A stretch of 64,000 nucleotides of DNA. It comes from Larkinella terrae. GTDB taxonomy: Bacteria; Bacteroidota; Bacteroidia; Cytophagales; Spirosomataceae. The stretch is from the NCBI RefSeq assembly GCF_009668025.1, contig NZ_WJXZ01000015.1, positions 186,001 to 250,000 on the forward strand, given 5' to 3'. The notes under the pieces were generated by a model that ran no database searches, was not told the DNA's origin, and saw only the letters and a program-made list of their open reading frames with translations. Positions 1-64,000 of this stretch are shown here, one piece after another (the stretch's first letter is position 1; each line of letters opens with the position of its first letter). The position numbers and the translations under genes are program-made.

Positions 1-646
1 CTTCACCTTCCATCCGCCGAATGTCCGACTGACGCTGGCTCAACACGGCCAAAGCCGCCGGAACCGGAGTCTGCTCAAAGTTCAGTTCGGCAAAATCCTT
101 ATTCTTCTGTTCTTTTGAACGACTGGCGATCGGATCATCTTTCGCATCAACAGCCAGCGGAGTAAACTTCGCACCCGGGTTATACTTCTGAAGCTGTTGA
201 ACATACTGGTTCAGCTTCGTCTGCAAGGCATAGGCTTTCCCGTTTTTGTTATTTCCCACCATGATAGCTCCCACTTTGGTTTCCTCATTCGGGGTCTTGA
301 TATTTCCCTGCTCATCACGGCCACCACCTGCTTCGGTAACGATCTGATCTTTCAGGGCATCCAACTCGGAAACAATTCCGGATGTAAGCTCCCGCACTTC
401 CTGAGCCTGTTTTACTACGGCTAAATCGGCCGCCCGGTTACCTGACTTTTCAACCGTGGATTTAATATTACCAAGGGTAGCCTGGTTGATTCGGTCGGCT
501 GAACCCGTAGATGCTTCAAGACTATTATTCAATAGAATAAACTTTTCCAGTAACGCCGAGCTGACCTGTAAAGCCAGCATAGCGGTCAATACCAGATACA
601 TCATCCCGATCATCTTCTGCCGGGGTGTTTCTTTTCCTCCTGCCAT
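1..646 (-). CDS. gldM: GldM, type IX secretion motor subunit (partial)
   Basis: Open on the minus strand from an ATG at 646 to the left edge, so only the N-terminal 215 codons are present and the C-terminus is missing. The protein opens MAGGKETPRQKMIGMMYLVL, the typical GldM start: a short cytoplasmic tail followed by a single transmembrane helix (about residues 12-32). The rest is a polar periplasmic region. In the family, GldM pairs with GldL to form the proton-driven motor, and its periplasmic domains reach the GldK/GldN ring. It follows gldL by 37 nt, the canonical gldKLMN order; gldN would lie beyond the window. Recognition rests on the N-terminal motif and on context. Confidence 0.93.
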   Translation of the reverse strand, partial: MAGGKETPRQKMIGMMYLVLTAMLALQVSSALLEKFILLNNSLEASTGSADRINQATLGNIKSTVEKSGNRAADLAVVKQAQEVRELTSGIVSELDALKDQIVTEAGGGRDEQGNIKTPNEETKVGAIMVGNNKNGKAYALQTKLNQYVQQLQKYNPGAKFTPLAVDAKDDPIASRSKEQKNKDFAELNFEQTPVPAALAVLSQRQSDIRRMEGE

Positions 647-683
647 TAGTGTATGGTAGTGTAGCTATTAGTAAAGTTGGGAG

Positions 684-1505
684 TTATTTAGCGCCATTTC
701 CACGCATTGCCGTCAACATGCTGCCGTAAACGTTGTTCAACGACGACAGGTTGTTGGTCAATTTCGACAGTTCGCTCTTGAACTGCTGCGTATCGCGGCT
801 GGCTTCCGACATGTTTTCCATCGCACTCGTCAGGTTGCCATAGAAAGCATTCATCGCCTTCAGGTGCTTGTTGGTATCCTGTAATTCCAGTTCATACACC
901 GCGTTCAACGCTCCCATGCTCTGGGTAATCTTCTGGAACTGCATACGGTATTCTTTGGCATCCTGCGTAGCGTCAGCCATCGCGTTCATCGACGTTACGG
1001 CCACACCGTACGATTTGTTCATTTCATTGATCGAACCAGCAGCCTGCCGTACATTCTGCGTATACTCGTTCGTGGCAATCGTTGCATCCGAAACATCGCG
1101 CATCTTGCCAACGGTATCCGTGAAACTGCGTAAACCAGTACCCAATTTTTCAAAAATCTCCGGAGAAACCTTCGCATCAGCCAGCATTTTGTCCATGTTG
1201 GCCGTCAGACCGTTGCTTTGCAAAACCGGGCCGCGCTTTGGCAATTCACCCTTGTAATCATCCGCCAATTCCGGATAAACCCGCGTCCAGTCTGGTTCAG
1301 TCTGGCTCGGTTGAAAAAACGTTTGTAACGCGAAGAGGGCAAAAATGGCGGCTTCTACCGACAGACCAATGGTGAGCATCGGGCCACCCCAATCGTAATG
1401 CTGAATTTTACCTAAAGCCCCGAGAACGACGACGGCCGCTCCAGCGCTATATATTGTTGGAAGAACCTTGTCAAAAAAAACACTTGAGCCGTTACTTTTA
1501 GCCAT
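684..1505 (-). CDS. gldL: GldL, type IX secretion motor subunit
   Basis: 273 residues with two closely spaced N-terminal transmembrane helices (about 14-32 and 43-61) and a long cytoplasmic, helix-rich C-terminal region. The helices carry Y19, K33 and a membrane-embedded glutamate E51 in GLSVEAAIFAL; such charged residues in GldL are thought to form the proton path of the GldLM motor. The VYPEL motif just after the second helix is typical of the family. The gene lies 72 nt after gldK and 37 nt before gldM, all co-directional, so it is part of one operon powering T9SS secretion and gliding. Confidence 0.95.
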   Translation of the reverse strand: MAKSNGSSVFFDKVLPTIYSAGAAVVVLGALGKIQHYDWGGPMLTIGLSVEAAIFALFALQTFFQPSQTEPDWTRVYPELADDYKGELPKRGPVLQSNGLTANMDKMLADAKVSPEIFEKLGTGLRSFTDTVGKMRDVSDATIATNEYTQNVRQAAGSINEMNKSYGVAVTSMNAMADATQDAKEYRMQFQKITQSMGALNAVYELELQDTNKHLKAMNAFYGNLTSAMENMSEASRDTQQFKSELSKLTNNLSSLNNVYGSMLTAMRGNGAK

Positions 1506-1577
1506 GATGTTAGAGAAAATAAGCCTTGTACTTTGTTTAAGGAAGAGTTATAAATAATTGGTTAACAACAGAAGGGA

Positions 1578-2663
1578 TTAACGACGGGCGCGAGCACCTT
1601 TCGACGCAGTCCGTCCCTGCAGGTTATCCATGACACACCGGAAGCCGATATACGAGCGTTTGTTGTTTTCGTATTCGTAATACCGCGTTCCCGTTTCCAG
1701 GTAATAGGAGATGTCTTTCCAGGAACCACCGCGCACCACCTTCCGGGGCTCATCGGCATTCTGGTTGTCGGGGTTCATATCCCATACGATAGCTGACGCA
1801 TTTTCAGCGTAGGCATCGCGGGTCCATTCCGCGACGTTACCGGCCATGTTATACAGGCCATAGTCATTCGGATTGTAGGCGTTGGCCGGAGCCGTGTACG
1901 GATAACCGTCGGCATCGAAGTTACCACGCTGCGGTTTGAAGTTAGCCAGGTAGCAGCCTTTTCCGTTGGCGACATAAGGCCCACCCCAGGGATACTTGGC
2001 GGAGTTACGTCCACCGCGAGCGGCCCATTCCCATTCCGCTTCGGAGGGAAGGCGATACCGGGGTGAAACAAACTGGCCTTCTTTCGTGCGGTAATCGTTG
2101 TAGAGATTCGTCCGCCAGGTGCAGAAATACTGTGCAGCCTGCCAGCTTACTCCCACGACCGGGTACGTGTCGAATGCCGGGTGCGAGAAGTAATATTCCA
2201 GCATCGGATCACCGTTATGGTACGTGAAATCGTTTTTCCAAACGGTTGTATCCGGGTAGAACTTGGTCATGATTTCTTCTTCACCCAGCACCGAAACCGA
2301 GTCGGTCAGCAGAGCGTTGACGAACTGCCGGTATTCGTGGTTGGTGATTTCGGTGTCATCCATGTAGAATGAGCTGATGGTTACCCGGCGGTTCATATTC
2401 GCCTGAGTTGCTGCCAGATCTTCATCGGCCTGACCCATCATGAAAGAGCCCGACGGAACCAGCACCATACCGTACGGTGTGGTCTGTTTCCAGCCTTTCC
2501 GGCCATTGGCAGTGATTTCGCCATTGACCACGCCGACATCCTGGCCTTTGCCTTTTCCACCACCAAATTTTGATTTGATAAACCCGCAACCCTGCATCAG
2601 CAGAATCGTTGCCACCACCATCACCCCTCGGGCTGCGTTGCCGGTAAACCACTTGTTACTCAT
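1578..2663 (-). CDS. gldK: GldK-like T9SS lipoprotein (FGE-sulfatase fold)
   Basis: About 361 residues from the ATG at 2663; the frame stays open to 2744, but the upstream extension is not signal-like, whereas the chosen start gives a lipoprotein signal ending LLMQGC. The body has the formylglycine-generating-enzyme fold used structurally in GldK/GldJ: GSFMMGQADED near the start, then RLPSEAEWEWAARGG, YNMAGNVAEWTRD and VVRGGSWKD, ending YIGFRCV. GldK forms the periplasmic outer-membrane-associated ring with GldN. It sits between the porP-like gene and gldL, the usual order. GldJ is the main alternative, but the gldL-gldM context favours GldK. Confidence 0.92.
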   Translation of the reverse strand: MSNKWFTGNAARGVMVVATILLMQGCGFIKSKFGGGKGKGQDVGVVNGEITANGRKGWKQTTPYGMVLVPSGSFMMGQADEDLAATQANMNRRVTISSFYMDDTEITNHEYRQFVNALLTDSVSVLGEEEIMTKFYPDTTVWKNDFTYHNGDPMLEYYFSHPAFDTYPVVGVSWQAAQYFCTWRTNLYNDYRTKEGQFVSPRYRLPSEAEWEWAARGGRNSAKYPWGGPYVANGKGCYLANFKPQRGNFDADGYPYTAPANAYNPNDYGLYNMAGNVAEWTRDAYAENASAIVWDMNPDNQNADEPRKVVRGGSWKDISYYLETGTRYYEYENNKRSYIGFRCVMDNLQGRTASKGARARR

Positions 2664-2828
2664 AGTTGTAGGGTACGTTAAAATCTGTTTCGCGTGCAAA
2701 CCAGTCTTAGAACGAAAATAAAGCATTTTATTGTATACGTACATTTGAAATGATTAAATGCATCTATTATTCAAAAAAAGTACAAACTAACATGCGAACA
2801 GTTCTATCACTTAGCCTACTAATTTTCT

Positions 2829-2836
2829 CAAAATTA
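2829..2836 (-). promoter_or_regulatory. Possible -7 box upstream of gldK
   Basis: Reads TAATTTTG on the minus strand, a match to the Bacteroidota -7 consensus TAnnTTTG. It lies in the 266-nt gap between the porP-like gene and gldK, about 165 nt before the gldK ATG. A CAA (TTG on the minus strand) at 2861-2863 is the nearest -33 candidate, but the 24-nt spacing is long. Apart from this box I see nothing in the gap. Confidence 0.3.
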
Positions 2837-2929
2837 TTACTTTGACTTTAAACAGCCTAACAATAATTACGCCAATATTAGGAATGGCAAGCAGTTGGTG
2901 AAGCAACGTCAGTTTACGTAGTAGTTCTT

Positions 2930-3898
2930 TCAATAGCGGAATCGGGGAGTTCTGATGATTGGTTTTGTGCCTGACCGAAGTTCAGGGAGGGAATAGGAAA
3001 GTAAAATTTCGTGCGAAGTCGGGCTTTTTGCGTCGCGGTTACTGACTACAAAATCAAAGGCATAACCAAACCTTAACGCATTATTCCGCAGTAAACTGAT
3101 ACCCGCCGTTGCGGTAAAGGCGTCGCCCTGCCGATAACCGATTCCGGCCCAATACCGCTTGTCATACATCGCCAGCACACTCACTTCAACCGACGAATAC
3201 GTGGCATTGGTATTGAATTTATAAATAGCCGAAGGCATAAAATCGATCAGTTCATTCCACGCATACCGATAACCGGCCGTCAGATAAGCCGTACGATAAA
3301 GAGGATTCAAACCCGTGTCGTTTCCCAATTTAAAATCAGGTTGCGTCAGGTGTTTCATGCTGGCGCCAATGTAATAAACATCGGTATTATAGTATACACC
3401 AGCCCCGAAATCCGGCTGCGTCTGGTTGACACGCCCGTTTTGAATCAGCGGATCGCCCGGATCATTGGGACGAAACCGGTCGTAATTAACCGATCGATTA
3501 TGTAACCCGCCTTCTACACCCAACGAAAGCGTCCCTTTTTTTATCGGCAACCGGAAGGCGTAGGCGGCCTGAATTTTCTGAAATCCCTGCGGTCCAAATG
3601 TTTCGTTGGCTGCGTACAAACCAACTCCGCCCCGGATTTTGCTCAACGGCATGTTGAACGAAAACAATTGCGTACTGGGCGCTCCTCCTTCATCAAAAGT
3701 GCCCTGATAGCCAAGGTATTGTGTCCGGTGAACCAACTGAAACCGGGTTACTCCTTCCGAACCGACGGCGGCCGGGTTGTAATAAACCGGATTAAACATG
3801 TACAGACTGAATTGCGGATCCTGATCCTGAGCCCAAACGCCCGAAGTCGTTAGCATACAGGCAAATACCAGCAGGACAGCGTAGAACTTATGATTCAT
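2930..3898 (-). CDS. PorP/SprF family T9SS outer-membrane protein
   Basis: 322 residues with a clear signal peptide (cleavage after GVWA, leaving QDQDPQFS). The mature start DPQFSLYMFNPVYYNPAAVG is the hallmark of PorP/SprF proteins, followed by a repetitive aromatic beta-strand pattern expected of an outer-membrane barrel. The C-terminal region has GFAFDFVVSN-like strands (GYAFDFVVS). Family members associate with PorE/GldJ-type lipoproteins and anchor cell-surface adhesins or serve the T9SS translocon. It is the first gene before gldK-gldL-gldM, an arrangement seen in many Bacteroidota, although the 266-nt gap leaves room for a separate promoter. Confidence 0.92.
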   Translation of the reverse strand: MNHKFYAVLLVFACMLTTSGVWAQDQDPQFSLYMFNPVYYNPAAVGSEGVTRFQLVHRTQYLGYQGTFDEGGAPSTQLFSFNMPLSKIRGGVGLYAANETFGPQGFQKIQAAYAFRLPIKKGTLSLGVEGGLHNRSVNYDRFRPNDPGDPLIQNGRVNQTQPDFGAGVYYNTDVYYIGASMKHLTQPDFKLGNDTGLNPLYRTAYLTAGYRYAWNELIDFMPSAIYKFNTNATYSSVEVSVLAMYDKRYWAGIGYRQGDAFTATAGISLLRNNALRFGYAFDFVVSNRDAKSPTSHEILLSYSLPELRSGTKPIIRTPRFRY

Positions 3899-4009
3899 AT
3901 ACTAATACTGAAAGAGCAATCACCAACCAGATTTCAAACCGCCTGCCCGGGTATTTGTTTGGGGGCAAACCTGCCCGGGCAGCATGTTACCTATTAAACG
4001 GAGATTTTC

Positions 4010-4017
4010 CAAAAATA
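4010..4017 (-). promoter_or_regulatory. Possible -7 box for porP-gldKLM
   Basis: The plus strand reads CAAAAATA, giving TATTTTTG on the minus strand, which fits TAnnTTTG. It lies 112 nt upstream of the porP-like ATG. No convincing -33 TTG is visible, so the call is tentative. Confidence 0.35.
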
Positions 4018-4049
4018 TTGGTATAAAAAAAGAGTCTGTTTTAAACTAC

Positions 4050-4120
4050 GATTGCGCTGCCTGAATGATCGACCGGTTTCCTGTAAAATCACGGTCTCAA
4101 GCCATTCAGGCAGCGCAATC
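4050..4120 (-). terminator. Long-stem hairpin after hemD
   Basis: A perfect 17-bp inverted repeat (4050-4066 with 4104-4120) encloses a 37-nt interior in which GACCG (4071-4075) can pair with CGGTC (4092-4096). On the minus strand it follows the hemD stop codon (4136) by about 15 nt, and a run of seven T lies roughly 20 nt further on. It most likely ends hemD transcription, though the distance to the T run is longer than in a textbook intrinsic terminator; it could also be a mobile palindromic repeat. Confidence 0.55.
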
Positions 4121-4135
4121 GGTCGGCAAAAAAGA

Positions 4136-4918
4136 TCAGCTATTTGCCTTTTTTATATAGATTTCCAGCGCACCGGCCATCGACGGTGCGTTGGGCAACG
4201 GAGCTTCAATGTCAAGTAGCAATCCGGCTTCCGTAACCGCCCGCGCCGTGGTGGGGCCAAAAGCTGCCATCCGGATTCCGTTCTGCGTAAATTCCGGGAA
4301 ATTGTGCAGCAGGGAATTCACCCCCGACGGGCTGAAAAAGGCGATGATATCAAACGACTGAACGTCCAGATCCGACAAATTCGACGGAACGGTTTCGTAC
4401 ATTACGGCTTCGGACAGGTGCAAACCGCTGGTATCCATAAAGTCCGGAATGTCGTTTCCCCGGATGTTGGAGCAGGGAAACAGGAATTTCTCACTTTTGT
4501 GTTTGCGAATCAGGTCGAAGAGATCGGCAGCGGTTTTGTTACCGGTGAAGATTTTCCGTTTCCGAATGACGATGTACTTCTGCAGGTAATTGGCGGTTTG
4601 CTCCGTCACGCAGAAATACTTCATATCGGCCGGCATTTCCATCTTGGCTTCCTGGCAAATCCGAAAGAAGTGATCGACGGCATTACGGCTGGTAAAAATA
4701 ATTGCCGTATGATCTAAAATGTTTATTTTCTGCTTCCGAAAGTCCTTGTAGGAAACGCCCTGAATCTGAATGAATGGTCGGAAATCGATCTGCAGATTGT
4801 ATTTACTGGCAATCTGAAAATAGGGTGAATTATTGTCGGCAGGTCGGGCTTGAGTAACTAAGATGCTGCCCACTTTGGTCAGTCGTTCCTGGTCGTACTT
4901 AGCAGAAATCTCACTCAT
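4136..4918 (-). CDS. hemD: Uroporphyrinogen-III synthase
   Basis: 260 residues with the HemD pattern: an N-terminal ILVTQARPA strand, FTSRNAVDHFF (the usual TSxNAV motif), CVTEQTANYLQ, FPCSNIRGNDIPDF and the second-domain FFSPSGVNSLLHNF followed by AAFGPTTARAVTEAG. It would close linear hydroxymethylbilane to uroporphyrinogen III with inversion of ring D, in the cytosol. Sequence identity in this family is always low; the motif order is what supports the call. It follows the DUF4271 membrane protein by 39 nt, a neighbour pair common in Bacteroidota, suggesting co-transcription. Confidence 0.9.
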   Translation of the reverse strand: MSEISAKYDQERLTKVGSILVTQARPADNNSPYFQIASKYNLQIDFRPFIQIQGVSYKDFRKQKINILDHTAIIFTSRNAVDHFFRICQEAKMEMPADMKYFCVTEQTANYLQKYIVIRKRKIFTGNKTAADLFDLIRKHKSEKFLFPCSNIRGNDIPDFMDTSGLHLSEAVMYETVPSNLSDLDVQSFDIIAFFSPSGVNSLLHNFPEFTQNGIRMAAFGPTTARAVTEAGLLLDIEAPLPNAPSMAGALEIYIKKANS

Positions 4919-4957
4919 CGAATACCTCGCGTTTTGTGTTTAGAGCTTGCCTAATGG

Positions 4958-6118
4958 TTACAGTGCGAATCGTACCCCAATGGTTAGCGGGATCAATTCA
5001 ACGATGCAAAGGTACGAAAATAAATAGAGATTTTTGACAATGGCTTTGTTTGCAATGACAACATATAGCAGCGCCAGCCGGATAACGTAGAAGCCCACAA
5101 AGGGAACAATCAGCCACATGCTGGGCCAGGTAGTGGTCGTTGGCGTGTTGGCCGCAATGGTGGCAACGCAGATCGCTCCGGCGGTAAAAAAGACCAGCGA
5201 CGATTGCATTGCCTTGAAGAAGTGCAAATTGACAACCTCTTCCAGCCGGTACAGACCACCAATGGTCACGATAAAAAGATATTTTGCCAACAGTAGAAAA
5301 AAGGCCAGAAAGCTCAGTTCGAAGAACGTTAGGGTCAGGTCCAGCAGCCCCTGCCCTCTCAACAATAAGGCCCTCGACAAAAAAAGATCGATGTTTTTAC
5401 TTTGAATGATCAGATATAAATAGGCCGTTATGAAACTCTGATTCATTAAAAAAAGCAGATTCGTTCGGCTCAGGGGGCGGTTTACCAGAAACAATTCATC
5501 GCGGACCGTTACCGACAGCAAGTCGGCCAGATTGAAAAACCGGAGAAAAGCGCGGTGGTGAAAGTTAAATAAATAGGCGTTGATGGCAACGATAAACAGC
5601 AGACAGAGCGTGAAAAAATTCGCGTACACCGACAATCGGCGCGGCAGAATGCTCAGACGTGTATCGGCAACAATCACGTTCTTCTGGGTCGTTGATTTCC
5701 GGTGGCCGATAAACACCATTTTATCCTCCACGCCGGGGCTCCCGTGCAGCGTCAGGAATAGCTCGGGCTTGCGGTAGACGCGGTATAAACTGTCCAGATT
5801 CAGGACCAGCCATTCATTCGCAATAAGTTTGCGTTTGAGGGCGGCATCGATAAAGAGAAAACCGTCCTGCCGGGTTGAAACCAGGAGCGAATACCGGCGG
5901 TTGCTTTCAATATCCAGGAAAAAACTAACGGAGGGAACGAGTTCGTGCTGCTCGTCGATAAAAGGCACGTAGGATTTGTAGGCCTGGTCGTAAACCAGCC
6001 AATCGTTGCGGAAGTCGTGGACGGGAAAAAACTGCTGATTCGGCCCAACTCCCTGCGCAAAACTCCCGACCGCCCACAGCAACAGCGCGGACATTATCAA
6101 ACCAACACGCACAAACAT
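4958..6118 (-). CDS. DUF4271 integral membrane protein
   Basis: 386 residues. An N-terminal signal-like helix (MFVRVGLIMSALLLWAVGSFAQ) is followed by a soluble segment of about 140 residues and then multiple hydrophobic helices, for example LSVYANFFTLCLLFIVAINAYLF, LSFLAFFLLLAKYLFIVTIGGLY and the final NLYLFSYLCIVELIPLTIGV. This matches the DUF4271 family, found next to hemD across Cytophagia and Flavobacteriia. The function is unknown; the conserved linkage suggests a role connected to haem or envelope biology, but nothing in the sequence proves it. Co-directional with hemD, 39 nt upstream of it. Confidence 0.82.
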   Translation of the reverse strand: MFVRVGLIMSALLLWAVGSFAQGVGPNQQFFPVHDFRNDWLVYDQAYKSYVPFIDEQHELVPSVSFFLDIESNRRYSLLVSTRQDGFLFIDAALKRKLIANEWLVLNLDSLYRVYRKPELFLTLHGSPGVEDKMVFIGHRKSTTQKNVIVADTRLSILPRRLSVYANFFTLCLLFIVAINAYLFNFHHRAFLRFFNLADLLSVTVRDELFLVNRPLSRTNLLFLMNQSFITAYLYLIIQSKNIDLFLSRALLLRGQGLLDLTLTFFELSFLAFFLLLAKYLFIVTIGGLYRLEEVVNLHFFKAMQSSLVFFTAGAICVATIAANTPTTTTWPSMWLIVPFVGFYVIRLALLYVVIANKAIVKNLYLFSYLCIVELIPLTIGVRFAL

Positions 6119-6119
6119 G

Positions 6120-6198
6120 GAATTATGGATTATGAACGATGAACGATGAATGAATTGTGTACCGCAACTAATTCATCGTCCATCATTCATAATTCATC
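6120..6198. repeat. Word-type hairpin repeat between sucD and the DUF4271 gene
   Basis: Imperfect inverted repeat with arms of about 33 nt (6120-6157 with 6168-6198). Each arm is built of degenerate 6-8-nt words such as GATGAACGATGAAT. It lies between the sucD stop (6206) and the DUF4271 start (6118), both on the minus strand, so it may attenuate or terminate sucD transcripts. The same word type recurs at 34502-34578. Confidence 0.65.
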
Positions 6199-6205
6199 AT
6201 TCTAT

Positions 6206-7084
6206 TTAGTTTTTCCCCAGCGCTTTCAACATCGTTTCACCAATGAGAGCGGGTGATTCGACGACGTGAATGCCGCATTCGGCCATGATGCGCATTTTGG
6301 CGGCTGCGGTATCGTCCGCGCCACCAATGATGGCTCCGGCATGTCCCATCCGGCGACCTTTGGGGGCGGTTTGACCGGCGATGAATCCCACAACCGGTTT
6401 TTTATTGCCGTCGGCTTTGATCCAGCGGGCGGCTTCGGCTTCCATCCCACCGCCAATTTCGCCAATCATGACGATACCTTCGGTTTCGGGATCATTCATC
6501 AGTAATTCTACGGCTTCCTTGGTCGTTGTGCCGATGATCGGATCCCCGCCAATACCGATGGCCGTGGTCTGGCCAAGTCCTACTTTTGAAAGCTGGTCAA
6601 CGGCTTCGTAAGTCAGCGTTCCGGATTTGGAAACAATCCCGATGGTGCCTTTCTTGAAAATAAAACCGGGCATAATGCCGACTTTACATTCGTCGGCGGT
6701 CATCACACCGGGGCAGTTGGGTCCGATCAGCCGTACGTCCTTTCCGTTCAGGTATTCTTTCGCAACCATCATATCTTTCGTCGGAATGCCTTCCGTGATG
6801 CAGATAATTACCTTGATCCCGGCGTCGGCGGCTTCCATGATGGCATCAGCGGCAAAAGCCGGTGGTACAAAGATAATCGAGACATCAGCCCCGCCCTTTT
6901 CAACAGCCTCCTTCACGGTATTGAAAACAGGGCGGTCGAGATGGGTTTGTCCGCCCTTGCCCGGCGTTACTCCGCCAACGAGGTTGGTACCATACTCGAT
7001 CATCTGCTGCGCATGAAATGAACCTTCTGAGCCTGTAAAGCCCTGTACGATTACTTTGGAATTCTTGTTAACTAATACGCTCAT
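6206..7084 (-). CDS. sucD: Succinate-CoA ligase (ADP-forming) alpha subunit
   Basis: 292 residues, the normal length. The CoA-binding Rossmann region opens [20 protein letters not shown], with GGVTPGKGG close behind. The ligase domain contains [22 protein letters not shown] and the phosphohistidine loop [13 protein letters not shown] with H248 as the catalytic histidine. It would convert succinyl-CoA to succinate with nucleotide triphosphate formation in the TCA cycle, with SucC as partner; sucC is not in this window. A TACTTTTG box 54 nt upstream is the likely promoter. The identification is secure. Confidence 0.97.
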
Positions 7085-7137
7085 GATGAATGAAAAGCTG
7101 TGCTATGCGTGTGAAGGTATAAGCCTTTGAACCGGCG

Positions 7138-7145
7138 CAAAAGTA
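7138..7145 (-). promoter_or_regulatory. -7 promoter box for sucD
   Basis: Minus strand reads TACTTTTG, a full match to TAnnTTTG, 54 nt upstream of the sucD ATG. No clear TTG lies 19-21 nt further upstream, so only the -7 element is supported. Confidence 0.5.
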
Positions 7146-7158
7146 GATGGAAATGGCT

Positions 7159-7260
7159 AAAGAAAAAAGTGAAGAGTGAAGAGTTATGAGTTATGAGTTG
7201 GCTCACGCGTTTCAACTCCTCACACTTCACTCTTCACTCTTCACTCCTTTTTGTCTTTTT
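7159..7260. repeat. Word-type hairpin repeat upstream of a membrane protein gene
   Basis: Imperfect inverted repeat, arms about 40 nt (7159-7200 with 7213-7260) around a 12-nt loop. The arms consist of GTGAAGA and TTATGAG words repeated in tandem. It lies between the divergent sucD and 7285 genes and overlaps the upstream open frame of the latter, which is why I start that gene at 7285. Confidence 0.65.
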
Positions 7261-7284
7261 CCCCGAAAAATTGTTATTTCCAGC

Positions 7285-7896
7285 ATGAACCTTTCAAATA
7301 TGGTGTCCGACGCCGTGCTGTGCTTCACGAGTGTCTGGGTTTTCTGGCGGTTTTTCCAGGAAATGAGCTGGTATAATCGGGTGTTGTGGGGAATCTTTCT
7401 GATTACAATTTCAATGACGGCGCTGGTTGGAATTCTACGGTTTGCGGGCTTTCACGGGATCATTCCGTTGCATGAATCGATGGAAACCCTGGCGGCCAGT
7501 CTGGGAGTCGTGAGCGTGATTGTCGGGGTGTGGGGACTGATTCAGAAGCAGACCATTTCGAAGACCGGTTTTATCCTCACGGTTTCATTCGGTATTCTTT
7601 TATTTCTCCTTCTTTTCCTGATTCCCGCCGTGGGAACCTTCCAGCCGGTCGTGCCGTCGCTGGGCATGGTGATCGTCCTGCTGATCGCTTTTCGGGGAGT
7701 TGTTCGCCGGGACCCGCGCGCGTCGTGGATCGTCCTGGCCGTCATGATTATCGCGTTGGCCACCCGCGCGGGCTGGCAGCAAAACATCCCCATTCATCCC
7801 ATTGATTTTTACCACTATACACTTTCATTATCACTGCTTTGCTTCGGAAAAGCGGTGCAAAACCGCCCGGGAGGAAACCGGCTGGGCGGAAAGTAA
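7285..7896 (+). CDS. Small integral membrane protein, unknown function
   Basis: 203 residues from the ATG at 7285; the frame is open from 7186, but the added residues are encoded by the hairpin repeat. About six or seven hydrophobic helices are visible, e.g. VLWGIFLITISMTALVGIL, LGVVSVIVGVWGLI, FILTVSFGILLFLLLFL, LGMVIVLLIAFRG and SWIVLAVMIIALATRAGW. The pattern, with an ESM and a GW motif, resembles the uncharacterised DUF6962-type proteins, but I cannot confirm that without a search. It ends 60 nt before dnaX, on the same strand. No function is proposed. Confidence 0.75.
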   Translation: MNLSNMVSDAVLCFTSVWVFWRFFQEMSWYNRVLWGIFLITISMTALVGILRFAGFHGIIPLHESMETLAASLGVVSVIVGVWGLIQKQTISKTGFILTVSFGILLFLLLFLIPAVGTFQPVVPSLGMVIVLLIAFRGVVRRDPRASWIVLAVMIIALATRAGWQQNIPIHPIDFYHYTLSLSLLCFGKAVQNRPGGNRLGGK

Positions 7897-7956
7897 ATTT
7901 GAGTTACGAAGCTCCAACCACTACGCCGGACCGTTTTTTTTGGCTAACTTGCGGAC

Positions 7957-9798
7957 ATGGATAACTTCGTTGTCTCGGCCCGGAAATACCGTCCGGCTAC
8001 CTTCGATACCGTCGTCGGGCAGGCGCATATTACGACTACTCTCAAGAACGCGATTCTCACCAATCACCTGGCCCAGGCATTTCTGTTTTGCGGGCCGCGG
8101 GGGGTTGGTAAAACCACCTGTGCCCGGATTCTGGCGAAAACCATCAACTGCCAGAACCTCGGTAAAAGCGATGCCGTCGAACCCTGTGATCACTGCGAAT
8201 CGTGCGTCAGCTTTAACCAGAATGCGTCGTTCAATATCCATGAGTTAGATGCCGCTTCCAACAACTCGGTCGAAGACATCCGGAATCTGATCGATCAGGT
8301 GCGCTATCCGCCCCAGTCGGGTAAGTACAAGATTTACATCATTGACGAGGTTCACATGCTGTCGCAGGCGGCATTCAACGCTTTCCTGAAAACGCTGGAA
8401 GAACCGCCCTCCTACGCCATTTTTATTCTGGCGACCACGGAAAAACACAAAATTCTGCCGACGATCCTGTCGCGTTGCCAGTTGTTCGATTTCAACCGGA
8501 TTCAGCCGCGCGACATCAGCGAACATCTGGCCAGCATTGCCCGAAAAGAAGGGTACGAAACCGAATACGAAGCCCTCGAACTGATTGCCCAGAAAGCCGA
8601 TGGCGGTTTGCGCGATGCCCTCTCGATGTTCGACCTGAACATTACGTTTTCGGAAGACCGGGTGCTGCGCTACAAGGAAGTGCTGGAGAATCTCCACATT
8701 CTCGACTACGATTATTATTTCCGCTTAACGGATCTGCTGCTGGCGGCCAACCTGCCGAAAAGCCTGTTGCTGTTCGACGAGATTCTGCGTAAAGGCTTTG
8801 ATGGACACCAGTTTATCGTGGGGCTCAGCGAGCATTTCCGGAATCTGCTGGTTTGCAAGGACGCAGCTACCATTCAGTTGTTGCAGGTCACCGAAAGCAT
8901 TCAGCAAAAGTATCTGCAACAGGCCGCCGAAGCGCCTTTGAGCTTTCTGCTATCGGCCCTGAGTGTCGGTGCGCAGTGCGACCTGAATTACAAAGCGGCT
9001 AAAAACCAGCGTTTGCACGTGGAGGTCGGTTTAATGAAACTGGCGAACCTGCCGAACGTACTCGATCTTTCCATCGTAACCGTTTCGCCCGGCGATTCTG
9101 GTCACAAAATACCGCACGAAACCGACCGGGCTGAAAAAAAAAAGGACAGCTCAGCCGAGCCTAGCTCACCAGCCGTAATTCAGGAGCTCGCAGCGATTCC
9201 GTCGCACACGAGCGAACCTACGAATGGCTATCATCCGCGACCGAATGGGAATGGAAACGGCACTGTAAAACCGCTGCCGGAACGCGGCCCTGCCGTTGTT
9301 GAAATTCCCAAACCGGTCAGCAGTAAACTCCGCACAACGGCCAATCTGGTGAGCGTCGAACGACCGGTTCCGGTGATTGCCGAGGTGGCCGAAACCGTGT
9401 TGGTGCAGGCTCCCGAGTCGCCCAAAGTAGACAGACCGTTCATTTTTGAGCAACTGAAGGCCGCCTGGCAAACCTTCGCCCGTCTGCGCGATCAGCAGGG
9501 CGGTTCGCAAACCGAACAGGTGATTCTCAACCGCGACATCCGGCTGGAGGAAACCACCATCCACATTGCCCTCGACAATTCCCTGCAGGTCGATCTGCTG
9601 ACCGATCTGCGGCAGGATTTGCTTACCTATCTCCGGCGCGAGCTGCAAAACAGCCAGATTCAATTGGTTGAGAAAATAGAGATGCAGGAAATCCGGAAAA
9701 TGATTTACACTCCTCAGGACAAATTCAATTACCTGGCCGAAAAAAATCCGGCACTACTTGAATTAAAACGAACGCTGGGGCTTGACGTTGATTATTAA
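7957..9798 (+). CDS. dnaX: DNA polymerase III subunits gamma and tau
   Basis: 613 residues. N-terminal AAA+ clamp-loader domain with Walker A GPRGVGKT (46-53), a four-cysteine zinc module (C...CDHCESC), Walker B IYIIDEVHML, sensor 1 ATTEKHKILPTI and the arginine-finger SRC motif. The lid and collar domains follow to about residue 370, then a Pro/Asn-rich linker (about 375-490), then a C-terminal tau-like domain starting FIFEQLKAAWQTFA. It loads the beta clamp and links it to the polymerase core. The linker contains an A-run at 9135-9144 (GAAAAAAAAAAGG context), where programmed slippage could produce gamma, but that is only a possibility. The stop codon abuts the nested palindrome. Confidence 0.96.
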   Translation: MDNFVVSARKYRPATFDTVVGQAHITTTLKNAILTNHLAQAFLFCGPRGVGKTTCARILAKTINCQNLGKSDAVEPCDHCESCVSFNQNASFNIHELDAASNNSVEDIRNLIDQVRYPPQSGKYKIYIIDEVHMLSQAAFNAFLKTLEEPPSYAIFILATTEKHKILPTILSRCQLFDFNRIQPRDISEHLASIARKEGYETEYEALELIAQKADGGLRDALSMFDLNITFSEDRVLRYKEVLENLHILDYDYYFRLTDLLLAANLPKSLLLFDEILRKGFDGHQFIVGLSEHFRNLLVCKDAATIQLLQVTESIQQKYLQQAAEAPLSFLLSALSVGAQCDLNYKAAKNQRLHVEVGLMKLANLPNVLDLSIVTVSPGDSGHKIPHETDRAEKKKDSSAEPSSPAVIQELAAIPSHTSEPTNGYHPRPNGNGNGTVKPLPERGPAVVEIPKPVSSKLRTTANLVSVERPVPVIAEVAETVLVQAPESPKVDRPFIFEQLKAAWQTFARLRDQQGGSQTEQVILNRDIRLEETTIHIALDNSLQVDLLTDLRQDLLTYLRRELQNSQIQLVEKIEMQEIRKMIYTPQDKFNYLAEKNPALLELKRTLGLDVDY

Positions 9799-10167
9799 CG
9801 TACCCACGGACCGCCAGGCGGCCCCGTTTAGGCCGTGAGATCCTATTCCGTGGTCTGTGTCTTCACCTAAAGAATACACACATCTTTTCTGGTCGCATAG
9901 TGACCAAATGTTTATAGAAAATAAAACCCGTTTCACTGCCTTTGGTCGCGTAGCGATCGAACGACGCACGTTTTGTCAGATCGCTACGCGACCAAAGAAA
10001 TGTGCCTAGGAACTATGCTACAAACATTGAGTCGCTACGCGACTGGATATTCCACTTAAAAGATGTGTGTAAAGGTGAAGACACAGACCACGGTTTTGGG
10101 AGAGCCTATTATTTGACTATAATTGAGAATAATTGAAGAATCACACGGCCTAAAGTCCGTGGGTACG
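9799..10167. repeat. 369-bp nested palindromic element
   Basis: Fills the gap between the convergent dnaX and phosphotriesterase genes. Four sets of perfect arms are nested: 9799-9811 with 10155-10167 (13 bp, CGTACCCACGGAC); 9827-9837 with 10144-10154 (11 bp); 9848-9868 with 10073-10093 (21 bp); 9875-9888 with 10058-10071 (14 bp). In the centre, 9940-9958 pairs with 9979-9997 (19 bp), flanked by small palindromes at 9891-9905 and 10031-10043 built from GGTCGC/GCGAC words. The right outer arm encodes the last residues of the phosphotriesterase-like protein. I see no ORF in it. It may be a non-autonomous mobile repeat, a bidirectional terminator or a structured RNA. Confidence 0.85.
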
Positions 10168-11151
10168 TAAGGAAAACGCTTCCTTTGGATTTTCAACCAG
10201 AATCTGCTTCCAGTCTTTTTTGGTGAATCCTTTCCGGTTGAGTTCGGGCATCAGTTTTCTAAACAAAACCGTGTAATCCCGGCCAATGGAACCGCCGTTG
10301 GATTGCGCCGGATCATACCAGCCCGCGTCGTGCGAAAGCAGGGTCCGATGCAAAAACCGGTTTTCTTTCATCAGCAGCAAGTTCTCGACGTACTGATTTA
10401 CATTCGTAGCATCCAGACCGTCCAGGCTAACCCAGGCTCCGTCGCGGACGGCGCGGGCGTAATGTATCATGTTGTTGCCCTGGGCGTGTACCCACACAAA
10501 CGCCGACGGATCGACGCCTTCCGATTTCAAAACGTCAATCTGCTCGAACGCCGGAACGTACGGCCCGGTATGTGAGCAAATGGTCAAACCGGTGCGCTTG
10601 TGCGTCCGGGCAGCTGCTATAATCAGTTTGCGGTGTAGTTCGGACAACGGGCCGGGATTCACGCCAATTTTCAGGAAAGCCGGTCGGATGCCGGTTCCTT
10701 CGATTCCGTTTTCAAATTCAGCCACCCAGCGGTCGGCGAGCTGGTCGGCGGTTTCAGTCAGTGCGTGGGTAGGCAGGAATTTGTCGTTCGACGCCCCGTA
10801 ATAACCGGTATTGGTCAGAATCCGGACACCGGATTTTTCTGATAACTCTTTCAGTAACAACGGATCGCGGCCCAAGTAAGCGGGTGTGCAATCGATCAGC
10901 GTTCGAACGCCCAGTTGGTGCAGCGTTTGCAGATAAGGCAGCATGCGGGCCACTACGTCCGGGCGTTTCCAACGCTCCGGACTGATTTTGTCGGCCCCGA
11001 TAAAATCGACCAGAATGTGTTCGTGAATCAGCGTCAGACCCAACTCCGACGCCCGAACAGGACCCGTTACGGTATGGATAACCGGTTTTTGGGACAAAAC
11101 CGGCCAAAGCCCTGCGGCTACTGACGTTCTCAGAAATGCCCGGCGTTTCAT
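10150..11151 (-). CDS. Exported phosphotriesterase-family metallohydrolase
   Basis: 333 residues. Begins MKRRAFLRTSVAAG, a Tat-like leader. The phosphotriesterase/lactonase TIM barrel follows with all expected metal ligands: HEH (43-45), the lysine in AFLKIGVN (carboxylated in the family), the histidines in ICSHTG and VWVHAQG, and the aspartate in LLSHDAGW. Members hydrolyse lactones or phosphotriesters; the substrate cannot be read from the sequence. It lies 16 nt after the TPR gene on the same strand, so the two are probably co-transcribed. Its last five codons (RTHGL) and stop lie in the outer arm of the palindrome at 9799-10167, which suggests that the repeat replaced the original C-terminus. 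Confidence 0.88.
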   Translation of the reverse strand: MKRRAFLRTSVAAGLWPVLSQKPVIHTVTGPVRASELGLTLIHEHILVDFIGADKISPERWKRPDVVARMLPYLQTLHQLGVRTLIDCTPAYLGRDPLLLKELSEKSGVRILTNTGYYGASNDKFLPTHALTETADQLADRWVAEFENGIEGTGIRPAFLKIGVNPGPLSELHRKLIIAAARTHKRTGLTICSHTGPYVPAFEQIDVLKSEGVDPSAFVWVHAQGNNMIHYARAVRDGAWVSLDGLDATNVNQYVENLLLMKENRFLHRTLLSHDAGWYDPAQSNGGSIGRDYTVLFRKLMPELNRKGFTKKDWKQILVENPKEAFSLRTHGL

Positions 11152-11167
11152 TCGGTCTGACGTGTGC

Positions 11168-12277
11168 TTACGTTTTCAGATAATTCTTCGCTTCCTGAAT
11201 AGAAGACTTGTATTCGGCCAGGCTCAGGACCTTTTTATACATCGACTTTGCCCGGTTTCGGTCGCCGGTCTGGGCCGCAATTCGCGCCAAACCGCTGTAA
11301 GCGTGGGCCGCAAACTCTTTTGTAAACACCTCATCGACGGGCAGTTTGAGCGCAGCCTGGTAATTTTCAGCCGCCAATTTAGCATTGCCGTTCAGTTTTT
11401 CCTCGATTATTCCATCCAAAACCTTGATCGGCATAGCCAGAAATTTCTGCGGGAGCGTCCGCAGTCGCTCCAGATACGGCTGGGCCTCGCGATACCGACC
11501 CGATTGCACCAGTGCTTCGGCACTCCGCAACGTAAAAATGGGGTTCTGTGGGTATTTATCCGCCAGCGGTTTCAGGCAGGCAGCCGCCCGGGCGGGTTGA
11601 CTTTCGTGCTGCATGTAAATCTGACCGAGATAAAGCGCGGTTTCAGTCCGGGTAAAAACGCCCCGGCGAATAGCGGTTTCCAGTTGCTTGATACCCAGAT
11701 TCATATCGCCACTTTGAAAGAAAAGCAGCAGTGGTTTTGAGACCGGATGATCCATCGGATACCGCTCGATGTAGTAGTTGTAAAGGCCGGTTGAAAAATA
11801 GAATTCCGGGTTTTTCTCCATTAGTTTAAAACCCTTTTTCAGATAACTATAAGCTTTCTGAGCTTCTCCAACGGCTTTCATCATCTCGTTGTCGTAGTGG
11901 TATTTCATGGCCAGATAGCCGTGGGAAGCGAGCGAAAAAAAGGCACCTTCCGGGTCATCTTCATTCCGGTCCAGCATCTTTTTCGCCAGCGCAACGCTCT
12001 GATTGAGGTAGTTCGTGTACTGCGCCGTTGCCGATTTGTTGTCTTTGATGGGCAAATATTGCCAGTACATTTCAACGGCTTTCAGCAGCGGAACCACCGG
12101 ATGCTGCGGATATCTGGCTTTCACCTGCCGGATGTATTCGTCGGCTTCGTCAAATTCGTAATTATAAATTTTATCCGAAGCCTTTAAAAGAAGCTGCTGT
12201 ACTCCGGCGTCGTCAAGCAACTGACCGACAGCCAAAAACGGCGCAAATAAGAAAATGAGGAAGCAGAATTTTTTCAT
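11168..12277 (-). CDS. Exported TPR-repeat protein
   Basis: 369 residues from the ATG at 12277, which gives a good signal peptide (MKKFCFLIFLFAPFLAVG then QLLDDAG). The frame is open upstream to 12454, but that part lacks a signal and crosses a promoter. Tetratricopeptide-like helices run through the protein, e.g. the segment with AALYLGQIYMQHESQPARAAACL-type spacing (TALYLGQIYMQ), AEALVQSGRYREAQPYLERL, and a final YSGLARIAAQTGDRNRAKSMY repeat. It is likely a periplasmic scaffold of unknown partners. Transcribed away from the M16 peptidase, 114 nt apart start to start, and upstream of the phosphotriesterase. Confidence 0.8.
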   Translation of the reverse strand: MKKFCFLIFLFAPFLAVGQLLDDAGVQQLLLKASDKIYNYEFDEADEYIRQVKARYPQHPVVPLLKAVEMYWQYLPIKDNKSATAQYTNYLNQSVALAKKMLDRNEDDPEGAFFSLASHGYLAMKYHYDNEMMKAVGEAQKAYSYLKKGFKLMEKNPEFYFSTGLYNYYIERYPMDHPVSKPLLLFFQSGDMNLGIKQLETAIRRGVFTRTETALYLGQIYMQHESQPARAAACLKPLADKYPQNPIFTLRSAEALVQSGRYREAQPYLERLRTLPQKFLAMPIKVLDGIIEEKLNGNAKLAAENYQAALKLPVDEVFTKEFAAHAYSGLARIAAQTGDRNRAKSMYKKVLSLAEYKSSIQEAKNYLKT

Positions 12278-12313
12278 GAGATGGCGTGTTGGCAAGTTAC
12301 GGGAATGTTCTTT

Positions 12314-12344
12314 TTTGAAGAATCCGATTTGACTCTTACTTTTG
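12314..12344 (+). promoter_or_regulatory. Bacteroidota-type promoter for the M16 peptidase
   Basis: TTTG at 12314-12317, a 19-nt spacer, then TACTTTTG at 12337-12344. This is a complete match to the -33/-7 architecture of Bacteroidota promoters. The -7 box is 47 nt upstream of the ATG at 12391. Best promoter in the window. Confidence 0.75.
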
Positions 12345-12390
12345 CTTGTTCTCAAAACGCCTAACGACACCCCCACCGAAAAAGTTTGCC

Positions 12391-13626
12391 ATGATTCGAT
12401 TCGAGCATTTTGTGTTAGATAACGGCTTGCAGGTCTACGTTCATGAAGATCCAACGAGCCCGATGGCTACGGTTAATATTTTGTACAATGTCGGGTCGCG
12501 GGATGAGGACGCGGAGAAAACCGGTTTCGCCCACTTGTTCGAACACCTGATGTTTGGCGGCTCCCGCAACGTGCCGGTTTACGACGAACCCTTGCAAAAA
12601 GTCGGGGGCGAAAACAACGCCTTCACCTCGCCCGACATCACGAATTACTACATCACGCTCCCCTCGGCCAACCTGGAAACCGCCTTCTGGCTCGAATCCG
12701 ACCGCATGCTGGGTCTCTCGTTCGACCCGACGGTTCTGGACGTGCAGCAAAAAGTGGTGATCGAAGAATTCAAGCAGCGGTACCTCAACCAGCCCTACGG
12801 GGATGTCTGGCTGAAACTGCGTCCGCTGGCGTACAAGGTGCATCCGTATCAGTGGGCCACGATTGGCAAGGACATCAGCCACATCGAAAACGCCACGCTC
12901 GACGACGTTAAACACTTCTTTTATACGCATTATCTTCCCAACAATGCCAATCTGGTGGTGGGCGGAAACGTTACCGTCGAACAGGTCAAGCAGCTGTGTA
13001 AGAAGTGGTTTGAGCCGATTCCGGCGGGGAAAGTACCCGTTCGCAATCTGCCGCAGGAACCCGTACAAACCGAAGCCCGGTTTCTGGAAACGACGGCCGA
13101 AGTGCCCCTCAATGCGCTTTATAAAGTGTACCACATGCCGGGTCGTTTTTCCGAGGGTTATTTCAGCGCCGATTTGCTGAGCGACGTGTTAGGCCGGGGA
13201 AAATCGTCGCGTTTATACCAGAAATTGCTGAAAGAACAGGCTTTGTTTACCGGTATTTCGGCCCACACCAGCGGTTCGCTCGACCCCGGTTTACTCGTCA
13301 TCAGCGGTTCGCTGAACCAGGGTGTTTCGCTGGAAGAAGCGGATGCGGCAATCGAGTCGGTTCTGAATGAGGTCATTAGTCAGACCATGTCGGAAGACGA
13401 ACTGGCGAAGGTGAAGAATCAGGCGGAAGCGTCGCTGGTCTTTTCGGAAGTGGAATTACTCAACCGCGCCATGAACCTGGCGTACGCAGCCAATGCCGGT
13501 AATGCCGATTGGGTCAATCAGGAAACGGAACGGATTCAGGCCATTACGCCGGATGATATTCAGCGGACGGCCAGCCAGTTACTCCGGAAAGAAAACCGCT
13601 CCACCTTGTTTTATCGAGCCGCATAG
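12391..13626 (+). CDS. M16 family zinc peptidase
   Basis: 411 residues from the ATG at 12391 (upstream codons to 12346 overlap the promoter). The inverted zinc motif HxxEH appears as HLFEH within GFAHLFEHLMFGGSRN, and the distal glutamate lies in VVIEEFKQRYLNQPYG. The second, inactive-type domain follows from about residue 210, with the GRGKSSRLYQKL motif that closes the cavity. No signal peptide is visible, so it is probably cytoplasmic, or exported by unknown means. Family members such as pitrilysin-like peptidases degrade short peptides; single-domain-pair proteins of this length often act as dimers. It is 53 nt upstream of ispF. Confidence 0.93.
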   Translation: MIRFEHFVLDNGLQVYVHEDPTSPMATVNILYNVGSRDEDAEKTGFAHLFEHLMFGGSRNVPVYDEPLQKVGGENNAFTSPDITNYYITLPSANLETAFWLESDRMLGLSFDPTVLDVQQKVVIEEFKQRYLNQPYGDVWLKLRPLAYKVHPYQWATIGKDISHIENATLDDVKHFFYTHYLPNNANLVVGGNVTVEQVKQLCKKWFEPIPAGKVPVRNLPQEPVQTEARFLETTAEVPLNALYKVYHMPGRFSEGYFSADLLSDVLGRGKSSRLYQKLLKEQALFTGISAHTSGSLDPGLLVISGSLNQGVSLEEADAAIESVLNEVISQTMSEDELAKVKNQAEASLVFSEVELLNRAMNLAYAANAGNADWVNQETERIQAITPDDIQRTASQLLRKENRSTLFYRAA

Positions 13627-13679
13627 GTCGGACCGCGTAGGTCAAGCCGCATAAGCTGGACTCTGTAAATTGAAATAAT

Positions 13680-14156
13680 ATGAAAATCCGCGTCGGACAA
13701 GGGTACGATGTTCATCAATTGACCGAAGGTCGGGCGTTCTGGCTGGGCGGTATTCTGATTCCGCACACGCACGGCGCGCTGGGCCATTCCGACGCCGATG
13801 TAGTTTGCCACGTGATCTGTGACGCCTTGCTGGGCGCGGCCAATCTGCGGAACATCGGCTATCATTTTTCGGACAAGGATCCGCGCTGGAAAGGCGTCGA
13901 CAGCAAGTTATTGCTGGCCGAAGTGCTGAAAATGATTCGAGAAAAAGGCTATGAAGTTTCGAATGTCGACGTAACCGTTGTGTTGCAGGAACCGAAACTG
14001 AATCCGCATATTCCGGCGATGAAAACCTGTCTGTCGGGGGTCATGCAAATCCCGGAAGACGATATTTCGATTAAAGCCACAACCTCCGAACACCTGGGCT
14101 TCGTAGGCCGTAAAGAAGGCATTGCGGCTTTTTGCGTTGCGTTGATTTATGCCTGA
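13680..14156 (+). CDS. ispF: 2-C-methyl-D-erythritol 2,4-cyclodiphosphate synthase
   Basis: 158 residues, the usual length. Opens MKIRVGQGYDVHQL with metal ligands D10 and H12; the third ligand H44 lies in ADVVCHVICDALLGA. LGHSDAD and FSDKDPRWKG are the substrate-binding motifs, and the C-terminus has IKATTSEHLGFVGRKEGIAA. It catalyses the cyclisation step of the MEP isoprenoid pathway as a cytosolic trimer. It lies 53 nt after the M16 peptidase and 45 nt before the amidohydrolase; no hairpin separates them, so the plus-strand genes 12391-16456 may be a single unit. Confidence 0.97.
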   Translation: MKIRVGQGYDVHQLTEGRAFWLGGILIPHTHGALGHSDADVVCHVICDALLGAANLRNIGYHFSDKDPRWKGVDSKLLLAEVLKMIREKGYEVSNVDVTVVLQEPKLNPHIPAMKTCLSGVMQIPEDDISIKATTSEHLGFVGRKEGIAAFCVALIYA

Positions 14157-14201
14157 GTCTGTTGACAACCTGTTCTATTCCACTGCTTTACCTGATAAAA
14201 T

Positions 14202-15344
14202 ATGACGCTATCTCTGCGCTTTTTCTCCGCTCTTTCAGCGCTGTCGCTTCTGCTCGTCACGGCTTACGCGCAACCCAAAGTTTCGACGCCCAACGGGCCG
14301 ATCGATTTTGAGGAGTACGAACCGGTTTCGACGCTCAAGACGCCGGAACATAAACTGACTCGGGCCAAATACCCTTTTATCGACGTTCACAACCACCAGT
14401 ATGAGATGGACCGGGCCGATTTGCGGAAGCTGGTCACTCAGATGGATAGCCTGAATATGGGTATCATGGTCAACCTGAGCGGGCGCGGTTTTACGTCGAA
14501 CACGGCCGAAAGTACCACGTTTCTGGAGAATGCCCTGGCGAATGTGCAGAAAAGCTACCCGAAACGGCTGGCGGTTTTTACCAACATCAACTTTGTCAAC
14601 GTGGGCGAACCGGGCTGGACGGAGAAAGCCGTCAAGCAGTTGGAAGACGACGTCAAAAAAGGAGCGAAAGGGCTGAAAATCTACAAAAATCTGGGTTTCA
14701 ACGTCAAAGACGTTGCTGGCAAACGGGTTCAGGTAGACGATCCGCGCCTGGATCCGATCTGGGCCAAATGCGGTCAGTTAGGTGTACCGGTTTTGATTCA
14801 CACCGCCGATCCCAAACCGTTCTGGGACCCGATGGACCGGTTCAACGAACGCTGGCTCGAATTGAAGCTGAATCCGGGCCGGAAACGCTCGGCCGACAAT
14901 CCGGTACCCTGGCAGCAACTCATCGCCGAACAGCACAACGTGTTCCGGAAACACCCGAAAACCACCTTCATCAACGCCCACATGGGCTGGTATCCGAACG
15001 ATCTGGTCAAACTGGACAGCCTGATGAAGGTATTCCCGAACATGCTCGTCGAAATCGGGGCGGTGATCGCCGAACTTGGCCGACAACCCCGGGCCTCCCG
15101 CAAGTTCTTTGAAAAATACCAGGACCGGATTTTGTTCGGCAAAGACAGTTGGGTTCCGTCGGAATACGCGACCTATTTCCGCGTGCTGGAAACCGATGAC
15201 GAATATTTTCCGTACCACAAAAAATACCACGCGTTCTGGCGGATGTACGGCATGGCGTTACCGGATGAGGTGCTGAAAAAAGTGTATTACAAAAATGCCC
15301 TGCGGATCATTCCGGGTCTGGACAAATCCCAGTTTCCGAACTAA
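14202..15344 (+). CDS. Exported amidohydrolase-family protein (TIM barrel)
   Basis: 380 residues with a signal peptide (MTLSLRFFSALSALSLLLVTAYA, then QPKVST). The barrel starts YPFIDVHNHQYEMD; only the second histidine of the usual HxH is strictly in place (D-V-H-N-H). Further motifs are GAKGLKIYKNLGF, VLIHTADP, FINAHMGW and FGKDSW, which match amidohydrolase-2 (PF04909) type hydrolases and decarboxylases. Its substrate is unknown. It is 14 nt upstream of the epimerase gene, a coupling that suggests shared use of a small organic acid or peptide. The stop codon is followed at once by CGTACCCACG, the end sequence of the palindrome family. Confidence 0.85.
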   Translation: MTLSLRFFSALSALSLLLVTAYAQPKVSTPNGPIDFEEYEPVSTLKTPEHKLTRAKYPFIDVHNHQYEMDRADLRKLVTQMDSLNMGIMVNLSGRGFTSNTAESTTFLENALANVQKSYPKRLAVFTNINFVNVGEPGWTEKAVKQLEDDVKKGAKGLKIYKNLGFNVKDVAGKRVQVDDPRLDPIWAKCGQLGVPVLIHTADPKPFWDPMDRFNERWLELKLNPGRKRSADNPVPWQQLIAEQHNVFRKHPKTTFINAHMGWYPNDLVKLDSLMKVFPNMLVEIGAVIAELGRQPRASRKFFEKYQDRILFGKDSWVPSEYATYFRVLETDDEYFPYHKKYHAFWRMYGMALPDEVLKKVYYKNALRIIPGLDKSQFPN

Positions 15345-15358
15345 CGTACCCACGAAGG

Positions 15359-16456
15359 ATGAAAATCAGCCACATCGACGTTTTCAAGTTCAATATCCCG
15401 CTCAAGGCGCCGATTTCCATATCGCTGGGAACCATTGAAAGTGCGCGAAATCTGCTGGTCCGGATTCACGCCGACGGCTTGATCGGCTGGGGCGAAGGGT
15501 CGCCGTTCTGGATGATTGTGGGCGAAACTCAGGAAACCGGGTATGCCGCTGCGCGGGATTTTGCCAAACTGCTGATCGGCCAGAATGCGCTGGATATTGA
15601 AGGAAATCTGAACCGGCTGGACGCTTACCTTCCGAATAATCCGACCACTAAAAGCGCCTTCGACATGGCGCTGTACGACCTGGCGGCCCAGGCCGCCGGA
15701 ATGCCGCTCTACGCTTTTCTGGGCGGTTCCAAACGGACGCTGGTAACCGACGAAACGATTTACCTCAATTCGCCGGAGCGCATGGCCGACGATGCGGTTC
15801 GAATTAAGGAAAAAGGTGGCGTGGCCATCAAAGTCAAGCTCGGCACCAACCAGCGCGACGACATCCGGCGCGTGGAAGTGATTCGGGAAACCGTCGGCGA
15901 CGGGATTCCGATCCGGACGGACGCCAATCAGGGCTGGGATTACGTGACGGCGTTGAATGTGCTGACAACCATTCAGAACTGGAATATTGAGTACTGCGAG
16001 CAACCGGTCAAGGCCTGGAACATCGCCGATCTGAAGCGGCTACGCCGGAACACTTCCGTGCCCATCATGGCCGACGAATCGCTTTTTAACCACCGCGATG
16101 CGCTGCGTCTGATCCAGGAGGATGCCGTCGATTATTTCAACATCAAACTGTCGAAAAGCGGAGGAATTTTCAACGCCCAGAAAATCAATGCCCTTGCCGA
16201 AGCCGCCGGTATTCCGTGTATGATCGGCTGCATGTCCGAATCCCGGCTGGCAATCACAGCCAAGGCCCATTTTGCTTCTTCCCGCCGGAATGTTACGTTT
16301 TTTGACCTGGATGCACCTTTCGAACACGCCGAAGATCCGGTGGCTGGCGGTGCGGTTTATGAAGGGTACGTCGTTGAGTTATCGGACAATCCGGGTATCG
16401 GAGCCAAAATCGATCCCCAATTCCTGGAATCATTGGAAAATTACACGGTTCGGTAG
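15359..16456 (+). CDS. Enolase-superfamily epimerase, probably dipeptide (muconate-cycloisomerase-like)
   Basis: 365 residues of the mandelate racemase/muconate lactonising group. The capping domain includes GWGEGSPFW; the barrel has the KxK acid/base pair in VAIKVKLG, the metal ligands D in IRTDANQGW, E in IEYCEQPV and D in PIMADESLF, and the opposite lysine in YFNIKLSKSGG. This is the arrangement of L-Ala-D/L-Glu and related dipeptide epimerases. No signal peptide, so cytosolic. It ends 87 nt before the NRPS-PKS gene; it might recycle cell-wall dipeptides, or epimerise a residue related to the cluster product. The second idea is inference from position only. Confidence 0.88.
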   Translation: MKISHIDVFKFNIPLKAPISISLGTIESARNLLVRIHADGLIGWGEGSPFWMIVGETQETGYAAARDFAKLLIGQNALDIEGNLNRLDAYLPNNPTTKSAFDMALYDLAAQAAGMPLYAFLGGSKRTLVTDETIYLNSPERMADDAVRIKEKGGVAIKVKLGTNQRDDIRRVEVIRETVGDGIPIRTDANQGWDYVTALNVLTTIQNWNIEYCEQPVKAWNIADLKRLRRNTSVPIMADESLFNHRDALRLIQEDAVDYFNIKLSKSGGIFNAQKINALAEAAGIPCMIGCMSESRLAITAKAHFASSRRNVTFFDLDAPFEHAEDPVAGGAVYEGYVVELSDNPGIGAKIDPQFLESLENYTVR

Positions 16457-16472
16457 CCTATTCCGGTTTTAA

Positions 16473-16542
16473 TCGAACGTACTTTCTCGAACGTTGGTAT
16501 AGAATTTGTACATTTTATTGTTTTCTCGCTAAACAATAAAAT
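16473..16542 (+). promoter_or_regulatory. Candidate regulatory cassette before the NRPS-PKS gene
   Basis: Two direct copies of the octamer TCGAACGT (16473-16480 and 16487-16494, 14 nt start to start) are followed by a perfect 12-bp stem (16512-16523 with 16531-16542, 7-nt loop TCTCGCT). The stem ends 1 nt before the ATG at 16544, in the position a ribosome must approach. No TAnnTTTG box with proper spacing is seen. The octamers may be an operator and the hairpin a translational or transcriptional control; function is inferred from position only. Confidence 0.5.
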
Positions 16543-16543
16543 A

Positions 16544-19500
16544 ATGCACTCAACGGATGATTTCGAAGCTCTTCAGGAAAAAAACGCGGCTTTGTTACTT
16601 CATCAGTTGGTTGCGCAACAGGCTACAAAAACACCGGAAGCCATTGCGGTTCTGGACGCTACCCAGGCGGTTTCGTTTGCCGAATTAAATCGCCGATCTT
16701 CCCAATTAGCCCAGTTTCTTCTGATAAAAGGCGTAGAAAAAGAACAATTCATCGGTGTTTGCCTGGACCGTTCCGTTGAGATGGTTATGGCGGTTCTGGC
16801 TGTTTTAAAAGCGGGCTGTGCGTTCGTTCCAATTGATCCTAATTATCCCGCCGAACGACTTAATTATATCGTCACCGATACGGCAATGCCACTGATTTTA
16901 TGTAGCCGGAAAACCCGTTCAAAATTAGCCAATTCGCTATTGAGTAACTCCACTACGGAGCTTCAGGAAATTGATTATTCGAACGATACTTGTTATATAA
17001 ATTCTGGTAATACCACCCCGGTTCTAGTATCGCCCTCGGATTTAGCCTACGTCATTTATACATCGGGTTCGACCGGTAAACCCAAGGGGGTTTTGATCGA
17101 GCATCGGTCTTTATCCAATTACATTCAAAGCAGTATTCAGCATTATTCGGCCACGAATAGCCAACATTCCGGCAGTTATTTTCACCTTCCGCTGACGTTC
17201 GACGCTTCACTAACGGCGCTGTTCGTCCCTTTGTTAACGGGGAAAACCATCGTCATCAGTCCGGCGGCACCACTGGACGTTTTCAATGACAGTTTATTCA
17301 TTCAGCAGGCTCCGTTTGATTTCCTGAAATTAACACCGGCCCAGTTTCTTTTGCTGGAAAGTTCAATAAACGATCAGGCCAAATGGAGCACCAGAACCTA
17401 CGTGGTTGGCGGTGAAGCCTTACACCAGCGCCATTTCCAGTTCCTGATCGATCACCGCGTCGACGCCGAAATCATCAACGAATATGGCCCAACGGAAGCC
17501 ACAGTGGGCTGTATTTCGTACCGGTTTCATGTGCAGGACCCGGTTCCGGTTTTTCAGAATGGGCTGCTGATCGGCAAGCCGATGCCGAACGTGTCCATTT
17601 ATTTGCTGAACGAATCGCTTCAACCCGTTCCGGTTGGTTCGGAAGGTGAAATTTACATCGGCGGTGTGCAGGTGGCCCGCGGTTATCTGAACAATGAACC
17701 GTTGACCAACCAGAAGTTTCTGGCGGACCCGTTCGCCAATGAACCCGGTGCGCGGATGTACAAATCGGGAGATTTAGGACGCTGGCATCCGGATGGAAAT
17801 ATCGAATACCTGGGCCGAATTGACGAACAGGTTAAAATTCAGGGATTTCGAATCGAACTCGGTGAAATTGAAAATGCATTGATTCAATACCCCGGAATTA
17901 TTCAGTGTGTCGCGCACGCTGTTGAAGGCAGTTTCTCCGAAAAAAGGTTGGTTGTTTATTACCTTAGCGACGATGATACGCTCGATAAAAATGCGGTTTT
18001 TGCCTTTTTAAAAAACCGCCTACCGGACTTTATGATCCCATCTTTATTGGTAAAAATCGACACGATACCGCTTTCAGCCAATGGCAAAGTTGATCGGAAA
18101 TTATTACCAAAACCTGAGACAAAACGCTCCGAATTAAACGATTTATATATCGCACCCATTACGCCAACTGAAAAGAAAATTGCCTTGCTTTGGGCCTCAC
18201 TTCTTCAGTTGGATAAAGTAGGACTGGAAGACAATTTCTTTGAGCTGGGGGGAACTTCGATCCTGAGTATTAAATGCATTAGCCTTCTAAAACAGCAATT
18301 CCAGCGTGATATATCGGTTACCAAAATTTACCAACACCCAACGGTAAAGACTTTTAGCCTTTTTATCGATGACGGGCTATCGAATGGGCCTAAAACGATA
18401 AATTCAAGGGTTGTTACCAGACAGCATTCCGAAGATGTTGCCGTAATTGGCATGGCGGGCCGTTTTCCGGGAGCCAATACCATTCCGGAACTTTGGGAAC
18501 TGCTGAAACAAGGCAGAGAAACCACCCGGTTTTTCACCGAAGCCGAGTTGGATGCCTCCATTCCGGACGCCATCAAAAACGCCCCCAACTACGTCAAAGC
18601 CCGGGGAGTCCTCTCGGATGCCGATCAATTTGATGCTGCTTTTTTTGGATTGAGCCCCCGACTGGCCGAAGTGATGGACCCGCAGCAGCGCATTTTCCTG
18701 GAAATTGCCTGGGAAGTTCTCGAACAAACCGGCTATCTCCTCCCCACGTTTGCGGATTCAATTGGCGTTTTTGCCGGTTGCGGCAACAATACCTATTACC
18801 TGAACAATGTGCACGGCAACCAGCAGGTGATGAGCCAAATTGGTGGTTTTCAGGCCATGACGGTCAATGAAAAGGATTACATCGCTTCCCGAACGGCCTA
18901 CCAGCTCAATCTGAAAGGGCCCGCCGTCAGTGTGTATTCGGCCTGTTCCACCTCTCTGTTGGCCATTACGCTGGCTGTGGAAAGCATCCGAAACGGTCAA
19001 TGCGAACTGGCGCTGGCCGGAGGTTCCAGTATTACCGCCCCGATCAACAGCGGTCATTTATACGAAGAGGGGACGATGCTGAGTAGGGACGGCCACTGCC
19101 GGTCGTTCGATGCCGACGCGAGTGGCACGGTTTTCAGCGATGGCGCGGGCGTTGTTCTCCTCAAAAATCTGGAAGCTGCCCGGCAGGATGGCGATATGAT
19201 TTACGCCGTTATCAAAGGGGTGGGCGTCAACAACGACGGGGCCGGAAAGGGAAGTTTTACCGCCCCCAATACCGAAGGACAGGCCGGTGCCATTGCTGCG
19301 GCCATTGCCGATGCCCGCATCGATCCGGCAACGATTCAGTACGTCGAAGCCCACGGAACCGCTACGCCACTTGGTGATCCGATTGAAATTGAGGGCCTTA
19401 AAATGGCATTCGGGCCGTCGGTTCCTCACCAGTACTGCGCCATTGGATCTATCAAAAGCAACATGGGGCACTTGACGGCGGCCGCCGGAGTAGCCGGTTT

Positions 19501-22500
19501 TATCAAAACCGCCCTTGCGCTCCATCATCGCCTGATCCCGCCATCCCTCGGTTTTTCGAAGCCGAATCCGCACATTGATTTTGCCACGAGCCCGTTTTAC
19601 GTCAACACGGCACTTACCGAATGGAAGTCTGATCAACCGCGTCGGGCGGGCGTCAGTTCGTTTGGCGTCGGTGGCACCAATGTGCACGTTGTACTGGAAG
19701 AATCTGATTATGAATCACCTACATCGTCACCGGGCCGTGATTTTCAATTACTAACCTGGTCGGCAAAAACCGCAGCGAGTCGCGAAGCCTACGCGTTTCG
19801 GCTAGCTAATTACCTTAAGAAAAACCGCGATACCCAGCTGGTCGATCTGGCTTTTACCCTGCAAACGACCCGCCCCGATTTCAACCACCGGCGGTTTCTG
19901 GTTTTGCCGAAAGACACTGCCATTGCCGAAAACCGGTTGTTGACCGACCCGGATTCGTCGCAGCAAAAAACCGTGACGGAAAAACCGGGGGAAGTAGTTT
20001 TCCTATTTCCGGGGCAGGGCGCGCAGTACCTCAACATGGGTCGTCAGTTGTACGAAACCGAAGCCGTATTTCGGCAAGCCGTCGATGCCTGCGCAAATCT
20101 GCTGGAACCATACCTGCCCATCGACATTCGCGACATTATTTACGCCCAAACTACTGATTCCGAAGCCGATGAGCAGTTACGAAACACCCGCTTTACCCAG
20201 CCTGCGCTTTTTGTTACCGAATACGCACTCGCTCAATTGTGGATAAGTTGGGGAATTGAACCCGGGATTTTCTGTGGCCACAGCATCGGCGAATTTGTGG
20301 GTGCTCACTTGGCCGGTATTTTTTCGCTGGCCGACGCCCTGAAACTCATCGCCATTCGCGGACAGCTCGTGAGCGAATTGCCAACCGGCGACATGCTTTC
20401 CGTCCGACTCGAAGCCGAAACATTGCAGAAAATCTTACCGGAAACGCTATCCATTGCCGCCATCAATAGCCCGAAGCTTTGCGTCGTAGCGGGTCCGCCA
20501 ACGGCAATCGCCAGCTTTTCAGAGCTGTTGAACCAGAAAGAAATCCCAAACCGGCTGCTGTTGACGAGTCACGCGTTTCACTCCGCCATGATGGACCCGA
20601 TCGTCGAGACGTTCCGGGAAGTGGTGGCTTCGGTTCCGCACAATCGCCCCCGAAAACCGATCATTTCGACCGTGAGCGGCACCTGGTTAACCGATGCCCA
20701 GGGCACCGATCCGACCTATTGGGCCAATCATTTGAGGCAAACTGTCCGCTTCGCCGATGCCATGCAGGTGGTTTCGGAACTGGACAATCCGCTTTGTCTG
20801 GAAGTAGGACCGGGCAATGTTACCTCAACGCTGGCGCGGCAACATCCGGTGGTCGGCAAACATCCGGTAGTGGCAAGTCTGGGAAACAGCAAAGGGGTAG
20901 AAACCGAAGTCCAAGCCATCCTTCATTCATTGGGGCAACTCTGGATCAGCGGTTTACAACCGGACTGGAACGCCTTTTATGCCCGGCAAAACCGGGTCAG
21001 ACTGAGTTTGCCGACCTACGCTTTCGACCGAAAACGCTGCTGGCTTGATCCGCCCAAACCGGCAACGGCAACTTTACCAAGTCCGAATCCGACGGAATCC
21101 GTCACCGATTTATCAGTTCCCCCCGTACAAAATTCTGGAATGAGAAAGACAATTTTGGTTGAAAAGGTAAAAGAACTGCTGGAAGAAGCGTCCGGAATCG
21201 AAATGGAGGGCGCAGCAATTGACCGGAGTTTTCTGGAAATGGGCCTCGATTCCCTCCTGCTGACGCAGGTTGCGATCATCCTAAAAAAAGAATTCGGGCT
21301 GCCCATCACGTTCCGGCAACTGAACGATGAATTTACGACGCTCGACCAGTTGGCGACGTATCTGGATCAGCAATTGCCCGCCAGCGCGTACCAGCCAGCG
21401 CCGGTTACAGCAACGCCCGCATCGACACCGTCCGTTCATTCTCTTCCGAACACGCCTACTCCGAACGGACCTTCTGCGGTTTCGGCCGGAAACGATTCGG
21501 CCATTGGTCTGATTGCCCAGCAGTTACAAATCCTGGCGAAACAGGTTGCGTTGCTTGAAGGTGGAAACCATTCGCCCCTGCAGACGCTCCCGCCCGCGCC
21601 CCCGGTTCAGGTTTCTTCCAACGGAAAACATACTCCCCCCAAACTGGCCGACCTCACGCCCGAAGAAGCGATCGAGATCAAAAAACCGTTCGGTGCGACG
21701 GCCCGCATCGACCGTCAGGTGACCGAACTGACTCCGCGCCAACAGCGGTTTTTACAGGATTTGACGGCGCGTTACAACCTGAAAACCGGTGGCAGCAAGG
21801 CCTATTCGCAGAAACACCGGGCCGCCATGGCTGACCCTCGGGTGGTTTCGGGATTTAAGCCACTGACCAAAGAAATCGTTTATCCGCTGGTGGTCAACAA
21901 GTCGAAAGGCAGTCGGTTATGGGACATCGACGGCAACGAATACATCGATGCGCTGAACGGTTTTGGTTCCAATCTCTTTGGTTATCAACCCAATGCAATC
22001 AAAGAAACGCTCCACGAACAGATTGAACTCGGCTTCGAAATCGGCCCGCAACACGAACTGGCCGGTGAGGTCTGCGATCTGATCTGTGAGTTTACGGGTA
22101 TGGATCGGTCCGCCCTGTGCAGCACCGGTTCCGAAGCGGTTTTGGGAACGATGCGCATTGCCCGAACGGTAACGGGCCGCTCACTGATCGTGGCCTTTAC
22201 GGGTTCCTACCACGGCATTGTGGACGAAGTGATCGTGCGCGGAACGCGAAAACTGAAGTCGTTTCCGGCGGCTTCGGGAATCATGCCGGAAGCGGTACAG
22301 AACATGCTGATTCTGGATTACGGCACGGAGGAATCCCTGCAAATCATTCGGGAACGCGCGCACGAACTGGCGGCCGTGCTGGTCGAGCCGGTGCAAAGCC
22401 GTCGGCCTGAATTTCAGCCGGTTGCGTTTCTAAAAGAAGTGCGAGCCATCACGGCTGCGTCGGGAACGGCGCTGATTTTTGACGAAGTGATCAGCGGTTT

Positions 22501-23236
22501 TCGGATGCATCCGGGTGGTGCGCAGGCTCTGTTTGGCATCAAAGCCGACCTGGCTTCCTACGGAAAAGTGGTGGGCGGTGGACTGCCCATCGGGGTGATT
22601 GCCGGAAAAAAAGAGTTTATGGACGCGCTTGACGGCGGTTTCTGGCAGTACGGCGACGCGTCGTTCCCGGAAATTGGTGTTACCTATTTTGCAGGGACGT
22701 TCGTCCGGCACCCGCTGGCGCTGGCGGCCGCCAAAGCGTCGCTCAATCGCATGAAAGAATTGGGGCCGGAGTTGCAAAAAGGGCTGACCCGCAAAGCCGT
22801 GCGGATTGCCGAAACGCTGAATGCCGAATTCCGGCGGCAGCAACTGCCTTTTTTCGTGGCGCAATTTGGCTCACTCTGGAAGCTGAAATTCAACGAGGAA
22901 ATCCCGTACAGTGAGCTGCTCTTTACGCTGATGCGCGAAAAAGGCATTCATATCTGGGACGGTTTTCCGTGTTTCATAACCGCGGCACATTCTGATAAAG
23001 AAATCGATCAGATTATCGTTGCTTGCCTCGAAAGCGTCAACGAATTGACTGAAGCCGGTTTTTTCGTAAAAAAATCGTCAACAATTGAAGCCAGCGAGGA
23101 TATTCCCGCTTACTTTGCGTCTGATATTTCTCCGGTTCCGGGTGCAAAATTAGGAAGAGATCGGAATGGCAATCCCGGCTGGTTTATCGAAAATCCTGAC
23201 CAACCAGGTAAATACATGAGCGTTGAGTTAAAATGA
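16544..23236 (+). CDS. Hybrid NRPS-PKS: A-PCP-KS-AT-ACP-aminotransferase
   Basis: 2230 residues. It begins directly with an adenylation domain (about 10-540; A3 core YTSGSTGKPKG near 172, A10 NGKVDRK) and has no N-terminal condensation domain, so it starts the chain. The PCP has LGGTS with S572. The ketosynthase (about 630-1060) has C801, H937 and H976; the acyltransferase has GHSIGEF (S1247) and HAFHS near 1345, the malonyl-type signature. Directly after comes an ACP (GLDS, S1570), then an alanine/proline-rich linker and a class-III PLP aminotransferase (about 1725-2200) with DEVISGF and K2008. No ketoreductase, dehydratase or methyltransferase is present. Pocket residues of the A domain read as DATKVGEVGK, nearest to the Asn code. 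Predicted output: a beta-amino (beta,gamma-diamino) acyl chain for the next protein. Confidence 0.95.
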   Translation: MHSTDDFEALQEKNAALLLHQLVAQQATKTPEAIAVLDATQAVSFAELNRRSSQLAQFLLIKGVEKEQFIGVCLDRSVEMVMAVLAVLKAGCAFVPIDPNYPAERLNYIVTDTAMPLILCSRKTRSKLANSLLSNSTTELQEIDYSNDTCYINSGNTTPVLVSPSDLAYVIYTSGSTGKPKGVLIEHRSLSNYIQSSIQHYSATNSQHSGSYFHLPLTFDASLTALFVPLLTGKTIVISPAAPLDVFNDSLFIQQAPFDFLKLTPAQFLLLESSINDQAKWSTRTYVVGGEALHQRHFQFLIDHRVDAEIINEYGPTEATVGCISYRFHVQDPVPVFQNGLLIGKPMPNVSIYLLNESLQPVPVGSEGEIYIGGVQVARGYLNNEPLTNQKFLADPFANEPGARMYKSGDLGRWHPDGNIEYLGRIDEQVKIQGFRIELGEIENALIQYPGIIQCVAHAVEGSFSEKRLVVYYLSDDDTLDKNAVFAFLKNRLPDFMIPSLLVKIDTIPLSANGKVDRKLLPKPETKRSELNDLYIAPITPTEKKIALLWASLLQLDKVGLEDNFFELGGTSILSIKCISLLKQQFQRDISVTKIYQHPTVKTFSLFIDDGLSNGPKTINSRVVTRQHSEDVAVIGMAGRFPGANTIPELWELLKQGRETTRFFTEAELDASIPDAIKNAPNYVKARGVLSDADQFDAAFFGLSPRLAEVMDPQQRIFLEIAWEVLEQTGYLLPTFADSIGVFAGCGNNTYYLNNVHGNQQVMSQIGGFQAMTVNEKDYIASRTAYQLNLKGPAVSVYSACSTSLLAITLAVESIRNGQCELALAGGSSITAPINSGHLYEEGTMLSRDGHCRSFDADASGTVFSDGAGVVLLKNLEAARQDGDMIYAVIKGVGVNNDGAGKGSFTAPNTEGQAGAIAAAIADARIDPATIQYVEAHGTATPLGDPIEIEGLKMAFGPSVPHQYCAIGSIKSNMGHLTAAAGVAGFIKTALALHHRLIPPSLGFSKPNPHIDFATSPFYVNTALTEWKSDQPRRAGVSSFGVGGTNVHVVLEESDYESPTSSPGRDFQLLTWSAKTAASREAYAFRLANYLKKNRDTQLVDLAFTLQTTRPDFNHRRFLVLPKDTAIAENRLLTDPDSSQQKTVTEKPGEVVFLFPGQGAQYLNMGRQLYETEAVFRQAVDACANLLEPYLPIDIRDIIYAQTTDSEADEQLRNTRFTQPALFVTEYALAQLWISWGIEPGIFCGHSIGEFVGAHLAGIFSLADALKLIAIRGQLVSELPTGDMLSVRLEAETLQKILPETLSIAAINSPKLCVVAGPPTAIASFSELLNQKEIPNRLLLTSHAFHSAMMDPIVETFREVVASVPHNRPRKPIISTVSGTWLTDAQGTDPTYWANHLRQTVRFADAMQVVSELDNPLCLEVGPGNVTSTLARQHPVVGKHPVVASLGNSKGVETEVQAILHSLGQLWISGLQPDWNAFYARQNRVRLSLPTYAFDRKRCWLDPPKPATATLPSPNPTESVTDLSVPPVQNSGMRKTILVEKVKELLEEASGIEMEGAAIDRSFLEMGLDSLLLTQVAIILKKEFGLPITFRQLNDEFTTLDQLATYLDQQLPASAYQPAPVTATPASTPSVHSLPNTPTPNGPSAVSAGNDSAIGLIAQQLQILAKQVALLEGGNHSPLQTLPPAPPVQVSSNGKHTPPKLADLTPEEAIEIKKPFGATARIDRQVTELTPRQQRFLQDLTARYNLKTGGSKAYSQKHRAAMADPRVVSGFKPLTKEIVYPLVVNKSKGSRLWDIDGNEYIDALNGFGSNLFGYQPNAIKETLHEQIELGFEIGPQHELAGEVCDLICEFTGMDRSALCSTGSEAVLGTMRIARTVTGRSLIVAFTGSYHGIVDEVIVRGTRKLKSFPAASGIMPEAVQNMLILDYGTEESLQIIRERAHELAAVLVEPVQSRRPEFQPVAFLKEVRAITAASGTALIFDEVISGFRMHPGGAQALFGIKADLASYGKVVGGGLPIGVIAGKKEFMDALDGGFWQYGDASFPEIGVTYFAGTFVRHPLALAAAKASLNRMKELGPELQKGLTRKAVRIAETLNAEFRRQQLPFFVAQFGSLWKLKFNEEIPYSELLFTLMREKGIHIWDGFPCFITAAHSDKEIDQIIVACLESVNELTEAGFFVKKSSTIEASEDIPAYFASDISPVPGAKLGRDRNGNPGWFIENPDQPGKYMSVELK

Positions 23237-23242
23237 TTTTGC

Positions 23243-26200
23243 ATGGTTGATCACGCTGTTTCTCCACACCTCGTTCCCGTTGATTTTGATCCATTTGCGG
23301 GGCCGGAGCTCATTCGCCTGGCTCCTGCCACCGAACCACAGGTGGAAATCTGGTCGGCCTGTCTGCTCGGTGGTGACGATGCAAATCGGGCCTACAACGA
23401 ATCGAGCTCGCTGCGGTTTCAGGGTCGTCTCGACCGAAATGCGTTGGAGGAAGCCTTGCGGACATTAATCCGGCGACACGAAGCGCTGCGGCTGGTATTC
23501 AGTGCCGACGGGCGCCAGATTCTGGTTTTCCGGGATTTTCCGATTGATCTTTTCTACGAAGATCTTTCGGCAAAACCGGCTTCAGCGCGGGAGCAGTGGA
23601 TTGGCCATTACCTGAAACAGGAAGTTTTCTATTCGTTCGATCTGCTGCGCGGCCCGCTTCTGAGGGCTAGCCTGATCAAATTAGCAGACAATGAACACCA
23701 CTTCGTTTTAACGGCTCACCACATTATCTGCGACGGCTGGTCAACCGGTACCATGCTACAGGATTTAGGTAAAATCTATTCCGCCTACGTACTGAACAGC
23801 CAGCCTGAGCTTCCCCAATCACCGGCGTTCAGCCAGTACGCTCATGAGCAGTTTGCGTTCGCTAAAAGCCCAGAATACCGTCAGATTGAGAATTTCTGGA
23901 TCGATCAATATAGAGAGAGTGTTCCGGTATTGAATTTACCGACGGATTTTCCCCGGCCCGTTACACGCTCGTTCAAAAGCAATCGGCAGGATTATACCCT
24001 CGATCCCAACCTCGTGGCGGACCTGAAAAAGCTGGGATTACAGGCAGGTTGTAGTTTTGTAACCACTTTGATGGCCACGTTTGAGGTTTTCCTGAGCCGA
24101 ATTACCGGACAGGAAGACATTGCACTGGGACTGCCCGCAGCCGGGCAAACGCTCCTGGATTATAACCGGTTGATGGGTCATTGCGTCAACCTGCTGCCGC
24201 TGCGAAGTGCTCCCAAAGGCGAACTGCAGTTTCTGGAATTCTTAAAACAGCGCCGAAAAGCCGTTCTGGATGCGTTTGATCATCAACAACTGACGTTCGG
24301 CAGCTTGTTGAAAAAGCTGAAAATCCCCCGCGATTCGTCCAGGATTCCGATTGTACCGGTGGTGTTCAACATCGACATGGGAATGACGGAAGGTGTGCAT
24401 TTTCATGATCTTACGTATCAGTTGTTTAATAACCCACGGGCGTTTGAAAGCTTTGAGATTTTTCTGAATGTCAGCGACTCCAACAAAATTCTGACGCTGG
24501 AATGGTCGTACAACACGCAGTTGTTCAGAGCCGACACGATCGACCGGATGATGGCTGAATTGGAGTCGTTGATCCGGGCCGTGGTGGCCGATCCTCAGAT
24601 TCAGCTGGATGCTATCCGGTTTTCAAATCCTTCCCGTTTACTCGAACAACTCAGTCATTGGAATGCTACTCAGGTCGACTACCCGCGCAACACGCCCCTT
24701 CATCAACTGATTGCTGGGGCCGCTGCTCAGTTTGCCAGCAAAACCGCCCTGACGTTTGGTCACCAAATGCTAACGTACCAGGCTTTGAATGCCGCCGTAA
24801 ACCGCCTGGCGCATTACCTCATCGGGCAGGGCATTCGGGTTGGCGATATCATCGGTGTTGCCGTCGACCGGTCGCCGGAAATGCTTATAACTTTGCTGGC
24901 GGTTATGAAAGCGGGGGCGGTTTATGTTCCGACCGACCCGGATTATCCGGCCGAGCGGGTCGCTTTTATGCTGGAGGATTCGGCGGCCAAAATGCTCATC
25001 GTTTCCAGCAAATACCGAGGCCGGTTTTCCACCACAGCCACCGAACTTTCCATTGAACAGGCGCTGGCCAAATCGGTCACGCTTTCGACGGCGGAGCCGG
25101 AGGTGACGGTTTTGGCAACCGATCTGGTTTACATTTTATATACCTCCGGTTCGACCGGCAAGCCCAAGGGTGTCCAGATTACCCACCGCAATCTGGTCAA
25201 TTTTCTGCTCAGCATGCAAACCGCCCCCGGAATCCAAAGCGGTGACAAATTGCTGGGTGTAACGACGATTTCGTTCGATATCTCGGGCCTGGAATTGTAT
25301 CTGCCCCTGATCAGCGGGGCCGAACTGGTTCTGACGGATGCCGATTCGAGCAAAGACGGCCGGGTTTTGCTGGACCTCATCCGCTCGGAACGGATTACGA
25401 TCATGCAGGCCACGCCCTCGACCTGGCGCATGATGCTGTCGGTGGGCTGGAACGATGTGCCACCGTTGAAAATCCTCTGCGGTGGTGAAGCGCTGCCAAA
25501 AGATCTGGCGGACCAATTGACCGCAGCCGGAAACGAACTGTGGAATATGTACGGGCCAACCGAAACCACCATCTGGTCGACGCTGAAAAAAATCCGCAAC
25601 GAAACCGATGAGCAGATATCTATCGGGCGACCGATTGCCAATACGGTGGTCTATATTCTGGATGAAAAACGGAATCTGCTACCGGCGGGCCTTCCGGGCG
25701 AAATTTACATCGGTGGCGATGGCGTGGCGCTCGGTTACCTGAACCGCCCCGAACTAACCAAAGAAAAATTCATTAAAAGCCCCTTTGATACCGATCCGGA
25801 AGCGGTTTTATACCGGACGGGTGATCTTGGTCTGTTTACTCCCAATGGCGAAATCGTTTGCCTGGGGCGCATCGACCAGCAGGTGAAAATAAGGGGCCAC
25901 CGTATCGAACTGGGCGAAATCGAACACGCACTTACCCAACTCAACAATGTTCGGGAAGCCGTTGTGGTTGCCCGCGAAGACCGCCCCGGTGACCAGCGTC
26001 TGGTCGCTTACGTGGTTCCGGAGCAGGAAAAAATCCGGAGCCGGGGCCCCGACTGGAAGGAAAAATGGAAGGTCATTTACGATCAGGGCGTTCATTATGA
26101 AAGCGATATCCATCTCTCGGAGCAAAATCTCGACGTCGCCATCGTTGAATTGATCAGTTCCCGCAAAAATATCCGACCGGAAGTTGCCGAGTGGCTGCAG

Positions 26201-28507
26201 CAATCCATTCAGCGGATTAAGGAGCTGAAACCGCAGCGTGTACTGGAAATTGGCTGCGGAGCGGGTCAACTGGTTTTCAGAATTGCCCCTGATACGCAAT
26301 CCTATATCGCAACAGATTACGCCGAAACCGCCCTGAATAAATTAAAACAGAAGCTGGCTCTTCATCCGGAAAAATGGCAACACGTTTCGGTCAGAAATGC
26401 CCTGGCCGACGATTTTTCGATGGTTGAAGCGTCGTCGCTCGATCTGGTTTTAATCCACAGCGTTACTCAATATTTACCGGACACTAATTACCTGATCAAC
26501 GTGCTCCGGGAGGCCGCGAATGCCGTACAGTCCGGCGGTTGCATTTTTATTGGTGATGTCCACGGCAAGGAAACCCTGCGAATGCACCACGCGTACGACC
26601 ATTTTCTGCGCTCTACGCACGAAACGACCGTCGCTCAATTCTCGGAAATCGTGGATCGCCGGGTGAAACTGGAAGATAATTTTACGGCCGATCCGGCTTT
26701 TTTCTACCTGCTCCCCTCGGTTATTCCCGGTATTTCTGCGGTCGACATTCAACTCCGGCGGGGTAGTTACCTGAACGAAGCCACGAAGTATCACTACGAT
26801 GTCTGGCTGTACGTCGGCACCCCTCCCCAACAGGTTGCTGCCACTAAAAAGATTCAGTGGACGGCGAATTATACGGCGGAACAGTTGGAAAAAGATTTGC
26901 TGACCAATCCGCATAAAGTCGTTCAGTTGAGTCAGATCTTCAATAATCGCATCGCCAGGGATTATGCTTTTCTGGCGTCCCTGACCAATTCAGCACCGCT
27001 TACCCCACTAAAAGAGCTAAAACCGAAAATTGATGCAGCTCCGTTCGGGGCGGACCCTGAGCTTTTTTTTGAATTAGCCCCCAGATTGGGTTTTCAACCG
27101 CACGTCCGCTGGACGAATAACGGATCCTCCGGAACGTTTGAGGTTGTTTTCATTCCCAATTCGATCAAAAACGCCATTCCTGAAAAACCGGACCAGATTC
27201 GACTCGACGACCTGGTTATTGAGGCATTTGCCAGCCACGCCTATACGCCCGCGCCGACGGTTACCGCCGAGCAGATTCAGCAATGGAAAAAATCCCTGAC
27301 GGTGGCCTTACCGCAGTATATGGTACCTGCGGAGTTTGTCATTTTACCGGCCCTCCCCCTCACCCCAAACGGAAAAATTGACCGAAAAGCCTTACCCAAG
27401 TCACTGATTACAACCAGCCAGAAACCGGAAAAACCGGAATCGTTATCCGCTGAAGAAGAGCTGATTCTGAACATTTGGCAAAGCCTGCTGGGCATTGAAA
27501 ACATCAGCGTCACCGACGATTTTTTTGCGCTGGGCGGCCATTCGCTGATTGCCATTCAGGTCATGACGCAGCTCGAAAAAGAAACCGGTAAGCGTCTGCC
27601 CCTGGCCACCCTGTTTGAATACCCGACCATTCAGAAACTGGCGGTTTTGCTGCAGAAATCACGAAAAGCAACGATCTGGAAATCCTTGATACCGATTAAG
27701 CCAACCGGTAATAAAATGCCGCTTTACGTCATCCACGGTTATGATCTGAACCTGCTTTATTTCAAAAATCTGGTCGTTCATATGGATGAAGAGCAGCCCA
27801 TTTACGGACTTCAGGCTCTGGGAGTCGACGGGAATGCGCAACCGATGGAAACGCTGGAAGATACCGCGGCTTTCTATATCAGTGAGATTCTGGAACAAAA
27901 TCCGGCTGGTCCTTACGCCATTGCCGGTTATTCATCCGGTGGTTACATCGCCGTTGAAATGGCCCGGCAGCTCCAGGTAATGGGAAAAGAAGTAAAATTG
28001 GTGGGCGTTTTCGATACCAATGCCGACGAATACTCCGCGCACCAGGTAATGGCGGAAAAATCGAATTTCTACAAATTCGGGAAGAAAATTCTTCGGCAGG
28101 GCCCCAAGCTGGTCTGGTTTACCAAATCACTTTTCCAAAAACCGGGAGCTACCCTGAACTACCAGAAAGGCTACGTAAAACGTCAGTTAACCAGCCTGTT
28201 CGTCGCGCTGGGATTGGCGAAACGACCCAAACCGGAAGGAATTTCGGACGCCATGATGGCGATTATCGATAAGAATGAGGAGGTCTTTCAAAAATACGTT
28301 ATGGAACCGTACGACGGCGTTATCCATCTCTTCCGGGCGATGGAACGGCCTTACTACATCGACGATTTTAAATTTCTGGGCTGGAGCCGCTTCGCGATGA
28401 AGGGCGTTCGGGTGCATGACGTACAGGGAGATCACAAGATGATGCTCTATCCGCCATTTAACGAAGGATTTGCCCGCGTTTTGCAAAATGCGCTGGACAA
28501 TAGTTAA
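23243..28507 (+). CDS. NRPS: C-A-(N-methyltransferase)-PCP-TE
   Basis: 1754 residues starting 6 nt after the previous stop. The condensation domain (about 25-450) has intact HHIICDG (159-165). The adenylation domain follows (about 460-930 plus a C-terminal subdomain at about 1320-1390), with YTSGSTGKPKG near 630 and NGKIDRK. Between them a methyltransferase is inserted (about 940-1310; SAM loop VLEIGCGAGQ from V1000), the usual place of N-methylating domains. PCP LGGHS carries S1434; the thioesterase (about 1490-1754) has GYSSGG (S1564) and the distal H1731 in GDHKMML. Pocket residues read DILQLGMIWK, nearest to the Gly code, suggesting sarcosine. TE release makes this the terminal module. 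Confidence 0.95.
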   Translation: MVDHAVSPHLVPVDFDPFAGPELIRLAPATEPQVEIWSACLLGGDDANRAYNESSSLRFQGRLDRNALEEALRTLIRRHEALRLVFSADGRQILVFRDFPIDLFYEDLSAKPASAREQWIGHYLKQEVFYSFDLLRGPLLRASLIKLADNEHHFVLTAHHIICDGWSTGTMLQDLGKIYSAYVLNSQPELPQSPAFSQYAHEQFAFAKSPEYRQIENFWIDQYRESVPVLNLPTDFPRPVTRSFKSNRQDYTLDPNLVADLKKLGLQAGCSFVTTLMATFEVFLSRITGQEDIALGLPAAGQTLLDYNRLMGHCVNLLPLRSAPKGELQFLEFLKQRRKAVLDAFDHQQLTFGSLLKKLKIPRDSSRIPIVPVVFNIDMGMTEGVHFHDLTYQLFNNPRAFESFEIFLNVSDSNKILTLEWSYNTQLFRADTIDRMMAELESLIRAVVADPQIQLDAIRFSNPSRLLEQLSHWNATQVDYPRNTPLHQLIAGAAAQFASKTALTFGHQMLTYQALNAAVNRLAHYLIGQGIRVGDIIGVAVDRSPEMLITLLAVMKAGAVYVPTDPDYPAERVAFMLEDSAAKMLIVSSKYRGRFSTTATELSIEQALAKSVTLSTAEPEVTVLATDLVYILYTSGSTGKPKGVQITHRNLVNFLLSMQTAPGIQSGDKLLGVTTISFDISGLELYLPLISGAELVLTDADSSKDGRVLLDLIRSERITIMQATPSTWRMMLSVGWNDVPPLKILCGGEALPKDLADQLTAAGNELWNMYGPTETTIWSTLKKIRNETDEQISIGRPIANTVVYILDEKRNLLPAGLPGEIYIGGDGVALGYLNRPELTKEKFIKSPFDTDPEAVLYRTGDLGLFTPNGEIVCLGRIDQQVKIRGHRIELGEIEHALTQLNNVREAVVVAREDRPGDQRLVAYVVPEQEKIRSRGPDWKEKWKVIYDQGVHYESDIHLSEQNLDVAIVELISSRKNIRPEVAEWLQQSIQRIKELKPQRVLEIGCGAGQLVFRIAPDTQSYIATDYAETALNKLKQKLALHPEKWQHVSVRNALADDFSMVEASSLDLVLIHSVTQYLPDTNYLINVLREAANAVQSGGCIFIGDVHGKETLRMHHAYDHFLRSTHETTVAQFSEIVDRRVKLEDNFTADPAFFYLLPSVIPGISAVDIQLRRGSYLNEATKYHYDVWLYVGTPPQQVAATKKIQWTANYTAEQLEKDLLTNPHKVVQLSQIFNNRIARDYAFLASLTNSAPLTPLKELKPKIDAAPFGADPELFFELAPRLGFQPHVRWTNNGSSGTFEVVFIPNSIKNAIPEKPDQIRLDDLVIEAFASHAYTPAPTVTAEQIQQWKKSLTVALPQYMVPAEFVILPALPLTPNGKIDRKALPKSLITTSQKPEKPESLSAEEELILNIWQSLLGIENISVTDDFFALGGHSLIAIQVMTQLEKETGKRLPLATLFEYPTIQKLAVLLQKSRKATIWKSLIPIKPTGNKMPLYVIHGYDLNLLYFKNLVVHMDEEQPIYGLQALGVDGNAQPMETLEDTAAFYISEILEQNPAGPYAIAGYSSGGYIAVEMARQLQVMGKEVKLVGVFDTNADEYSAHQVMAEKSNFYKFGKKILRQGPKLVWFTKSLFQKPGATLNYQKGYVKRQLTSLFVALGLAKRPKPEGISDAMMAIIDKNEEVFQKYVMEPYDGVIHLFRAMERPYYIDDFKFLGWSRFAMKGVRVHDVQGDHKMMLYPPFNEGFARVLQNALDNS

Positions 28508-28526
28508 GCCATCCAAACCGGACTGT

Positions 28527-28534
28527 TATCTTTG
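28527..28534 (+). promoter_or_regulatory. Possible -7 box immediately before the PPTase
   Basis: TATCTTTG matches TAnnTTTG and ends 5 nt before the ATG at 28540. If used, the transcript would begin at or next to the start codon (leaderless). No -33 TTG at the expected distance, and the box lies in the 32-nt gap after the NRPS gene, so chance is possible. Confidence 0.25.
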
Positions 28535-28539
28535 GCCGT

Positions 28540-29289
28540 ATGGGCTCAGCTTTCCTCGTTTACAATACCCTTCCGGCAGTAAAATGGTCTGACGTGCCGG
28601 AGTCGTTACCGGTTTCCGATCTGGCCATTTTTCGAATCGAGCTGATCCGGTTTTCTGGTTTTATCAACCCTTTATCTGCGTTATTGATGCCCGACGAGCA
28701 AATCCGCGCTCAGCGGTATTTCCACGAAAAAGACCGGCACCGGTTTATTATCACGCGGGGATTGCTGCGCATTCTTTTGGGTAACTACACCGGTCGAAAA
28801 CCGGCCGACATTCGGTTTGTCCAAAGTGTTCACAAAAAACCGTCGGTTCTGGGAAGCGACTGGCACTATAACGTGTCGCATTCCGGCGGCTGGGCGCTGA
28901 TCGCCCTGAGCAAAACCGCCGTTGGCATCGATATTGAGAAAATAGACCGTGATTTTCAGTTTCGGGACATTCTCTCCGAAAGTTTTACCCCGCAGGAACG
29001 GGTTTTCATCGAACAAAGCCCCGATCCACGCGCCCGGTTTTACCAGCTTTGGACCCGGAAAGAAGCCCTTGTGAAAGCAACCGGTCGGGGCATCGACGAG
29101 CACTTTAAACAGATTCCGTCGCAGGAAGGCACTCACACTGTTGATAATCAACAGATTGGAAGTTCAGATCGCTGGATCATCAGTAGTTTTGACGTAACGG
29201 AAGAATACGCGGCTGCCGTCGCGTATGAATCACCGGAGAGGGTAGCTGATTTTTATGAACTTCGGTATATGCTCAATGCAGAACCCTGA
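28540..29289 (+). CDS. Sfp-type 4'-phosphopantetheinyl transferase
   Basis: 249 residues. Core motifs: WHYNVSHSGGWALIAL, the Mg-binding VGIDIEKIDR, and LWTRKEALVKATGRG. FHEKDRHRFIITRGLLR is the usual N-terminal substrate-binding helix. The enzyme transfers the phosphopantetheine arm from CoA to serine of carrier domains; here the clear clients are S572, S1570 (first synthetase) and S1434 (second synthetase). It lies 32 nt after the synthetase gene on the same strand, so it completes the cluster. The length matches the Sfp/Gsp group, not the shorter AcpS group. Confidence 0.94.
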   Translation: MGSAFLVYNTLPAVKWSDVPESLPVSDLAIFRIELIRFSGFINPLSALLMPDEQIRAQRYFHEKDRHRFIITRGLLRILLGNYTGRKPADIRFVQSVHKKPSVLGSDWHYNVSHSGGWALIALSKTAVGIDIEKIDRDFQFRDILSESFTPQERVFIEQSPDPRARFYQLWTRKEALVKATGRGIDEHFKQIPSQEGTHTVDNQQIGSSDRWIISSFDVTEEYAAAVAYESPERVADFYELRYMLNAEP

Positions 29290-29300
29290 CCACTTTGCAG

Positions 29301-29750
29301 TTACGATTTTATAGTGGAAAGCAGTAGAAGGAATTGGCCCATCGACAGGATTTTAGTTTTTTGATATTCCTCTAAAACTAATAAATCATTGTCACCTGTA
29401 ATTAGAAAATCCGCCTGGCAACCTGCGCAAATTCCGAGCAGATAATTGTCGTTCTTGTCTCGAACTAAATCAGGTAAAGTGCCTAAAGTTGTTCTATTTA
29501 AAAATTTCAGAATAATGCTTTTAAACCGACTTACCTGTTTGGCAGTAACAATTTTAGCGAATTTGGGTCGGTTTATTACATCATCAAATTCGGCTACCAG
29601 TTCCTGCGAATAAAATAGCTGTAAGTCAGTATTTTTCAAGATTTGATAGTAAACCGTTCTGCGCGACTTTCGGCTAATACAGGCTGAAATATACCAGTTT
29701 GCGTCAAGAATGACTTTGAGCCTTTTGTTTTTTTTCACTCCGATAAGCAT
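29301..29750 (-). CDS. PIN-domain toxin of a toxin-antitoxin pair
   Basis: 149 residues from the ATG at 29750; a longer frame to 29828 lies mostly over the antitoxin gene. PIN acidic residues are visible: the first aspartate in VILDANWYISA, the glutamate in ELVAEFDDVI, and the aspartates in RDKNDNYLLG and ITGDNDLLVL. This is the COG1569-like PIN family of presumed RNases. The start overlaps the 3' end of the antitoxin gene by 47 nt in another frame, typical of coupled translation. It converges with the PPTase gene, 11 nt apart, so the pair marks the end of the biosynthetic cluster. Confidence 0.82.
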   Translation of the reverse strand: MLIGVKKNKRLKVILDANWYISACISRKSRRTVYYQILKNTDLQLFYSQELVAEFDDVINRPKFAKIVTAKQVSRFKSIILKFLNRTTLGTLPDLVRDKNDNYLLGICAGCQADFLITGDNDLLVLEEYQKTKILSMGQFLLLLSTIKS

Positions 29751-29943
29751 TAATTTCCGCTTGAATTTCTTCCGTTGAGATCTCAACATCAGGCATTTCA
29801 GCATCAAGCTCTTCGAAGAGGTCATCAAGTAGCCGGACTTGCAATTTTCTGGCTATTTCGCGTCGATCTTTCGCCGAAAACGTCTCAAACGTCTTAATAA
29901 ACTCGGTCTGTGTCATGACTTTTGCTTGGTTTTCACCTAACAT
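29704..29943 (-). CDS. Antitoxin partner of the PIN toxin
   Basis: 79 residues from the ATG at 29943 (alternatives: GTG at 29973, overlapping the ABC gene stop, or ATG at 29916). The sequence is short and charged, with a helical LRR-free segment FSAKDRREIARKLQVRLLDDL followed by an acidic stretch (EELDAEMPDVEISTEE) and a lysine/glutamine-rich tail, a layout common in antitoxins that wrap a PIN toxin. Upstream of and overlapping the toxin, as expected. No DNA-binding fold is obvious. The call rests mainly on context. Confidence 0.68.
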   Translation of the reverse strand: MLGENQAKVMTQTEFIKTFETFSAKDRREIARKLQVRLLDDLFEELDAEMPDVEISTEEIQAEINAYRSEKKQKAQSHS

Positions 29944-29969
29944 ATAACACTCTAAATTAACATAAAATC

Positions 29970-31751
29970 TCACGCTTCCTCGGTTTGCAACTGTTTCTCA
30001 TAGAGTTCGCGGTAGACGCCGTTGGCCGCCAGCAGTTCCTCGTGCGAGCCGTGTTCAACCACCTCGCCCTCGTCGAGAACGATGATCTGGTCGGCCAGCT
30101 TGGCCGACGAAACCCGATGGGAAATCACCACGGAGGTGCGGTTTTCCATAATCCGGTGGAGGTTATTCAGAATGATGTTTTCCGTGTTGGTATCGACCGC
30201 CGACAGGCAATCGTCCAGAATCAGGATTTTGGGATCGCGGGCAATGGCGCGGGCAATGGAAAGCCGCTGCTTCTGACCACCCGATAAGGTAACGCCCCGC
30301 TCCCCGATCCGGGTCTCGAACTTCTCCGGAAATTCAATGATATTCTGGTATAAATCAGCGTCTTTAATGGCCTGTTCCGCCTTTTCCTGCGGCATATCCG
30401 GCATCCCGAATTTGACGTTGTTACTGATCGTTTCGGAAAACAGAAACACTTCCTGCGGCACGTACCCCATTTGCCGGCGAATGCTCATTAGGCTGTAATC
30501 CTTCAGCGGAATGCCATCGATCAGAATCTGACCTTCGGTTGGGTCGTACATGCGCGTGAGCAGGTTCGCCAGCGTACTTTTTCCCGAGCCCGTTGTGCCC
30601 AGAATGGCCACGGTTTCACCGGCTTTGACGTTCAGATTAAAGTTCTTGATGGCGACAATGCCCGAATCCGGGTACACAAACCGGACATTCCGGAATTCAA
30701 CTTCACCAACAACCTCGCGTTCCAGCGATTTTTCCGAAACAAGATCGGTTTTGACGGCCAGAAACTCGTTAATCCGCTGTTGGGAAGCCGCAGCCCGCTG
30801 GGTTTGGCTGGTCGTCCAGCCGAGGGCCATCACCGGCCACGTCAGCATATTGACGTACAAAATAAATTCCATGATGTTCCCCGGCGTCAGCCGCCCGGTC
30901 AAAATTTCCTGCCCGCCAACGTAAACAACAAGTACGTTACTAAAACCGACCAGTAACATAATCAGCGGAAAAAACAGCGAATCGACGCGCGTCAGTTGCA
31001 GTGATTTTTGCTTGTACGTATCGCTTTCAGCCGTAAAATTGGCCGCCGAATTGTCTTCGCGCACAAAGGCTTTCAGTACCCGAATCCCCGAAAATGCTTC
31101 CTGAACAAAGGTAGATAGCCGCGAAAGACTCCGTTGAATTTCTTCTGAACGTTTAATAATAATGGTGTTGACCACGTAAATCGCGACCGAAAGCACTGGT
31201 AAAGGCAGGAGAACGTATAGGCTCAGCCGGACGTTGATCGAAACCATGTAGCTGATTACCAGCACAAAGAGCGTAATGAGGTTCAAACCGTACATGATCG
31301 ACGGACCGATGTACATCCGCACTTTGCTGACGTCCTCCGAAATCCGGGCCATCAGGTCACCGGTGTTGTGCTGGCGGAAAAAACTCAGCGGGAGCGTCTG
31401 GTAGTGAACGTAAATTTCGTTTTTCAGGTCGTATTCGATGTGCCGCGACATTACAATCAGCGTTTGCCGGACCAGAAAAAGAAAGAAGCCTTTCAGCAGG
31501 GCCATCGCCAGAATCAGCAGACCGTAAAACAGAATACTGAAGGCAAAGACATCGTATAAGTTACTTTGGAGTCGGCTGCCGTTGTAGAGAAAATAAATGT
31601 CGAGGGTTTCCTTCACCAGATCGAGCGAATACCGCACCAATTGGGCCGGAATAATCCCGAACAGGTTGGAAATAACGGTAAAAGCGGTTCCCCAGATCAG
31701 GTACCATTTGTATTTCAGTAAGTATTTGTTGAGGTGGGAAAGTGCTTTCAC
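29970..31751 (-). CDS. ABC exporter, fused membrane and ATPase domains
   Basis: 593 residues. Six-helix exporter domain (about 15-320; contains the conserved NTGDLMARISEDVSKVR coupling region) followed by an ATPase domain (about 345-590) with Walker A LGTTGSGKST, Q-loop YVPQEVFLFS, signature LSGGQKQRLSIARA, Walker B ILILDDCLSAVD and the switch histidine in VISHRVSS. The aspartate replaces the usual catalytic glutamate after Walker B (LDDCLSA), so this half may be poorly active and the protein could work as a heterodimer or with altered cycle. Half-transporter of the MsbA/LmrA type. Convergent with the NRPS cluster and separated by the toxin pair, so a role in product export is possible but unsupported. 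Confidence 0.92.
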   Translation of the reverse strand: MKALSHLNKYLLKYKWYLIWGTAFTVISNLFGIIPAQLVRYSLDLVKETLDIYFLYNGSRLQSNLYDVFAFSILFYGLLILAMALLKGFFLFLVRQTLIVMSRHIEYDLKNEIYVHYQTLPLSFFRQHNTGDLMARISEDVSKVRMYIGPSIMYGLNLITLFVLVISYMVSINVRLSLYVLLPLPVLSVAIYVVNTIIIKRSEEIQRSLSRLSTFVQEAFSGIRVLKAFVREDNSAANFTAESDTYKQKSLQLTRVDSLFFPLIMLLVGFSNVLVVYVGGQEILTGRLTPGNIMEFILYVNMLTWPVMALGWTTSQTQRAAASQQRINEFLAVKTDLVSEKSLEREVVGEVEFRNVRFVYPDSGIVAIKNFNLNVKAGETVAILGTTGSGKSTLANLLTRMYDPTEGQILIDGIPLKDYSLMSIRRQMGYVPQEVFLFSETISNNVKFGMPDMPQEKAEQAIKDADLYQNIIEFPEKFETRIGERGVTLSGGQKQRLSIARAIARDPKILILDDCLSAVDTNTENIILNNLHRIMENRTSVVISHRVSSAKLADQIIVLDEGEVVEHGSHEELLAANGVYRELYEKQLQTEEA

Positions 31752-31830
31752 AAATCAGGGGACGGCTTTCAATGAAACATATAGGGTTTCTGGGTCGGTA
31801 ACAGAAAACGGAGCGGAATAGTTTGTTGTC

Positions 31831-32001
31831 CTGAACTCGGATTCCGCAGATTAAAGGATTGACCAGGATTGCACAGATTAAACAGATTAATAGGATTAAA
31901 GGGATAGCCTCCGGACAAAAAGACACAAAGATAATCTTAGTTAATCCTTTAATCCGCGTACAAGACTCTTAATCTTTTAATCTGTGCAATCCGAGTTCAA
32001 G
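31831..32001. repeat. Inverted-repeat island of GATTAA words
   Basis: In the 337-nt gap between the divergent ABC and nusB genes. 31866-31882 pairs perfectly with 31976-31992 (17 bp), and TGAACTCGGATT (31832-31843) pairs with 31988-31999 (12 bp); the two right arms overlap, so these are alternative structures. The interior repeats AGATTAA/GGATTAA words several times. The nusB promoter box follows at 32022. No gene seen here. Confidence 0.65.
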
Positions 32002-32021
32002 ACAGTTTCAGACATTTTCCG

Positions 32022-32029
32022 TACTTTTG
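32022..32029 (+). promoter_or_regulatory. -7 promoter box for nusB
   Basis: TACTTTTG matches TAnnTTTG exactly, 59 nt before the ATG at 32089. A TTTC at 32006-32009 is the nearest -33-like element; no true TTG is at the right distance. The location just outside the GATTAA repeat supports use. Confidence 0.5.
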
Positions 32030-32088
32030 TACCCAATTACCAATCTTCGAAATATCGAACCGAGTTCTTTGTTTCTTGCCGGACCAGA

Positions 32089-33258
32089 ATGCTAAACAGA
32101 CGTTTATTGCGGATTAAAGTGATGCAGGCCTTTTACGCCCTGCGTCAATCCGAATTATCAAATCGGCAGTTAGCTGTCGATACCATTACCGAAACTTTTC
32201 AGCGTGACCTCAATTCAATGGAGGAACAGAACCTTCAGCAGTTGGAAGGCTACCGCCGACTGGCAACGGTTTTGTTTGAAGAAGGATTGAAAGCAGGCAA
32301 ACCGTCGGAAGAAGAGGACGTTCCGCGTAAAGTGCTGATTGCTGCCAACCAGGCGCTGGTCGATTACCGGAACAGCCTTGGCAAAGAACGCCAGCGGGTT
32401 TTGCAGGCCTTGATCGACGATGTTCGGACGCTGGATAATTCCTACATCCGGCTGCTGACGTTGCTCCTCGAACTGGCGCACGTTGCCCAGATCGACCGTG
32501 AGCGCCAATACGAAGACGTTGACGCCCGTCCGATTGCCAAAGAGTCGGGACTGGACAGTAACCGGATTATCAGAGCTTTGCGCGAACACAAACCGCTGGA
32601 AGTCGAACAGATCCGGCGGAAAATCGAGTGGGGTGAAGATTTTCAGATGGTGCGGACCATTTACAACGACATCCTGAAAGAAGACGATACGTACCGCGCG
32701 TACTGTGAAACCGCCCAGCACACCGCCGACGAAGACCAGCAATTGGTGCAGCACGTGCTGCGCAGTGTGTTGCTGAAACAGGAACCCGCCAAAAGTTATT
32801 TTGAGGAAGCAGACCTGAGCTGGTCCGAAAACGGCGAAATTGTGCGGAGCATGGCCATTAAAACGCTGAAATCCGTCCAGACGGCGGACGGGCTGAAACT
32901 GCTGGCATTGACCGAAGATTGGGAAGAAGACCGGTTTTTTCTGGAAACGCTGTATAAAAAAGCCATTGAAAAAGATGACGAATACGAAAGTCTGCTGGCC
33001 GATCAACTGACCAACTGGGACGTGGAGCGGGTGGCGCAACTGGATAAAGTCATTCTGAAACTGGCCCTGGCCGAGTTACTGAATTTCCCAAACATTCCGG
33101 TTAAAGTAACCATTAACGAATATATCGAACTGGCGAAAGTGTACAGTACGCCAAAAAGTGGCAAATTTGTCAACGGCATTCTGGACAGTTTGTCGGAAAA
33201 ATTGAAAACCTCGGGCCAGCTTCGCAAAAGCGGCCGGGGCTTGCTGGATAATAAATAA
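32089..33258 (+). CDS. nusB: NusB transcription antitermination factor, long form
   Basis: 389 residues from the ATG at 32089; upstream codons to 31984 cross the promoter and repeat. Opens MLNRRLLRIKVMQAFYAL, the Bacteroidota NusB start. The N-terminal two thirds is an extra helical region typical of this phylum; the C-terminal third is the NusB domain, with WDVERVAQLDKVILKLALAELL, FPNIPVKVTINEYIELAKVYSTPKSGKFVNGILD. It would bind boxA RNA with NusE/S10 in rRNA antitermination. Followed by ytxH-like, DUF1573, yajC genes. Confidence 0.94.
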   Translation: MLNRRLLRIKVMQAFYALRQSELSNRQLAVDTITETFQRDLNSMEEQNLQQLEGYRRLATVLFEEGLKAGKPSEEEDVPRKVLIAANQALVDYRNSLGKERQRVLQALIDDVRTLDNSYIRLLTLLLELAHVAQIDRERQYEDVDARPIAKESGLDSNRIIRALREHKPLEVEQIRRKIEWGEDFQMVRTIYNDILKEDDTYRAYCETAQHTADEDQQLVQHVLRSVLLKQEPAKSYFEEADLSWSENGEIVRSMAIKTLKSVQTADGLKLLALTEDWEEDRFFLETLYKKAIEKDDEYESLLADQLTNWDVERVAQLDKVILKLALAELLNFPNIPVKVTINEYIELAKVYSTPKSGKFVNGILDSLSEKLKTSGQLRKSGRGLLDNK

Positions 33259-33320
33259 AGTTTAGTCTTTCCGGTTGTTTATGCGTAACTAGGATAAACA
33301 ACGGACAACCAAGTACGATT

Positions 33321-33623
33321 ATGAACAGAACAAGCCAAATACTGACTGCTTTCATTACGGGTTGTGTAACCGGAGCCGCTTTGGGTTTACTGTATGCGCC
33401 CGATAAAGGGGCCGTTACCCGCGACCGTTTGACCTACCGGTTGTCGAAATACCGTGAACAACTCCGCTACCTGCTGGATAATGTTTTAAGAACCGATCAG
33501 TTGCCCGCGAGTGTGGCTAAAACCGAAGGACAGCGGGTGGTGAACGATGCCCGCGAGAAAGCCGAAAAACTGCTGGAAGACGTTGACCGTCTGATGGCTC
33601 AAATCAAGCAGCAGGGCTCCTAA
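33321..33623 (+). CDS. YtxH-domain small membrane protein
   Basis: 100 residues. A glycine-rich N-terminal helix (ILTAFITGCVTGAALGLLYAPDKG) is followed by a charged helical tail with KAEKLLEDVDRLMAQI. The GLLYAPDKG motif after the helix is the YtxH signature (compare the usual LLxAPxxG). Members are stress-related or of unknown function; anchored in the inner membrane with the coiled tail inside. It sits 62 nt after nusB and is followed by a strong hairpin. Confidence 0.85.
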   Translation: MNRTSQILTAFITGCVTGAALGLLYAPDKGAVTRDRLTYRLSKYREQLRYLLDNVLRTDQLPASVAKTEGQRVVNDAREKAEKLLEDVDRLMAQIKQQGS

Positions 33624-33634
33624 ATTTCATATAC

Positions 33635-33667
33635 AATGGTCAGAAAATGAACGGTTTTCTGACCATT
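33635..33667 (+). terminator. Perfect 13-bp hairpin after the ytxH-like gene
   Basis: Arms 33635-33647 and 33655-33667 with a 7-nt loop, 12 nt after the ytxH-like stop codon. The stem is A/T-rich at its centre, and only a short TTCTGTT follows, so it may be a weak terminator or an RNA-stabilising 3' end. It also overlaps the region upstream of the DUF1573 gene (ATG 33686). Confidence 0.5.
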
Positions 33668-33685
33668 ATTCTGTTAAACCACGTG

Positions 33686-34126
33686 ATGAAAAACGTTATT
33701 CTTGGTCTGCTGCTCCTGGCTGGTGCGGTGGCCTGCAATCAGAGCCAGAAAGACTCGAAGAAAGAACTGTCGGGAAAAATGCCCAAGATTGTTTTTGCCG
33801 ATAAAGGCGTCTACGACTTTGGCGATCTTACCGAAGGAGATACCATTGCGCGCCAGTTCAAATTTAAAAACGAAGGGGAATTTCCGCTGATTATCAACAA
33901 CATTCAGGCTTCCTGCGGATGTACGACCCCCGAATGGCCCAAAACCCCGATTGAACCCGGCCAGGAATCGTCCATCAAAGTGCTGTTCAACAGCCAGGGA
34001 AAACGGGGCGTTCAGAACAAAACCGTAACGGTTTACGCCAATACCGATCCGGCCTACACCGAACTCGCTTTTCGGGTCATGGTCAACCCGCGTCCGGATT
34101 CAAGCTCGGTCAGCAGTGCTAAATAA
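33686..34126 (+). CDS. DUF1573 lipoprotein
   Basis: 146 residues from the ATG at 33686, giving a lipoprotein signal MKNVILGLLLLAGAVAC; a 13-codon upstream extension overlaps the hairpin. The body has GVYDFGDLTEGDTIARQFKFKNEG and IQASCGCTTPEWPKTPIEPGQ, the CGCT motif typical of DUF1573 (ASH-like Ig fold), ending YTELAFRVMV. Function unknown; probably periplasmic and membrane-anchored. Same strand as yajC, 48 nt before it; these genes are commonly neighbours in Bacteroidota. Confidence 0.88.
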   Translation: MKNVILGLLLLAGAVACNQSQKDSKKELSGKMPKIVFADKGVYDFGDLTEGDTIARQFKFKNEGEFPLIINNIQASCGCTTPEWPKTPIEPGQESSIKVLFNSQGKRGVQNKTVTVYANTDPAYTELAFRVMVNPRPDSSSVSSAK

Positions 34127-34174
34127 ACGCGCAAAAAATAGCAAATCGTCCATTTTAAACTTCCCCTTTTCAAG

Positions 34175-34492
34175 ATGAATTTTCAGTCAATTTTACTGCA
34201 GTTGCCGGGCGGTTCGTCCAATTCCATGGTTTGGAACATCGTGCTGTGGGTCGGCATTTTTGTTGTGTTCTACTTTTTCATGATTCGGCCGCAACAGAAG
34301 AAGCAGAAGGATCAGAAAAACTTCATCGAAAACCTCAAAAAGGGCGACGGCGTGGTTACCATTGGCGGATTGCACGGCAAAGTCTACTCCGTTGAAGGCA
34401 CCACCATCACGCTGGAAGTTGACAAAGGGCTGAAACTGACGTTTGAAAAAACCGCCATTTCCCGCGAAGCTACAGCTAAACAACCCGCGTAA
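34175..34492 (+). CDS. yajC: Preprotein translocase subunit YajC
   Basis: 105 residues with a single transmembrane helix (MVWNIVLWVGIFVVFYFFMI) followed by RPQQKKQKDQ and the conserved GDGVVTIGGLHGKVYSVEG domain. It is an accessory of the SecDF-YajC complex in the inner membrane. Position between the DUF1573 and YbbR-like genes is normal in this phylum. secure. Confidence 0.95.
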   Translation: MNFQSILLQLPGGSSNSMVWNIVLWVGIFVVFYFFMIRPQQKKQKDQKNFIENLKKGDGVVTIGGLHGKVYSVEGTTITLEVDKGLKLTFEKTAISREATAKQPA

Positions 34493-34501
34493 TTAAATTT
34501 A

Positions 34502-34578
34502 ATGATGGATTATGGATGATGAACGATGAATGTTTATCGGCGAAAATCATTCATCGTTCATCATCCATGATCCATCAT
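34502..34578. repeat. 31-bp word-type hairpin between yajC and ybbR-like gene
   Basis: Arms 34502-34532 and 34548-34578 pair over 31 bp with a single mismatch, around a 15-nt loop. Composed of GATGAACGATGAATG-type words as at 6120-6198. An ATG at 34530, the first possible start of the downstream gene, lies within the left arm. Confidence 0.7.
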
Positions 34579-34592
34579 TTATTTCTTCACTT

Positions 34593-35381
34593 GTGCCTCT
34601 GACCACCACCCAATCACGTCCTGTTCAACTGCCGACACTGGTTTTGTGTCTGGTGGCGGCTGCGGTTATCTGGCTGTTGAATGCCCTCAACAAAAACAAT
34701 TATACGGTTAGTGTACAGTATCCGATCGAGTTTGTTTACAACCAGAAATTGTACGTTCCGACGAGCCCTTTACCCAAAACCATTACCGTCAGCATAACCG
34801 GTAACGGCTGGAAGCTCTTTCGGAAGTCGTGGTTGCCGTTTCGGTCGCAGCCCATCCGCTACCCGGTTCCGCATCCGCTGGAAACCAGGTTTATCAATAC
34901 GACTTCCCTGGCGGCAGCCCTAACCGATCACGCAAAGGATGTGCGGGTTAACTTTATTGCCGGTGACACGCTGGCGCTGAATTTCGACCGACTGGCCGTT
35001 CAGGAAGCGCCCATCGTTATCGATAGTGCGGGCATCGACTTGGCGGACCGCATGGTGGTGTCGAGCTTCATCAACGTATCACCCCGAAGTATCCGGTTTG
35101 AGGGCCCGGCCCGTTTGTTGCGCGCCATGCCCGACACCATCAAAGTGAAGATTCCGGCCCGACGGCTGGCCCTTAGTTACGACGAAGAACTGCGGCTGCC
35201 TATTCCCCGCCATCCGCTCATTCGGGCCAGCGCCGATCAGGTAGCGGTTAGTTTTGAAGTCGCTGAATTACTCCAGCCGCTTCCACTTCCTCCCGCGCCC
35301 CAACCTGAAAAACCGGTTAAAACGACGAAAGCGGCCAAACCCAAAAAATCTGTCAAAGGCAAATCTTCCCGTAAAAAATGA
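34593..35381 (+). CDS. YbbR/CdaR-like membrane-anchored protein
   Basis: About 262 residues if the GTG at 34593 is used; the ATG at 34530 would translate the hairpin repeat and is less likely. A transmembrane helix (LPTLVLCLVAAAVIWLLNAL) is followed by YbbR-like beta-rich segments: YTVSVQYPIEFVYNQK, PKTITVSITGNGW, and later VSPRSIRFEGPARLLRAMPDTIKVKIP. The tail is Pro/Lys-rich (PAPQPEKPVKTTKAAKPKKS). In other phyla CdaR regulates a diadenylate cyclase; that role is not shown here. It overlaps coaE by 4 nt (ATGA), so the two are translationally coupled. Confidence 0.78.
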   Translation: MPLTTTQSRPVQLPTLVLCLVAAAVIWLLNALNKNNYTVSVQYPIEFVYNQKLYVPTSPLPKTITVSITGNGWKLFRKSWLPFRSQPIRYPVPHPLETRFINTTSLAAALTDHAKDVRVNFIAGDTLALNFDRLAVQEAPIVIDSAGIDLADRMVVSSFINVSPRSIRFEGPARLLRAMPDTIKVKIPARRLALSYDEELRLPIPRHPLIRASADQVAVSFEVAELLQPLPLPPAPQPEKPVKTTKAAKPKKSVKGKSSRKK

Positions 35382-35998
35382 GCCTACCTTCGAAAAGGCC
35401 CCTGTTAATTGGTGTCACCGGCGGAATTGGTTCCGGAAAAACCACCGTGTGTCGCATTTTTGAAGCCTTTGGAATTCCCGTTTATTACGCCGACGAACGG
35501 GCAAAATGGCTGGTCGATCACGACGCTATTCTGAAAGCGGATGTGACCCGGTTGCTGGGTCCCGAAGCGTACGGTCCGACCGGCTATTACGACCGAAGCT
35601 GGGTGGCCGCGCAGGTATTCGGGAAACCCGATTTACTGCAGCAGCTCAACGCGTTGATTCACCCGCGCGTGTATGCCGACACCGCCCTTTGGGCGAGCGG
35701 TTTTTCGGAAAAACCGTACGTCATCAAGGAAGCGGCTTTGCTGCGGGCGGCCGGTCAGGACGGCAATAATCTCGATAAGCTGATCGTCGTTCAGTCGCCC
35801 CTGGAGCTGCGTATTCACCGTATTCACAAACGCGATCCGCACCGGTCGGAAAAAGAAATCAAGAACATCATCAGTCGGCAGATCAGCGACGAGGAACGCA
35901 TCGAAATGGCAGATTACGTGATTTATAATAACGAAACCCAGTTGCTGATTCCCCAGGTTGTCCGGCTTCATGAAATCTTCAGCCGGGCAGAAGAATAA
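35378..35998 (+). CDS. coaE: Dephospho-CoA kinase
   Basis: 206 residues. P-loop GVTGGIGSGKTTV near the N-terminus, then the IPVYYADERAK substrate motif, the LNALIHPRVYAD segment and the lid with HRIHKRDP. The C-terminal ADYVIYNNE motif is typical. It phosphorylates dephospho-CoA at the 3'-hydroxyl, the last step of CoA synthesis. Overlaps the YbbR-like gene by 4 nt. CoA is also the donor for carrier-domain priming, but no specific link to the cluster is implied. Confidence 0.96.
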   Translation: MSLPSKRPLLIGVTGGIGSGKTTVCRIFEAFGIPVYYADERAKWLVDHDAILKADVTRLLGPEAYGPTGYYDRSWVAAQVFGKPDLLQQLNALIHPRVYADTALWASGFSEKPYVIKEAALLRAAGQDGNNLDKLIVVQSPLELRIHRIHKRDPHRSEKEIKNIISRQISDEERIEMADYVIYNNETQLLIPQVVRLHEIFSRAEE

Positions 35999-36011
35999 TC
36001 CGCCTTTTTTA

Positions 36012-36122
36012 CGTACCTACAGACGAAAGTCCGTATTTCTTTGAAGCTATTGTGTAATTTGCTTTAAAAGATTACACTCAAAATCACGGACGAAAGGCTG
36101 CGAGCCCCGGTCCGTGGGTACG
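36012..36122. repeat. 111-bp palindromic element with CGTACCCACGGAC ends
   Basis: Left end CGTACCTACAGAC (36012-36024) is a two-mismatch copy of the right end, whose complement is CGTACCCACGGAC (36110-36122), the same 13-mer that ends the element at 9799-10167. Inside, GTGTAAT (36052-36058) pairs with ATTACAC (36071-36077), and ACGAAAGTCCGT/CACGGACGAAAG words recur. It fills the gap between coaE and the amidase, ending 4 nt before the amidase ATG. Confidence 0.7.
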
Positions 36123-36126
36123 GACT

Positions 36127-37779
36127 ATGAAAAAACTTCTATTCGTTGCCGCCTGTGGACTTAGTTTTCTGGCCGGTGCTTTCGTGGCCGACGACGAACC
36201 GGCCAAACCGCTGACGTCCGAAATCGTCGATGCGGCTTCCAAAGTTTTTGGGCTGACTTTTACCCCTTCCGAACGAGACTCCATGCTGGGGAACCTGAAC
36301 AATTACCGCAGTAACTACGACGCCATCCGAAAAATTGAACTGACCAACGACATCGCTCCGGCCCTGTATTTCAATCCGTTACCCACCGGTTTTAAGATGC
36401 CTCAGGGCGCGGCTTCGTTCAAAGCCAGCCCGATTGGAAAAACCGCCCTTCCTGCTAATCGGGACGAGCTGGCTTATTATTCCGTTGCGCAACTGGGCGA
36501 ACTCCTCCGCACCCGCCAGATCACGTCTGAAGAAGTGACCAGATTTTTCCTCAACCGGCTTAAGACCCACAACGACAAGCTGTTCTGCGTCATCACGTTT
36601 ACCGAAGAAACCGCCCTGCAACAGGCCCGCCGGGCCGATGCCGAAATCAAAGCGGGAAAATACCGGGGACCGCTGCACGGCATCCCATACGGCGCCAAAG
36701 ATTTATTCGCTAAAAAAGGCTATAAAACAACTTGGGGGTCCGTGCCTTATCAGAACCAGACCCTGGATTACGACGCGACGATCATTCAGCGACTGGAAAA
36801 AGCCGGAGCGGTTTTGTGCGCCAAACTGACAATGGGCGAACTGGCGATGGGCGACGTCTGGTTTGGCGGAAAAACCCGGAATCCGTGGGACCCTACGACC
36901 GGTTCCAGTGGCTCGTCGGCGGGCTCGGGTTCGAGTGTTTCGGCGGGATTGCTGCCGTTTGCGATTGGCACCGAAACGCTCGGTTCCATTGTCTCGCCCT
37001 CAACCGTCAACGGCATCACCGGCCTGCGCCCTACCTACGGACGTGTCAGCCGCTACGGCGCGATGGCCTTGAGCTGGTCCATGGATAAAATTGGCCCCAT
37101 GTGCCGGTCAGTCGAAGATTGCGCGCTGGTTTTCAATGCGATCTACGGCCCTGATGGGCTTGATCCGACGGTTTTTGCGGCTCCGTTTCGGTATGCGCCA
37201 CTCGCTTCCCTGAAAGGCGTAAAGATCGGTTATTTAAAAAAAGCCTTTGACGAAGACCATCCCACGAAGGCCAGTGACGACGCAACACTGGAAACGCTTC
37301 GAAAGCTCGGCGCCGAACTCATCCCGTTCGAATTGCCAAACATTCCGGTCGGTCGGATGAACATGATTCTGAGCGCCGAAGCGGCCGCAGCGTTCGACGA
37401 ACTGACGCGTTCGGGCAAGGACGATCAACTCGTGCGGCAGGTGCGTGGTGCCTGGCCGAACTCGTTCCGCTCGGCCCGGTTTATTCCGGCGGTCGAATAC
37501 ATTCAGGCCAACCGCGTTCGCACCAAACTCATCAACGAAATGGCGCGAACCATGAAGGGTTTCGACGTTTACATCACGCCCACCTTCGGCAATTCCAATC
37601 TAGCGCTGACTAACCTGACCGGCCATCCCTGCGTGGCATTGCCAAACGGTTTTACCTCCAAAGGATTGCCCACGAGCATCACGTTTATGGGTCAATTATT
37701 CGACGAAGGCCGGTTGCTGGCGGTTGCCAAGGCGTATCAGGATGCGACGGTTTTCCACAAAAAACACCCGGTTCTTTGA
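36127..37779 (+). CDS. Exported amidase-signature family enzyme
   Basis: 550 residues with a signal-like start (MKKLLFVAACGLSFLAGAFV). Amidase signature: the catalytic lysine in GIPYGAKDLFAKKGY, and the Ser-cis-Ser core in GSSGSSAGSGSSVSAGLLPFAIGTETLGSI, followed by the NGITGLRPTYGRVSRYG motif. These supply the Ser-Ser-Lys triad that hydrolyses amide bonds. The substrate is unknown; an aromatic or peptide amide is possible. Its start follows the palindromic element directly, so the element must carry or replace the natural 5' leader. It converges with the sulfatase, 13 nt apart, without a visible terminator. Confidence 0.9.
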   Translation: MKKLLFVAACGLSFLAGAFVADDEPAKPLTSEIVDAASKVFGLTFTPSERDSMLGNLNNYRSNYDAIRKIELTNDIAPALYFNPLPTGFKMPQGAASFKASPIGKTALPANRDELAYYSVAQLGELLRTRQITSEEVTRFFLNRLKTHNDKLFCVITFTEETALQQARRADAEIKAGKYRGPLHGIPYGAKDLFAKKGYKTTWGSVPYQNQTLDYDATIIQRLEKAGAVLCAKLTMGELAMGDVWFGGKTRNPWDPTTGSSGSSAGSGSSVSAGLLPFAIGTETLGSIVSPSTVNGITGLRPTYGRVSRYGAMALSWSMDKIGPMCRSVEDCALVFNAIYGPDGLDPTVFAAPFRYAPLASLKGVKIGYLKKAFDEDHPTKASDDATLETLRKLGAELIPFELPNIPVGRMNMILSAEAAAAFDELTRSGKDDQLVRQVRGAWPNSFRSARFIPAVEYIQANRVRTKLINEMARTMKGFDVYITPTFGNSNLALTNLTGHPCVALPNGFTSKGLPTSITFMGQLFDEGRLLAVAKAYQDATVFHKKHPVL

Positions 37780-37792
37780 TCGTTAATCGGTT

Positions 37793-39388
37793 TTACTCAC
37801 CTTTGGATTTGCCCAATTCCGCAAACGGAATGACACCCGCACGTTGCGCCCAGGCATCGTACAGAGCCGCCAGTTGTTTGACGCGTTCCGGTTCTTTGGC
37901 GCTTACATCCTGCAATTCGCTGCGGTCGGTTTTCAGATTGTAAAGTTCCCAGCGGTTTTCCGGGAATTCCGAAACAAGTTTCCAGTCGCCCTGCCGAACG
38001 GCGCGGTGTCCTTCGTGCTCAAAAAAGAGCGCATCGTGTCCCTTCCAGGTAGTTCCGCGAAACAACGGCACCAGACTGACACCTTCCGTAGGGGTAACAG
38101 CGTTGCCTTTGTAGGTTTTGGGGTACGTGCCGCCCGCCAGATCGAGGCAGGTGGCCATGATGTCGATGATGTGGCCCGGCCGTTGGTCAATTCGACCCGG
38201 TTTTACGATCGAAGGACCGAAAGCAATGAAAGGCGTGGCCGTTCCGCCCTCGTATTCCCAATGTTTGTACTGCCGAAAAGGGGTGTTGCTCAGGTTGGCA
38301 CCGCGCATTCCGTAGGCGGTAAACGACGAGGGATCGCTGGACGGTTTTTTACTGCTTTCGTAAATAGCCGGCAAAAAATTAGTGGGTTTGATATCTTCGT
38401 GGCTGGCCCCGTTGTCCGACAAAAACAGAATCACCGTATTATGATCCTGCCCGGTTTCCTTTAGTTTCTGCTGGATGCGGCCAATATTCTGGTCCATCCG
38501 ATCGATCATGGCCGCATAAACCGCCATGTTATCTTCCCAGCTCTTTTTTTCTTCCGCACTCAGCGTTTCCCAGGACGGAATCTTTGGGTCGCGGGGAGAA
38601 AGCTTCGTGTTTTTCGTCAGGATGCCCGATTCCTGCATCCGGCGGTACCGCTCTTCGCGGAGTTTGTCCCAGCCTTTGGCGTAAGTTCCCCGGTATTTGG
38701 CAATGTCTTCCGGCAGGGCGTGCAACGGCCAGTGGGGCGACGTAAAAGCCACGTACAGAAAAAAAGGCTGGTCTTTGGGATGCTGCTCGACGAACTCCAC
38801 GGCATGATCGGCAAAGGCGTTGGTCATATAATACCCCTTTTCCGGCTTGTATTCCTGATCATCCAGCGCAATGGTGAGCTTCTGATTCGGGCGGTAGGGT
38901 TCGTTGCCGAAATAACTGCTGGCTCCGTCGATCAGGCCAAAATACCGGTCGAAACCGCGCTTAATGGGCCAGTATTCCGGTTTGGTTCCGACGTGCCATT
39001 TGCCCGCCATGTAAGTTTTATAACCGCTTTGTTTCAGCGCTTCCGCAATGGTGACGCAGTTCTGGTTCAGATACCCCTGATAAGCCGGTTGTTTCCGGCA
39101 GTTCACCATGTCGCCCACCCCGGCCTGGTGCTGAAACAAACCGGTCAGCAACGACGCCCGCGTGGGGCAACATCGCGACGCGTTGTAAAACTGCGCCATC
39201 CGCAGCCCATTTTTCGCCATCTCATCCAAATGGGGCGTTTTAATTTCCGAGCCAAAGCTGCCAATGTCAGAATATCCCATATCATCGGCCAGAATCACGA
39301 TGATGTTCGGTTTTTTGGCCGGGAGTTGCAGCGCCGGAGAAACAAAGAGCGATAAGACCAGAAAGGCCGTTAAGAGTTTGAGTATCAT
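37793..39388 (-). CDS. Arylsulfatase, formylglycine-dependent, exported
   Basis: 531 residues with a signal peptide (MILKLLTAFLVLSLFVSPALQ). The type I sulfatase core opens PNIIVILADDMGYSDIGSFG (metal-binding DD), and the modification motif is C73-C74-P75-T76-R77 in SRCCPTRASLLTG, where C73 becomes formylglycine. Further motifs: GYKTYMAGKWHVG, FFLYVAFTSPHWPLHALPED, and LFLSDNGASHED. It should remove sulfate esters from glycans or aryl substrates in the periplasm. Last gene of the SusCD-sulfatase run, 185 nt after the other sulfatase with a G/C-rich hairpin between. Confidence 0.93.
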   Translation of the reverse strand: MILKLLTAFLVLSLFVSPALQLPAKKPNIIVILADDMGYSDIGSFGSEIKTPHLDEMAKNGLRMAQFYNASRCCPTRASLLTGLFQHQAGVGDMVNCRKQPAYQGYLNQNCVTIAEALKQSGYKTYMAGKWHVGTKPEYWPIKRGFDRYFGLIDGASSYFGNEPYRPNQKLTIALDDQEYKPEKGYYMTNAFADHAVEFVEQHPKDQPFFLYVAFTSPHWPLHALPEDIAKYRGTYAKGWDKLREERYRRMQESGILTKNTKLSPRDPKIPSWETLSAEEKKSWEDNMAVYAAMIDRMDQNIGRIQQKLKETGQDHNTVILFLSDNGASHEDIKPTNFLPAIYESSKKPSSDPSSFTAYGMRGANLSNTPFRQYKHWEYEGGTATPFIAFGPSIVKPGRIDQRPGHIIDIMATCLDLAGGTYPKTYKGNAVTPTEGVSLVPLFRGTTWKGHDALFFEHEGHRAVRQGDWKLVSEFPENRWELYNLKTDRSELQDVSAKEPERVKQLAALYDAWAQRAGVIPFAELGKSKGE

Positions 39389-39454
39389 AAGGAGTTAATC
39401 GGTTTTGAAGTGATGGTTTAAGGTTGCCTAAAATAAAATCGCCCTACCCGGAAA

Positions 39455-39524
39455 TTGCCCCCAACCCCCTAAAGGGGGCTTAAATATCCGGATTTGAGAG
39501 CCCCTTTTAGGGGGTTGGGGGCAA
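39455..39524. repeat. C/G-rich hairpin repeat between sulfatase genes
   Basis: 19-bp perfect arms (39455-39473 with 39506-39524) extended inward by GGGGCT/AGCCCC, giving a stem of about 25 bp with a bulge. The sequence CCCCCAACCCCCTAAAGGGGG is a recurring intergenic palindrome that I have seen in other Bacteroidota. It can stop or stabilise the upstream sulfatase transcript. Confidence 0.7.
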
Positions 39525-39573
39525 CGCGAAAGAGGGGAAATTCTAAAATTTAGACACCCTCTTCAACCTTAAC

Positions 39574-41064
39574 CTATTTTTCTGATTTGTTAAACACGCC
39601 CGTATTGCCTTTCGCCCAAACCGGTTCGAGTTGCCTGACAACCTCCGGATGGGCCTCGGCGACGTTGCGGTTTTCATGCGGGTCGGTTTGGTGATCGTAG
39701 AGTTCCACGGTCGGTTGCTGCGCCCGGAAATACCGGGTGTAGCGGTATTGATCGGTCCGAACCGTGATGCCCTGTTTGAAATAGCTATAGGCCACGTTGT
39801 TCCAGTATGCCGGTTTTCCTTTTTTCAGGAGAGGGCCGAAACTTTTGCCGTCGGTCGGAGCCGGTGATTGGACGCCACAGAGTTCCATCAGCGTCGGGTA
39901 AATGTCAATGGAGCTGATAATCTCGTTGCGAACCAACCCGGTTTTCTGTTCGGGTGTCTTGACAATCAGCACACTGCGGACCGACTGATCAAAAATGGTG
40001 TGTTTGCCCCAGACGCGGTAATCGCCCAGGTGCCAGCCGTGATCGCTCCACAGCACCACAATCGTGTTCTGATCCAGTCCCAATTGCTTCAGCGCATCCA
40101 GCACTTTGCCCACCTGCGCGTCGGTGTAACTCACGCCCGCGTAATAGGCATGGCGCAGTTTCCGGGCGTAGGCATCCGAAACCGGTTTTTCCAGTGACGC
40201 CTGTTCGTCGCCCAGCGCGTACTGGTTAAACTCGGAACTCTCGTGCAAACTCGCCGGGTTGACGTGTTCGGGAATCGTCGGGGACGGCGTCAGTGGAATC
40301 TTCGCTTCGTCGTACAGATCCCAGTATTTTTTGGGTGCCGTGAAGGGAAGGTGCGGTTTAAAAAAACCGACGCCCAGAAAAAACGGCTGGTTTTTCGTCG
40401 CCAACTCCTTCAATTTCCCCACCGCCAGATTGGCCGTCAACCCATCCGGATACCCGTCATCGCCTACCTCGGCCTCCTCATACGGTTTTACTTTCGACTT
40501 CTTTCCCTGCCGGTTGGAGCCATCGGCGTACCCGAAAAAAGCGTTCCAGCCTGTCACCCATTTCCCCGGATCGAACAGCACTTCATCCCAACTGTGCGGC
40601 AGTTCCAGCTTGTCGCTTTTCGGGTCGTTGTAGCCATACACGTAACCATCGGGCGAATGACTGATTTTGCCCATGCCCACGGTGTAATAGCCATTCCGGC
40701 GCAGGTTATCGATGAAAGTTTCCGGCACCTCGGTTCGCGGTTTTCCGGCCACCTGCTTTTCGAGCGCTTCGTTCGTAACATCCACCGGATTACGCGGCAG
40801 CCGACCGGTCAGCAGGCTATACCGTGACGCCCCGCAGGTCGGCTGCGTCACGTACTGACGCATAAACAGCACCGATTGCTTCGCCAGCCGGTCAATGTTG
40901 GGTGAATGAATCACCGGATTCCCGTAACAATTCAGATCGGGACGCAGGTCATCGATGCAAATAAAAAGCACGTTCGGATGCCGGGGCGGTTTTTGTTCGG
41001 GCTGGGCCCATGCCAGCATCCCCACCAAACCGACCGCCATTGAACAAAACAAAATCCATTTCAT
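39574..41064 (-). CDS. Iduronate-2-sulfatase-like sulfatase, exported
   Basis: 496 residues with a signal peptide (MKWILFCSMAVGLVGMLAWA). The core opens PNVLFICIDDLRPDLNCYG and the formylglycine motif is C77-G78-A79-S80-R81 in QPTCGASRYSLLTGR, the CxAxR form seen in iduronate-2-sulfatase-like members. Others: GYYTVGMGKISHSPDGY, FFLGVGFFKPHLPFTAPKKYW, and VLWSDHGWHLGDY. It would act on sulfated sugars such as uronates or hexoses taken up by the neighbouring SusCD pair. 189 nt after susD. Confidence 0.92.
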   Translation of the reverse strand: MKWILFCSMAVGLVGMLAWAQPEQKPPRHPNVLFICIDDLRPDLNCYGNPVIHSPNIDRLAKQSVLFMRQYVTQPTCGASRYSLLTGRLPRNPVDVTNEALEKQVAGKPRTEVPETFIDNLRRNGYYTVGMGKISHSPDGYVYGYNDPKSDKLELPHSWDEVLFDPGKWVTGWNAFFGYADGSNRQGKKSKVKPYEEAEVGDDGYPDGLTANLAVGKLKELATKNQPFFLGVGFFKPHLPFTAPKKYWDLYDEAKIPLTPSPTIPEHVNPASLHESSEFNQYALGDEQASLEKPVSDAYARKLRHAYYAGVSYTDAQVGKVLDALKQLGLDQNTIVVLWSDHGWHLGDYRVWGKHTIFDQSVRSVLIVKTPEQKTGLVRNEIISSIDIYPTLMELCGVQSPAPTDGKSFGPLLKKGKPAYWNNVAYSYFKQGITVRTDQYRYTRYFRAQQPTVELYDHQTDPHENRNVAEAHPEVVRQLEPVWAKGNTGVFNKSEK

Positions 41065-41160
41065 TCACTATCAGAGTTATACACACCAAATAATTACCCA
41101 CATATTTAATAGCGTATGGTTTTAACCGTGGGGCACGAAGCGCCAAACAATCACCCCGTG

Positions 41161-41224
41161 AAACCGTTGAAACGGTTTCATTTATTGGTGTTCAATTTTC
41201 AGAACCCCCGGTTAAAACCGGGGG
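41161..41224. repeat. Two small palindromes in the susD-sulfatase gap
   Basis: AAACCGTT/AACGGTTT at 41161-41178 and CCCCCGGTT/AACCGGGGG at 41205-41224 (9-bp arms, only 2 nt apart). A related GGTTTTAACC lies at 41119-41128. On the minus strand they follow the susD stop (41254) and could act as processing or attenuation sites that lower sulfatase expression relative to SusD. Confidence 0.5.
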
Positions 41225-41253
41225 CTGTTGATGCCAAAACATATTCAATCACT

Positions 41254-42897
41254 TCAATACCCCGGATTCTGGGTGAACTCGCCCGGATTGGTCACCCGGT
41301 CGATCTGGGTTTGGGGGATCGGCCGCACCAGATGCGTTTCCTTGATGTTGGGGGCCGCATCCAGGTTATATTTTTTGACCCGCGCCAGTAACTGCCCGGT
41401 GCGTTTCAGGTCATACCAGCGGTGCATTTCGCCCGCCAGTTCACGGGCTCGTTCGTCCAGAATAAAATCGAGGTTGATGTCATTGGCCGTCACCTGCATG
41501 TCCTTTTCTTTTCCAGTCACAGCCGCCCGGGTTCGCACCACGTTGAAATAAGCCGCAGCTTCGGCGGTTTTGTTCTGACGCCAGGCCGCTTCGCCCGCAA
41601 TCAGGTACATCTCGGCCAGCCGGACCACGATAAAATCCCGGCGACCATCGGTGGCATTCACGCTCGTCCGCAGCGGATCGATGTATTTTTTAAGCACCGG
41701 AAACCGCCGACGCTGCCCCCCGCCGATTTCGTTGTTCGTAATGGTCGAGGCACCCACCCAGGTATCCTTGAAATCGATGTACCAGTACGGGGCCTGATTC
41801 TGAACCGCGTCGGGCACGGAGTAGGGAACAATTTTGATGGCCGTATCGCCCGGCATGACGGTTTTTCCGTTGATCGTCCCCTTGTTATTGGCAAACCAGA
41901 CGGTTTTAAACGACCCGTCCCAGCGGCTGTCTTTGGTCGGATCAAACAGTTTGATGAGGTAATTCGTCGGCATAAACCGCTGATAGGCCCGCCCGTTGGG
42001 CAAATCCCGGATGATGGTCGGGTTCTGGGTGTAGTCGAAAACAAAGAACAGGTGACTTTGATTGCCCTCGCCGTTGGTCAGCGGATCGGCGGTGTACTGC
42101 ACCGACCAGACGACTTCGGAATTCAATTCATTGTTGATATCCCAGAGATTGGCATACGGCTTAACCAGCTGGAAATCATAGCTTTTCGTCACCAGATTAG
42201 CCAACCGTTCGGCTTCGGCCCAGTTGCCTAATGTGAGTTGCACCCGCGCCAGCAGCGCTTCCGCAGCCGGTTTCGTGATCCGTCCGTAGGCTGTCGCTTT
42301 GGCCGGAAGCTGCGCAATCGCGTATTGCAGATCGGGAACAATGCCTTTTTCGTAAATCGTTGCAACGGGCGTTCTGTTGGCCGTGGTGACCACACCGATG
42401 GTTTCTTCCAGCGAAAAATGCACGTCGCCAAACTGCTGAACCAGGTGAAAATAGTACAGGGCCCGCAGAAAACGGGCTTCGGCCACAATCCGGTTTCGGT
42501 TTGCGTCGGTCAGTCCGGCCACACCCGGTGCCCGGTTGATCACGGCATTGGCCTGGTTAATGCCCACGTAGAAATTATCCCAGATCACCGTCACAAACGC
42601 ATTGGAACCTAGAAAGTTAGCCGAATAATTATTGATATCGGGGTAATTGGTCACCCCACCAAAACCGTTGGTGAAATCATCCGTTCCGGGAACCGTCAGG
42701 AAAAAGGCTTCTTCCCGGCCGTAAAACCGGCGCAGGGACGTATAAACCGCCTTCAGGCCATCTTCCAGCCCTTTTGGCGTCGAGTAATAACTGTCGGCGG
42801 TGGCCAGACCCACAGGTGTTTCTTCCAGGATGTTCTGGCAACCGGAAAAACCCGTAAACAGAATCAGTAAACTAACTAGAATGTTGAATTTTTTCAT
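41254..42897 (-). CDS. SusD/RagB family nutrient-binding lipoprotein
   Basis: 547 residues; lipoprotein signal MKKFNILVSLLILFTGFSGC with acylated C20. The SusD helical core is visible: NRNRIVAEARFLRALYYFHLVQQFGDVH, the TPR-like segments, then the C-terminal FIVVRLAEMYLIAGEAAWRQ and ILDERARELAGEMHRWYDLKRTGQL motifs. It forms the lid of the SusC barrel on the cell surface and binds glycan. Directly after susC (15 nt), an obligate pair. No glycoside hydrolase follows; the locus is dedicated to sulfatases, as far as seen. Confidence 0.95.
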   Translation of the reverse strand: MKKFNILVSLLILFTGFSGCQNILEETPVGLATADSYYSTPKGLEDGLKAVYTSLRRFYGREEAFFLTVPGTDDFTNGFGGVTNYPDINNYSANFLGSNAFVTVIWDNFYVGINQANAVINRAPGVAGLTDANRNRIVAEARFLRALYYFHLVQQFGDVHFSLEETIGVVTTANRTPVATIYEKGIVPDLQYAIAQLPAKATAYGRITKPAAEALLARVQLTLGNWAEAERLANLVTKSYDFQLVKPYANLWDINNELNSEVVWSVQYTADPLTNGEGNQSHLFFVFDYTQNPTIIRDLPNGRAYQRFMPTNYLIKLFDPTKDSRWDGSFKTVWFANNKGTINGKTVMPGDTAIKIVPYSVPDAVQNQAPYWYIDFKDTWVGASTITNNEIGGGQRRRFPVLKKYIDPLRTSVNATDGRRDFIVVRLAEMYLIAGEAAWRQNKTAEAAAYFNVVRTRAAVTGKEKDMQVTANDINLDFILDERARELAGEMHRWYDLKRTGQLLARVKKYNLDAAPNIKETHLVRPIPQTQIDRVTNPGEFTQNPGY

Positions 42898-42912
42898 GGT
42901 TTGCAGCTCGGC

Positions 42913-45900
42913 TTAAAATTTCAGGTTAAGACCAAACACGTAGGTGGCCGATGTCATCGGAGTTGCTCCGCCCACAATGCCGGTCGAGGTTTCAGGATCG
43001 ACCAGTTTGTAGGGCGAGAAAATGAAGGCGTTGTCGGCAGTTCCGTAGATACGCAGGCTCGAAATGTGCGCCTTGGTCAGCAGGCTTTTCGGGAGCGAAT
43101 AGCCCAACGTGATGTTCCGGATTTTGACAAACGACCCGTCGTAAAACCGCACCGCGTCAGCGTACAAGGGTGCCGAAGCCGCGTACGGCAGTGGAATGGA
43201 ATTCGAAGGATTTGTGGGCGTCCAGTAATCAAAATTCAGGCTGTTGAACCGACCCTGCCACTGGTTGCCGCCTAAATTGTGAAAATCACTCCGGAGCATT
43301 TGCCCCTGTCGTGCATACACCAAAAACGAAAAGTCGATGCCCTTGAAACTGAACCGGTTGGTCAAACCGCCACTCCATTTTGGAACGGTGGAGCCCAACA
43401 CCGTCCGGTCGTCGGAATTGATGACGCCGTCGGGTTTGTTGGTCAAATTCCCGGTGGCGTCCCGGCCATTAACGTCGGCAATTTTGATGTCACCAGGCCG
43501 TTGTTTCGCCTGGGATTCCGCCTGAGCCGCTTCATTGGTTTGCCAGATGCCGAGTTGCTTGAAATTATAAAAAACCGAGATCGGCTGCCCAATAAACCAC
43601 TGATTGCCAACGTCATCCTTTCCGTTAAACAGGTCAACGATTTCCTCCTTGTTGGAAAACAGATTCAGTCCGGCGTCCCATTTAAAACCAGAACTGGTGT
43701 TCACAACCGTACCGTTCAGCGTCAGCTCCCAGCCCCGGTTGCGGGTGGCTCCGATGTTTTGCAAAACCGATGCGTATCCCGACGAAATCGGTATAAGTCG
43801 GCTCAACAGCAAATCGCTGGTTTTGGTGTCGTAGCGCTCGATGGAACCGGTGATTCGGTCGCTCAGGAAACCAAAATCAAACCCAACGTTCAACGTTTTG
43901 GAGATTTCCCACTTCAGATCGGGATTCGGAATGATGCTCAAGCCGTAACCATAACCGGGGTCATTGCCAAAGGCATAGATCGAACGACCCAGCCCGCCCA
44001 GCGTCTGGTATGGCGCAATTGACGTGTTGCCGACTTCGCCATAACCCGCCCGCAGTTTCAGGAAAGAGAGCGTTTTGTTGCCCGACAAAAAAGCCTCGTC
44101 CGAAATCACCCAGCCCGCGGAAATCGATGGAAAAAACGCCCATTTATTGCCTTTCGACAAACGCGAGGAGCCATCGGCGCGGCCGGTCAGCGTGAGCAGA
44201 TACCGGTCTTTAAAACCGTAGTTGATCCGGCCCATGTACGACAGTAACCCCCACTGCGTCAGCGAGCTGGTAATGCCGGTAACGGTCGTGGCGCTTCCCA
44301 GATCATAGAACGAAGAGGTTTCGATCGGAATATCCCGCCCGCTCGCGCTCGACGATTCAAAGCGGTTTTTCTGCGTGCTGAACAGCCCGACCACATTGAG
44401 CGAATGCACCCCGAATTTCTTGTTGTAACTCAGCAGATTCTCAAGCGTGTATGCAAAATTCTGCTGATTTTCGACGGTCGCCGTGCTGGCGCTTCCGGCC
44501 AGCGTGCCGTTGTAATTTCCCCGGCGATACGTGCTGAAATCCGGACCGTAGTTCAGGCGGTACGTCAGTCCTTCGGCTAGGGTATATTCGCCGAAAATCG
44601 TGGCAAAAATCCGGTATTTCTTCCGTTCGTCCACGAACTGATTCGGCTGGTATTCCAGCAACGGGCTGGTAATGTTGCCCTCGCGCGGGTTCGGATACGC
44701 CAGAAAACCGCCATTGGCGTCGTACGGGGCCACGAGGGGCGAAAACGTCAGAGCGTTGGTATACGGCGCGTTGGCCATTAGGTTCTGCAAATCGGTCGAA
44801 ACCGTGGCGCTCACCCCGAGTCGGATTCGCTCGGTCAGTTTGGTGTCGATATTGGCCCGAAACGAATAGCGCCGGTAATCGCTTTTCTGCATGACGCCCT
44901 TCTCATCGAAAAACGAGCCGGAAAGGTAATAGGTCGTATTTTTGGCACCGCCACTGGCCGACAACTGGTGACTTTGCTGAACGCCGTCGCGCAGAATCAG
45001 GTCGAGCCAATTGGTCGATAGCCCTTTTGCCAGGTTGTCGATTTCCACGCTGCTGAGCAGCGAAGCATCCTGACTGGCGTTGTCGGGAGCGAGTCCGCGC
45101 GAAATGCGTGCGTATCGGACAAACTCCTCGCCGTTCATCAGATTGAGGTCTTTTTTGGCTTTTTTGACCCCATAATAGCCATCGTAACTCAACACGGTTT
45201 TCCCTTCCTTGCCGCGTTTGGTCGTAATCAGAATCACGCCGTTGGCGCCCCGCGATCCGTAAATGGCGACAGCGCTGGCATCTTTCAGCACCTCCATCGA
45301 CTCGATATCGTTGGGGTTGAAGTCGTTGATATTCACGTCAGTCGGAATGCCATCGATGACGTACAGCGGATTATTGCTGGCGTTGATCGACCGGTTTCCC
45401 CGAATCCGAATCGTGGGGTTGGAACCCGGAGCGCCATTGGCCCGAACAATATCGACGCCCGCCAGCCGACCCTGGGCATTGGCGAGAAAATTGGACGATG
45501 GCGTTTCAGCGATGTCTTTGCTGGAAATCGACGAAATGGCGCCCGTTAAATCCCGTTTTTTCTGGGTTCCGTAGCCCACCACGACGATTTCACTCAGCGT
45601 TTTTTCATCCGTCACCAACGTGACGTTCAGGACGGTCTTGGTGCCGACCGGAATTTCCTGTGTCAGATAACCGACATAGCTGAACACCAGCACGGCGGAT
45701 TTGTCGGGAACCTGAATCCGAAACTGGCCGTTGCCGTCGGTAGTGGTGCCGCGCTGAGTGCCTTTCACAATTATGGAAACGCCCGGCAGGCCCTCCCCTT
45801 TTTCGTCGGCAATCGTCCCGGTAATCGTTTCCTCAGCGGGTTGAACCAGTGCCGAGGATTCGGAAAAAGACGGTTTTGAAGCCGGAGCCGCCGGTAAGCG

Positions 45901-46254
45901 GTTCAGAATGATCTGTTTGCCCGACACTTCGTAGCCGAGATTCAGCGGTTTCAGCATTTCTTCCAGCACGGTTCCGAGTTTTTCGCGCTGAACATGGAGC
46001 GAAACTTTCCGTTCGGCCTGAATCAGGCTGGTGCTGTAGAGAAACCGGACCTTGGCCTGGTCTTCGATGAGCGCCAGCACGGTTTTTACATCCTGGCTTT
46101 GCACCTGAATCGTCACTCTGGCATCTAAAATGGCCTGCGCCCGGATACCGGTAGCCAGGGCAATGCTGGTTAACAGACTCGATAGAAACAGTTGCAGGCA
46201 ACTCATTTTCAGGGCCTTTCGCCAGCAAATTAAGGTAGGGAGATTTATTTTCAT
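42913..46254 (-). CDS. SusC/RagA TonB-dependent transporter with STN domain
   Basis: 1113 residues. Signal region MSCLQLFLSSLLTSIALATG, then an STN domain (about 45-110; VTIQVQSQDVKTVLALIED) that contacts a FecR partner, a carboxypeptidase-D-like domain (about 142-225; TGTIADEKGEGLPGVSIIVKG), the plug (GYGTQKKRDLTGAISSISS onward) and a 22-strand barrel ending in an aromatic residue (YVFGLNLKF). The STN domain marks trans-envelope signalling, and the FecR and ECF sigma genes are immediately upstream. It imports an oligosaccharide with SusD. The start could be 17 codons downstream at the MSCLQ methionine. Confidence 0.96.
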   Translation of the reverse strand: MKINLPTLICWRKALKMSCLQLFLSSLLTSIALATGIRAQAILDARVTIQVQSQDVKTVLALIEDQAKVRFLYSTSLIQAERKVSLHVQREKLGTVLEEMLKPLNLGYEVSGKQIILNRLPAAPASKPSFSESSALVQPAEETITGTIADEKGEGLPGVSIIVKGTQRGTTTDGNGQFRIQVPDKSAVLVFSYVGYLTQEIPVGTKTVLNVTLVTDEKTLSEIVVVGYGTQKKRDLTGAISSISSKDIAETPSSNFLANAQGRLAGVDIVRANGAPGSNPTIRIRGNRSINASNNPLYVIDGIPTDVNINDFNPNDIESMEVLKDASAVAIYGSRGANGVILITTKRGKEGKTVLSYDGYYGVKKAKKDLNLMNGEEFVRYARISRGLAPDNASQDASLLSSVEIDNLAKGLSTNWLDLILRDGVQQSHQLSASGGAKNTTYYLSGSFFDEKGVMQKSDYRRYSFRANIDTKLTERIRLGVSATVSTDLQNLMANAPYTNALTFSPLVAPYDANGGFLAYPNPREGNITSPLLEYQPNQFVDERKKYRIFATIFGEYTLAEGLTYRLNYGPDFSTYRRGNYNGTLAGSASTATVENQQNFAYTLENLLSYNKKFGVHSLNVVGLFSTQKNRFESSSASGRDIPIETSSFYDLGSATTVTGITSSLTQWGLLSYMGRINYGFKDRYLLTLTGRADGSSRLSKGNKWAFFPSISAGWVISDEAFLSGNKTLSFLKLRAGYGEVGNTSIAPYQTLGGLGRSIYAFGNDPGYGYGLSIIPNPDLKWEISKTLNVGFDFGFLSDRITGSIERYDTKTSDLLLSRLIPISSGYASVLQNIGATRNRGWELTLNGTVVNTSSGFKWDAGLNLFSNKEEIVDLFNGKDDVGNQWFIGQPISVFYNFKQLGIWQTNEAAQAESQAKQRPGDIKIADVNGRDATGNLTNKPDGVINSDDRTVLGSTVPKWSGGLTNRFSFKGIDFSFLVYARQGQMLRSDFHNLGGNQWQGRFNSLNFDYWTPTNPSNSIPLPYAASAPLYADAVRFYDGSFVKIRNITLGYSLPKSLLTKAHISSLRIYGTADNAFIFSPYKLVDPETSTGIVGGATPMTSATYVFGLNLKF

Positions 46255-46419
46255 TTAGTCACTTGGTTGGGTTATTGATAATGTCATGCTATTCTCTACT
46301 GCTTTGATCGGGCAAATATACCATGCAATGCCCGTTCAGAGGCTTTTTACTTTATAAAACCGGTAGATTTTATATACATTTTTTCTACGATTGCCAGTTA
46401 ACTTGTCCATATCACGCAG

Positions 46420-47487
46420 CTACTGACACCCTTTGGCGGAAATAACAATCTGGGCATCAACCACTTCGTACCGGCCTTCGATTCCTTTGCAGAGCAGCTT
46501 CAATTTTTCGAAAAGCGGTTCGTCGGTTAAGTATGCCGTTAACAAACAGTGACCAAGCAGGTCCTCATCGTATACAATATCGACACCGTAAGCCTGTTCC
46601 AGCGTTGCGAAGATTTTGGAAACCGGTTCGTCCTTGAACTCAAAGTTTTGAGTCTGAACGGGTAAGGGCTCGGCAACCAGCGTTTTTTTCATCCGAACGT
46701 CATCGCGGGAAAACAGAATTTGCTGATTCGGCGTCAGCACCACGCCTTCCAGTTCGCGGTTGGCCTGCATTTCGTTGGCGCGGCTGTCGGTTCGGGCAAA
46801 CACCGAGACTTTCCCGGTTTTTACCTGCACCACCACCTGCTTCCCGACTTCGGCGGCTTTCACCCAGAAACTGGTGCCCAGCACTTTTGTAACCAATTCG
46901 TCGGCATAGACAAAAAAGGGTTTACCGGGATTTTTGATCACCCGAAAAAACGCATCGCCCGACAGATACACCTCCCGCTTAGCCTGCCGATCGAAGTCCC
47001 GGGCGTAACCGATCCGGCTGTTGGGTTGCAGCAAAACCGTACTTCCATCGGGCAGCGAAACCGTCATGGGCGTTTGGGAAGTATTCACTTTTTCGAGCAG
47101 TGCCACCGACGCCTGATCGATCAATTGCTCGTATTGCGTCGCCGGGCGGTTTTCCAAATACAGCCAGAGTCCCAAGCAAAGCACCACCGACGCAGCCGCC
47201 AGCCACCGCCAGCCCAGTTGAAACCGGGGATTTGGTGCCGATTCAATACGGTCCTGAATGTTGGCAAACATCCGCCCCACCTGCTGCTCATCCGGGTGAT
47301 TTTCGACCACTTCCAGGTCCATCGTCAGCAAAACCGCCCGGGCTTTTTCAACGACGGTCCGCTTCTCCGGATGCTGATCCAGAAACCGCTGCCAAAAGGT
47401 GTCGGTTTCGCGCGTTGGCTCAAACACCCATTGCCGAAAGGTTTCGTCTTTCAAAAAAGCCTCCAGATCGGAATTGGCGGAATCCAT
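46420..47487 (-). CDS. FecR-type anti-sigma regulator
   Basis: 355 residues. An N-terminal cytoplasmic region contains the FRQWVFEPTRETDTFWQRF motif usual in Bacteroidota FecR proteins. A single transmembrane helix (WLAAASVVLCLGLWLYLE, about 89-106) follows, then a periplasmic FecR domain with TVSLPDGSTVLLQPNSRIGYARDF, REVYLSGDAFFRV, FFVYADELVTKVLGTSFWV and a C-terminal FEFKDEPVSKIFATLEQAYGVDIVYD domain that resembles STN. It holds the ECF sigma factor until SusC reports substrate. 77 nt after the sigma gene and 165 nt before susC. Confidence 0.94.
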   Translation of the reverse strand: MDSANSDLEAFLKDETFRQWVFEPTRETDTFWQRFLDQHPEKRTVVEKARAVLLTMDLEVVENHPDEQQVGRMFANIQDRIESAPNPRFQLGWRWLAAASVVLCLGLWLYLENRPATQYEQLIDQASVALLEKVNTSQTPMTVSLPDGSTVLLQPNSRIGYARDFDRQAKREVYLSGDAFFRVIKNPGKPFFVYADELVTKVLGTSFWVKAAEVGKQVVVQVKTGKVSVFARTDSRANEMQANRELEGVVLTPNQQILFSRDDVRMKKTLVAEPLPVQTQNFEFKDEPVSKIFATLEQAYGVDIVYDEDLLGHCLLTAYLTDEPLFEKLKLLCKGIEGRYEVVDAQIVISAKGCQ

Positions 47488-47563
47488 TATGCGGTTTTTT
47501 GAGTAAAGAATTAGATTATCCCTTTATCAGGAAAGAGACGACGAAGCGGGCGTTTAACTCACC

Positions 47564-48160
47564 TCAGGCGAAAAAAAATAAAAAAAAGGCGAGGAAGGTT
47601 AGCAAAAAAGCAACTTTTCGGAGTTTGTGAAGCGCCCGTTGCAGCAGGTTACGGACCGATTGTTCATTGACTCCCAGAATCGTGGCAATCTGGGAGTAGG
47701 TGAAATCCTGGTAATAGTAAAGCATCAGCACTTCGTATTGCCGCAGCGGAAGCGATTTCAGTTTCGCCTGTAAATCAGCGGTTTGGATTTGCAACAATTC
47801 CGCATTGATCACTTCCGTTTCGGCGGCATGACTGACCGGCAACAGCAGCTCATCGGTAGTTTCCCAACGTTCGGACAGCAACTGATCCGGGCGAATGGAC
47901 TTGTGGATCTTCCGACGCAATGACCGAAACAAATAAAACCGGGCCGAATCGACGTCGCTCAGGCGGCTGCGACTTTGCCACAAGTCAACGAACAGGTCCT
48001 GAACCGCGTCTTCAACGGCCTGTTCATCATCGGTTATTTTTTTGCCGTAACTGAAAAGCACCCGGACATACCGCTCGTAGAGCAGCGCGAAAGCGGTTTC
48101 GTCGCCCCGCTTAAAAGCCTGCCACAAGGTTTTGTCATCAGTAGTCTGCAGGCACATCAT
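47564..48160 (-). CDS. ECF RNA polymerase sigma factor (FecI-like)
   Basis: 198 residues. Region 2 is seen in AFALLYERYVRVLFSYGKKITDDEQAVEDAVQDLFVDLWQSRSRL, and region 4 in LPLRQYEVLMLYYYQDFTYSQIATILGVNEQSVRNLLQRALHKLR, a clear helix-turn-helix. The C-terminus adds a short hydrophobic stretch VAFLLTFLAFFLFFFA, unusual for a sigma factor and seen in some Bacteroidota members, possibly a membrane tether or an interaction site. It would direct transcription of the fecR-susC-susD-sulfatase genes downstream. Divergent from the DPP gene. Confidence 0.94.
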   Translation of the reverse strand: MMCLQTTDDKTLWQAFKRGDETAFALLYERYVRVLFSYGKKITDDEQAVEDAVQDLFVDLWQSRSRLSDVDSARFYLFRSLRRKIHKSIRPDQLLSERWETTDELLLPVSHAAETEVINAELLQIQTADLQAKLKSLPLRQYEVLMLYYYQDFTYSQIATILGVNEQSVRNLLQRALHKLRKVAFLLTFLAFFLFFFA

Positions 48161-48258
48161 TCAAGCTCAATCGAATCGTTTCTGTCCATTCGTGGTAAGA
48201 GCATTTTATCCTACTAAACTACTCAACTATTGACAATCTATGCAATCTATTTTTTCAT

Positions 48259-48266
48259 TAAATTTG
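48259..48266 (+). promoter_or_regulatory. -7 promoter box for the S9 peptidase
   Basis: TAAATTTG matches TAnnTTTG, 27 nt before the ATG at 48294. A TTG at 48230-48232 is the nearest -33 candidate, but its 26-nt spacing is long. The gap also holds the sigma factor upstream region on the other strand. Confidence 0.45.
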
Positions 48267-48293
48267 ACGTTGCATCAACAAACACCGGTTTTT

Positions 48294-50492
48294 ATGTTCC
48301 GAAAAACGTTCCTTTACGGCTTAGTCGTTGTCCTGAGCATTCCCGCTTTTTCCCAGCAAAAACAGCGGTTTCAGAATCTACAACAAGCCATTGCAGCAAC
48401 CGGACAACTCGCTGGCTCTCAAGGACCTTCGAGCGTCAACTGGATTGACGGCGGAAACCGGTTTTCGTATATCGGAGCGAACAACAGTATTCGGTCGTTT
48501 TCGCCGAAAGACCAGCGCGAGGAAGTCGTTTTCGACGGCAGTCAACTGAAATTTCCCGGAACTGGTCAGACCTTTGCCTACGAATCCTTTCAATGGTCGA
48601 AAGACTCGAAATACATTTTGTTCCAGTCCAATTTCCGGCCCGTCTGGCGTCGGTCGGGGTTGTCGGATTTTTACATGTACGCCGTTGCGGACAAGAGTTT
48701 GAAACTGGTGGCCAAGGACGCTCAAACCGCCGAATTGTCGCCCGACGGTTCCAGAATTGGGTACGAGCGGGATGGAAATCTGTTCATTTTTGATTTTGCC
48801 AGCCAAAAAGAAACCCAGCTAACCAACGACGCGGCTCCGTCGCTCTACAACGGGCGGTTTGGCTGGGCGTATGAAGAAGAGTTTGGGCTGGCACAGGCCT
48901 GGGAATGGTCGCCCGACAGCAAATTCATTGCGTACTGGCAAATCGACGAGCGTCAGGTTCCGATTTACGCCATGACGGATTACAAGGGTTTTGACGAAAA
49001 CTTCACCAAACTGCCGTACCCGCGTGTGGGCGATAAAAACCCGACAGCGCGGATTGGTGTCATTGAAATTGGCAACCGCCAACAGCAATGGATGAAAGTC
49101 GATCTGGCCGATGGGTACATTCCGCGTATTTACTGGACCTCGCAGGAAGGACAACTGGCGCTGGTGCACCTGAACCGCAAGCAGAACGATTTGAAGCTGT
49201 TTCTGGCCAACGCCCGAACGGGTGACGCGAAACAAATTATGGAAGAAAAGTCGAAAGCCTGGGTCGACGTTTTTGATTTTTTCGCCGGAATCATGCACTA
49301 CTTTTATTTCCCGGCCAATTCGCAGGAGTTTTTCTGGGTTTCGGAGCGCGACGGCTGGGCGCATATTTACCGCTACGATTATAGCGGCAAACTGCTGAAT
49401 CAGGTCACGAAAGGCAATTGGGAAGTGGTTTTTGTCCACAACGTCGACGCCAAAAGCAGGAAAATTTACTACACTTCGACGGAGCAGTCGCCGACGGACC
49501 GGCAGTTGTATGTCGTTGATTTTGACGGAAAAAATAAACAGAAACTGACTCAGGCACCAGGGCGGCACAAGATCGATTTTTCGCCGGGGAGTCAGTATTA
49601 CATCGACCGGTTTTCGAACGTAACGACGCCTTTGCAGGTTGAACTGCGCGACACGAAAGGGGCAAAAATCAAGACGCTGGAAAGCAATGCAGCGGTTTCA
49701 CAATTTCTGAGCAGTTACGCATATGTGCCGAAGGAACTGTCCGGTTTTACAACTTCCGACGGGCAGAAAATCGACATTTCCATTATTAAACCGCTCAATT
49801 TCGATCCAACTAAAAAATACCCGGCCGTCCTCGATATTTACGGCGGTCCGGGTGCGCAATCGGTTTATAATGAATTCAGTACGACGGGCTGGCATCAATA
49901 TCTGGCGCAGCAGGGCTATGTGATTGTGAGCGTCAATAACCGGGGCAGTGGCGGCTACGGCTACCGGTTTGAAAAAGTCGTCTACGAAAAATTGGGGCAG
50001 TTCGAAAGCCTGGATTTTGTGGAAACCGCCAAACACCTGGCGACCCTGCCGTGGATCGACGCGGGCCGCATTGCCATTCGGGGCCACAGTTACGGCGGTT
50101 ACATGAGCAGCTACACCATGCTGGCGCATCCCGGTATTTTCAAAGTCTCGATTGTGGGCGCGCCCGTCACCGACTGGCGGCTGTACGACAGCATTTATAC
50201 CGAGCGTTACATGGGTTTATTACCTGAGAATGAAGCGCTTTACCAGAAAAGCGCGGTTTCGCCGAACGCCAAAAACCTGAAAGGCAAGATGTTCATCGCT
50301 CATTCGACGATGGATGAAAACGTGCACGTCCGCAACACGATGCAGTTGATGAACGCCCTGGAAGATGCTGGTAAAGACGCCGACCTGCGCATCTATCCGC
50401 CGGGTGCCCACGGCGTCGCCTACAGCGGCACCAGTTCGTTGCTGCTGTACCAGCAATACACGGATTATCTGGAGAGGTATTTGAAGAACTAG
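48294..50492 (+). CDS. Exported dipeptidyl-peptidase IV-like S9 serine peptidase
   Basis: 732 residues from the ATG at 48294, which gives a signal peptide MFRKTFLYGLVVVLSIPAFS; the frame is open from 48240, but that crosses the -7 box. N-terminal beta-propeller (DPPIV_N) includes WAYEEEFGLAQAWEWSPDS with the EE motif that binds the substrate N-terminus, and the C-terminal hydrolase has the nucleophile GHSYGGYMS, the aspartate in TMDENVH and the histidine in PPGAHGVAY. It removes X-Pro or related dipeptides in the periplasm. Convergent with the Uma2 gene; terminator shared. Confidence 0.94.
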   Translation: MFRKTFLYGLVVVLSIPAFSQQKQRFQNLQQAIAATGQLAGSQGPSSVNWIDGGNRFSYIGANNSIRSFSPKDQREEVVFDGSQLKFPGTGQTFAYESFQWSKDSKYILFQSNFRPVWRRSGLSDFYMYAVADKSLKLVAKDAQTAELSPDGSRIGYERDGNLFIFDFASQKETQLTNDAAPSLYNGRFGWAYEEEFGLAQAWEWSPDSKFIAYWQIDERQVPIYAMTDYKGFDENFTKLPYPRVGDKNPTARIGVIEIGNRQQQWMKVDLADGYIPRIYWTSQEGQLALVHLNRKQNDLKLFLANARTGDAKQIMEEKSKAWVDVFDFFAGIMHYFYFPANSQEFFWVSERDGWAHIYRYDYSGKLLNQVTKGNWEVVFVHNVDAKSRKIYYTSTEQSPTDRQLYVVDFDGKNKQKLTQAPGRHKIDFSPGSQYYIDRFSNVTTPLQVELRDTKGAKIKTLESNAAVSQFLSSYAYVPKELSGFTTSDGQKIDISIIKPLNFDPTKKYPAVLDIYGGPGAQSVYNEFSTTGWHQYLAQQGYVIVSVNNRGSGGYGYRFEKVVYEKLGQFESLDFVETAKHLATLPWIDAGRIAIRGHSYGGYMSSYTMLAHPGIFKVSIVGAPVTDWRLYDSIYTERYMGLLPENEALYQKSAVSPNAKNLKGKMFIAHSTMDENVHVRNTMQLMNALEDAGKDADLRIYPPGAHGVAYSGTSSLLLYQQYTDYLERYLKN

Positions 50493-50502
50493 CAGTACCG
50501 AT

Positions 50503-50556
50503 TGATTATAAGCACATTAGAAAAGCTACCAATTTCTGCTAATGTGCTTATAATCA
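50503..50556. terminator. Bidirectional terminator with the Uma2 stop codon in its stem
   Basis: Perfect 18-bp arms (50503-50520 with 50539-50556) and an 18-nt loop between the convergent S9 peptidase and Uma2 genes. The TGA of the Uma2 gene (50554-50556 on the minus strand) forms the end of the stem. No long T run on the plus side; A-rich content after the stem on either strand is modest. Confidence 0.65.
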
Positions 50557-51219
50557 GTCTCCAACCTTGATTCCTTCTTCTGCCAGATAGCGACCAATAT
50601 TGAAAGATTGGCCATCCAGAAGTTCCAGCTCCCGGTTCCAGTCCATCGTAAGCCAGGCGTCGGCGGACTGCTCGGCAATCATAATTTGCTGGGTGTCGGT
50701 AAAAACCCAAATCACTTTGCTGGTGCCAAAATCGAGCAGTTTCCGGGTCTTTTTATTGACATAATTGAAGTCTTCAATTTTAGAAATATCCGCTTTGACG
50801 TCAATTTCAATCACAACTTTAGCCGGTACGTCCACATAATGAACATTGATTTTATCCGGGGTCAAGATGCTCTTTTCGTAAATCGCGACATCGTGCGAAA
50901 GGTTATTCCGATGATCAATGTGAACACCTGCTTCGTTAGAGGCAAACCAGTATTTTTTTTCATTCAGCGAGCGAAACATTATTCGCATGAAATACGACAC
51001 AAGAACCCACTGTAACGAGCTTGAACCCATAATTTCTTCCGGTGTTTTTTTCCCCGCCAAAACCGCTTCATACCCTCTGTAATATAAGGGTCTCCCGTCC
51101 AAAACCTCATAAACCAGCGATTCCAGTAGCACTTTCTGTTTAGACGTTTTCCCCATCGATTTGACACCCGGCTGTTTGTGGGATTGTCCAGCCACATTTT
51201 TCTTCTCCAGCGTCTCCAT
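50554..51219 (-). CDS. Uma2-family (PD-D/ExK-like) protein
   Basis: 221 residues. Features of the Uma2 family (DUF820): an N-terminal substrate-like YYRGYEAVLAGKKTPEEIMGSSSLQ, the aspartate in LSHDVAIYE, and E-x-D/K-type residues in VPAKVVIEIDVKADISK, then a C-terminal strand VIWVFTDTQQIMI and LDGQSFNIG. The family has a restriction-endonuclease-like fold and is widespread with unknown roles; many are thought to be mobile-element or defence-related. It stands alone, convergent with the peptidase. Confidence 0.8.
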   Translation of the reverse strand: METLEKKNVAGQSHKQPGVKSMGKTSKQKVLLESLVYEVLDGRPLYYRGYEAVLAGKKTPEEIMGSSSLQWVLVSYFMRIMFRSLNEKKYWFASNEAGVHIDHRNNLSHDVAIYEKSILTPDKINVHYVDVPAKVVIEIDVKADISKIEDFNYVNKKTRKLLDFGTSKVIWVFTDTQQIMIAEQSADAWLTMDWNRELELLDGQSFNIGRYLAEEGIKVGD

Positions 51220-51346
51220 ATCGTATCATTATATTGCAAAATACGGGTTTTCCCGACAAAAAAGAATCAATAGGCCACCTCTATCTTGAATAAGGTTCGC
51301 TCGGAACGTTCGCAAAAGGGGATGAATTTCTGATAAAACCGCCCGC

Positions 51347-52093
51347 TTATACCTCCATTTTCAACGCTCTTCCGACCTCCTTCTGATGCAGTCGGCCGAT
51401 CGGGAGTTCCTGACCGGCGATTTCGATGTGGCTGGGCGACCAGGCAGAAATCTTGTCGATGGCAACGATGTACGACCGGTGAATCCGCAGGAAATCCCGG
51501 TTTGGTAACATGGATTCGACCGAGCTGATGGCCTGTTTTACCACCAGCGGTTTGGCGGTCGTCGTGATGATCTTGATGTAATCTTTCAGGCTTTCGACGT
51601 ATAGAATGTCTTTCGTGTAGACTTTCACCATCTTCCGGTCGGCGCGGAAATACAGAAACGAACCGCGCTCCGGCGACACCAGTTCTTTTTCGACCGGCGA
51701 TTGATCCGGCTCAGTCAGTTGGAGCGAAACCGCCTGCGGTTCTAGGTGCATGACTTTGGAAACCGCCCGCAAAAACCGCTCGAACGGAATGGGTTTCAGC
51801 AGGTAATCGACCACGTCCAGATCAAAACCGTCGAGGGCGTATTCACGGTAGGCTGTCGTAAAAATCACTTTGGGAGGATTCCGCAAACTCCGCAGGAAAT
51901 CAGTACCGGTGAGTTTGGGCATTTTAATGTCCAGAAACAGCAGATCGACCGGCATGGATTGCAGCAAACTGAACGCCTGAACGGCATTGTGGCATTTGCC
52001 GACAATCTCGAGTCCATCGACCATTTCTATGTACGACTCAATAATTTCCACAGCGTGTGGCTCGTCATCGATCAGGAGACAACGTAAATTCAT
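51347..52093 (-). CDS. LytTR-family response regulator
   Basis: 248 residues. Receiver domain with acidic pair D9-D10 in LLIDDEPHAVEII, phosphoacceptor D55 in LLFLDIKMPKLTG, the T in FTTAYREYALDGF and K in DYLLKPIPFERF. The LytTR DNA-binding domain (about 145-245) has LYVESLKDYIKIITTTAKPLVVKQAIS and FLRIHRSYIVAIDKI. It lies 31 nt after the sensor kinase gene. The regulon cannot be read from this window. Confidence 0.95.
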   Translation of the reverse strand: MNLRCLLIDDEPHAVEIIESYIEMVDGLEIVGKCHNAVQAFSLLQSMPVDLLFLDIKMPKLTGTDFLRSLRNPPKVIFTTAYREYALDGFDLDVVDYLLKPIPFERFLRAVSKVMHLEPQAVSLQLTEPDQSPVEKELVSPERGSFLYFRADRKMVKVYTKDILYVESLKDYIKIITTTAKPLVVKQAISSVESMLPNRDFLRIHRSYIVAIDKISAWSPSHIEIAGQELPIGRLHQKEVGRALKMEV

Positions 52094-52124
52094 AGTGGGG
52101 TGTGTATTTGTTGTTGTTCTAAAA

Positions 52125-53321
52125 CTAAACCGGTATTTCCGCCACCGGCAGCGTATTCGATTTCAAAACTGCTGGTTCCTTCGGCAAATGCAAGGTCAGA
52201 TCAATCAGAAAAGTCTCTTCCTCCGGCTGAATCGTCAGTTCGTATTTTCCCGGATACAACAGCTCCAGCCGTTTCCGAACGTTCTGCAAACCAATGCCCC
52301 CGACGGAGGTCGCCCCAACGGAGGTTGCCCCGATGTCCGTTGGAGCAAAAGTATCGGAATCGCGACTATTTACCAATTTAAAGGTCAGCACGTTATCGTC
52401 AACCGCCAGATCCATAAAAATCCAGGCCTGCTCCAGTTGCTCACTGGTTCCGTGCTTAAAGGCGTTTTCCAGAAACGGAATCAGTAACAAAGGCGCGATT
52501 TGTTTGCCCTGCAAATCTCCCTGAAAATTCAGCGACACATCCAGCCGGGAACCGTACCGCAGTTGTTCCAGCCCGATGTAATTTTTCATAAACGAAATCT
52601 CTTTCTCCAGCAACACGTCCGACGCGTTGCAGTCGTACAGCATGTAACTAAGCAATTGCGACAGTTTCAGCACCACCGCCGGGGACTGCTCCGATTTCCG
52701 TAATGTCAACGCATACAGATTATTAAGCGTATTAAACAGAAAGTGCGGGTGAATCTGCGACTTAAGCAACTGCAATTCGGCCTGAAATTTTTCCTTCTCA
52801 ATCTGCCGGAACGCCTTTTCTTTCAAGTACCAGATTTTAACCAGTTTGATGGCAGCCACAAAACCGGCCACCGTGATTCCGCCCCGTAGCCCGGCCATTA
52901 ATAAATAGTTGAGTCCTCCTCCGCGCACCCGCGAGGTGCCCATCCAGGAATGAATCGGTGTGACGACCCAATTTGAAAGAACGGCGGAGGTACAGGCGCT
53001 CAGGAACGATAACAGGATCACCCCGGCGACCATCTTCCAGTACGGTCCATTGTCCAGATAACGCGGGAACAGAACGTAAATAATTCCGTAAGCCAGCACC
53101 ATGTGGGCGGGCATGAAAATGATCGAGCTGACTCCCGAGGTCAGCAAACCCATCAGGAGCGCCATCGTTTCGCCGTAGCCCCGGTACAGAAAATCCAGGA
53201 TCGGAAAGACCCCGTACAGAACCGTAAAATACAGCCAGACCACGCCCCAGAAAAGTCCGTGACGGGCCAGCCGGTACCGTGGCTGATTGGAAAAGATGAA
53301 GTTACTGTCAGACAGTTGCAT
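52125..53321 (-). CDS. LytS/AlgZ-type membrane sensor histidine kinase
   Basis: 398 residues with about four or five N-terminal transmembrane helices (e.g. GLFWGVVWLYFTVLYGVF, ALLMGLLTSGVSSIIFM, MVAGVILLSFLSACTS). The His_kinase motif IHPHFLFNTLNNLYAL places the phosphohistidine at H193, and the ATP-binding region has LLIPFLENAFKHG and GGIGLQNVRKRLELLYPGKY. Just before the G box there is a duplicated GATSV unit (15-nt tandem DNA repeat) that is absent from most relatives I know. Partner: the LytTR regulator downstream. Confidence 0.93.
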   Translation of the reverse strand: MQLSDSNFIFSNQPRYRLARHGLFWGVVWLYFTVLYGVFPILDFLYRGYGETMALLMGLLTSGVSSIIFMPAHMVLAYGIIYVLFPRYLDNGPYWKMVAGVILLSFLSACTSAVLSNWVVTPIHSWMGTSRVRGGGLNYLLMAGLRGGITVAGFVAAIKLVKIWYLKEKAFRQIEKEKFQAELQLLKSQIHPHFLFNTLNNLYALTLRKSEQSPAVVLKLSQLLSYMLYDCNASDVLLEKEISFMKNYIGLEQLRYGSRLDVSLNFQGDLQGKQIAPLLLIPFLENAFKHGTSEQLEQAWIFMDLAVDDNVLTFKLVNSRDSDTFAPTDIGATSVGATSVGGIGLQNVRKRLELLYPGKYELTIQPEEETFLIDLTLHLPKEPAVLKSNTLPVAEIPV

Positions 53322-53522
53322 ACGAAGGCCGGATTACTGATCGAATATAGACAAACGACTCCGAAACCGCTATGATTCGGGCGAATTGTAGACGAACGGC
53401 GGCTCTTCGTCGCTAAACGACCTGGTTTACTGCCATTTTCACATTCGTCGCCGTTCGGTTGCTGTATCAACCGCCAACCTTCCCATTAGACGAAAAGGCC
53501 AGCAGCCCGTTTTTCCGCTGTT

Positions 53523-53530
53523 TACTTTTG
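53523..53530 (+). promoter_or_regulatory. -7 promoter box for the small secreted protein gene
   Basis: TACTTTTG fits TAnnTTTG, 57 nt before the ATG at 53588. No TTG at the usual distance. The rest of the 266-nt gap from the kinase start at 53321 shows nothing else I can name. Confidence 0.45.
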
Positions 53531-53587
53531 AACCGTCGACTACGACTAAAACAACAACTACGAACAAATCGCTCCGGCGACAACATC

Positions 53588-53947
53588 ATGAACAAGTACA
53601 CCCACTTCCGTCTGGCCTTACTGGCCGTCATTTTATTTCTGTCGGTAACAGTAACCTCTTTTGGGCAGGGACGGCAAAACCGCCTGACCAACTCGCCCCG
53701 CGAGGGCTTCTGGGTTGTTGAATCGCAACCGAAACAAAAAAGCGTTGCTCTCTTCTATAACGACGATAACCAGCTCATTTACAAAGAGGTACTTCTCAAA
53801 AAACGGCTTAACCTTAAACAAGCCAAAACCCGGGAAAGTCTGAATGCGGTTTTGGAACAGGCGCTACGGCAATGGGCCAGCGCGCAGCAACCGGGTGGCA
53901 GCCCGATCCGGAACGACCAGCATTGGCTGGCCGCGGAGTTGTATTGA
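53588..53947 (+). CDS. Small secreted protein, unknown function
   Basis: 119 residues from the ATG at 53588, giving a signal peptide MNKYTHFRLALLAVILFLSVTVTSFG; the frame is open upstream to 53459 but that part has no signal. Mature protein about 93 residues, with EGFWVVESQPKQKSVALFYNDDNQLIYKEVLL (strand-rich, charged) and then a helical KARESLNAVLEQALRQWASAQQ-like region. I do not recognise a family; proteins of this kind (short, exported, one per genome neighbourhood) are common in Cytophagales. The gene is followed by a word-type repeat and a strong terminator. Confidence 0.65.
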   Translation: MNKYTHFRLALLAVILFLSVTVTSFGQGRQNRLTNSPREGFWVVESQPKQKSVALFYNDDNQLIYKEVLLKKRLNLKQAKTRESLNAVLEQALRQWASAQQPGGSPIRNDQHWLAAELY

Positions 53948-53949
53948 GC

Positions 53950-54082
53950 GATTGACCATGGACGATTGACCATGGACGATTGGCTATGGTTTCAAAACAG
54001 GTAATGAAGAACAAAGGACGTCTTATTTCTCTTGTCTCACCTCTTTTATCTATGGTCAATGGTCGATCGTCAATGGTCAACC
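53950..54082. repeat. Tandem 14-mer inverted repeat
   Basis: A perfect tandem duplication of the 14-mer GATTGACCATGGAC (53950-53963, 53964-53977) forms the left arm; the right arm (54048-54082, TATGGTCAATGGTCGATCGTC...) is an imperfect inverse. The 65-nt interior is unpaired. It lies after the small secreted protein gene, in a 316-nt gap that holds only this repeat and the terminator at 54133. Confidence 0.65.
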
Positions 54083-54132
54083 GCCTACCCTCTCACCCCT
54101 CAAGATAATAATTTGGTTAAATTGGTTCGAGT

Positions 54133-54173
54133 CCCCCGGTTTGGCATTTTGCTCCGAACCGGGGGCTTTTTTT
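54133..54173 (+). terminator. Intrinsic terminator
   Basis: 9-bp G/C-rich stem (CCCCCGGTT 54133-54141 with AACCGGGGG 54157-54165), a 15-nt loop, one C and then seven T (54167-54173). A classic rho-independent structure on the plus strand, about 190 nt after the small secreted protein stop and 90 nt before the NCS2 ATG. Confidence 0.8.
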
Positions 54174-54263
54174 GGGTAAAATAGGTTTCGATTAGCCCTG
54201 TAAAAGTTGTATTGGCGTTTCTAATCCGTATTTTCGGACTTTCGATCCATCCAACCGCCCCGC

Positions 54264-55580
54264 ATGCAAACCGGCCCTGCCACTTCCTCGATCCGCACCG
54301 AAATTCTGGCGGGTGTTTCCACTTTTCTGGCAACGATGTATATCATCGTCGTCAATCCGGCCATTCTGAGTCAGGCCGGATTGCCGTTCAGCGGAGTTCT
54401 GACGGCCACGGTTTTGCTGTCTTTTGCCTGTAGCCTGATGATGGGTCTGTACGCCCGCAATCCGATGGTGGTTGCGCCCGGCATGGGCATCAACGCGTTC
54501 TTTACGTTTACCGCCGTCAAAGTTATGGGCGTCCGGCCCGAAGTGGCGCTGGGGGCGGTTTTCTGGGCGGGGGTGCTGTTCATGATCCTGTCGGTGTTCA
54601 ACGTTCGCTCCGCCATTGTCAAACTCATCCCGAAGACGTTGCGGTATTCGGTTTCGGCGGGTATCGGCCTCTTTATCACGCTCATCGGTTTTGAAAACGC
54701 CCAGTTCATCGTGGCTAATCCGGCCACGCTGGTCAGCATCGCCAGCCTGAAAGATCCCATCGTCCTGACGTTTATTTTCGGCTTACTGCTCACCAGCGTT
54801 CTGATGATCCGCCAGGTTCCGGGCGCCATCATCATCGGGATCGTGCTGACAACCCTGGCCGCCGTGCCCGTTGGTCGGTGGTGGGGAGATGCCTCGGCGG
54901 TGAATTTCGGAACCAAGACCCTCGTCAACTACCGTGGCATTTTTGCGGCTCCGGATTTCAGTCTGATCGGGAAACTCGATCTGGTCAATTCGCTGCAATG
55001 GACGCTCTGGCCGGTTATTTTTGCCTTCGTTTTTACGGATTTATTTAATAGCCTGTCCACCTTCGTAGGAGTTGCCGAAGCCGCCGATTTGTACGATGAA
55101 GACGGAAATCCGCGCAACATGAACCGCTCGCTGCTGACCGACGCCGTGGCCACCACGCTGGCCGGATTGCTGGGAACCAGCCCCGGCACCGCCTACATCG
55201 AATCGGCGGTGGGCATTGCCCAGGGTGGCCGAACGGGGCTAACGGCCATCGTAGCCGGTTTTCTCTTTCTGCCGTTTCTGTTTCTCTCGCCCCTGTTGTC
55301 GGTCATTCCGGGCATTGCCACCGCTCCGGCGCTGGTGCTGGTTGGGGCGTTTATGATGAAGCCGATCACAAAAATCAACTGGAACCAACTGGACGACGCC
55401 TTACCGGCCTACCTGTCGATGGTGTTGATTCCGTTCAGTTACTCGATCACGCAGGGGCTGACCTGGGGTTTTCTGACCTGGACAATCGTAAAACTATCGC
55501 TGGGCAAATCCAACGAAGTCCCGGTCGGTTTGCTCATCGTCGATCTGTTCTGCATCCTGTCGCTCTTCTCCGGACACTGA
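54264..55580 (+). CDS. NCS2-family purine permease (AzgA-like)
   Basis: 438 residues, polytopic with about 12-14 helices. Opens TEILAGVSTFLATMYIIVVNPAIL, then NPMVVAPGMGINAFFTF, VSAGIGLFITLIGFENA and the FVFTDLFNSLSTFVGVAEAADL segment. The last is characteristic of the AzgA/PbuG/PbuO group of hypoxanthine-guanine permeases, as are SPGTAYIESAVGIAQGGRTGLTA and ITKINWNQLDDALPAYL. It imports purine bases with protons at the inner membrane. The RidA gene converges with it, 3 nt apart. Nearby MTA/SAH nucleosidase releases adenine in the periplasm, which may be the functional link (inference). Confidence 0.94.
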   Translation: MQTGPATSSIRTEILAGVSTFLATMYIIVVNPAILSQAGLPFSGVLTATVLLSFACSLMMGLYARNPMVVAPGMGINAFFTFTAVKVMGVRPEVALGAVFWAGVLFMILSVFNVRSAIVKLIPKTLRYSVSAGIGLFITLIGFENAQFIVANPATLVSIASLKDPIVLTFIFGLLLTSVLMIRQVPGAIIIGIVLTTLAAVPVGRWWGDASAVNFGTKTLVNYRGIFAAPDFSLIGKLDLVNSLQWTLWPVIFAFVFTDLFNSLSTFVGVAEAADLYDEDGNPRNMNRSLLTDAVATTLAGLLGTSPGTAYIESAVGIAQGGRTGLTAIVAGFLFLPFLFLSPLLSVIPGIATAPALVLVGAFMMKPITKINWNQLDDALPAYLSMVLIPFSYSITQGLTWGFLTWTIVKLSLGKSNEVPVGLLIVDLFCILSLFSGH

Positions 55581-55583
55581 TTT

Positions 55584-56027
55584 TCAGGGCAGTACGGCTA
55601 CTAGCTCCACTTCGACCAGGGCCGTTTCCATGTAAAGCCGCTGAATCTGAACCCAGGTGGCCGCCGGAAAATCGTTGTTGTAATACTTTTTCCGAATGTC
55701 GTTATGCTTTTTCATTTCCTCGATGTTGGTCGTGTACAAGTTTTCTTTGACCACATTCTGAAAAGTGGCTCCGTAAAAAGCCAGCGTTTTCTGTAGTCCG
55801 TTGTACACATTCGTCAGGGCCGTAGCCGCATCGCCCACGCCGACCGTTCCGGAGATGTAAATCGTTTTGCCAACTTTGACGGCTTGCGCATACCCCGCAC
55901 CGTCTTCTCCGGCTTTGCCAAGATGAAATTTCTGTTTTTCAATTGTATTCTGGCCGGATTGTGCGTAAACGTTGTTCAAAATCATCATGAAAAGCGTCAG
56001 GGAAATAAAAATGATCCGTTTTTCCAT
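55584..56027 (-). CDS. RidA-family protein with a signal peptide
   Basis: 147 residues; MEKRIIFISLTLFMMILNNVYAQ looks like a cleavable signal. The mature part has the RidA (YjgF/UK114) fold: YAQAVKVGKTIYISGTVGVG, TNVYNGLQKTLAFYGATFQNVVKENLYTT, and FPAATWVQIQRLYMETALVEVELVAVL. Of the active-site residues the glutamate in VEVELVA is present; the usual arginine appears replaced in ATWVQIQRLY (normally RxxxxV). Classical RidA deaminates reactive imines in the cytosol; this member would act in the periplasm and may have another activity. Start to start only 29 nt from the nucleosidase, so promoters must overlap. Confidence 0.86.
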   Translation of the reverse strand: MEKRIIFISLTLFMMILNNVYAQSGQNTIEKQKFHLGKAGEDGAGYAQAVKVGKTIYISGTVGVGDAATALTNVYNGLQKTLAFYGATFQNVVKENLYTTNIEEMKKHNDIRKKYYNNDFPAATWVQIQRLYMETALVEVELVAVLP

Positions 56028-56056
56028 CGTATTTTAGTTGTTTAACCCAGTGAAAG

Positions 56057-56911
56057 ATGCACCCTAAATTCTCCAAATACATCCGTCCGAACCGGTTTTT
56101 ACGAACCAGCCTGTTCGTCATCTGCCTCGCCGTCAGCACGGCTTCAACCTATGCCCAGGTCTATAAAACCCGGCCAATTACCGCCCTGCTCGGTGCGTTC
56201 GACGAAGAAGTGAAGCTCGTGCAAAAATCGTTGAAAAACCCCAAAAGCCGAACGCTGAACGGCATTCATTTCATGACCGGACGCATCAACGGGCGGAAAG
56301 TGGTGGTGGCCGAAACCGGAATTGGCAAAGTCAACGCGGCCATGACCACGGCGTTTGTGCTGGCTTATTTTAAACCACAACGGGTGCTTTTTACGGGAAT
56401 CGCGGGTGGCACCAATCCCGACCTGCAGCCCGGCGACATCGTCATTGCCCGACAAACCGCCCACCACGATTACCATTCCATTACGTTTCAGCAACAGAAA
56501 ACCAATCAGACCCGCAACGCCATCACGAAAGAAATGAATCCGACGTATTTCCCCGCCGATTCGGTGATGATGCAAACCGCCCGGGAAGCGGCCAAAACCG
56601 TCCCGTTCGAAAGCATTCCCTCGACTTCGCGGCCGCCTTCGATCATCGTTGGCACGGTTGTGACGGGGGATGTGTTTGTTTCTTCCGAGGAAAAAGTGGC
56701 CAGTTTGCGGTCGGACTTCAACGCTGATGCCACCGAAATGGAAGGAGCTGCCGTCGCGCAGGTGTGCTACCAACAGCAGATTCCCTGTCTGGTTATCCGC
56801 AGTTTGAGCGACAAAGCCAATTCCAACGCCCGGCAGGACATGCTGACGTTTTTCAAAATTGCCGCCCGCAATTCCGCCAACCTGGTCATGGCCATTGCGG
56901 GGAAACTCTAA
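56057..56911 (+). CDS. MTA/SAH nucleosidase-like protein with a signal peptide
   Basis: 284 residues with a long signal-like start (RPNRFLRTSLFVICLAVSTASTYAQ) that cytosolic homologues lack. The nucleoside phosphorylase fold follows: ITALLGAFDEEVKLV, ETGIGKVNAAMTTAFVL, FTGIAGGTNPDLQPGDIVIA, the catalytic-type DATEMEGAAVAQVC with E in MEGA, and VIRSLSDKAN with the aspartate. This is the MTA/S-adenosylhomocysteine nucleosidase group, which cleaves adenine from these nucleosides. If exported it would salvage extracellular nucleosides. The stop codon is within the shared terminator stem. Confidence 0.89.
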   Translation: MHPKFSKYIRPNRFLRTSLFVICLAVSTASTYAQVYKTRPITALLGAFDEEVKLVQKSLKNPKSRTLNGIHFMTGRINGRKVVVAETGIGKVNAAMTTAFVLAYFKPQRVLFTGIAGGTNPDLQPGDIVIARQTAHHDYHSITFQQQKTNQTRNAITKEMNPTYFPADSVMMQTAREAAKTVPFESIPSTSRPPSIIVGTVVTGDVFVSSEEKVASLRSDFNADATEMEGAAVAQVCYQQQIPCLVIRSLSDKANSNARQDMLTFFKIAARNSANLVMAIAGKL

Positions 56912-56980
56912 CCCTGACAGCGGTCGAAGACCCTGTCAGCGGTTAGAATTGGGGTTTGAAATCAACCGCTGTCAGGGTTA
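56909..56980. terminator. Bidirectional terminator containing both stop codons
   Basis: Perfect 16-bp arms (56909-56924 with 56965-56980); the plus-strand TAA of the nucleosidase (56909-56911) and the minus-strand TAA of the dehydrogenase (56978-56980) are the outer three base pairs. An extra copy ACCCTGTCAGCGG at 56930-56942 allows an alternative pairing. No T run follows; the sequence may rely on stem stability. Confidence 0.7.
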
Positions 56981-59900
56981 TTTACCCATTACCAACCGGG
57001 TTTGGGCCGGTGCATTTTCGGCGTCCAGCAACTGAATAGTCAGCGGGCCGTCTTTCTGAACGTTCCGGTCGATGGCCAGCGTAATGGTATGAACGCCCTG
57101 CGAAAGTTCCGCGACCAGGCCACGGTCGGTCAGCTTGACCGGTTTTTGACCAATCCAGGCGCTGGTTCCCGCCGTTGAATTCAGGGCCAGGCTCACATTT
57201 CCCCGGCTAACGACCTCAATGTCAAACCGCACGAAGCTGTAGCGTTTAGCCGCGCTGGCTTCCACGACCGGCAGCTCGTCCAGCGGCAGTTCGCCGGAAA
57301 CTTTGCTGTATGCCGGTTGCCAGAACACTTTTGCATTGTCTTTCACGATAAAACCGGGGCCATCGGTCAGCACCTTTTTGGCGGCTTCTTTCGTCGCCGA
57401 AACCGTACTCCAGCGACGCACCAACCGGGCGGTCGGCACCCGGAATTTACCGGATTCGCCCATTTTGGACAGAAAACCGATCAGGTTAACAAACTCATTC
57501 TTATCCAGACTGGCCGTTAATCCCGCGGGCATCAGCGAACCGGGCACTTTCTCCATGACGTTGATCTGGCTTTTCGGAACCGAAACTTCCTGCCCGCTCA
57601 CATCGCGCACCACAATGTCGGACGTTCCGTTGCTGACAATGTAACCCATCATTTCGCTACCGTCTTTTTTCGCAATCCGCTGCAATTCATAGCCTTCCTT
57701 GATGGATTCGTTGGGATACAAAATCGACTTGATGATGGTTTCCACCGGTGAGCTGGTACCAAGGCTGCTCAAATCCGGGCCGATGCGTCCGCCCGCTCCG
57801 CCAATCGCGTGGCAGGTCTGGCAGGTCAGGGCGGTTTTCCGGAAAACGAGTTCGCCTTTCACCGGATCGGCGGTTTCGGCAACGGTTTTGGCCAGACTGC
57901 TGATGGCCTGCGCGTTCAGTTCCTGGGGCATTTTTTCGGCGGGTAGCGTTCCACCCGACGCTTCCAGCGCCTGGTTCAGCGACTTAACGCTATCTTCACC
58001 CCGCCGGTTGTAAGGCACCCGGCGTTGCATAATCTGCCGTCCTTCTTTGGCCCGGTTTTCGGGTATTTTCCGCGCGACCAGCTCATCAGCCAGTGCCTGA
58101 ACACTCGCCCGACTCATGATAAATGCCTGAAACAGTTCCGAAACATCGGTTTGTGCCGGCAGGCTCCGCAGCAGATCTCCCGCAATCCGGGCCGCTTCGG
58201 CAGCATTGACCGCCACCAGTTGGGCGGTTGCGGCCAGCCGGATTTCCGGCGGATTTTTCGCACCGGTCATGTCCACCAACGCCTTCCGGGACTGCTCCGT
58301 ATTCAGGGATGCCAGCGCGTTCAGGGCGGCTTTTTTCGTAGCGGTTTCTCCTTTCTGGGCCAAATTAACCAGCGTTCCCGTCTGATCGGCCAGTTTCCAT
58401 AAGCCAATTAACCGAATCGCAGTGGTCGCAATGGCGTCGTCATCGTTAGTAATAAAACCGGTAATCCGGTTCAGATTTTGGGACGGTTTCACGCCCCGAC
58501 CAGCCGCTTCGGCCAGCGTAGCCAGTTGGGCCGCCACCGCTTTGCTCTGACCCGTGTTCCCCTGCACGGCTTTGTCAAACAGCAAATCCATATCCACTGC
58601 ACTTCCAAACTTGCCAATCGAACTTAGCGCATCCTTTTGATACTCTTCGGGGACCTGATCCTTTTGGTACAGTTGCGTCAGTTGCGCAGCCGCAGCCGGG
58701 TTGCTCACCGACTTCAAAGCGAAGGCGGTTTTCTTCGCATTTCCCAGAAAACCGGGCTCCGTTTTCAGTTTGGCCAGCCATTGCGGCTCCAGTTCGCGGA
58801 CGGTTTGCCACAGCGCGTAATCCAGAAACTCATCCATCGGATTATCCAAAACCGCCAATGCCGTTCGGGCCGCTTCGGCGCTCGGTATTTTCCGCAATGC
58901 AATAACCGCTTCCAGCCGCACCTGTGGATGTTTGTCGGACACGGCTTTGGTCAGCAGAGCCGGTACATTGGCGATTTTTGTATGCCAGAATTCAAGCGCC
59001 CGCAAGGCCGCAGCCCGCGCGTTATGACTCTGGGCATTCAACAAACTTACCAGCAATGGTTCGTTTACAACTTCAAGCGTCTGGTAAGTCCAGAGGGCTT
59101 CCAGTAGGTTGTGCTCGTAATTGGCATCCTGTTTATCCAATCCCTGCACCCATTTCTGGATGGCCGGAATCACTTCGGCAGCTCCGCGTTCCTTCAATAC
59201 CTGTTTGGCCTGAGCCCGCGTCCAGTCTTCCGGCAACTTCAGTGTTTCCAGCAATTCGCTGACGCTCGCTTTGCTCAAGGACGGTTTCTTCACCAGCGGG
59301 CGGTTTTTAGCCACAATCCGCCAGATGCGGCCGTGTTCTTTGTCCCGACGCGGATCATGAAAATCCACCTCTCCGTGCTGAATGATCGGGTTGTACCAGT
59401 CAGCCACGTAAATGGCGCCATCCGGCCCCACATTAATATCGACTGGACGAAAGGCGACGTGATCGGTCCACAGCAAATCTTCGACCTGCTTGGAGGCATA
59501 CCCGCTGCCCTGTTCTTCCAGCTTAAACCGGTTGATTCGGTTGGCCCGGAAATCGTTGGTAATCACGCTCCCCAGCCAGGATTCCGGCAGGTGACGGCCC
59601 GATACCACGTCCAGACCGCTGTGCTTGGGTTGTCCCGGATTCAATCCCCGCAGAATTCGGGCGGCACCCGGCGCGGTCACAAACGTCGCGCCCGGAAAGG
59701 CGTAGTTGATGCCTTCGCCACCGGCGCCGTCGGTTAGAAACGACTGCCCCCAGCGGTCGAACTGCAGCCCCCACGGATTGATCAATCCCCGGGCGTAGAT
59801 GTCCAGGTCGAGGTTTTTGGGATTCAATTGCCAGACACCACCCCCTTCCAGCCGCTTGATACCTCCAGGTGTTTCAACGTGGCTATAGGTGTAAATCGAC

Positions 59901-60460
59901 TGGTTGAAATACAGCTTGCCTTCCGGTCCCCAGCGAAACGTGTGAATGAGGTGGTGCACGTCGGCCGTGCCAAAACCGTTCAAAATCCGGCGTCTTTTAT
60001 CAGCTTTGCCGTCGCCGTCGGTATCCATCAAATGGAGAATTTCCGTCGAATTGGCCACGTAAACGCCACCGTCGCCCGGCAGAATTCCGGTCGGGGTGAT
60101 CAGTCCTTCGGCAAAAATGGTCGATTTGTCGGCTTTGCCGTCGCCGTCGGTATCTTCCAGCACAAAAACCTTGTCGTTGCCTTCTTCACCGGTTTTCAGG
60201 TGCGGGTAGGCCGTACTGCTGACCACCCACAACCGGCCGTCGGCGTCCCAGTTCATTTGAATGGGTTTGGCAACCAGCGGTTCGGAAGCAAACAGCGATA
60301 CTTCAAAACCGTCGGCAATTTTAAACGACTCCAGCTCACGTTTTACATCCGGATTCGGCACGTCTTTTTTGTCATCCTGCGTGACGGAGGAAGTCATCAG
60401 CAGAATGGCCGGAAGAATCAGGATTCTGCGTAATAGGGTCAGGGAAGGGCTATTTTTCAT
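56978..60460 (-). CDS. Large haem-binding membrane-bound dehydrogenase-like protein (PVC type)
   Basis: 1160 residues from the ATG at 60460. The start MKNSPSLTLLRRILILPAILLMTSSV gives an export signal. A PQQ-dependent sugar-dehydrogenase-like propeller (about 30-410) includes VLEDTDGDGKADKSTIF and GDGGVYVANSTEIL. Then come HEAT-like helical repeats (about 430-830) with ALRALEFWHTKI and EAVIALRKIPSAE. A cytochrome c domain follows (CQTCHAIGGAGGRIGPDLSSLG, CxxCH near 880), and a C-terminal beta-sandwich. This layout is the Planctomycetes/Bacteroidota family known as PVC-type haem-binding CxxCH proteins. It is probably an exported sugar oxidase; its substrate is unknown. It lies 5 nt after the SGNH hydrolase stop, so the two are co-transcribed. 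Confidence 0.92.
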   Translation of the reverse strand: MKNSPSLTLLRRILILPAILLMTSSVTQDDKKDVPNPDVKRELESFKIADGFEVSLFASEPLVAKPIQMNWDADGRLWVVSSTAYPHLKTGEEGNDKVFVLEDTDGDGKADKSTIFAEGLITPTGILPGDGGVYVANSTEILHLMDTDGDGKADKRRRILNGFGTADVHHLIHTFRWGPEGKLYFNQSIYTYSHVETPGGIKRLEGGGVWQLNPKNLDLDIYARGLINPWGLQFDRWGQSFLTDGAGGEGINYAFPGATFVTAPGAARILRGLNPGQPKHSGLDVVSGRHLPESWLGSVITNDFRANRINRFKLEEQGSGYASKQVEDLLWTDHVAFRPVDINVGPDGAIYVADWYNPIIQHGEVDFHDPRRDKEHGRIWRIVAKNRPLVKKPSLSKASVSELLETLKLPEDWTRAQAKQVLKERGAAEVIPAIQKWVQGLDKQDANYEHNLLEALWTYQTLEVVNEPLLVSLLNAQSHNARAAALRALEFWHTKIANVPALLTKAVSDKHPQVRLEAVIALRKIPSAEAARTALAVLDNPMDEFLDYALWQTVRELEPQWLAKLKTEPGFLGNAKKTAFALKSVSNPAAAAQLTQLYQKDQVPEEYQKDALSSIGKFGSAVDMDLLFDKAVQGNTGQSKAVAAQLATLAEAAGRGVKPSQNLNRITGFITNDDDAIATTAIRLIGLWKLADQTGTLVNLAQKGETATKKAALNALASLNTEQSRKALVDMTGAKNPPEIRLAATAQLVAVNAAEAARIAGDLLRSLPAQTDVSELFQAFIMSRASVQALADELVARKIPENRAKEGRQIMQRRVPYNRRGEDSVKSLNQALEASGGTLPAEKMPQELNAQAISSLAKTVAETADPVKGELVFRKTALTCQTCHAIGGAGGRIGPDLSSLGTSSPVETIIKSILYPNESIKEGYELQRIAKKDGSEMMGYIVSNGTSDIVVRDVSGQEVSVPKSQINVMEKVPGSLMPAGLTASLDKNEFVNLIGFLSKMGESGKFRVPTARLVRRWSTVSATKEAAKKVLTDGPGFIVKDNAKVFWQPAYSKVSGELPLDELPVVEASAAKRYSFVRFDIEVVSRGNVSLALNSTAGTSAWIGQKPVKLTDRGLVAELSQGVHTITLAIDRNVQKDGPLTIQLLDAENAPAQTRLVMGK

Positions 60461-60465
60461 TCTTT

Positions 60466-61719
60466 TCACTTCAATAAAGTCAGTTGATACACACTTGATC
60501 GGGGCGCGCGGTTGAGGGCAACCTGGCTTTCCAGCCATTTAATGATGAAGCTTTGCTCCTCCAGCCCTTTCACGTGACGGCCCTGTTCGTAGGCGCGAAA
60601 CCCGAGAATATAGGTCGTGTTAGGCGGGCGATACTGGAAGAAAAACAGGTCGTTCTTCTTCAAAATCATATGCCGGATTTCGTTGACCTGATTAAACGAT
60701 GGTCCCTGCTGAATGAGAACGCCGTTTTCCCAATCCTTCGCCGAAGCGGTGACGACTTCCTGATTTTCAGTCGTTAACTTGTAAAATCCTTTTTTCAAAC
60801 CGGTTACTTTCAGGACACGGGCATTCGTTGTTTTTTCGGCCAGCCCCGCTGGCTGCGGAAGCGGCAGGTATTTTTCGTCCATGGTAAAGATCAGCGTTGC
60901 CGCGTCCTTCCCAGCATTCACCATTTTGGCGGGGGTCGCAGCCTCGGCACCGGTTTTGGAAACGTTGACCGAAACCGTCTCCGCCCGGGGCGCCAGTCCC
61001 AAACTTTTTTCCAGCAGAGTAGCCAGGTAATAATAACCGTTTTCGTTCAGGTGAATGCCGTTTTCGGTGAGGGCGACGGTTTTGCTCAGCTCCTGAACGG
61101 GTTTATAAATGTCGATAAACCGCTTGCCGCGTTCCGAAGCGATCTTCGCAATGGCCGACGAATAGACTTCCAACAAGGCGTTATTCTGCGCTTTATGGGC
61201 AATGGTATCGCTGGATAAAACGGGAATCGGTGACAACAGAATCGCTCTGGCACCCAACTGATCGATCTTGTCGAGAAGTTTCAGCAACCCTTCCCGGAAA
61301 ACCGGCAGACCTGCTTCGCCGTCCTGCGCTTCAATGCCGCCGAAGGCCAGAAAAACCACCGTCGGCTGAGTTTTGGTGAGGTGCTCCATCAGCAGTTGGT
61401 AGCCGGTCGGCGGATTCGTAATCGTGCTGCGGGCTACGCCGTACACATTGTCGCCCGCCCAGCCCAGGTTTCGGAACGTGACATCGCGGTCGGGAAAACG
61501 TGTGGTTAGCGCCAGCTCCAGGTAGCCATATTGGTAGTCATTTTCAAACAGGGAATTACCCAGAAAAACCACCCGGTCACCGTTTTTCAGCGTAAAAGGG
61601 GCATTTGGAGAATCTGCAACCGGCTGAGTGGTTTGCTGGGCAAAGGCCCATCTGTCGGGCAGGAAAAGTAAGAGGAGTAAAAGGTATCCAAGCGAGGCTG
61701 TTGCCTTCATCTTTCTCAT
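60466..61719 (-). CDS. Exported SGNH/GDSL-like hydrolase with altered motif residues
   Basis: 417 residues; MRKMKATASLGYLLLLLLFLPDRWAFA is a signal peptide. SGNH block I reads FLGNSLFE with nucleophile S56, in place of the usual GDS. The final block is ENGIHLNENGYY: the histidine is present, but the preceding catalytic Asp position carries Asn. The oxyanion block seems to be AFGGIEAQ, lacking the usual Asn. A C-terminal beta-domain (about 250-410) may bind carbohydrate. This pattern is known in exported PVC/Bacteroidota members placed next to the CxxCH dehydrogenases, so it may be an esterase with altered geometry. Alternative start: ATG at 61710. Confidence 0.83.
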   Translation of the reverse strand: MRKMKATASLGYLLLLLLFLPDRWAFAQQTTQPVADSPNAPFTLKNGDRVVFLGNSLFENDYQYGYLELALTTRFPDRDVTFRNLGWAGDNVYGVARSTITNPPTGYQLLMEHLTKTQPTVVFLAFGGIEAQDGEAGLPVFREGLLKLLDKIDQLGARAILLSPIPVLSSDTIAHKAQNNALLEVYSSAIAKIASERGKRFIDIYKPVQELSKTVALTENGIHLNENGYYYLATLLEKSLGLAPRAETVSVNVSKTGAEAATPAKMVNAGKDAATLIFTMDEKYLPLPQPAGLAEKTTNARVLKVTGLKKGFYKLTTENQEVVTASAKDWENGVLIQQGPSFNQVNEIRHMILKKNDLFFFQYRPPNTTYILGFRAYEQGRHVKGLEEQSFIIKWLESQVALNRAPRSSVYQLTLLK

Positions 61720-61822
61720 GCATTTTTATTTTGACGTAAATACTGACTTAATCGGCTAAAATACCACCGCTTTCCGGTATAACTAAAGGGAAAACCGTAC
61801 CCTTTTCTACTACCGGCACAGG

Positions 61823-63304
61823 TTATAAGAGTTTCTGGATCGCTTTTTTCAAAATTCCGACCGCTTCTTCCAGTTCAGACGCATTCAGGGAAGCGAATCC
61901 CAGCCGAACGGAATGGTGCGGAACGGTTTTATCATGGAAATAGGTGCTGCCATCGCTGACGGTCAGGCCCAGAACCGACGCCCGCTCCGCCACTTCGGCG
62001 GGTTTCAACCCGTTTCGGTACGTGGTCCAGACGGCAAAACCGCCGTCCGGAATTTCGAACGACAGGTGATCACCCAGGTGTTCCTTCAGCAAGCGGCAAA
62101 GAATGTCCCGGCGTTCGTGGTACAGCTTATTCGCTTTTTTCAGATGGCGGCCAATATCACCGTTTTTCAGCAGATTCGCGATCGCTTCTTCCAGCAGCTG
62201 TTCGCCCTGACGATCAATGAGTTTGCGGAGCCGGGTGGCCTGTACGAGCAGGTTCCGGGGCGCCACCATAAACCCGATGCGGATGCCCGGCGCGATGGTT
62301 TTGCAGAACGAACCGACGTAGATCACATTGCCGTAATAATCGGCACTGGCCAGCGGCAGAATCGGGCTGCTGGTGTAGTGAAAATCAAAATCGTAATCGT
62401 CTTCAATAATCGCAAACCGGTATTTCATCGCCAGCTCCAGCAGCCGCATGCGCCGTTCGGAACTGAGCGTCACGGTCGTTGGCGTGTGGTGGTGCGGAAT
62501 CACGTACACGAGCCGGACTTTCTTTTTCCGGCAAATTGCTTCAACGGCATCCAAATCTATTCCGTGCGCATCGACCGGAACGGTTTCCAGATTGGCACCG
62601 GTTTGGGCAAAAACTTCACTGGCTCCGAGATATCCCGGCTCGCCCACGATCACGTTATCTTTTTTCGACAGCAAAACCTGAGCGCAGAGATAAAGCGCCA
62701 TCTGAACGCCTTTCGTGATCAGGATATCGCTGGCTCCAACCTGTAATCCCCGCGTTTCCGACAGAAAACGGGCCAGTTCGGTTCGCAGATTTTCCGAGCC
62801 CTGTTCAGGTCCGTAGGTCAGGTATTTGTGCGTAAACCGGTAACTGCCAAACCGCCGGTATTCCCGAACCAGCAGCTCGATCGGCGCAATCCGGGTGTCC
62901 GGGAAACCGTCGTTAATCACCAGATTTCCCTCGACACCTTTTATAAACGGGCGGAAAACGCCTTCTTTTTCGGAAACCGCAAAGCCCGTCTCCGCCGGTA
63001 GCCGATGGGTTTGAACCACTTCCCGAATCGGCCGGGGCAAAACGTCCGGCAGGTTTTTAGCCACAAAAATGCCTTTGCGCGGAACCACTTCGATCCAGCT
63101 TTGGGCGTATAATTCGTCGTAAGCCGCCACCACCGTCTGGCGGTGAACCTGCAGGGCCCTGGCCAGCACCCGGCTGGCGGGCAACCCCGCACCCGGTTTT
63201 AACGTTCCCTGCCGGATGTAAGCGATGATGCCGTTGGCAATCTGCAGGTAAACCGCAACGGAGAGCGTTTTATCGACGCGCAGAAGTTTTTCAACAAAAG
63301 CCAT
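61823..63304 (-). CDS. MocR-family transcriptional regulator (GntR HTH plus aminotransferase fold)
   Basis: 493 residues. N-terminal winged helix (about 15-80; LSVAVYLQIANGIIAYIRQGTLKPGAGLPASRVLARALQVHRQTV) followed by a class-I aminotransferase domain (about 110-490) with the PLP lysine in VGSFCKTIAPGIRIGF and YDFDFHY as the usual aromatic and aspartate residues. MocR proteins sense an amine or vitamin B6-linked ligand and control a neighbouring transporter. It is divergent from the EamA permease, and palindromic sites CTGGACTA lie in the 107-nt gap. Confidence 0.93.
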   Translation of the reverse strand: MAFVEKLLRVDKTLSVAVYLQIANGIIAYIRQGTLKPGAGLPASRVLARALQVHRQTVVAAYDELYAQSWIEVVPRKGIFVAKNLPDVLPRPIREVVQTHRLPAETGFAVSEKEGVFRPFIKGVEGNLVINDGFPDTRIAPIELLVREYRRFGSYRFTHKYLTYGPEQGSENLRTELARFLSETRGLQVGASDILITKGVQMALYLCAQVLLSKKDNVIVGEPGYLGASEVFAQTGANLETVPVDAHGIDLDAVEAICRKKKVRLVYVIPHHHTPTTVTLSSERRMRLLELAMKYRFAIIEDDYDFDFHYTSSPILPLASADYYGNVIYVGSFCKTIAPGIRIGFMVAPRNLLVQATRLRKLIDRQGEQLLEEAIANLLKNGDIGRHLKKANKLYHERRDILCRLLKEHLGDHLSFEIPDGGFAVWTTYRNGLKPAEVAERASVLGLTVSDGSTYFHDKTVPHHSVRLGFASLNASELEEAVGILKKAIQKLL

Positions 63305-63305
63305 G

Positions 63306-63350
63306 CTGGACTATCCGGTTTGTATTTTCTGGACTACAAACATAGTCCAG
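63306..63350. promoter_or_regulatory. Candidate MocR operator (three CTGGACTA half-sites)
   Basis: CTGGACTA at 63306-63313 and 63329-63336 as direct repeats (23 nt apart, start to start) and TAGTCCAG at 63343-63350 as the inverted copy. The last two form a dyad with a 6-nt spacer. The site lies between the MocR start codon (63304) and the EamA -7 box (63359), as expected for a divergent activator-repressor. Confidence 0.6.
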
Positions 63351-63358
63351 AAAGCCGA

Positions 63359-63366
63359 TACTTTTG
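63359..63366 (+). promoter_or_regulatory. -7 promoter box for the EamA gene
   Basis: TACTTTTG matches TAnnTTTG, 45 nt before the ATG at 63412. The -33 region is occupied by the CTGGACTA dyad instead of a TTG, which suggests activator-dependent transcription. Confidence 0.55.
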
Positions 63367-63411
63367 ACAGAAATCAGTAGCTAATTTTTCGGTTTAAAAC
63401 AACACGAAATC

Positions 63412-64000
63412 ATGGATGTTACCGCGCAAAAAAAAGCATCGATCGGACTGGTAATCACCGCCTTCGCAATCGTATTCATTGTCTGGGGTTCCACTTATTT
63501 CTTCATCGGAATCGCCGTAAAAGGTTTTCCACCCATGCTGATGGGCGCCGTCCGGTACCTAAGCGCCGGTTTTCTGCTGCTGGCCTGGTGCGGGCTGAAA
63601 GGAGATCGGGTGCGGATAAAAAAGGAACTGATTTCGGCGGCCATCAGCGGATTGCTGATGCTGTTTGTCGCCACCGGAATCGTGATTTGGGTGGAAATAA
63701 CGTTACCCAGCGCGCTGGTGGCCATTCTGGTTTCGGCCAACCCCATCTGGTTTATCATTCTGGACAAAGCAAACTGGCGAACCAATCTGAAAACAAAAAC
63801 GACGGTTTACGGACTCCTCATCGGTTTCGCCGGTATTCTGCTGCTCTTCGGGGAATCGCTTCTCCACTCATTTTCCGGCCGTCTGGACGGGTCCGTGCTC
63901 AGAGGTTTGCTGCTGTTGATGATCAGCCCCATCGCCTGGTCGGCAGGAAGTCTATATGCTAAAAAACACGCCAGTCAGGCTCCGGCGCGCGTCAATACGG
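63412..64000 (+). CDS. EamA/DMT-family permease (partial)
   Basis: Open from the ATG at 63412 to the right edge (196 codons present). Helices visible: LVITAFAIVFIVWGSTYFFIGIAV (with the family WGSTYFF motif), MLMGAVRYLSAGFLLLAW, AISGLLMLFVATGIVIWVE, SALVAILVSANPIWFIIL, TVYGLLIGFAGILLLFG and GLLLLMISPIAWSAGSLYAKK. This is the YdcZ/YedA-type drug/metabolite transporter of about 10 helices. As the divergent partner of a MocR regulator, it likely exports or imports an amino compound. The C-terminus lies outside the window. Confidence 0.92.
   Translation, partial: MDVTAQKKASIGLVITAFAIVFIVWGSTYFFIGIAVKGFPPMLMGAVRYLSAGFLLLAWCGLKGDRVRIKKELISAAISGLLMLFVATGIVIWVEITLPSALVAILVSANPIWFIILDKANWRTNLKTKTTVYGLLIGFAGILLLFGESLLHSFSGRLDGSVLRGLLLLMISPIAWSAGSLYAKKHASQAPARVNT

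Follow-up and report, generated by a model that had tools for sequence, protein, structure and literature searches.

Larkinella terrae carries an intact, accessory two-protein NRPS-PKS assembly line in the window, by which we mean the whole 64,000-nucleotide stretch of DNA analysed here. We estimate at roughly 70% the probability that this line makes a 3,4-diamino-acyl-sarcosine from an asparagine-like residue, malonate and glycine. Its likely building blocks are an asparagine-like residue, a single malonate and N-methylglycine, which would give a product with two neighbouring amino groups. It is a member of a large, widely recurring family, whose members often swap starter codes.

An intact three-gene cassette

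The cluster (P1 to P3) and the two genes outside it that mark its borders are as follows.

15359..16456, + strand: left border, enolase-superfamily epimerase-like gene, matched in 9/9 same-genus genomes
16544..23236, + strand: P1, 2,230 aa, A-PCP-KS-AT-ACP-AMT with a MycA-like aminotransferase (Pfam, motifs, structure match)
23243..28507, + strand: P2, 1,754 aa, C-A-NMT-PCP-TE with the methyltransferase within the A domain and the TE last (Pfam, motifs)
28540..29289, + strand: P3, 249 aa, 4'-phosphopantetheinyl transferase, PPTase (Pfam ACPS)
29970..31751, - strand: right border, MsbA-like ABC transporter, matched in 9/9 same-genus genomes

P1, P2 and P3 are co-directional, with intergenic gaps of 6 bp (P1/P2) and 32 bp (P2/P3) from the ORF coordinates. 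Pfam finds an A domain, two carrier domains, KS, AT and a class-III aminotransferase in P1, and C, A, methyltransferase, carrier and thioesterase domains in P2; P3 is an ACPS match. The P1 A domain scores 422.4 bits against TIGR01733 (cut-off 317.4). The open reading frames and Pfam domains bear out the preliminary description, which had placed a complete line of this order with a PPTase at 16544-29289. No KR occurs among the Pfam hits of the window proteins, where an AT domain is present, and the three-gene cassette holds no transporter, resistance or regulator gene.

Every active-site motif checked was found in the window P1 and P2. In P1 these are YTSGSTG at residue 172 and LGGTSI at 568, ACSTS at 800, EAHGT at 935 and NMGH at 973 (KS), GHSIGE at 1245 and HAFH at 1343 (AT), GLDSL at 1567 (ACP) and YGKV at 2006 (AMT). 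In P2 they are HHIICDG at 159 and YTSGSTG at 633, followed by EIGCGAG at 1002, LGGHSL at 1430, GYSSGG at 1562 and GDH at 1729. Motif integrity refers to the window proteins, the patterns being over-strict for many relatives. The AMT lysine is unchanged in 18/18 aligned sequences. The motifs checked support the earlier claim of intact catalytic residues. The resemblance to other family members is not due to chance, since full-length matches are 52 to 85% identical among the matches listed.

The methyltransferase of P2 is embedded in its A domain. AMP-binding_C is matched by Pfam over positions 1-38 of 76 ahead of the methyltransferase, and the solved chain 5wmm (labelled NRPS only) aligns over P2 residues 488-1386, spanning the methyltransferase. 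We take 5wmm to be an interrupted A-methyltransferase.

The cluster is an accessory cassette. It lies between the epimerase and ABC-transporter genes in 4/9 same-genus genomes (the window, G071, G043 and G100) and is missing from this site in the other 5/9. Four of the cluster-free genomes have about 0.25 to 1.05 kb between the two border genes; in the fifth this gap is about 3.7 kb and holds other genes. We excluded the epimerase and the transporter from the cluster because both are matched in 9/9 genomes and lie close together where it is absent. This pattern of presence and absence matches the previously proposed borders, except for a PIN-domain gene at the right end of the variable part. 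Patchy occupancy of the site could also indicate that the cluster is decaying or silent. We consider this very improbable, as three frames are open across 12.7 kb with intact motifs, and the syntenic P1 homologs, 85, 76 and 76% identical to the window P1, also have open frames.

Predicted substrates and product

From the domains and specificity codes we infer the substrates, the timing of N-methylation, the mode of release, the product and its function. By alignment, the A-domain codes are DATKVGEVGK (P1) and DILQLGMIWK (P2), with nine positions aligned and the tenth (K) assumed; one position of the P2 code sits in a gap in the larger alignment. The P1 code resembles DLTKLGEVGK, which we take to be an Asn code, agreeing at 8/10 positions only, and the P2 code resembles DILQLGLIWK, presumably a Gly code. 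The AT motif HAFH is, on our assumption, of the malonyl type. Four A-domain code fragments were sought in the A-domain review PMC11253843, and none is present in its accessible portion.

P3 would arm the carrier domains of P1 and P2. The P1 A domain would load an Asn-like amino acid as starter, to which KS-AT would append one malonyl unit, giving a 4-amino-3-oxo thioester. The MycA-like AMT would then convert the ketone to an amine, resulting in a 3,4-diamino acyl chain. P2 would condense this chain with glycine, which its methyltransferase would make sarcosine, and the TE would release the pseudo-dipeptide, linear or cyclised. An amino-acid starter, one malonate, transamination and a final N-methylated residue, as first proposed for the line, are thus supported by inference from its domains. 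For the predicted linear acid, C9H18N4O4, the computed [M+H]+ is 247.1401, and 229.1295 after loss of water. Products of this kind, 3,4-diamino acyl glycines or sarcosines, would form an unusual small-molecule class.

The AMT product might instead cyclise on the line or after release, so that the true product would be a heterocycle and not a linear pseudo-dipeptide. Ring closure by the 4-amine would give a gamma-lactam, and closure by the 3-amine a seven-membered diazepanedione. This follows from the chemistry of a 3,4-diamino thioester, and the TE could close the ring; we regard it as a tentative possibility. Tailoring by genes elsewhere in the genome is possible.

Two known compounds were considered as products. 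TAN-1057 is, as we understand it, an antibiotic from Bacteroidota that contains a beta-amino acid as well as an N-methyl amide. It was rejected because the A-domain codes fit Asn-like plus Gly rather than guanidinobutyrate plus Dap, and because no gene cluster is named for it in the accessible parts of the literature searched. Negamycin, the other candidate, was also set aside.

Comparison with known systems

The AMT of the window P1 is related to that of MycA. The best solved-structure match of this domain is mycosubtilin synthase A (6kfm, E 3.4e-124), followed by glutamate-semialdehyde aminomutase (2e-49), which upholds the proposed kinship of the two AMT parts. The order KS-AT-ACP-AMT is, to our understanding, common to P1, MycA and McyE. 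Mycosubtilin- and microcystin-type AMT hybrids begin with a fatty-acyl ligase or polyketide module, MycA with an acyl ligase, whereas the window P1 begins with an amino-acid A-PCP. Furthermore, the window line is predicted to yield a vicinal diamine, not a fatty beta-amino acid, and to add only one further residue.

The P1 layout has been on record since 2013, when it was tabulated in a survey (PMC3870968). The accessible part of that survey lists Pedobacter heparinus C6XWU5 as A-CP-KS-AT-CP-PLP1 (Aminotran_3, Nrps-t1pks, predicted Nrp-Mal-Gly-Pk) and a Thiorhodococcus drewsii entry with an equal start, and gives neither a product nor an NMT for C6XWU5 (PMC3870968). C6XWU5 is likened here by its tabulated layout; the sequences that we compared are those of other Pedobacter relatives. 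A survey of 600 Bacteroidetes genomes calls the hybrid clusters of this group unique relative to those of other phyla, and its accessible part does not describe a line of the window type (PMC9248904). Neither a product of this architecture nor a link to polysaccharides was recognised among the titles and abstract beginnings of the top results of an open-access literature search. The line is therefore an orphan as far as the literature searched, and the earlier statement that no product is described for this order agrees with that search, although the layout itself was already catalogued.

A widely recurring family

Lines of this type recur widely in Bacteroidota. The Larkinella terrae genome holds a second one on contig 12, whose P1 is 60% identical and whose P2 also has a methyltransferase. 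Matches at E 1e-150 or better occur in 56/200 same-family genomes. A phylum-wide draw gave matches at 1e-200 in 29/395 genomes, 13 of which (own genome included) have a single match covering at least 95% of P1. Judging from genus names, we take the family to span Cytophagales, Sphingobacteriales, Chitinophagales and Flavobacteriales.

From a scan of named genomes we used the best 80 of 569 confirmed stretches, with the phylum Bacteroidota read from record titles. A complete P1 (A-T-KS-AT-T-AMT, in that order), as in the window, is present in 76/80 of these loci. A C...TE protein lies next to P1 or one gene on in 65/80, again as in the window, and P1 is fused to P2 in 3/80; of the remainder, 8/80 have a complete P1 but no P2 of this kind and 4/80 are incomplete. 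The fusions and the neighbouring C...TE proteins support the P1-to-P2 order. Some of the 65 split loci have extra modules, and 12/65 have an NMT. A PPTase of the P3 family, present in the window, is found within 47/69 long loci from this set. The module order had been called unfamiliar; this does not hold, given P2 beside or fused to P1 in 68/80 of these best loci, the second line in the same genome and the tabulated 2013 layout (accessible part of PMC3870968). One two-protein line thus recurs across several Bacteroidota orders, yet no product was found in the literature searched.

The family extends to plasmids of Proteobacteria. Among 28 matching plasmid records, we examined the surroundings in eight (L195-L197, L199-L203). 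In Variovorax paradoxus VAI-C (plasmid) the A-T-KS-AT-T-AMT domains precede a C-A-T-C-T protein that lacks a TE, and Variovorax WDL1 has the same arrangement. The Aliiroseovarius M344 plasmid has a fused line with TE, and in a Sinorhizobium relative the line is split differently. In two Variovorax plasmids P2 ends in a second C plus a carrier and has no TE, so release need not proceed through a TE throughout the family.

Exchange of starter domains and methyltransferases

Starter codes have changed repeatedly within the family. We built a FastTree tree on KS-AT-AMT from 111 P1 rows minus five duplicates (106 rows), leaving out fused proteins and P1 shorter than 1,900 aa. The tree is unrooted, gives minimum numbers of changes only, comes with uneven flank lengths and carried a warning of one long-branch pair. 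It requires a minimum of 45 starter-code changes when each code string is counted, 44 after dropping one row and correcting one code, and 31 when codes that differ at no more than two positions are pooled. For NMT presence the minimum is 11 changes; in one same-genus genome, the syntenic copy (L042) has a P2 without NMT. The commonest P1 code is DVQFMAQVVK (32/118 codes), which we take to be Pro-like, followed by DFWNIGMVHK (10/118) and DATKVGEVGK (8/118), duplicate loci included.

Among pairs with a KS identity of at least 70%, the mean identities are 37% for the A core and 73% for KS where the codes differ (925 pairs), and 75% and 79% where they are equal (162 pairs). That the A core is less conserved when codes differ is partly circular, because the codes derive from the A core. 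These natural starter and NMT swaps show which parts of the line tolerate replacement.

Of the second-protein codes, 59/110 belong to the DILQ.G.[IV]W kind (duplicate loci included). In thirteen loci a P1 code was read but the stretch covered yields no P2 code; these comprise eight Thr-coded loci, which have a GNAT acetyltransferase-family gene upstream, four coded DAQFIGVVWK and one with a broken P2. This suggests that P1 may also serve other partners.

Polysaccharide gene context

Relatives of the window line are often found beside polysaccharide genes. Using 69/80 Bacteroidota loci (11 shorter than 19 kb were omitted; from the best 80 of 569), we found at least one glycan/exopolysaccharide gene in 42/69 and at least two in 37/69. 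Same-family loci (n=40) have at least one in 22 and at least two in 20. Control stretches, chosen arbitrarily along same-family contigs, had none (0/20). For 42/69 versus 0/20, Fisher's test gives p 2.6e-07, which overstates the significance because the loci share ancestry. The Larkinella terrae genome has 48 GT2 matches, so that about 8% of its 20-kb stretches hold one. The 106-row unrooted tree implies a minimum of 15 changes in glycan context.

Several loci have these genes in same-strand runs separated by short gaps. In Maribacter L126 the run comprises P1, PPTase, Wza-like, Wzc-like, a Wzy_C match below the cut-off and a flippase, with a P2-like protein upstream and a GT2 profile match further on. 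In L096, a Bacteroidetes MAG, it comprises P1, P2, PPTase, a short gene, a sugar transferase, OEP and Wzc-like; by gene families, Mucilaginibacter L099, L100 and L105 have the same run. Spirosoma-group loci have OEP, Wzc-like, P1 and P2, often with a GT ahead. On annotation, the Variovorax paradoxus line (P1, P2, PPTase) is followed by a hydrolase, a hypothetical gene, polysaccharide export, tyrosine autokinase and sugar transferase genes. In Aliiroseovarius, Wzc- and CpsD-type genes and GTs precede the fused line and its PPTase. An AMT-bearing line that is split differently occurs on two Rhizobium plasmids, in both cases near polysaccharide pyruvyl transferase genes; SLBB and GT genes accompany it on one plasmid and a flippase on the other. 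No glycan gene was seen within 12 kb in Variovorax RA8, and none is annotated within 10 kb of the Spirosoma linguale plasmid copy.

These runs raise the possibility that the family supplies exported polysaccharides with substituents, with a diamino acyl-glycine unit put on a glycan and the window copy acting on a glycan encoded elsewhere. The enrichment over controls, the rarity of GT2 genes in the own genome and the repeated change of glycan context are consistent with this, as are the same-strand runs with export genes in several lineages. A Variovorax P2 ending in C-T without TE could pass its chain to an outside amine. DltA and AlmE, which lack KS, AT, AMT, C and TE, offer a functional analogy. 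In both, the amino acid activated by an A domain is destined for a polymer of the envelope, according to the accessible part of PMC11253843. However, no glycan gene was found beside the window copy or its three syntenic relatives, and 27/69 long loci (from the best 80 of 569) have none. The detection profiles were seeded from genes of these very loci, mostly Pfam-confirmed. In L126 and L096 the Wza/Wzc-like proteins fall short of the NCBIfam cut-offs, although the Wza-like family is above the Pfam cut-off in L156. In addition, TE domains usually hydrolyse or cyclise, and no transferase was identified. We thus regard use as a polysaccharide substituent as doubtful, though possible.

The association may also be passive, as polysaccharide loci are variable regions. 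The product would then be a free diffusible metabolite, such as an enzyme inhibitor, metal ligand or signal. The free small molecule originally proposed is therefore one reading, beside the polysaccharide-linked use suggested by many relatives. In the window, P1, P2 and the PPTase form a self-contained cassette amid core genes, and P2 has a TE. Relatives often carry the starter code that we take to be Pro-like, reminiscent of the proline of detoxin/rimosamide-like lines. Those lines likewise extend an amino acid by one malonate in an NRPS-PKS hybrid and give free products, but use KR and a trans-AT where the window line has AMT and an in-line AT (accessible part of PMC12828459). Against a free metabolite, the cassette has no transporter, resistance or regulator gene, and same-strand polysaccharide-export runs recur across lineages, including on plasmids of two proteobacterial classes. 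We give a free metabolite a reasonable, somewhat less than even, chance.

In its broadest form, the glycan link would mean that a cross-phylum family of modular NRPS-PKS-aminotransferase lines equips secreted polysaccharides with interchangeable peptide substituents that bear a diamine, starter swaps varying strain surfaces much like O-antigen serotypes. This is speculative and rather unlikely. The surprising features of the family are starter exchange and repeated placement by polysaccharide genes, the latter not shared by the window copy. Recurrent same-strand placement with Wza/Wzc-like genes connects assembly-line biosynthesis with polysaccharide chemistry in a way that can be tested.

The paralog on contig 12 of the same genome does have polysaccharide genes in its locus, unlike the window copy, with glycosyltransferase genes before the line and two Cupin_8 genes after it. 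A third synthetase of the Larkinella terrae genome (L011) has a different architecture.

Same-genus variants of the assembly line

One of the syntenic same-genus copies (L042) encodes a P2, the C-A-NMT-PCP-TE protein, that is without the NMT domain, which is kept in the window and in the copies L041 and L043. This difference is a natural loss or gain of a domain at a single locus. A related line is found in two same-genus genomes (L078 and L079), with a first protein of approximately 1825 aa. Its match to P1, the A-PCP-KS-AT-ACP-AMT protein, reaches only the ACP region, and this first protein therefore has no aminotransferase. Its starter code is Gly-like, and the accompanying P2 is also without the NMT.

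The site at which same-genus genomes differ in having or lacking the cluster ends on the right with this gene:

29301-29828, minus strand, PIN_3-domain protein

A 184-bp segment (29733-29916) overlaps the upstream end of this gene and is also present at cluster-free sites in two same-genus genomes. The PIN_3-domain protein is perhaps part of a toxin-antitoxin pair.

Other synthetases of the same genome

The genome of L. terrae holds a paralogous second P1-P2 line on contig 12 (L009:8751 to L010:5698). Its starter code is DPEHVAKISK and its second code, from the P2 A domain, is Gly-like; glycosyltransferase genes lie in front of it and two Cupin_8 genes after it. Contig 22 encodes a further synthetase, neighbored by a LytTR regulator and a histidine kinase:

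L011:8672-14656, synthetase carrying formyltransferase domains at its N-terminus, together with A, C, two carrier domains and a TE

P1 genes without an adjacent P2, and a tandem P1 pair

At nine loci (L063, L066, L069, L070, L074, L075, L080, L144, and L196), neither a P2 nor a TE adjoins P1, and the gene immediately upstream of P1 belongs to the GNAT acetyltransferase family. The P1 code, read in all of these except L196, is Thr-like in each case. L196 is located on a Spirosoma linguale plasmid. Parapedobacter soli (L146) has a tandem pair of complete P1 genes.

Plasmid-borne lines outside Bacteroidota

Two Variovorax plasmids (L195 and L201) encode a P2 with the order C-A-T-C-T, in which the TE is absent; its terminal C domain could hand the chain to an outside amine. 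NRPS-PKS lines with an AMT are also carried by two Rhizobium plasmids (L202 and L203), at loci that additionally hold GH16, polysaccharide pyruvyl transferase, and PPTase genes. The KS-AT-T-AMT cluster on a Planktothrix agardhii plasmid (L198) starts with a fatty acyl-AMP ligase, and genes annotated as DISARM defence lie upstream.
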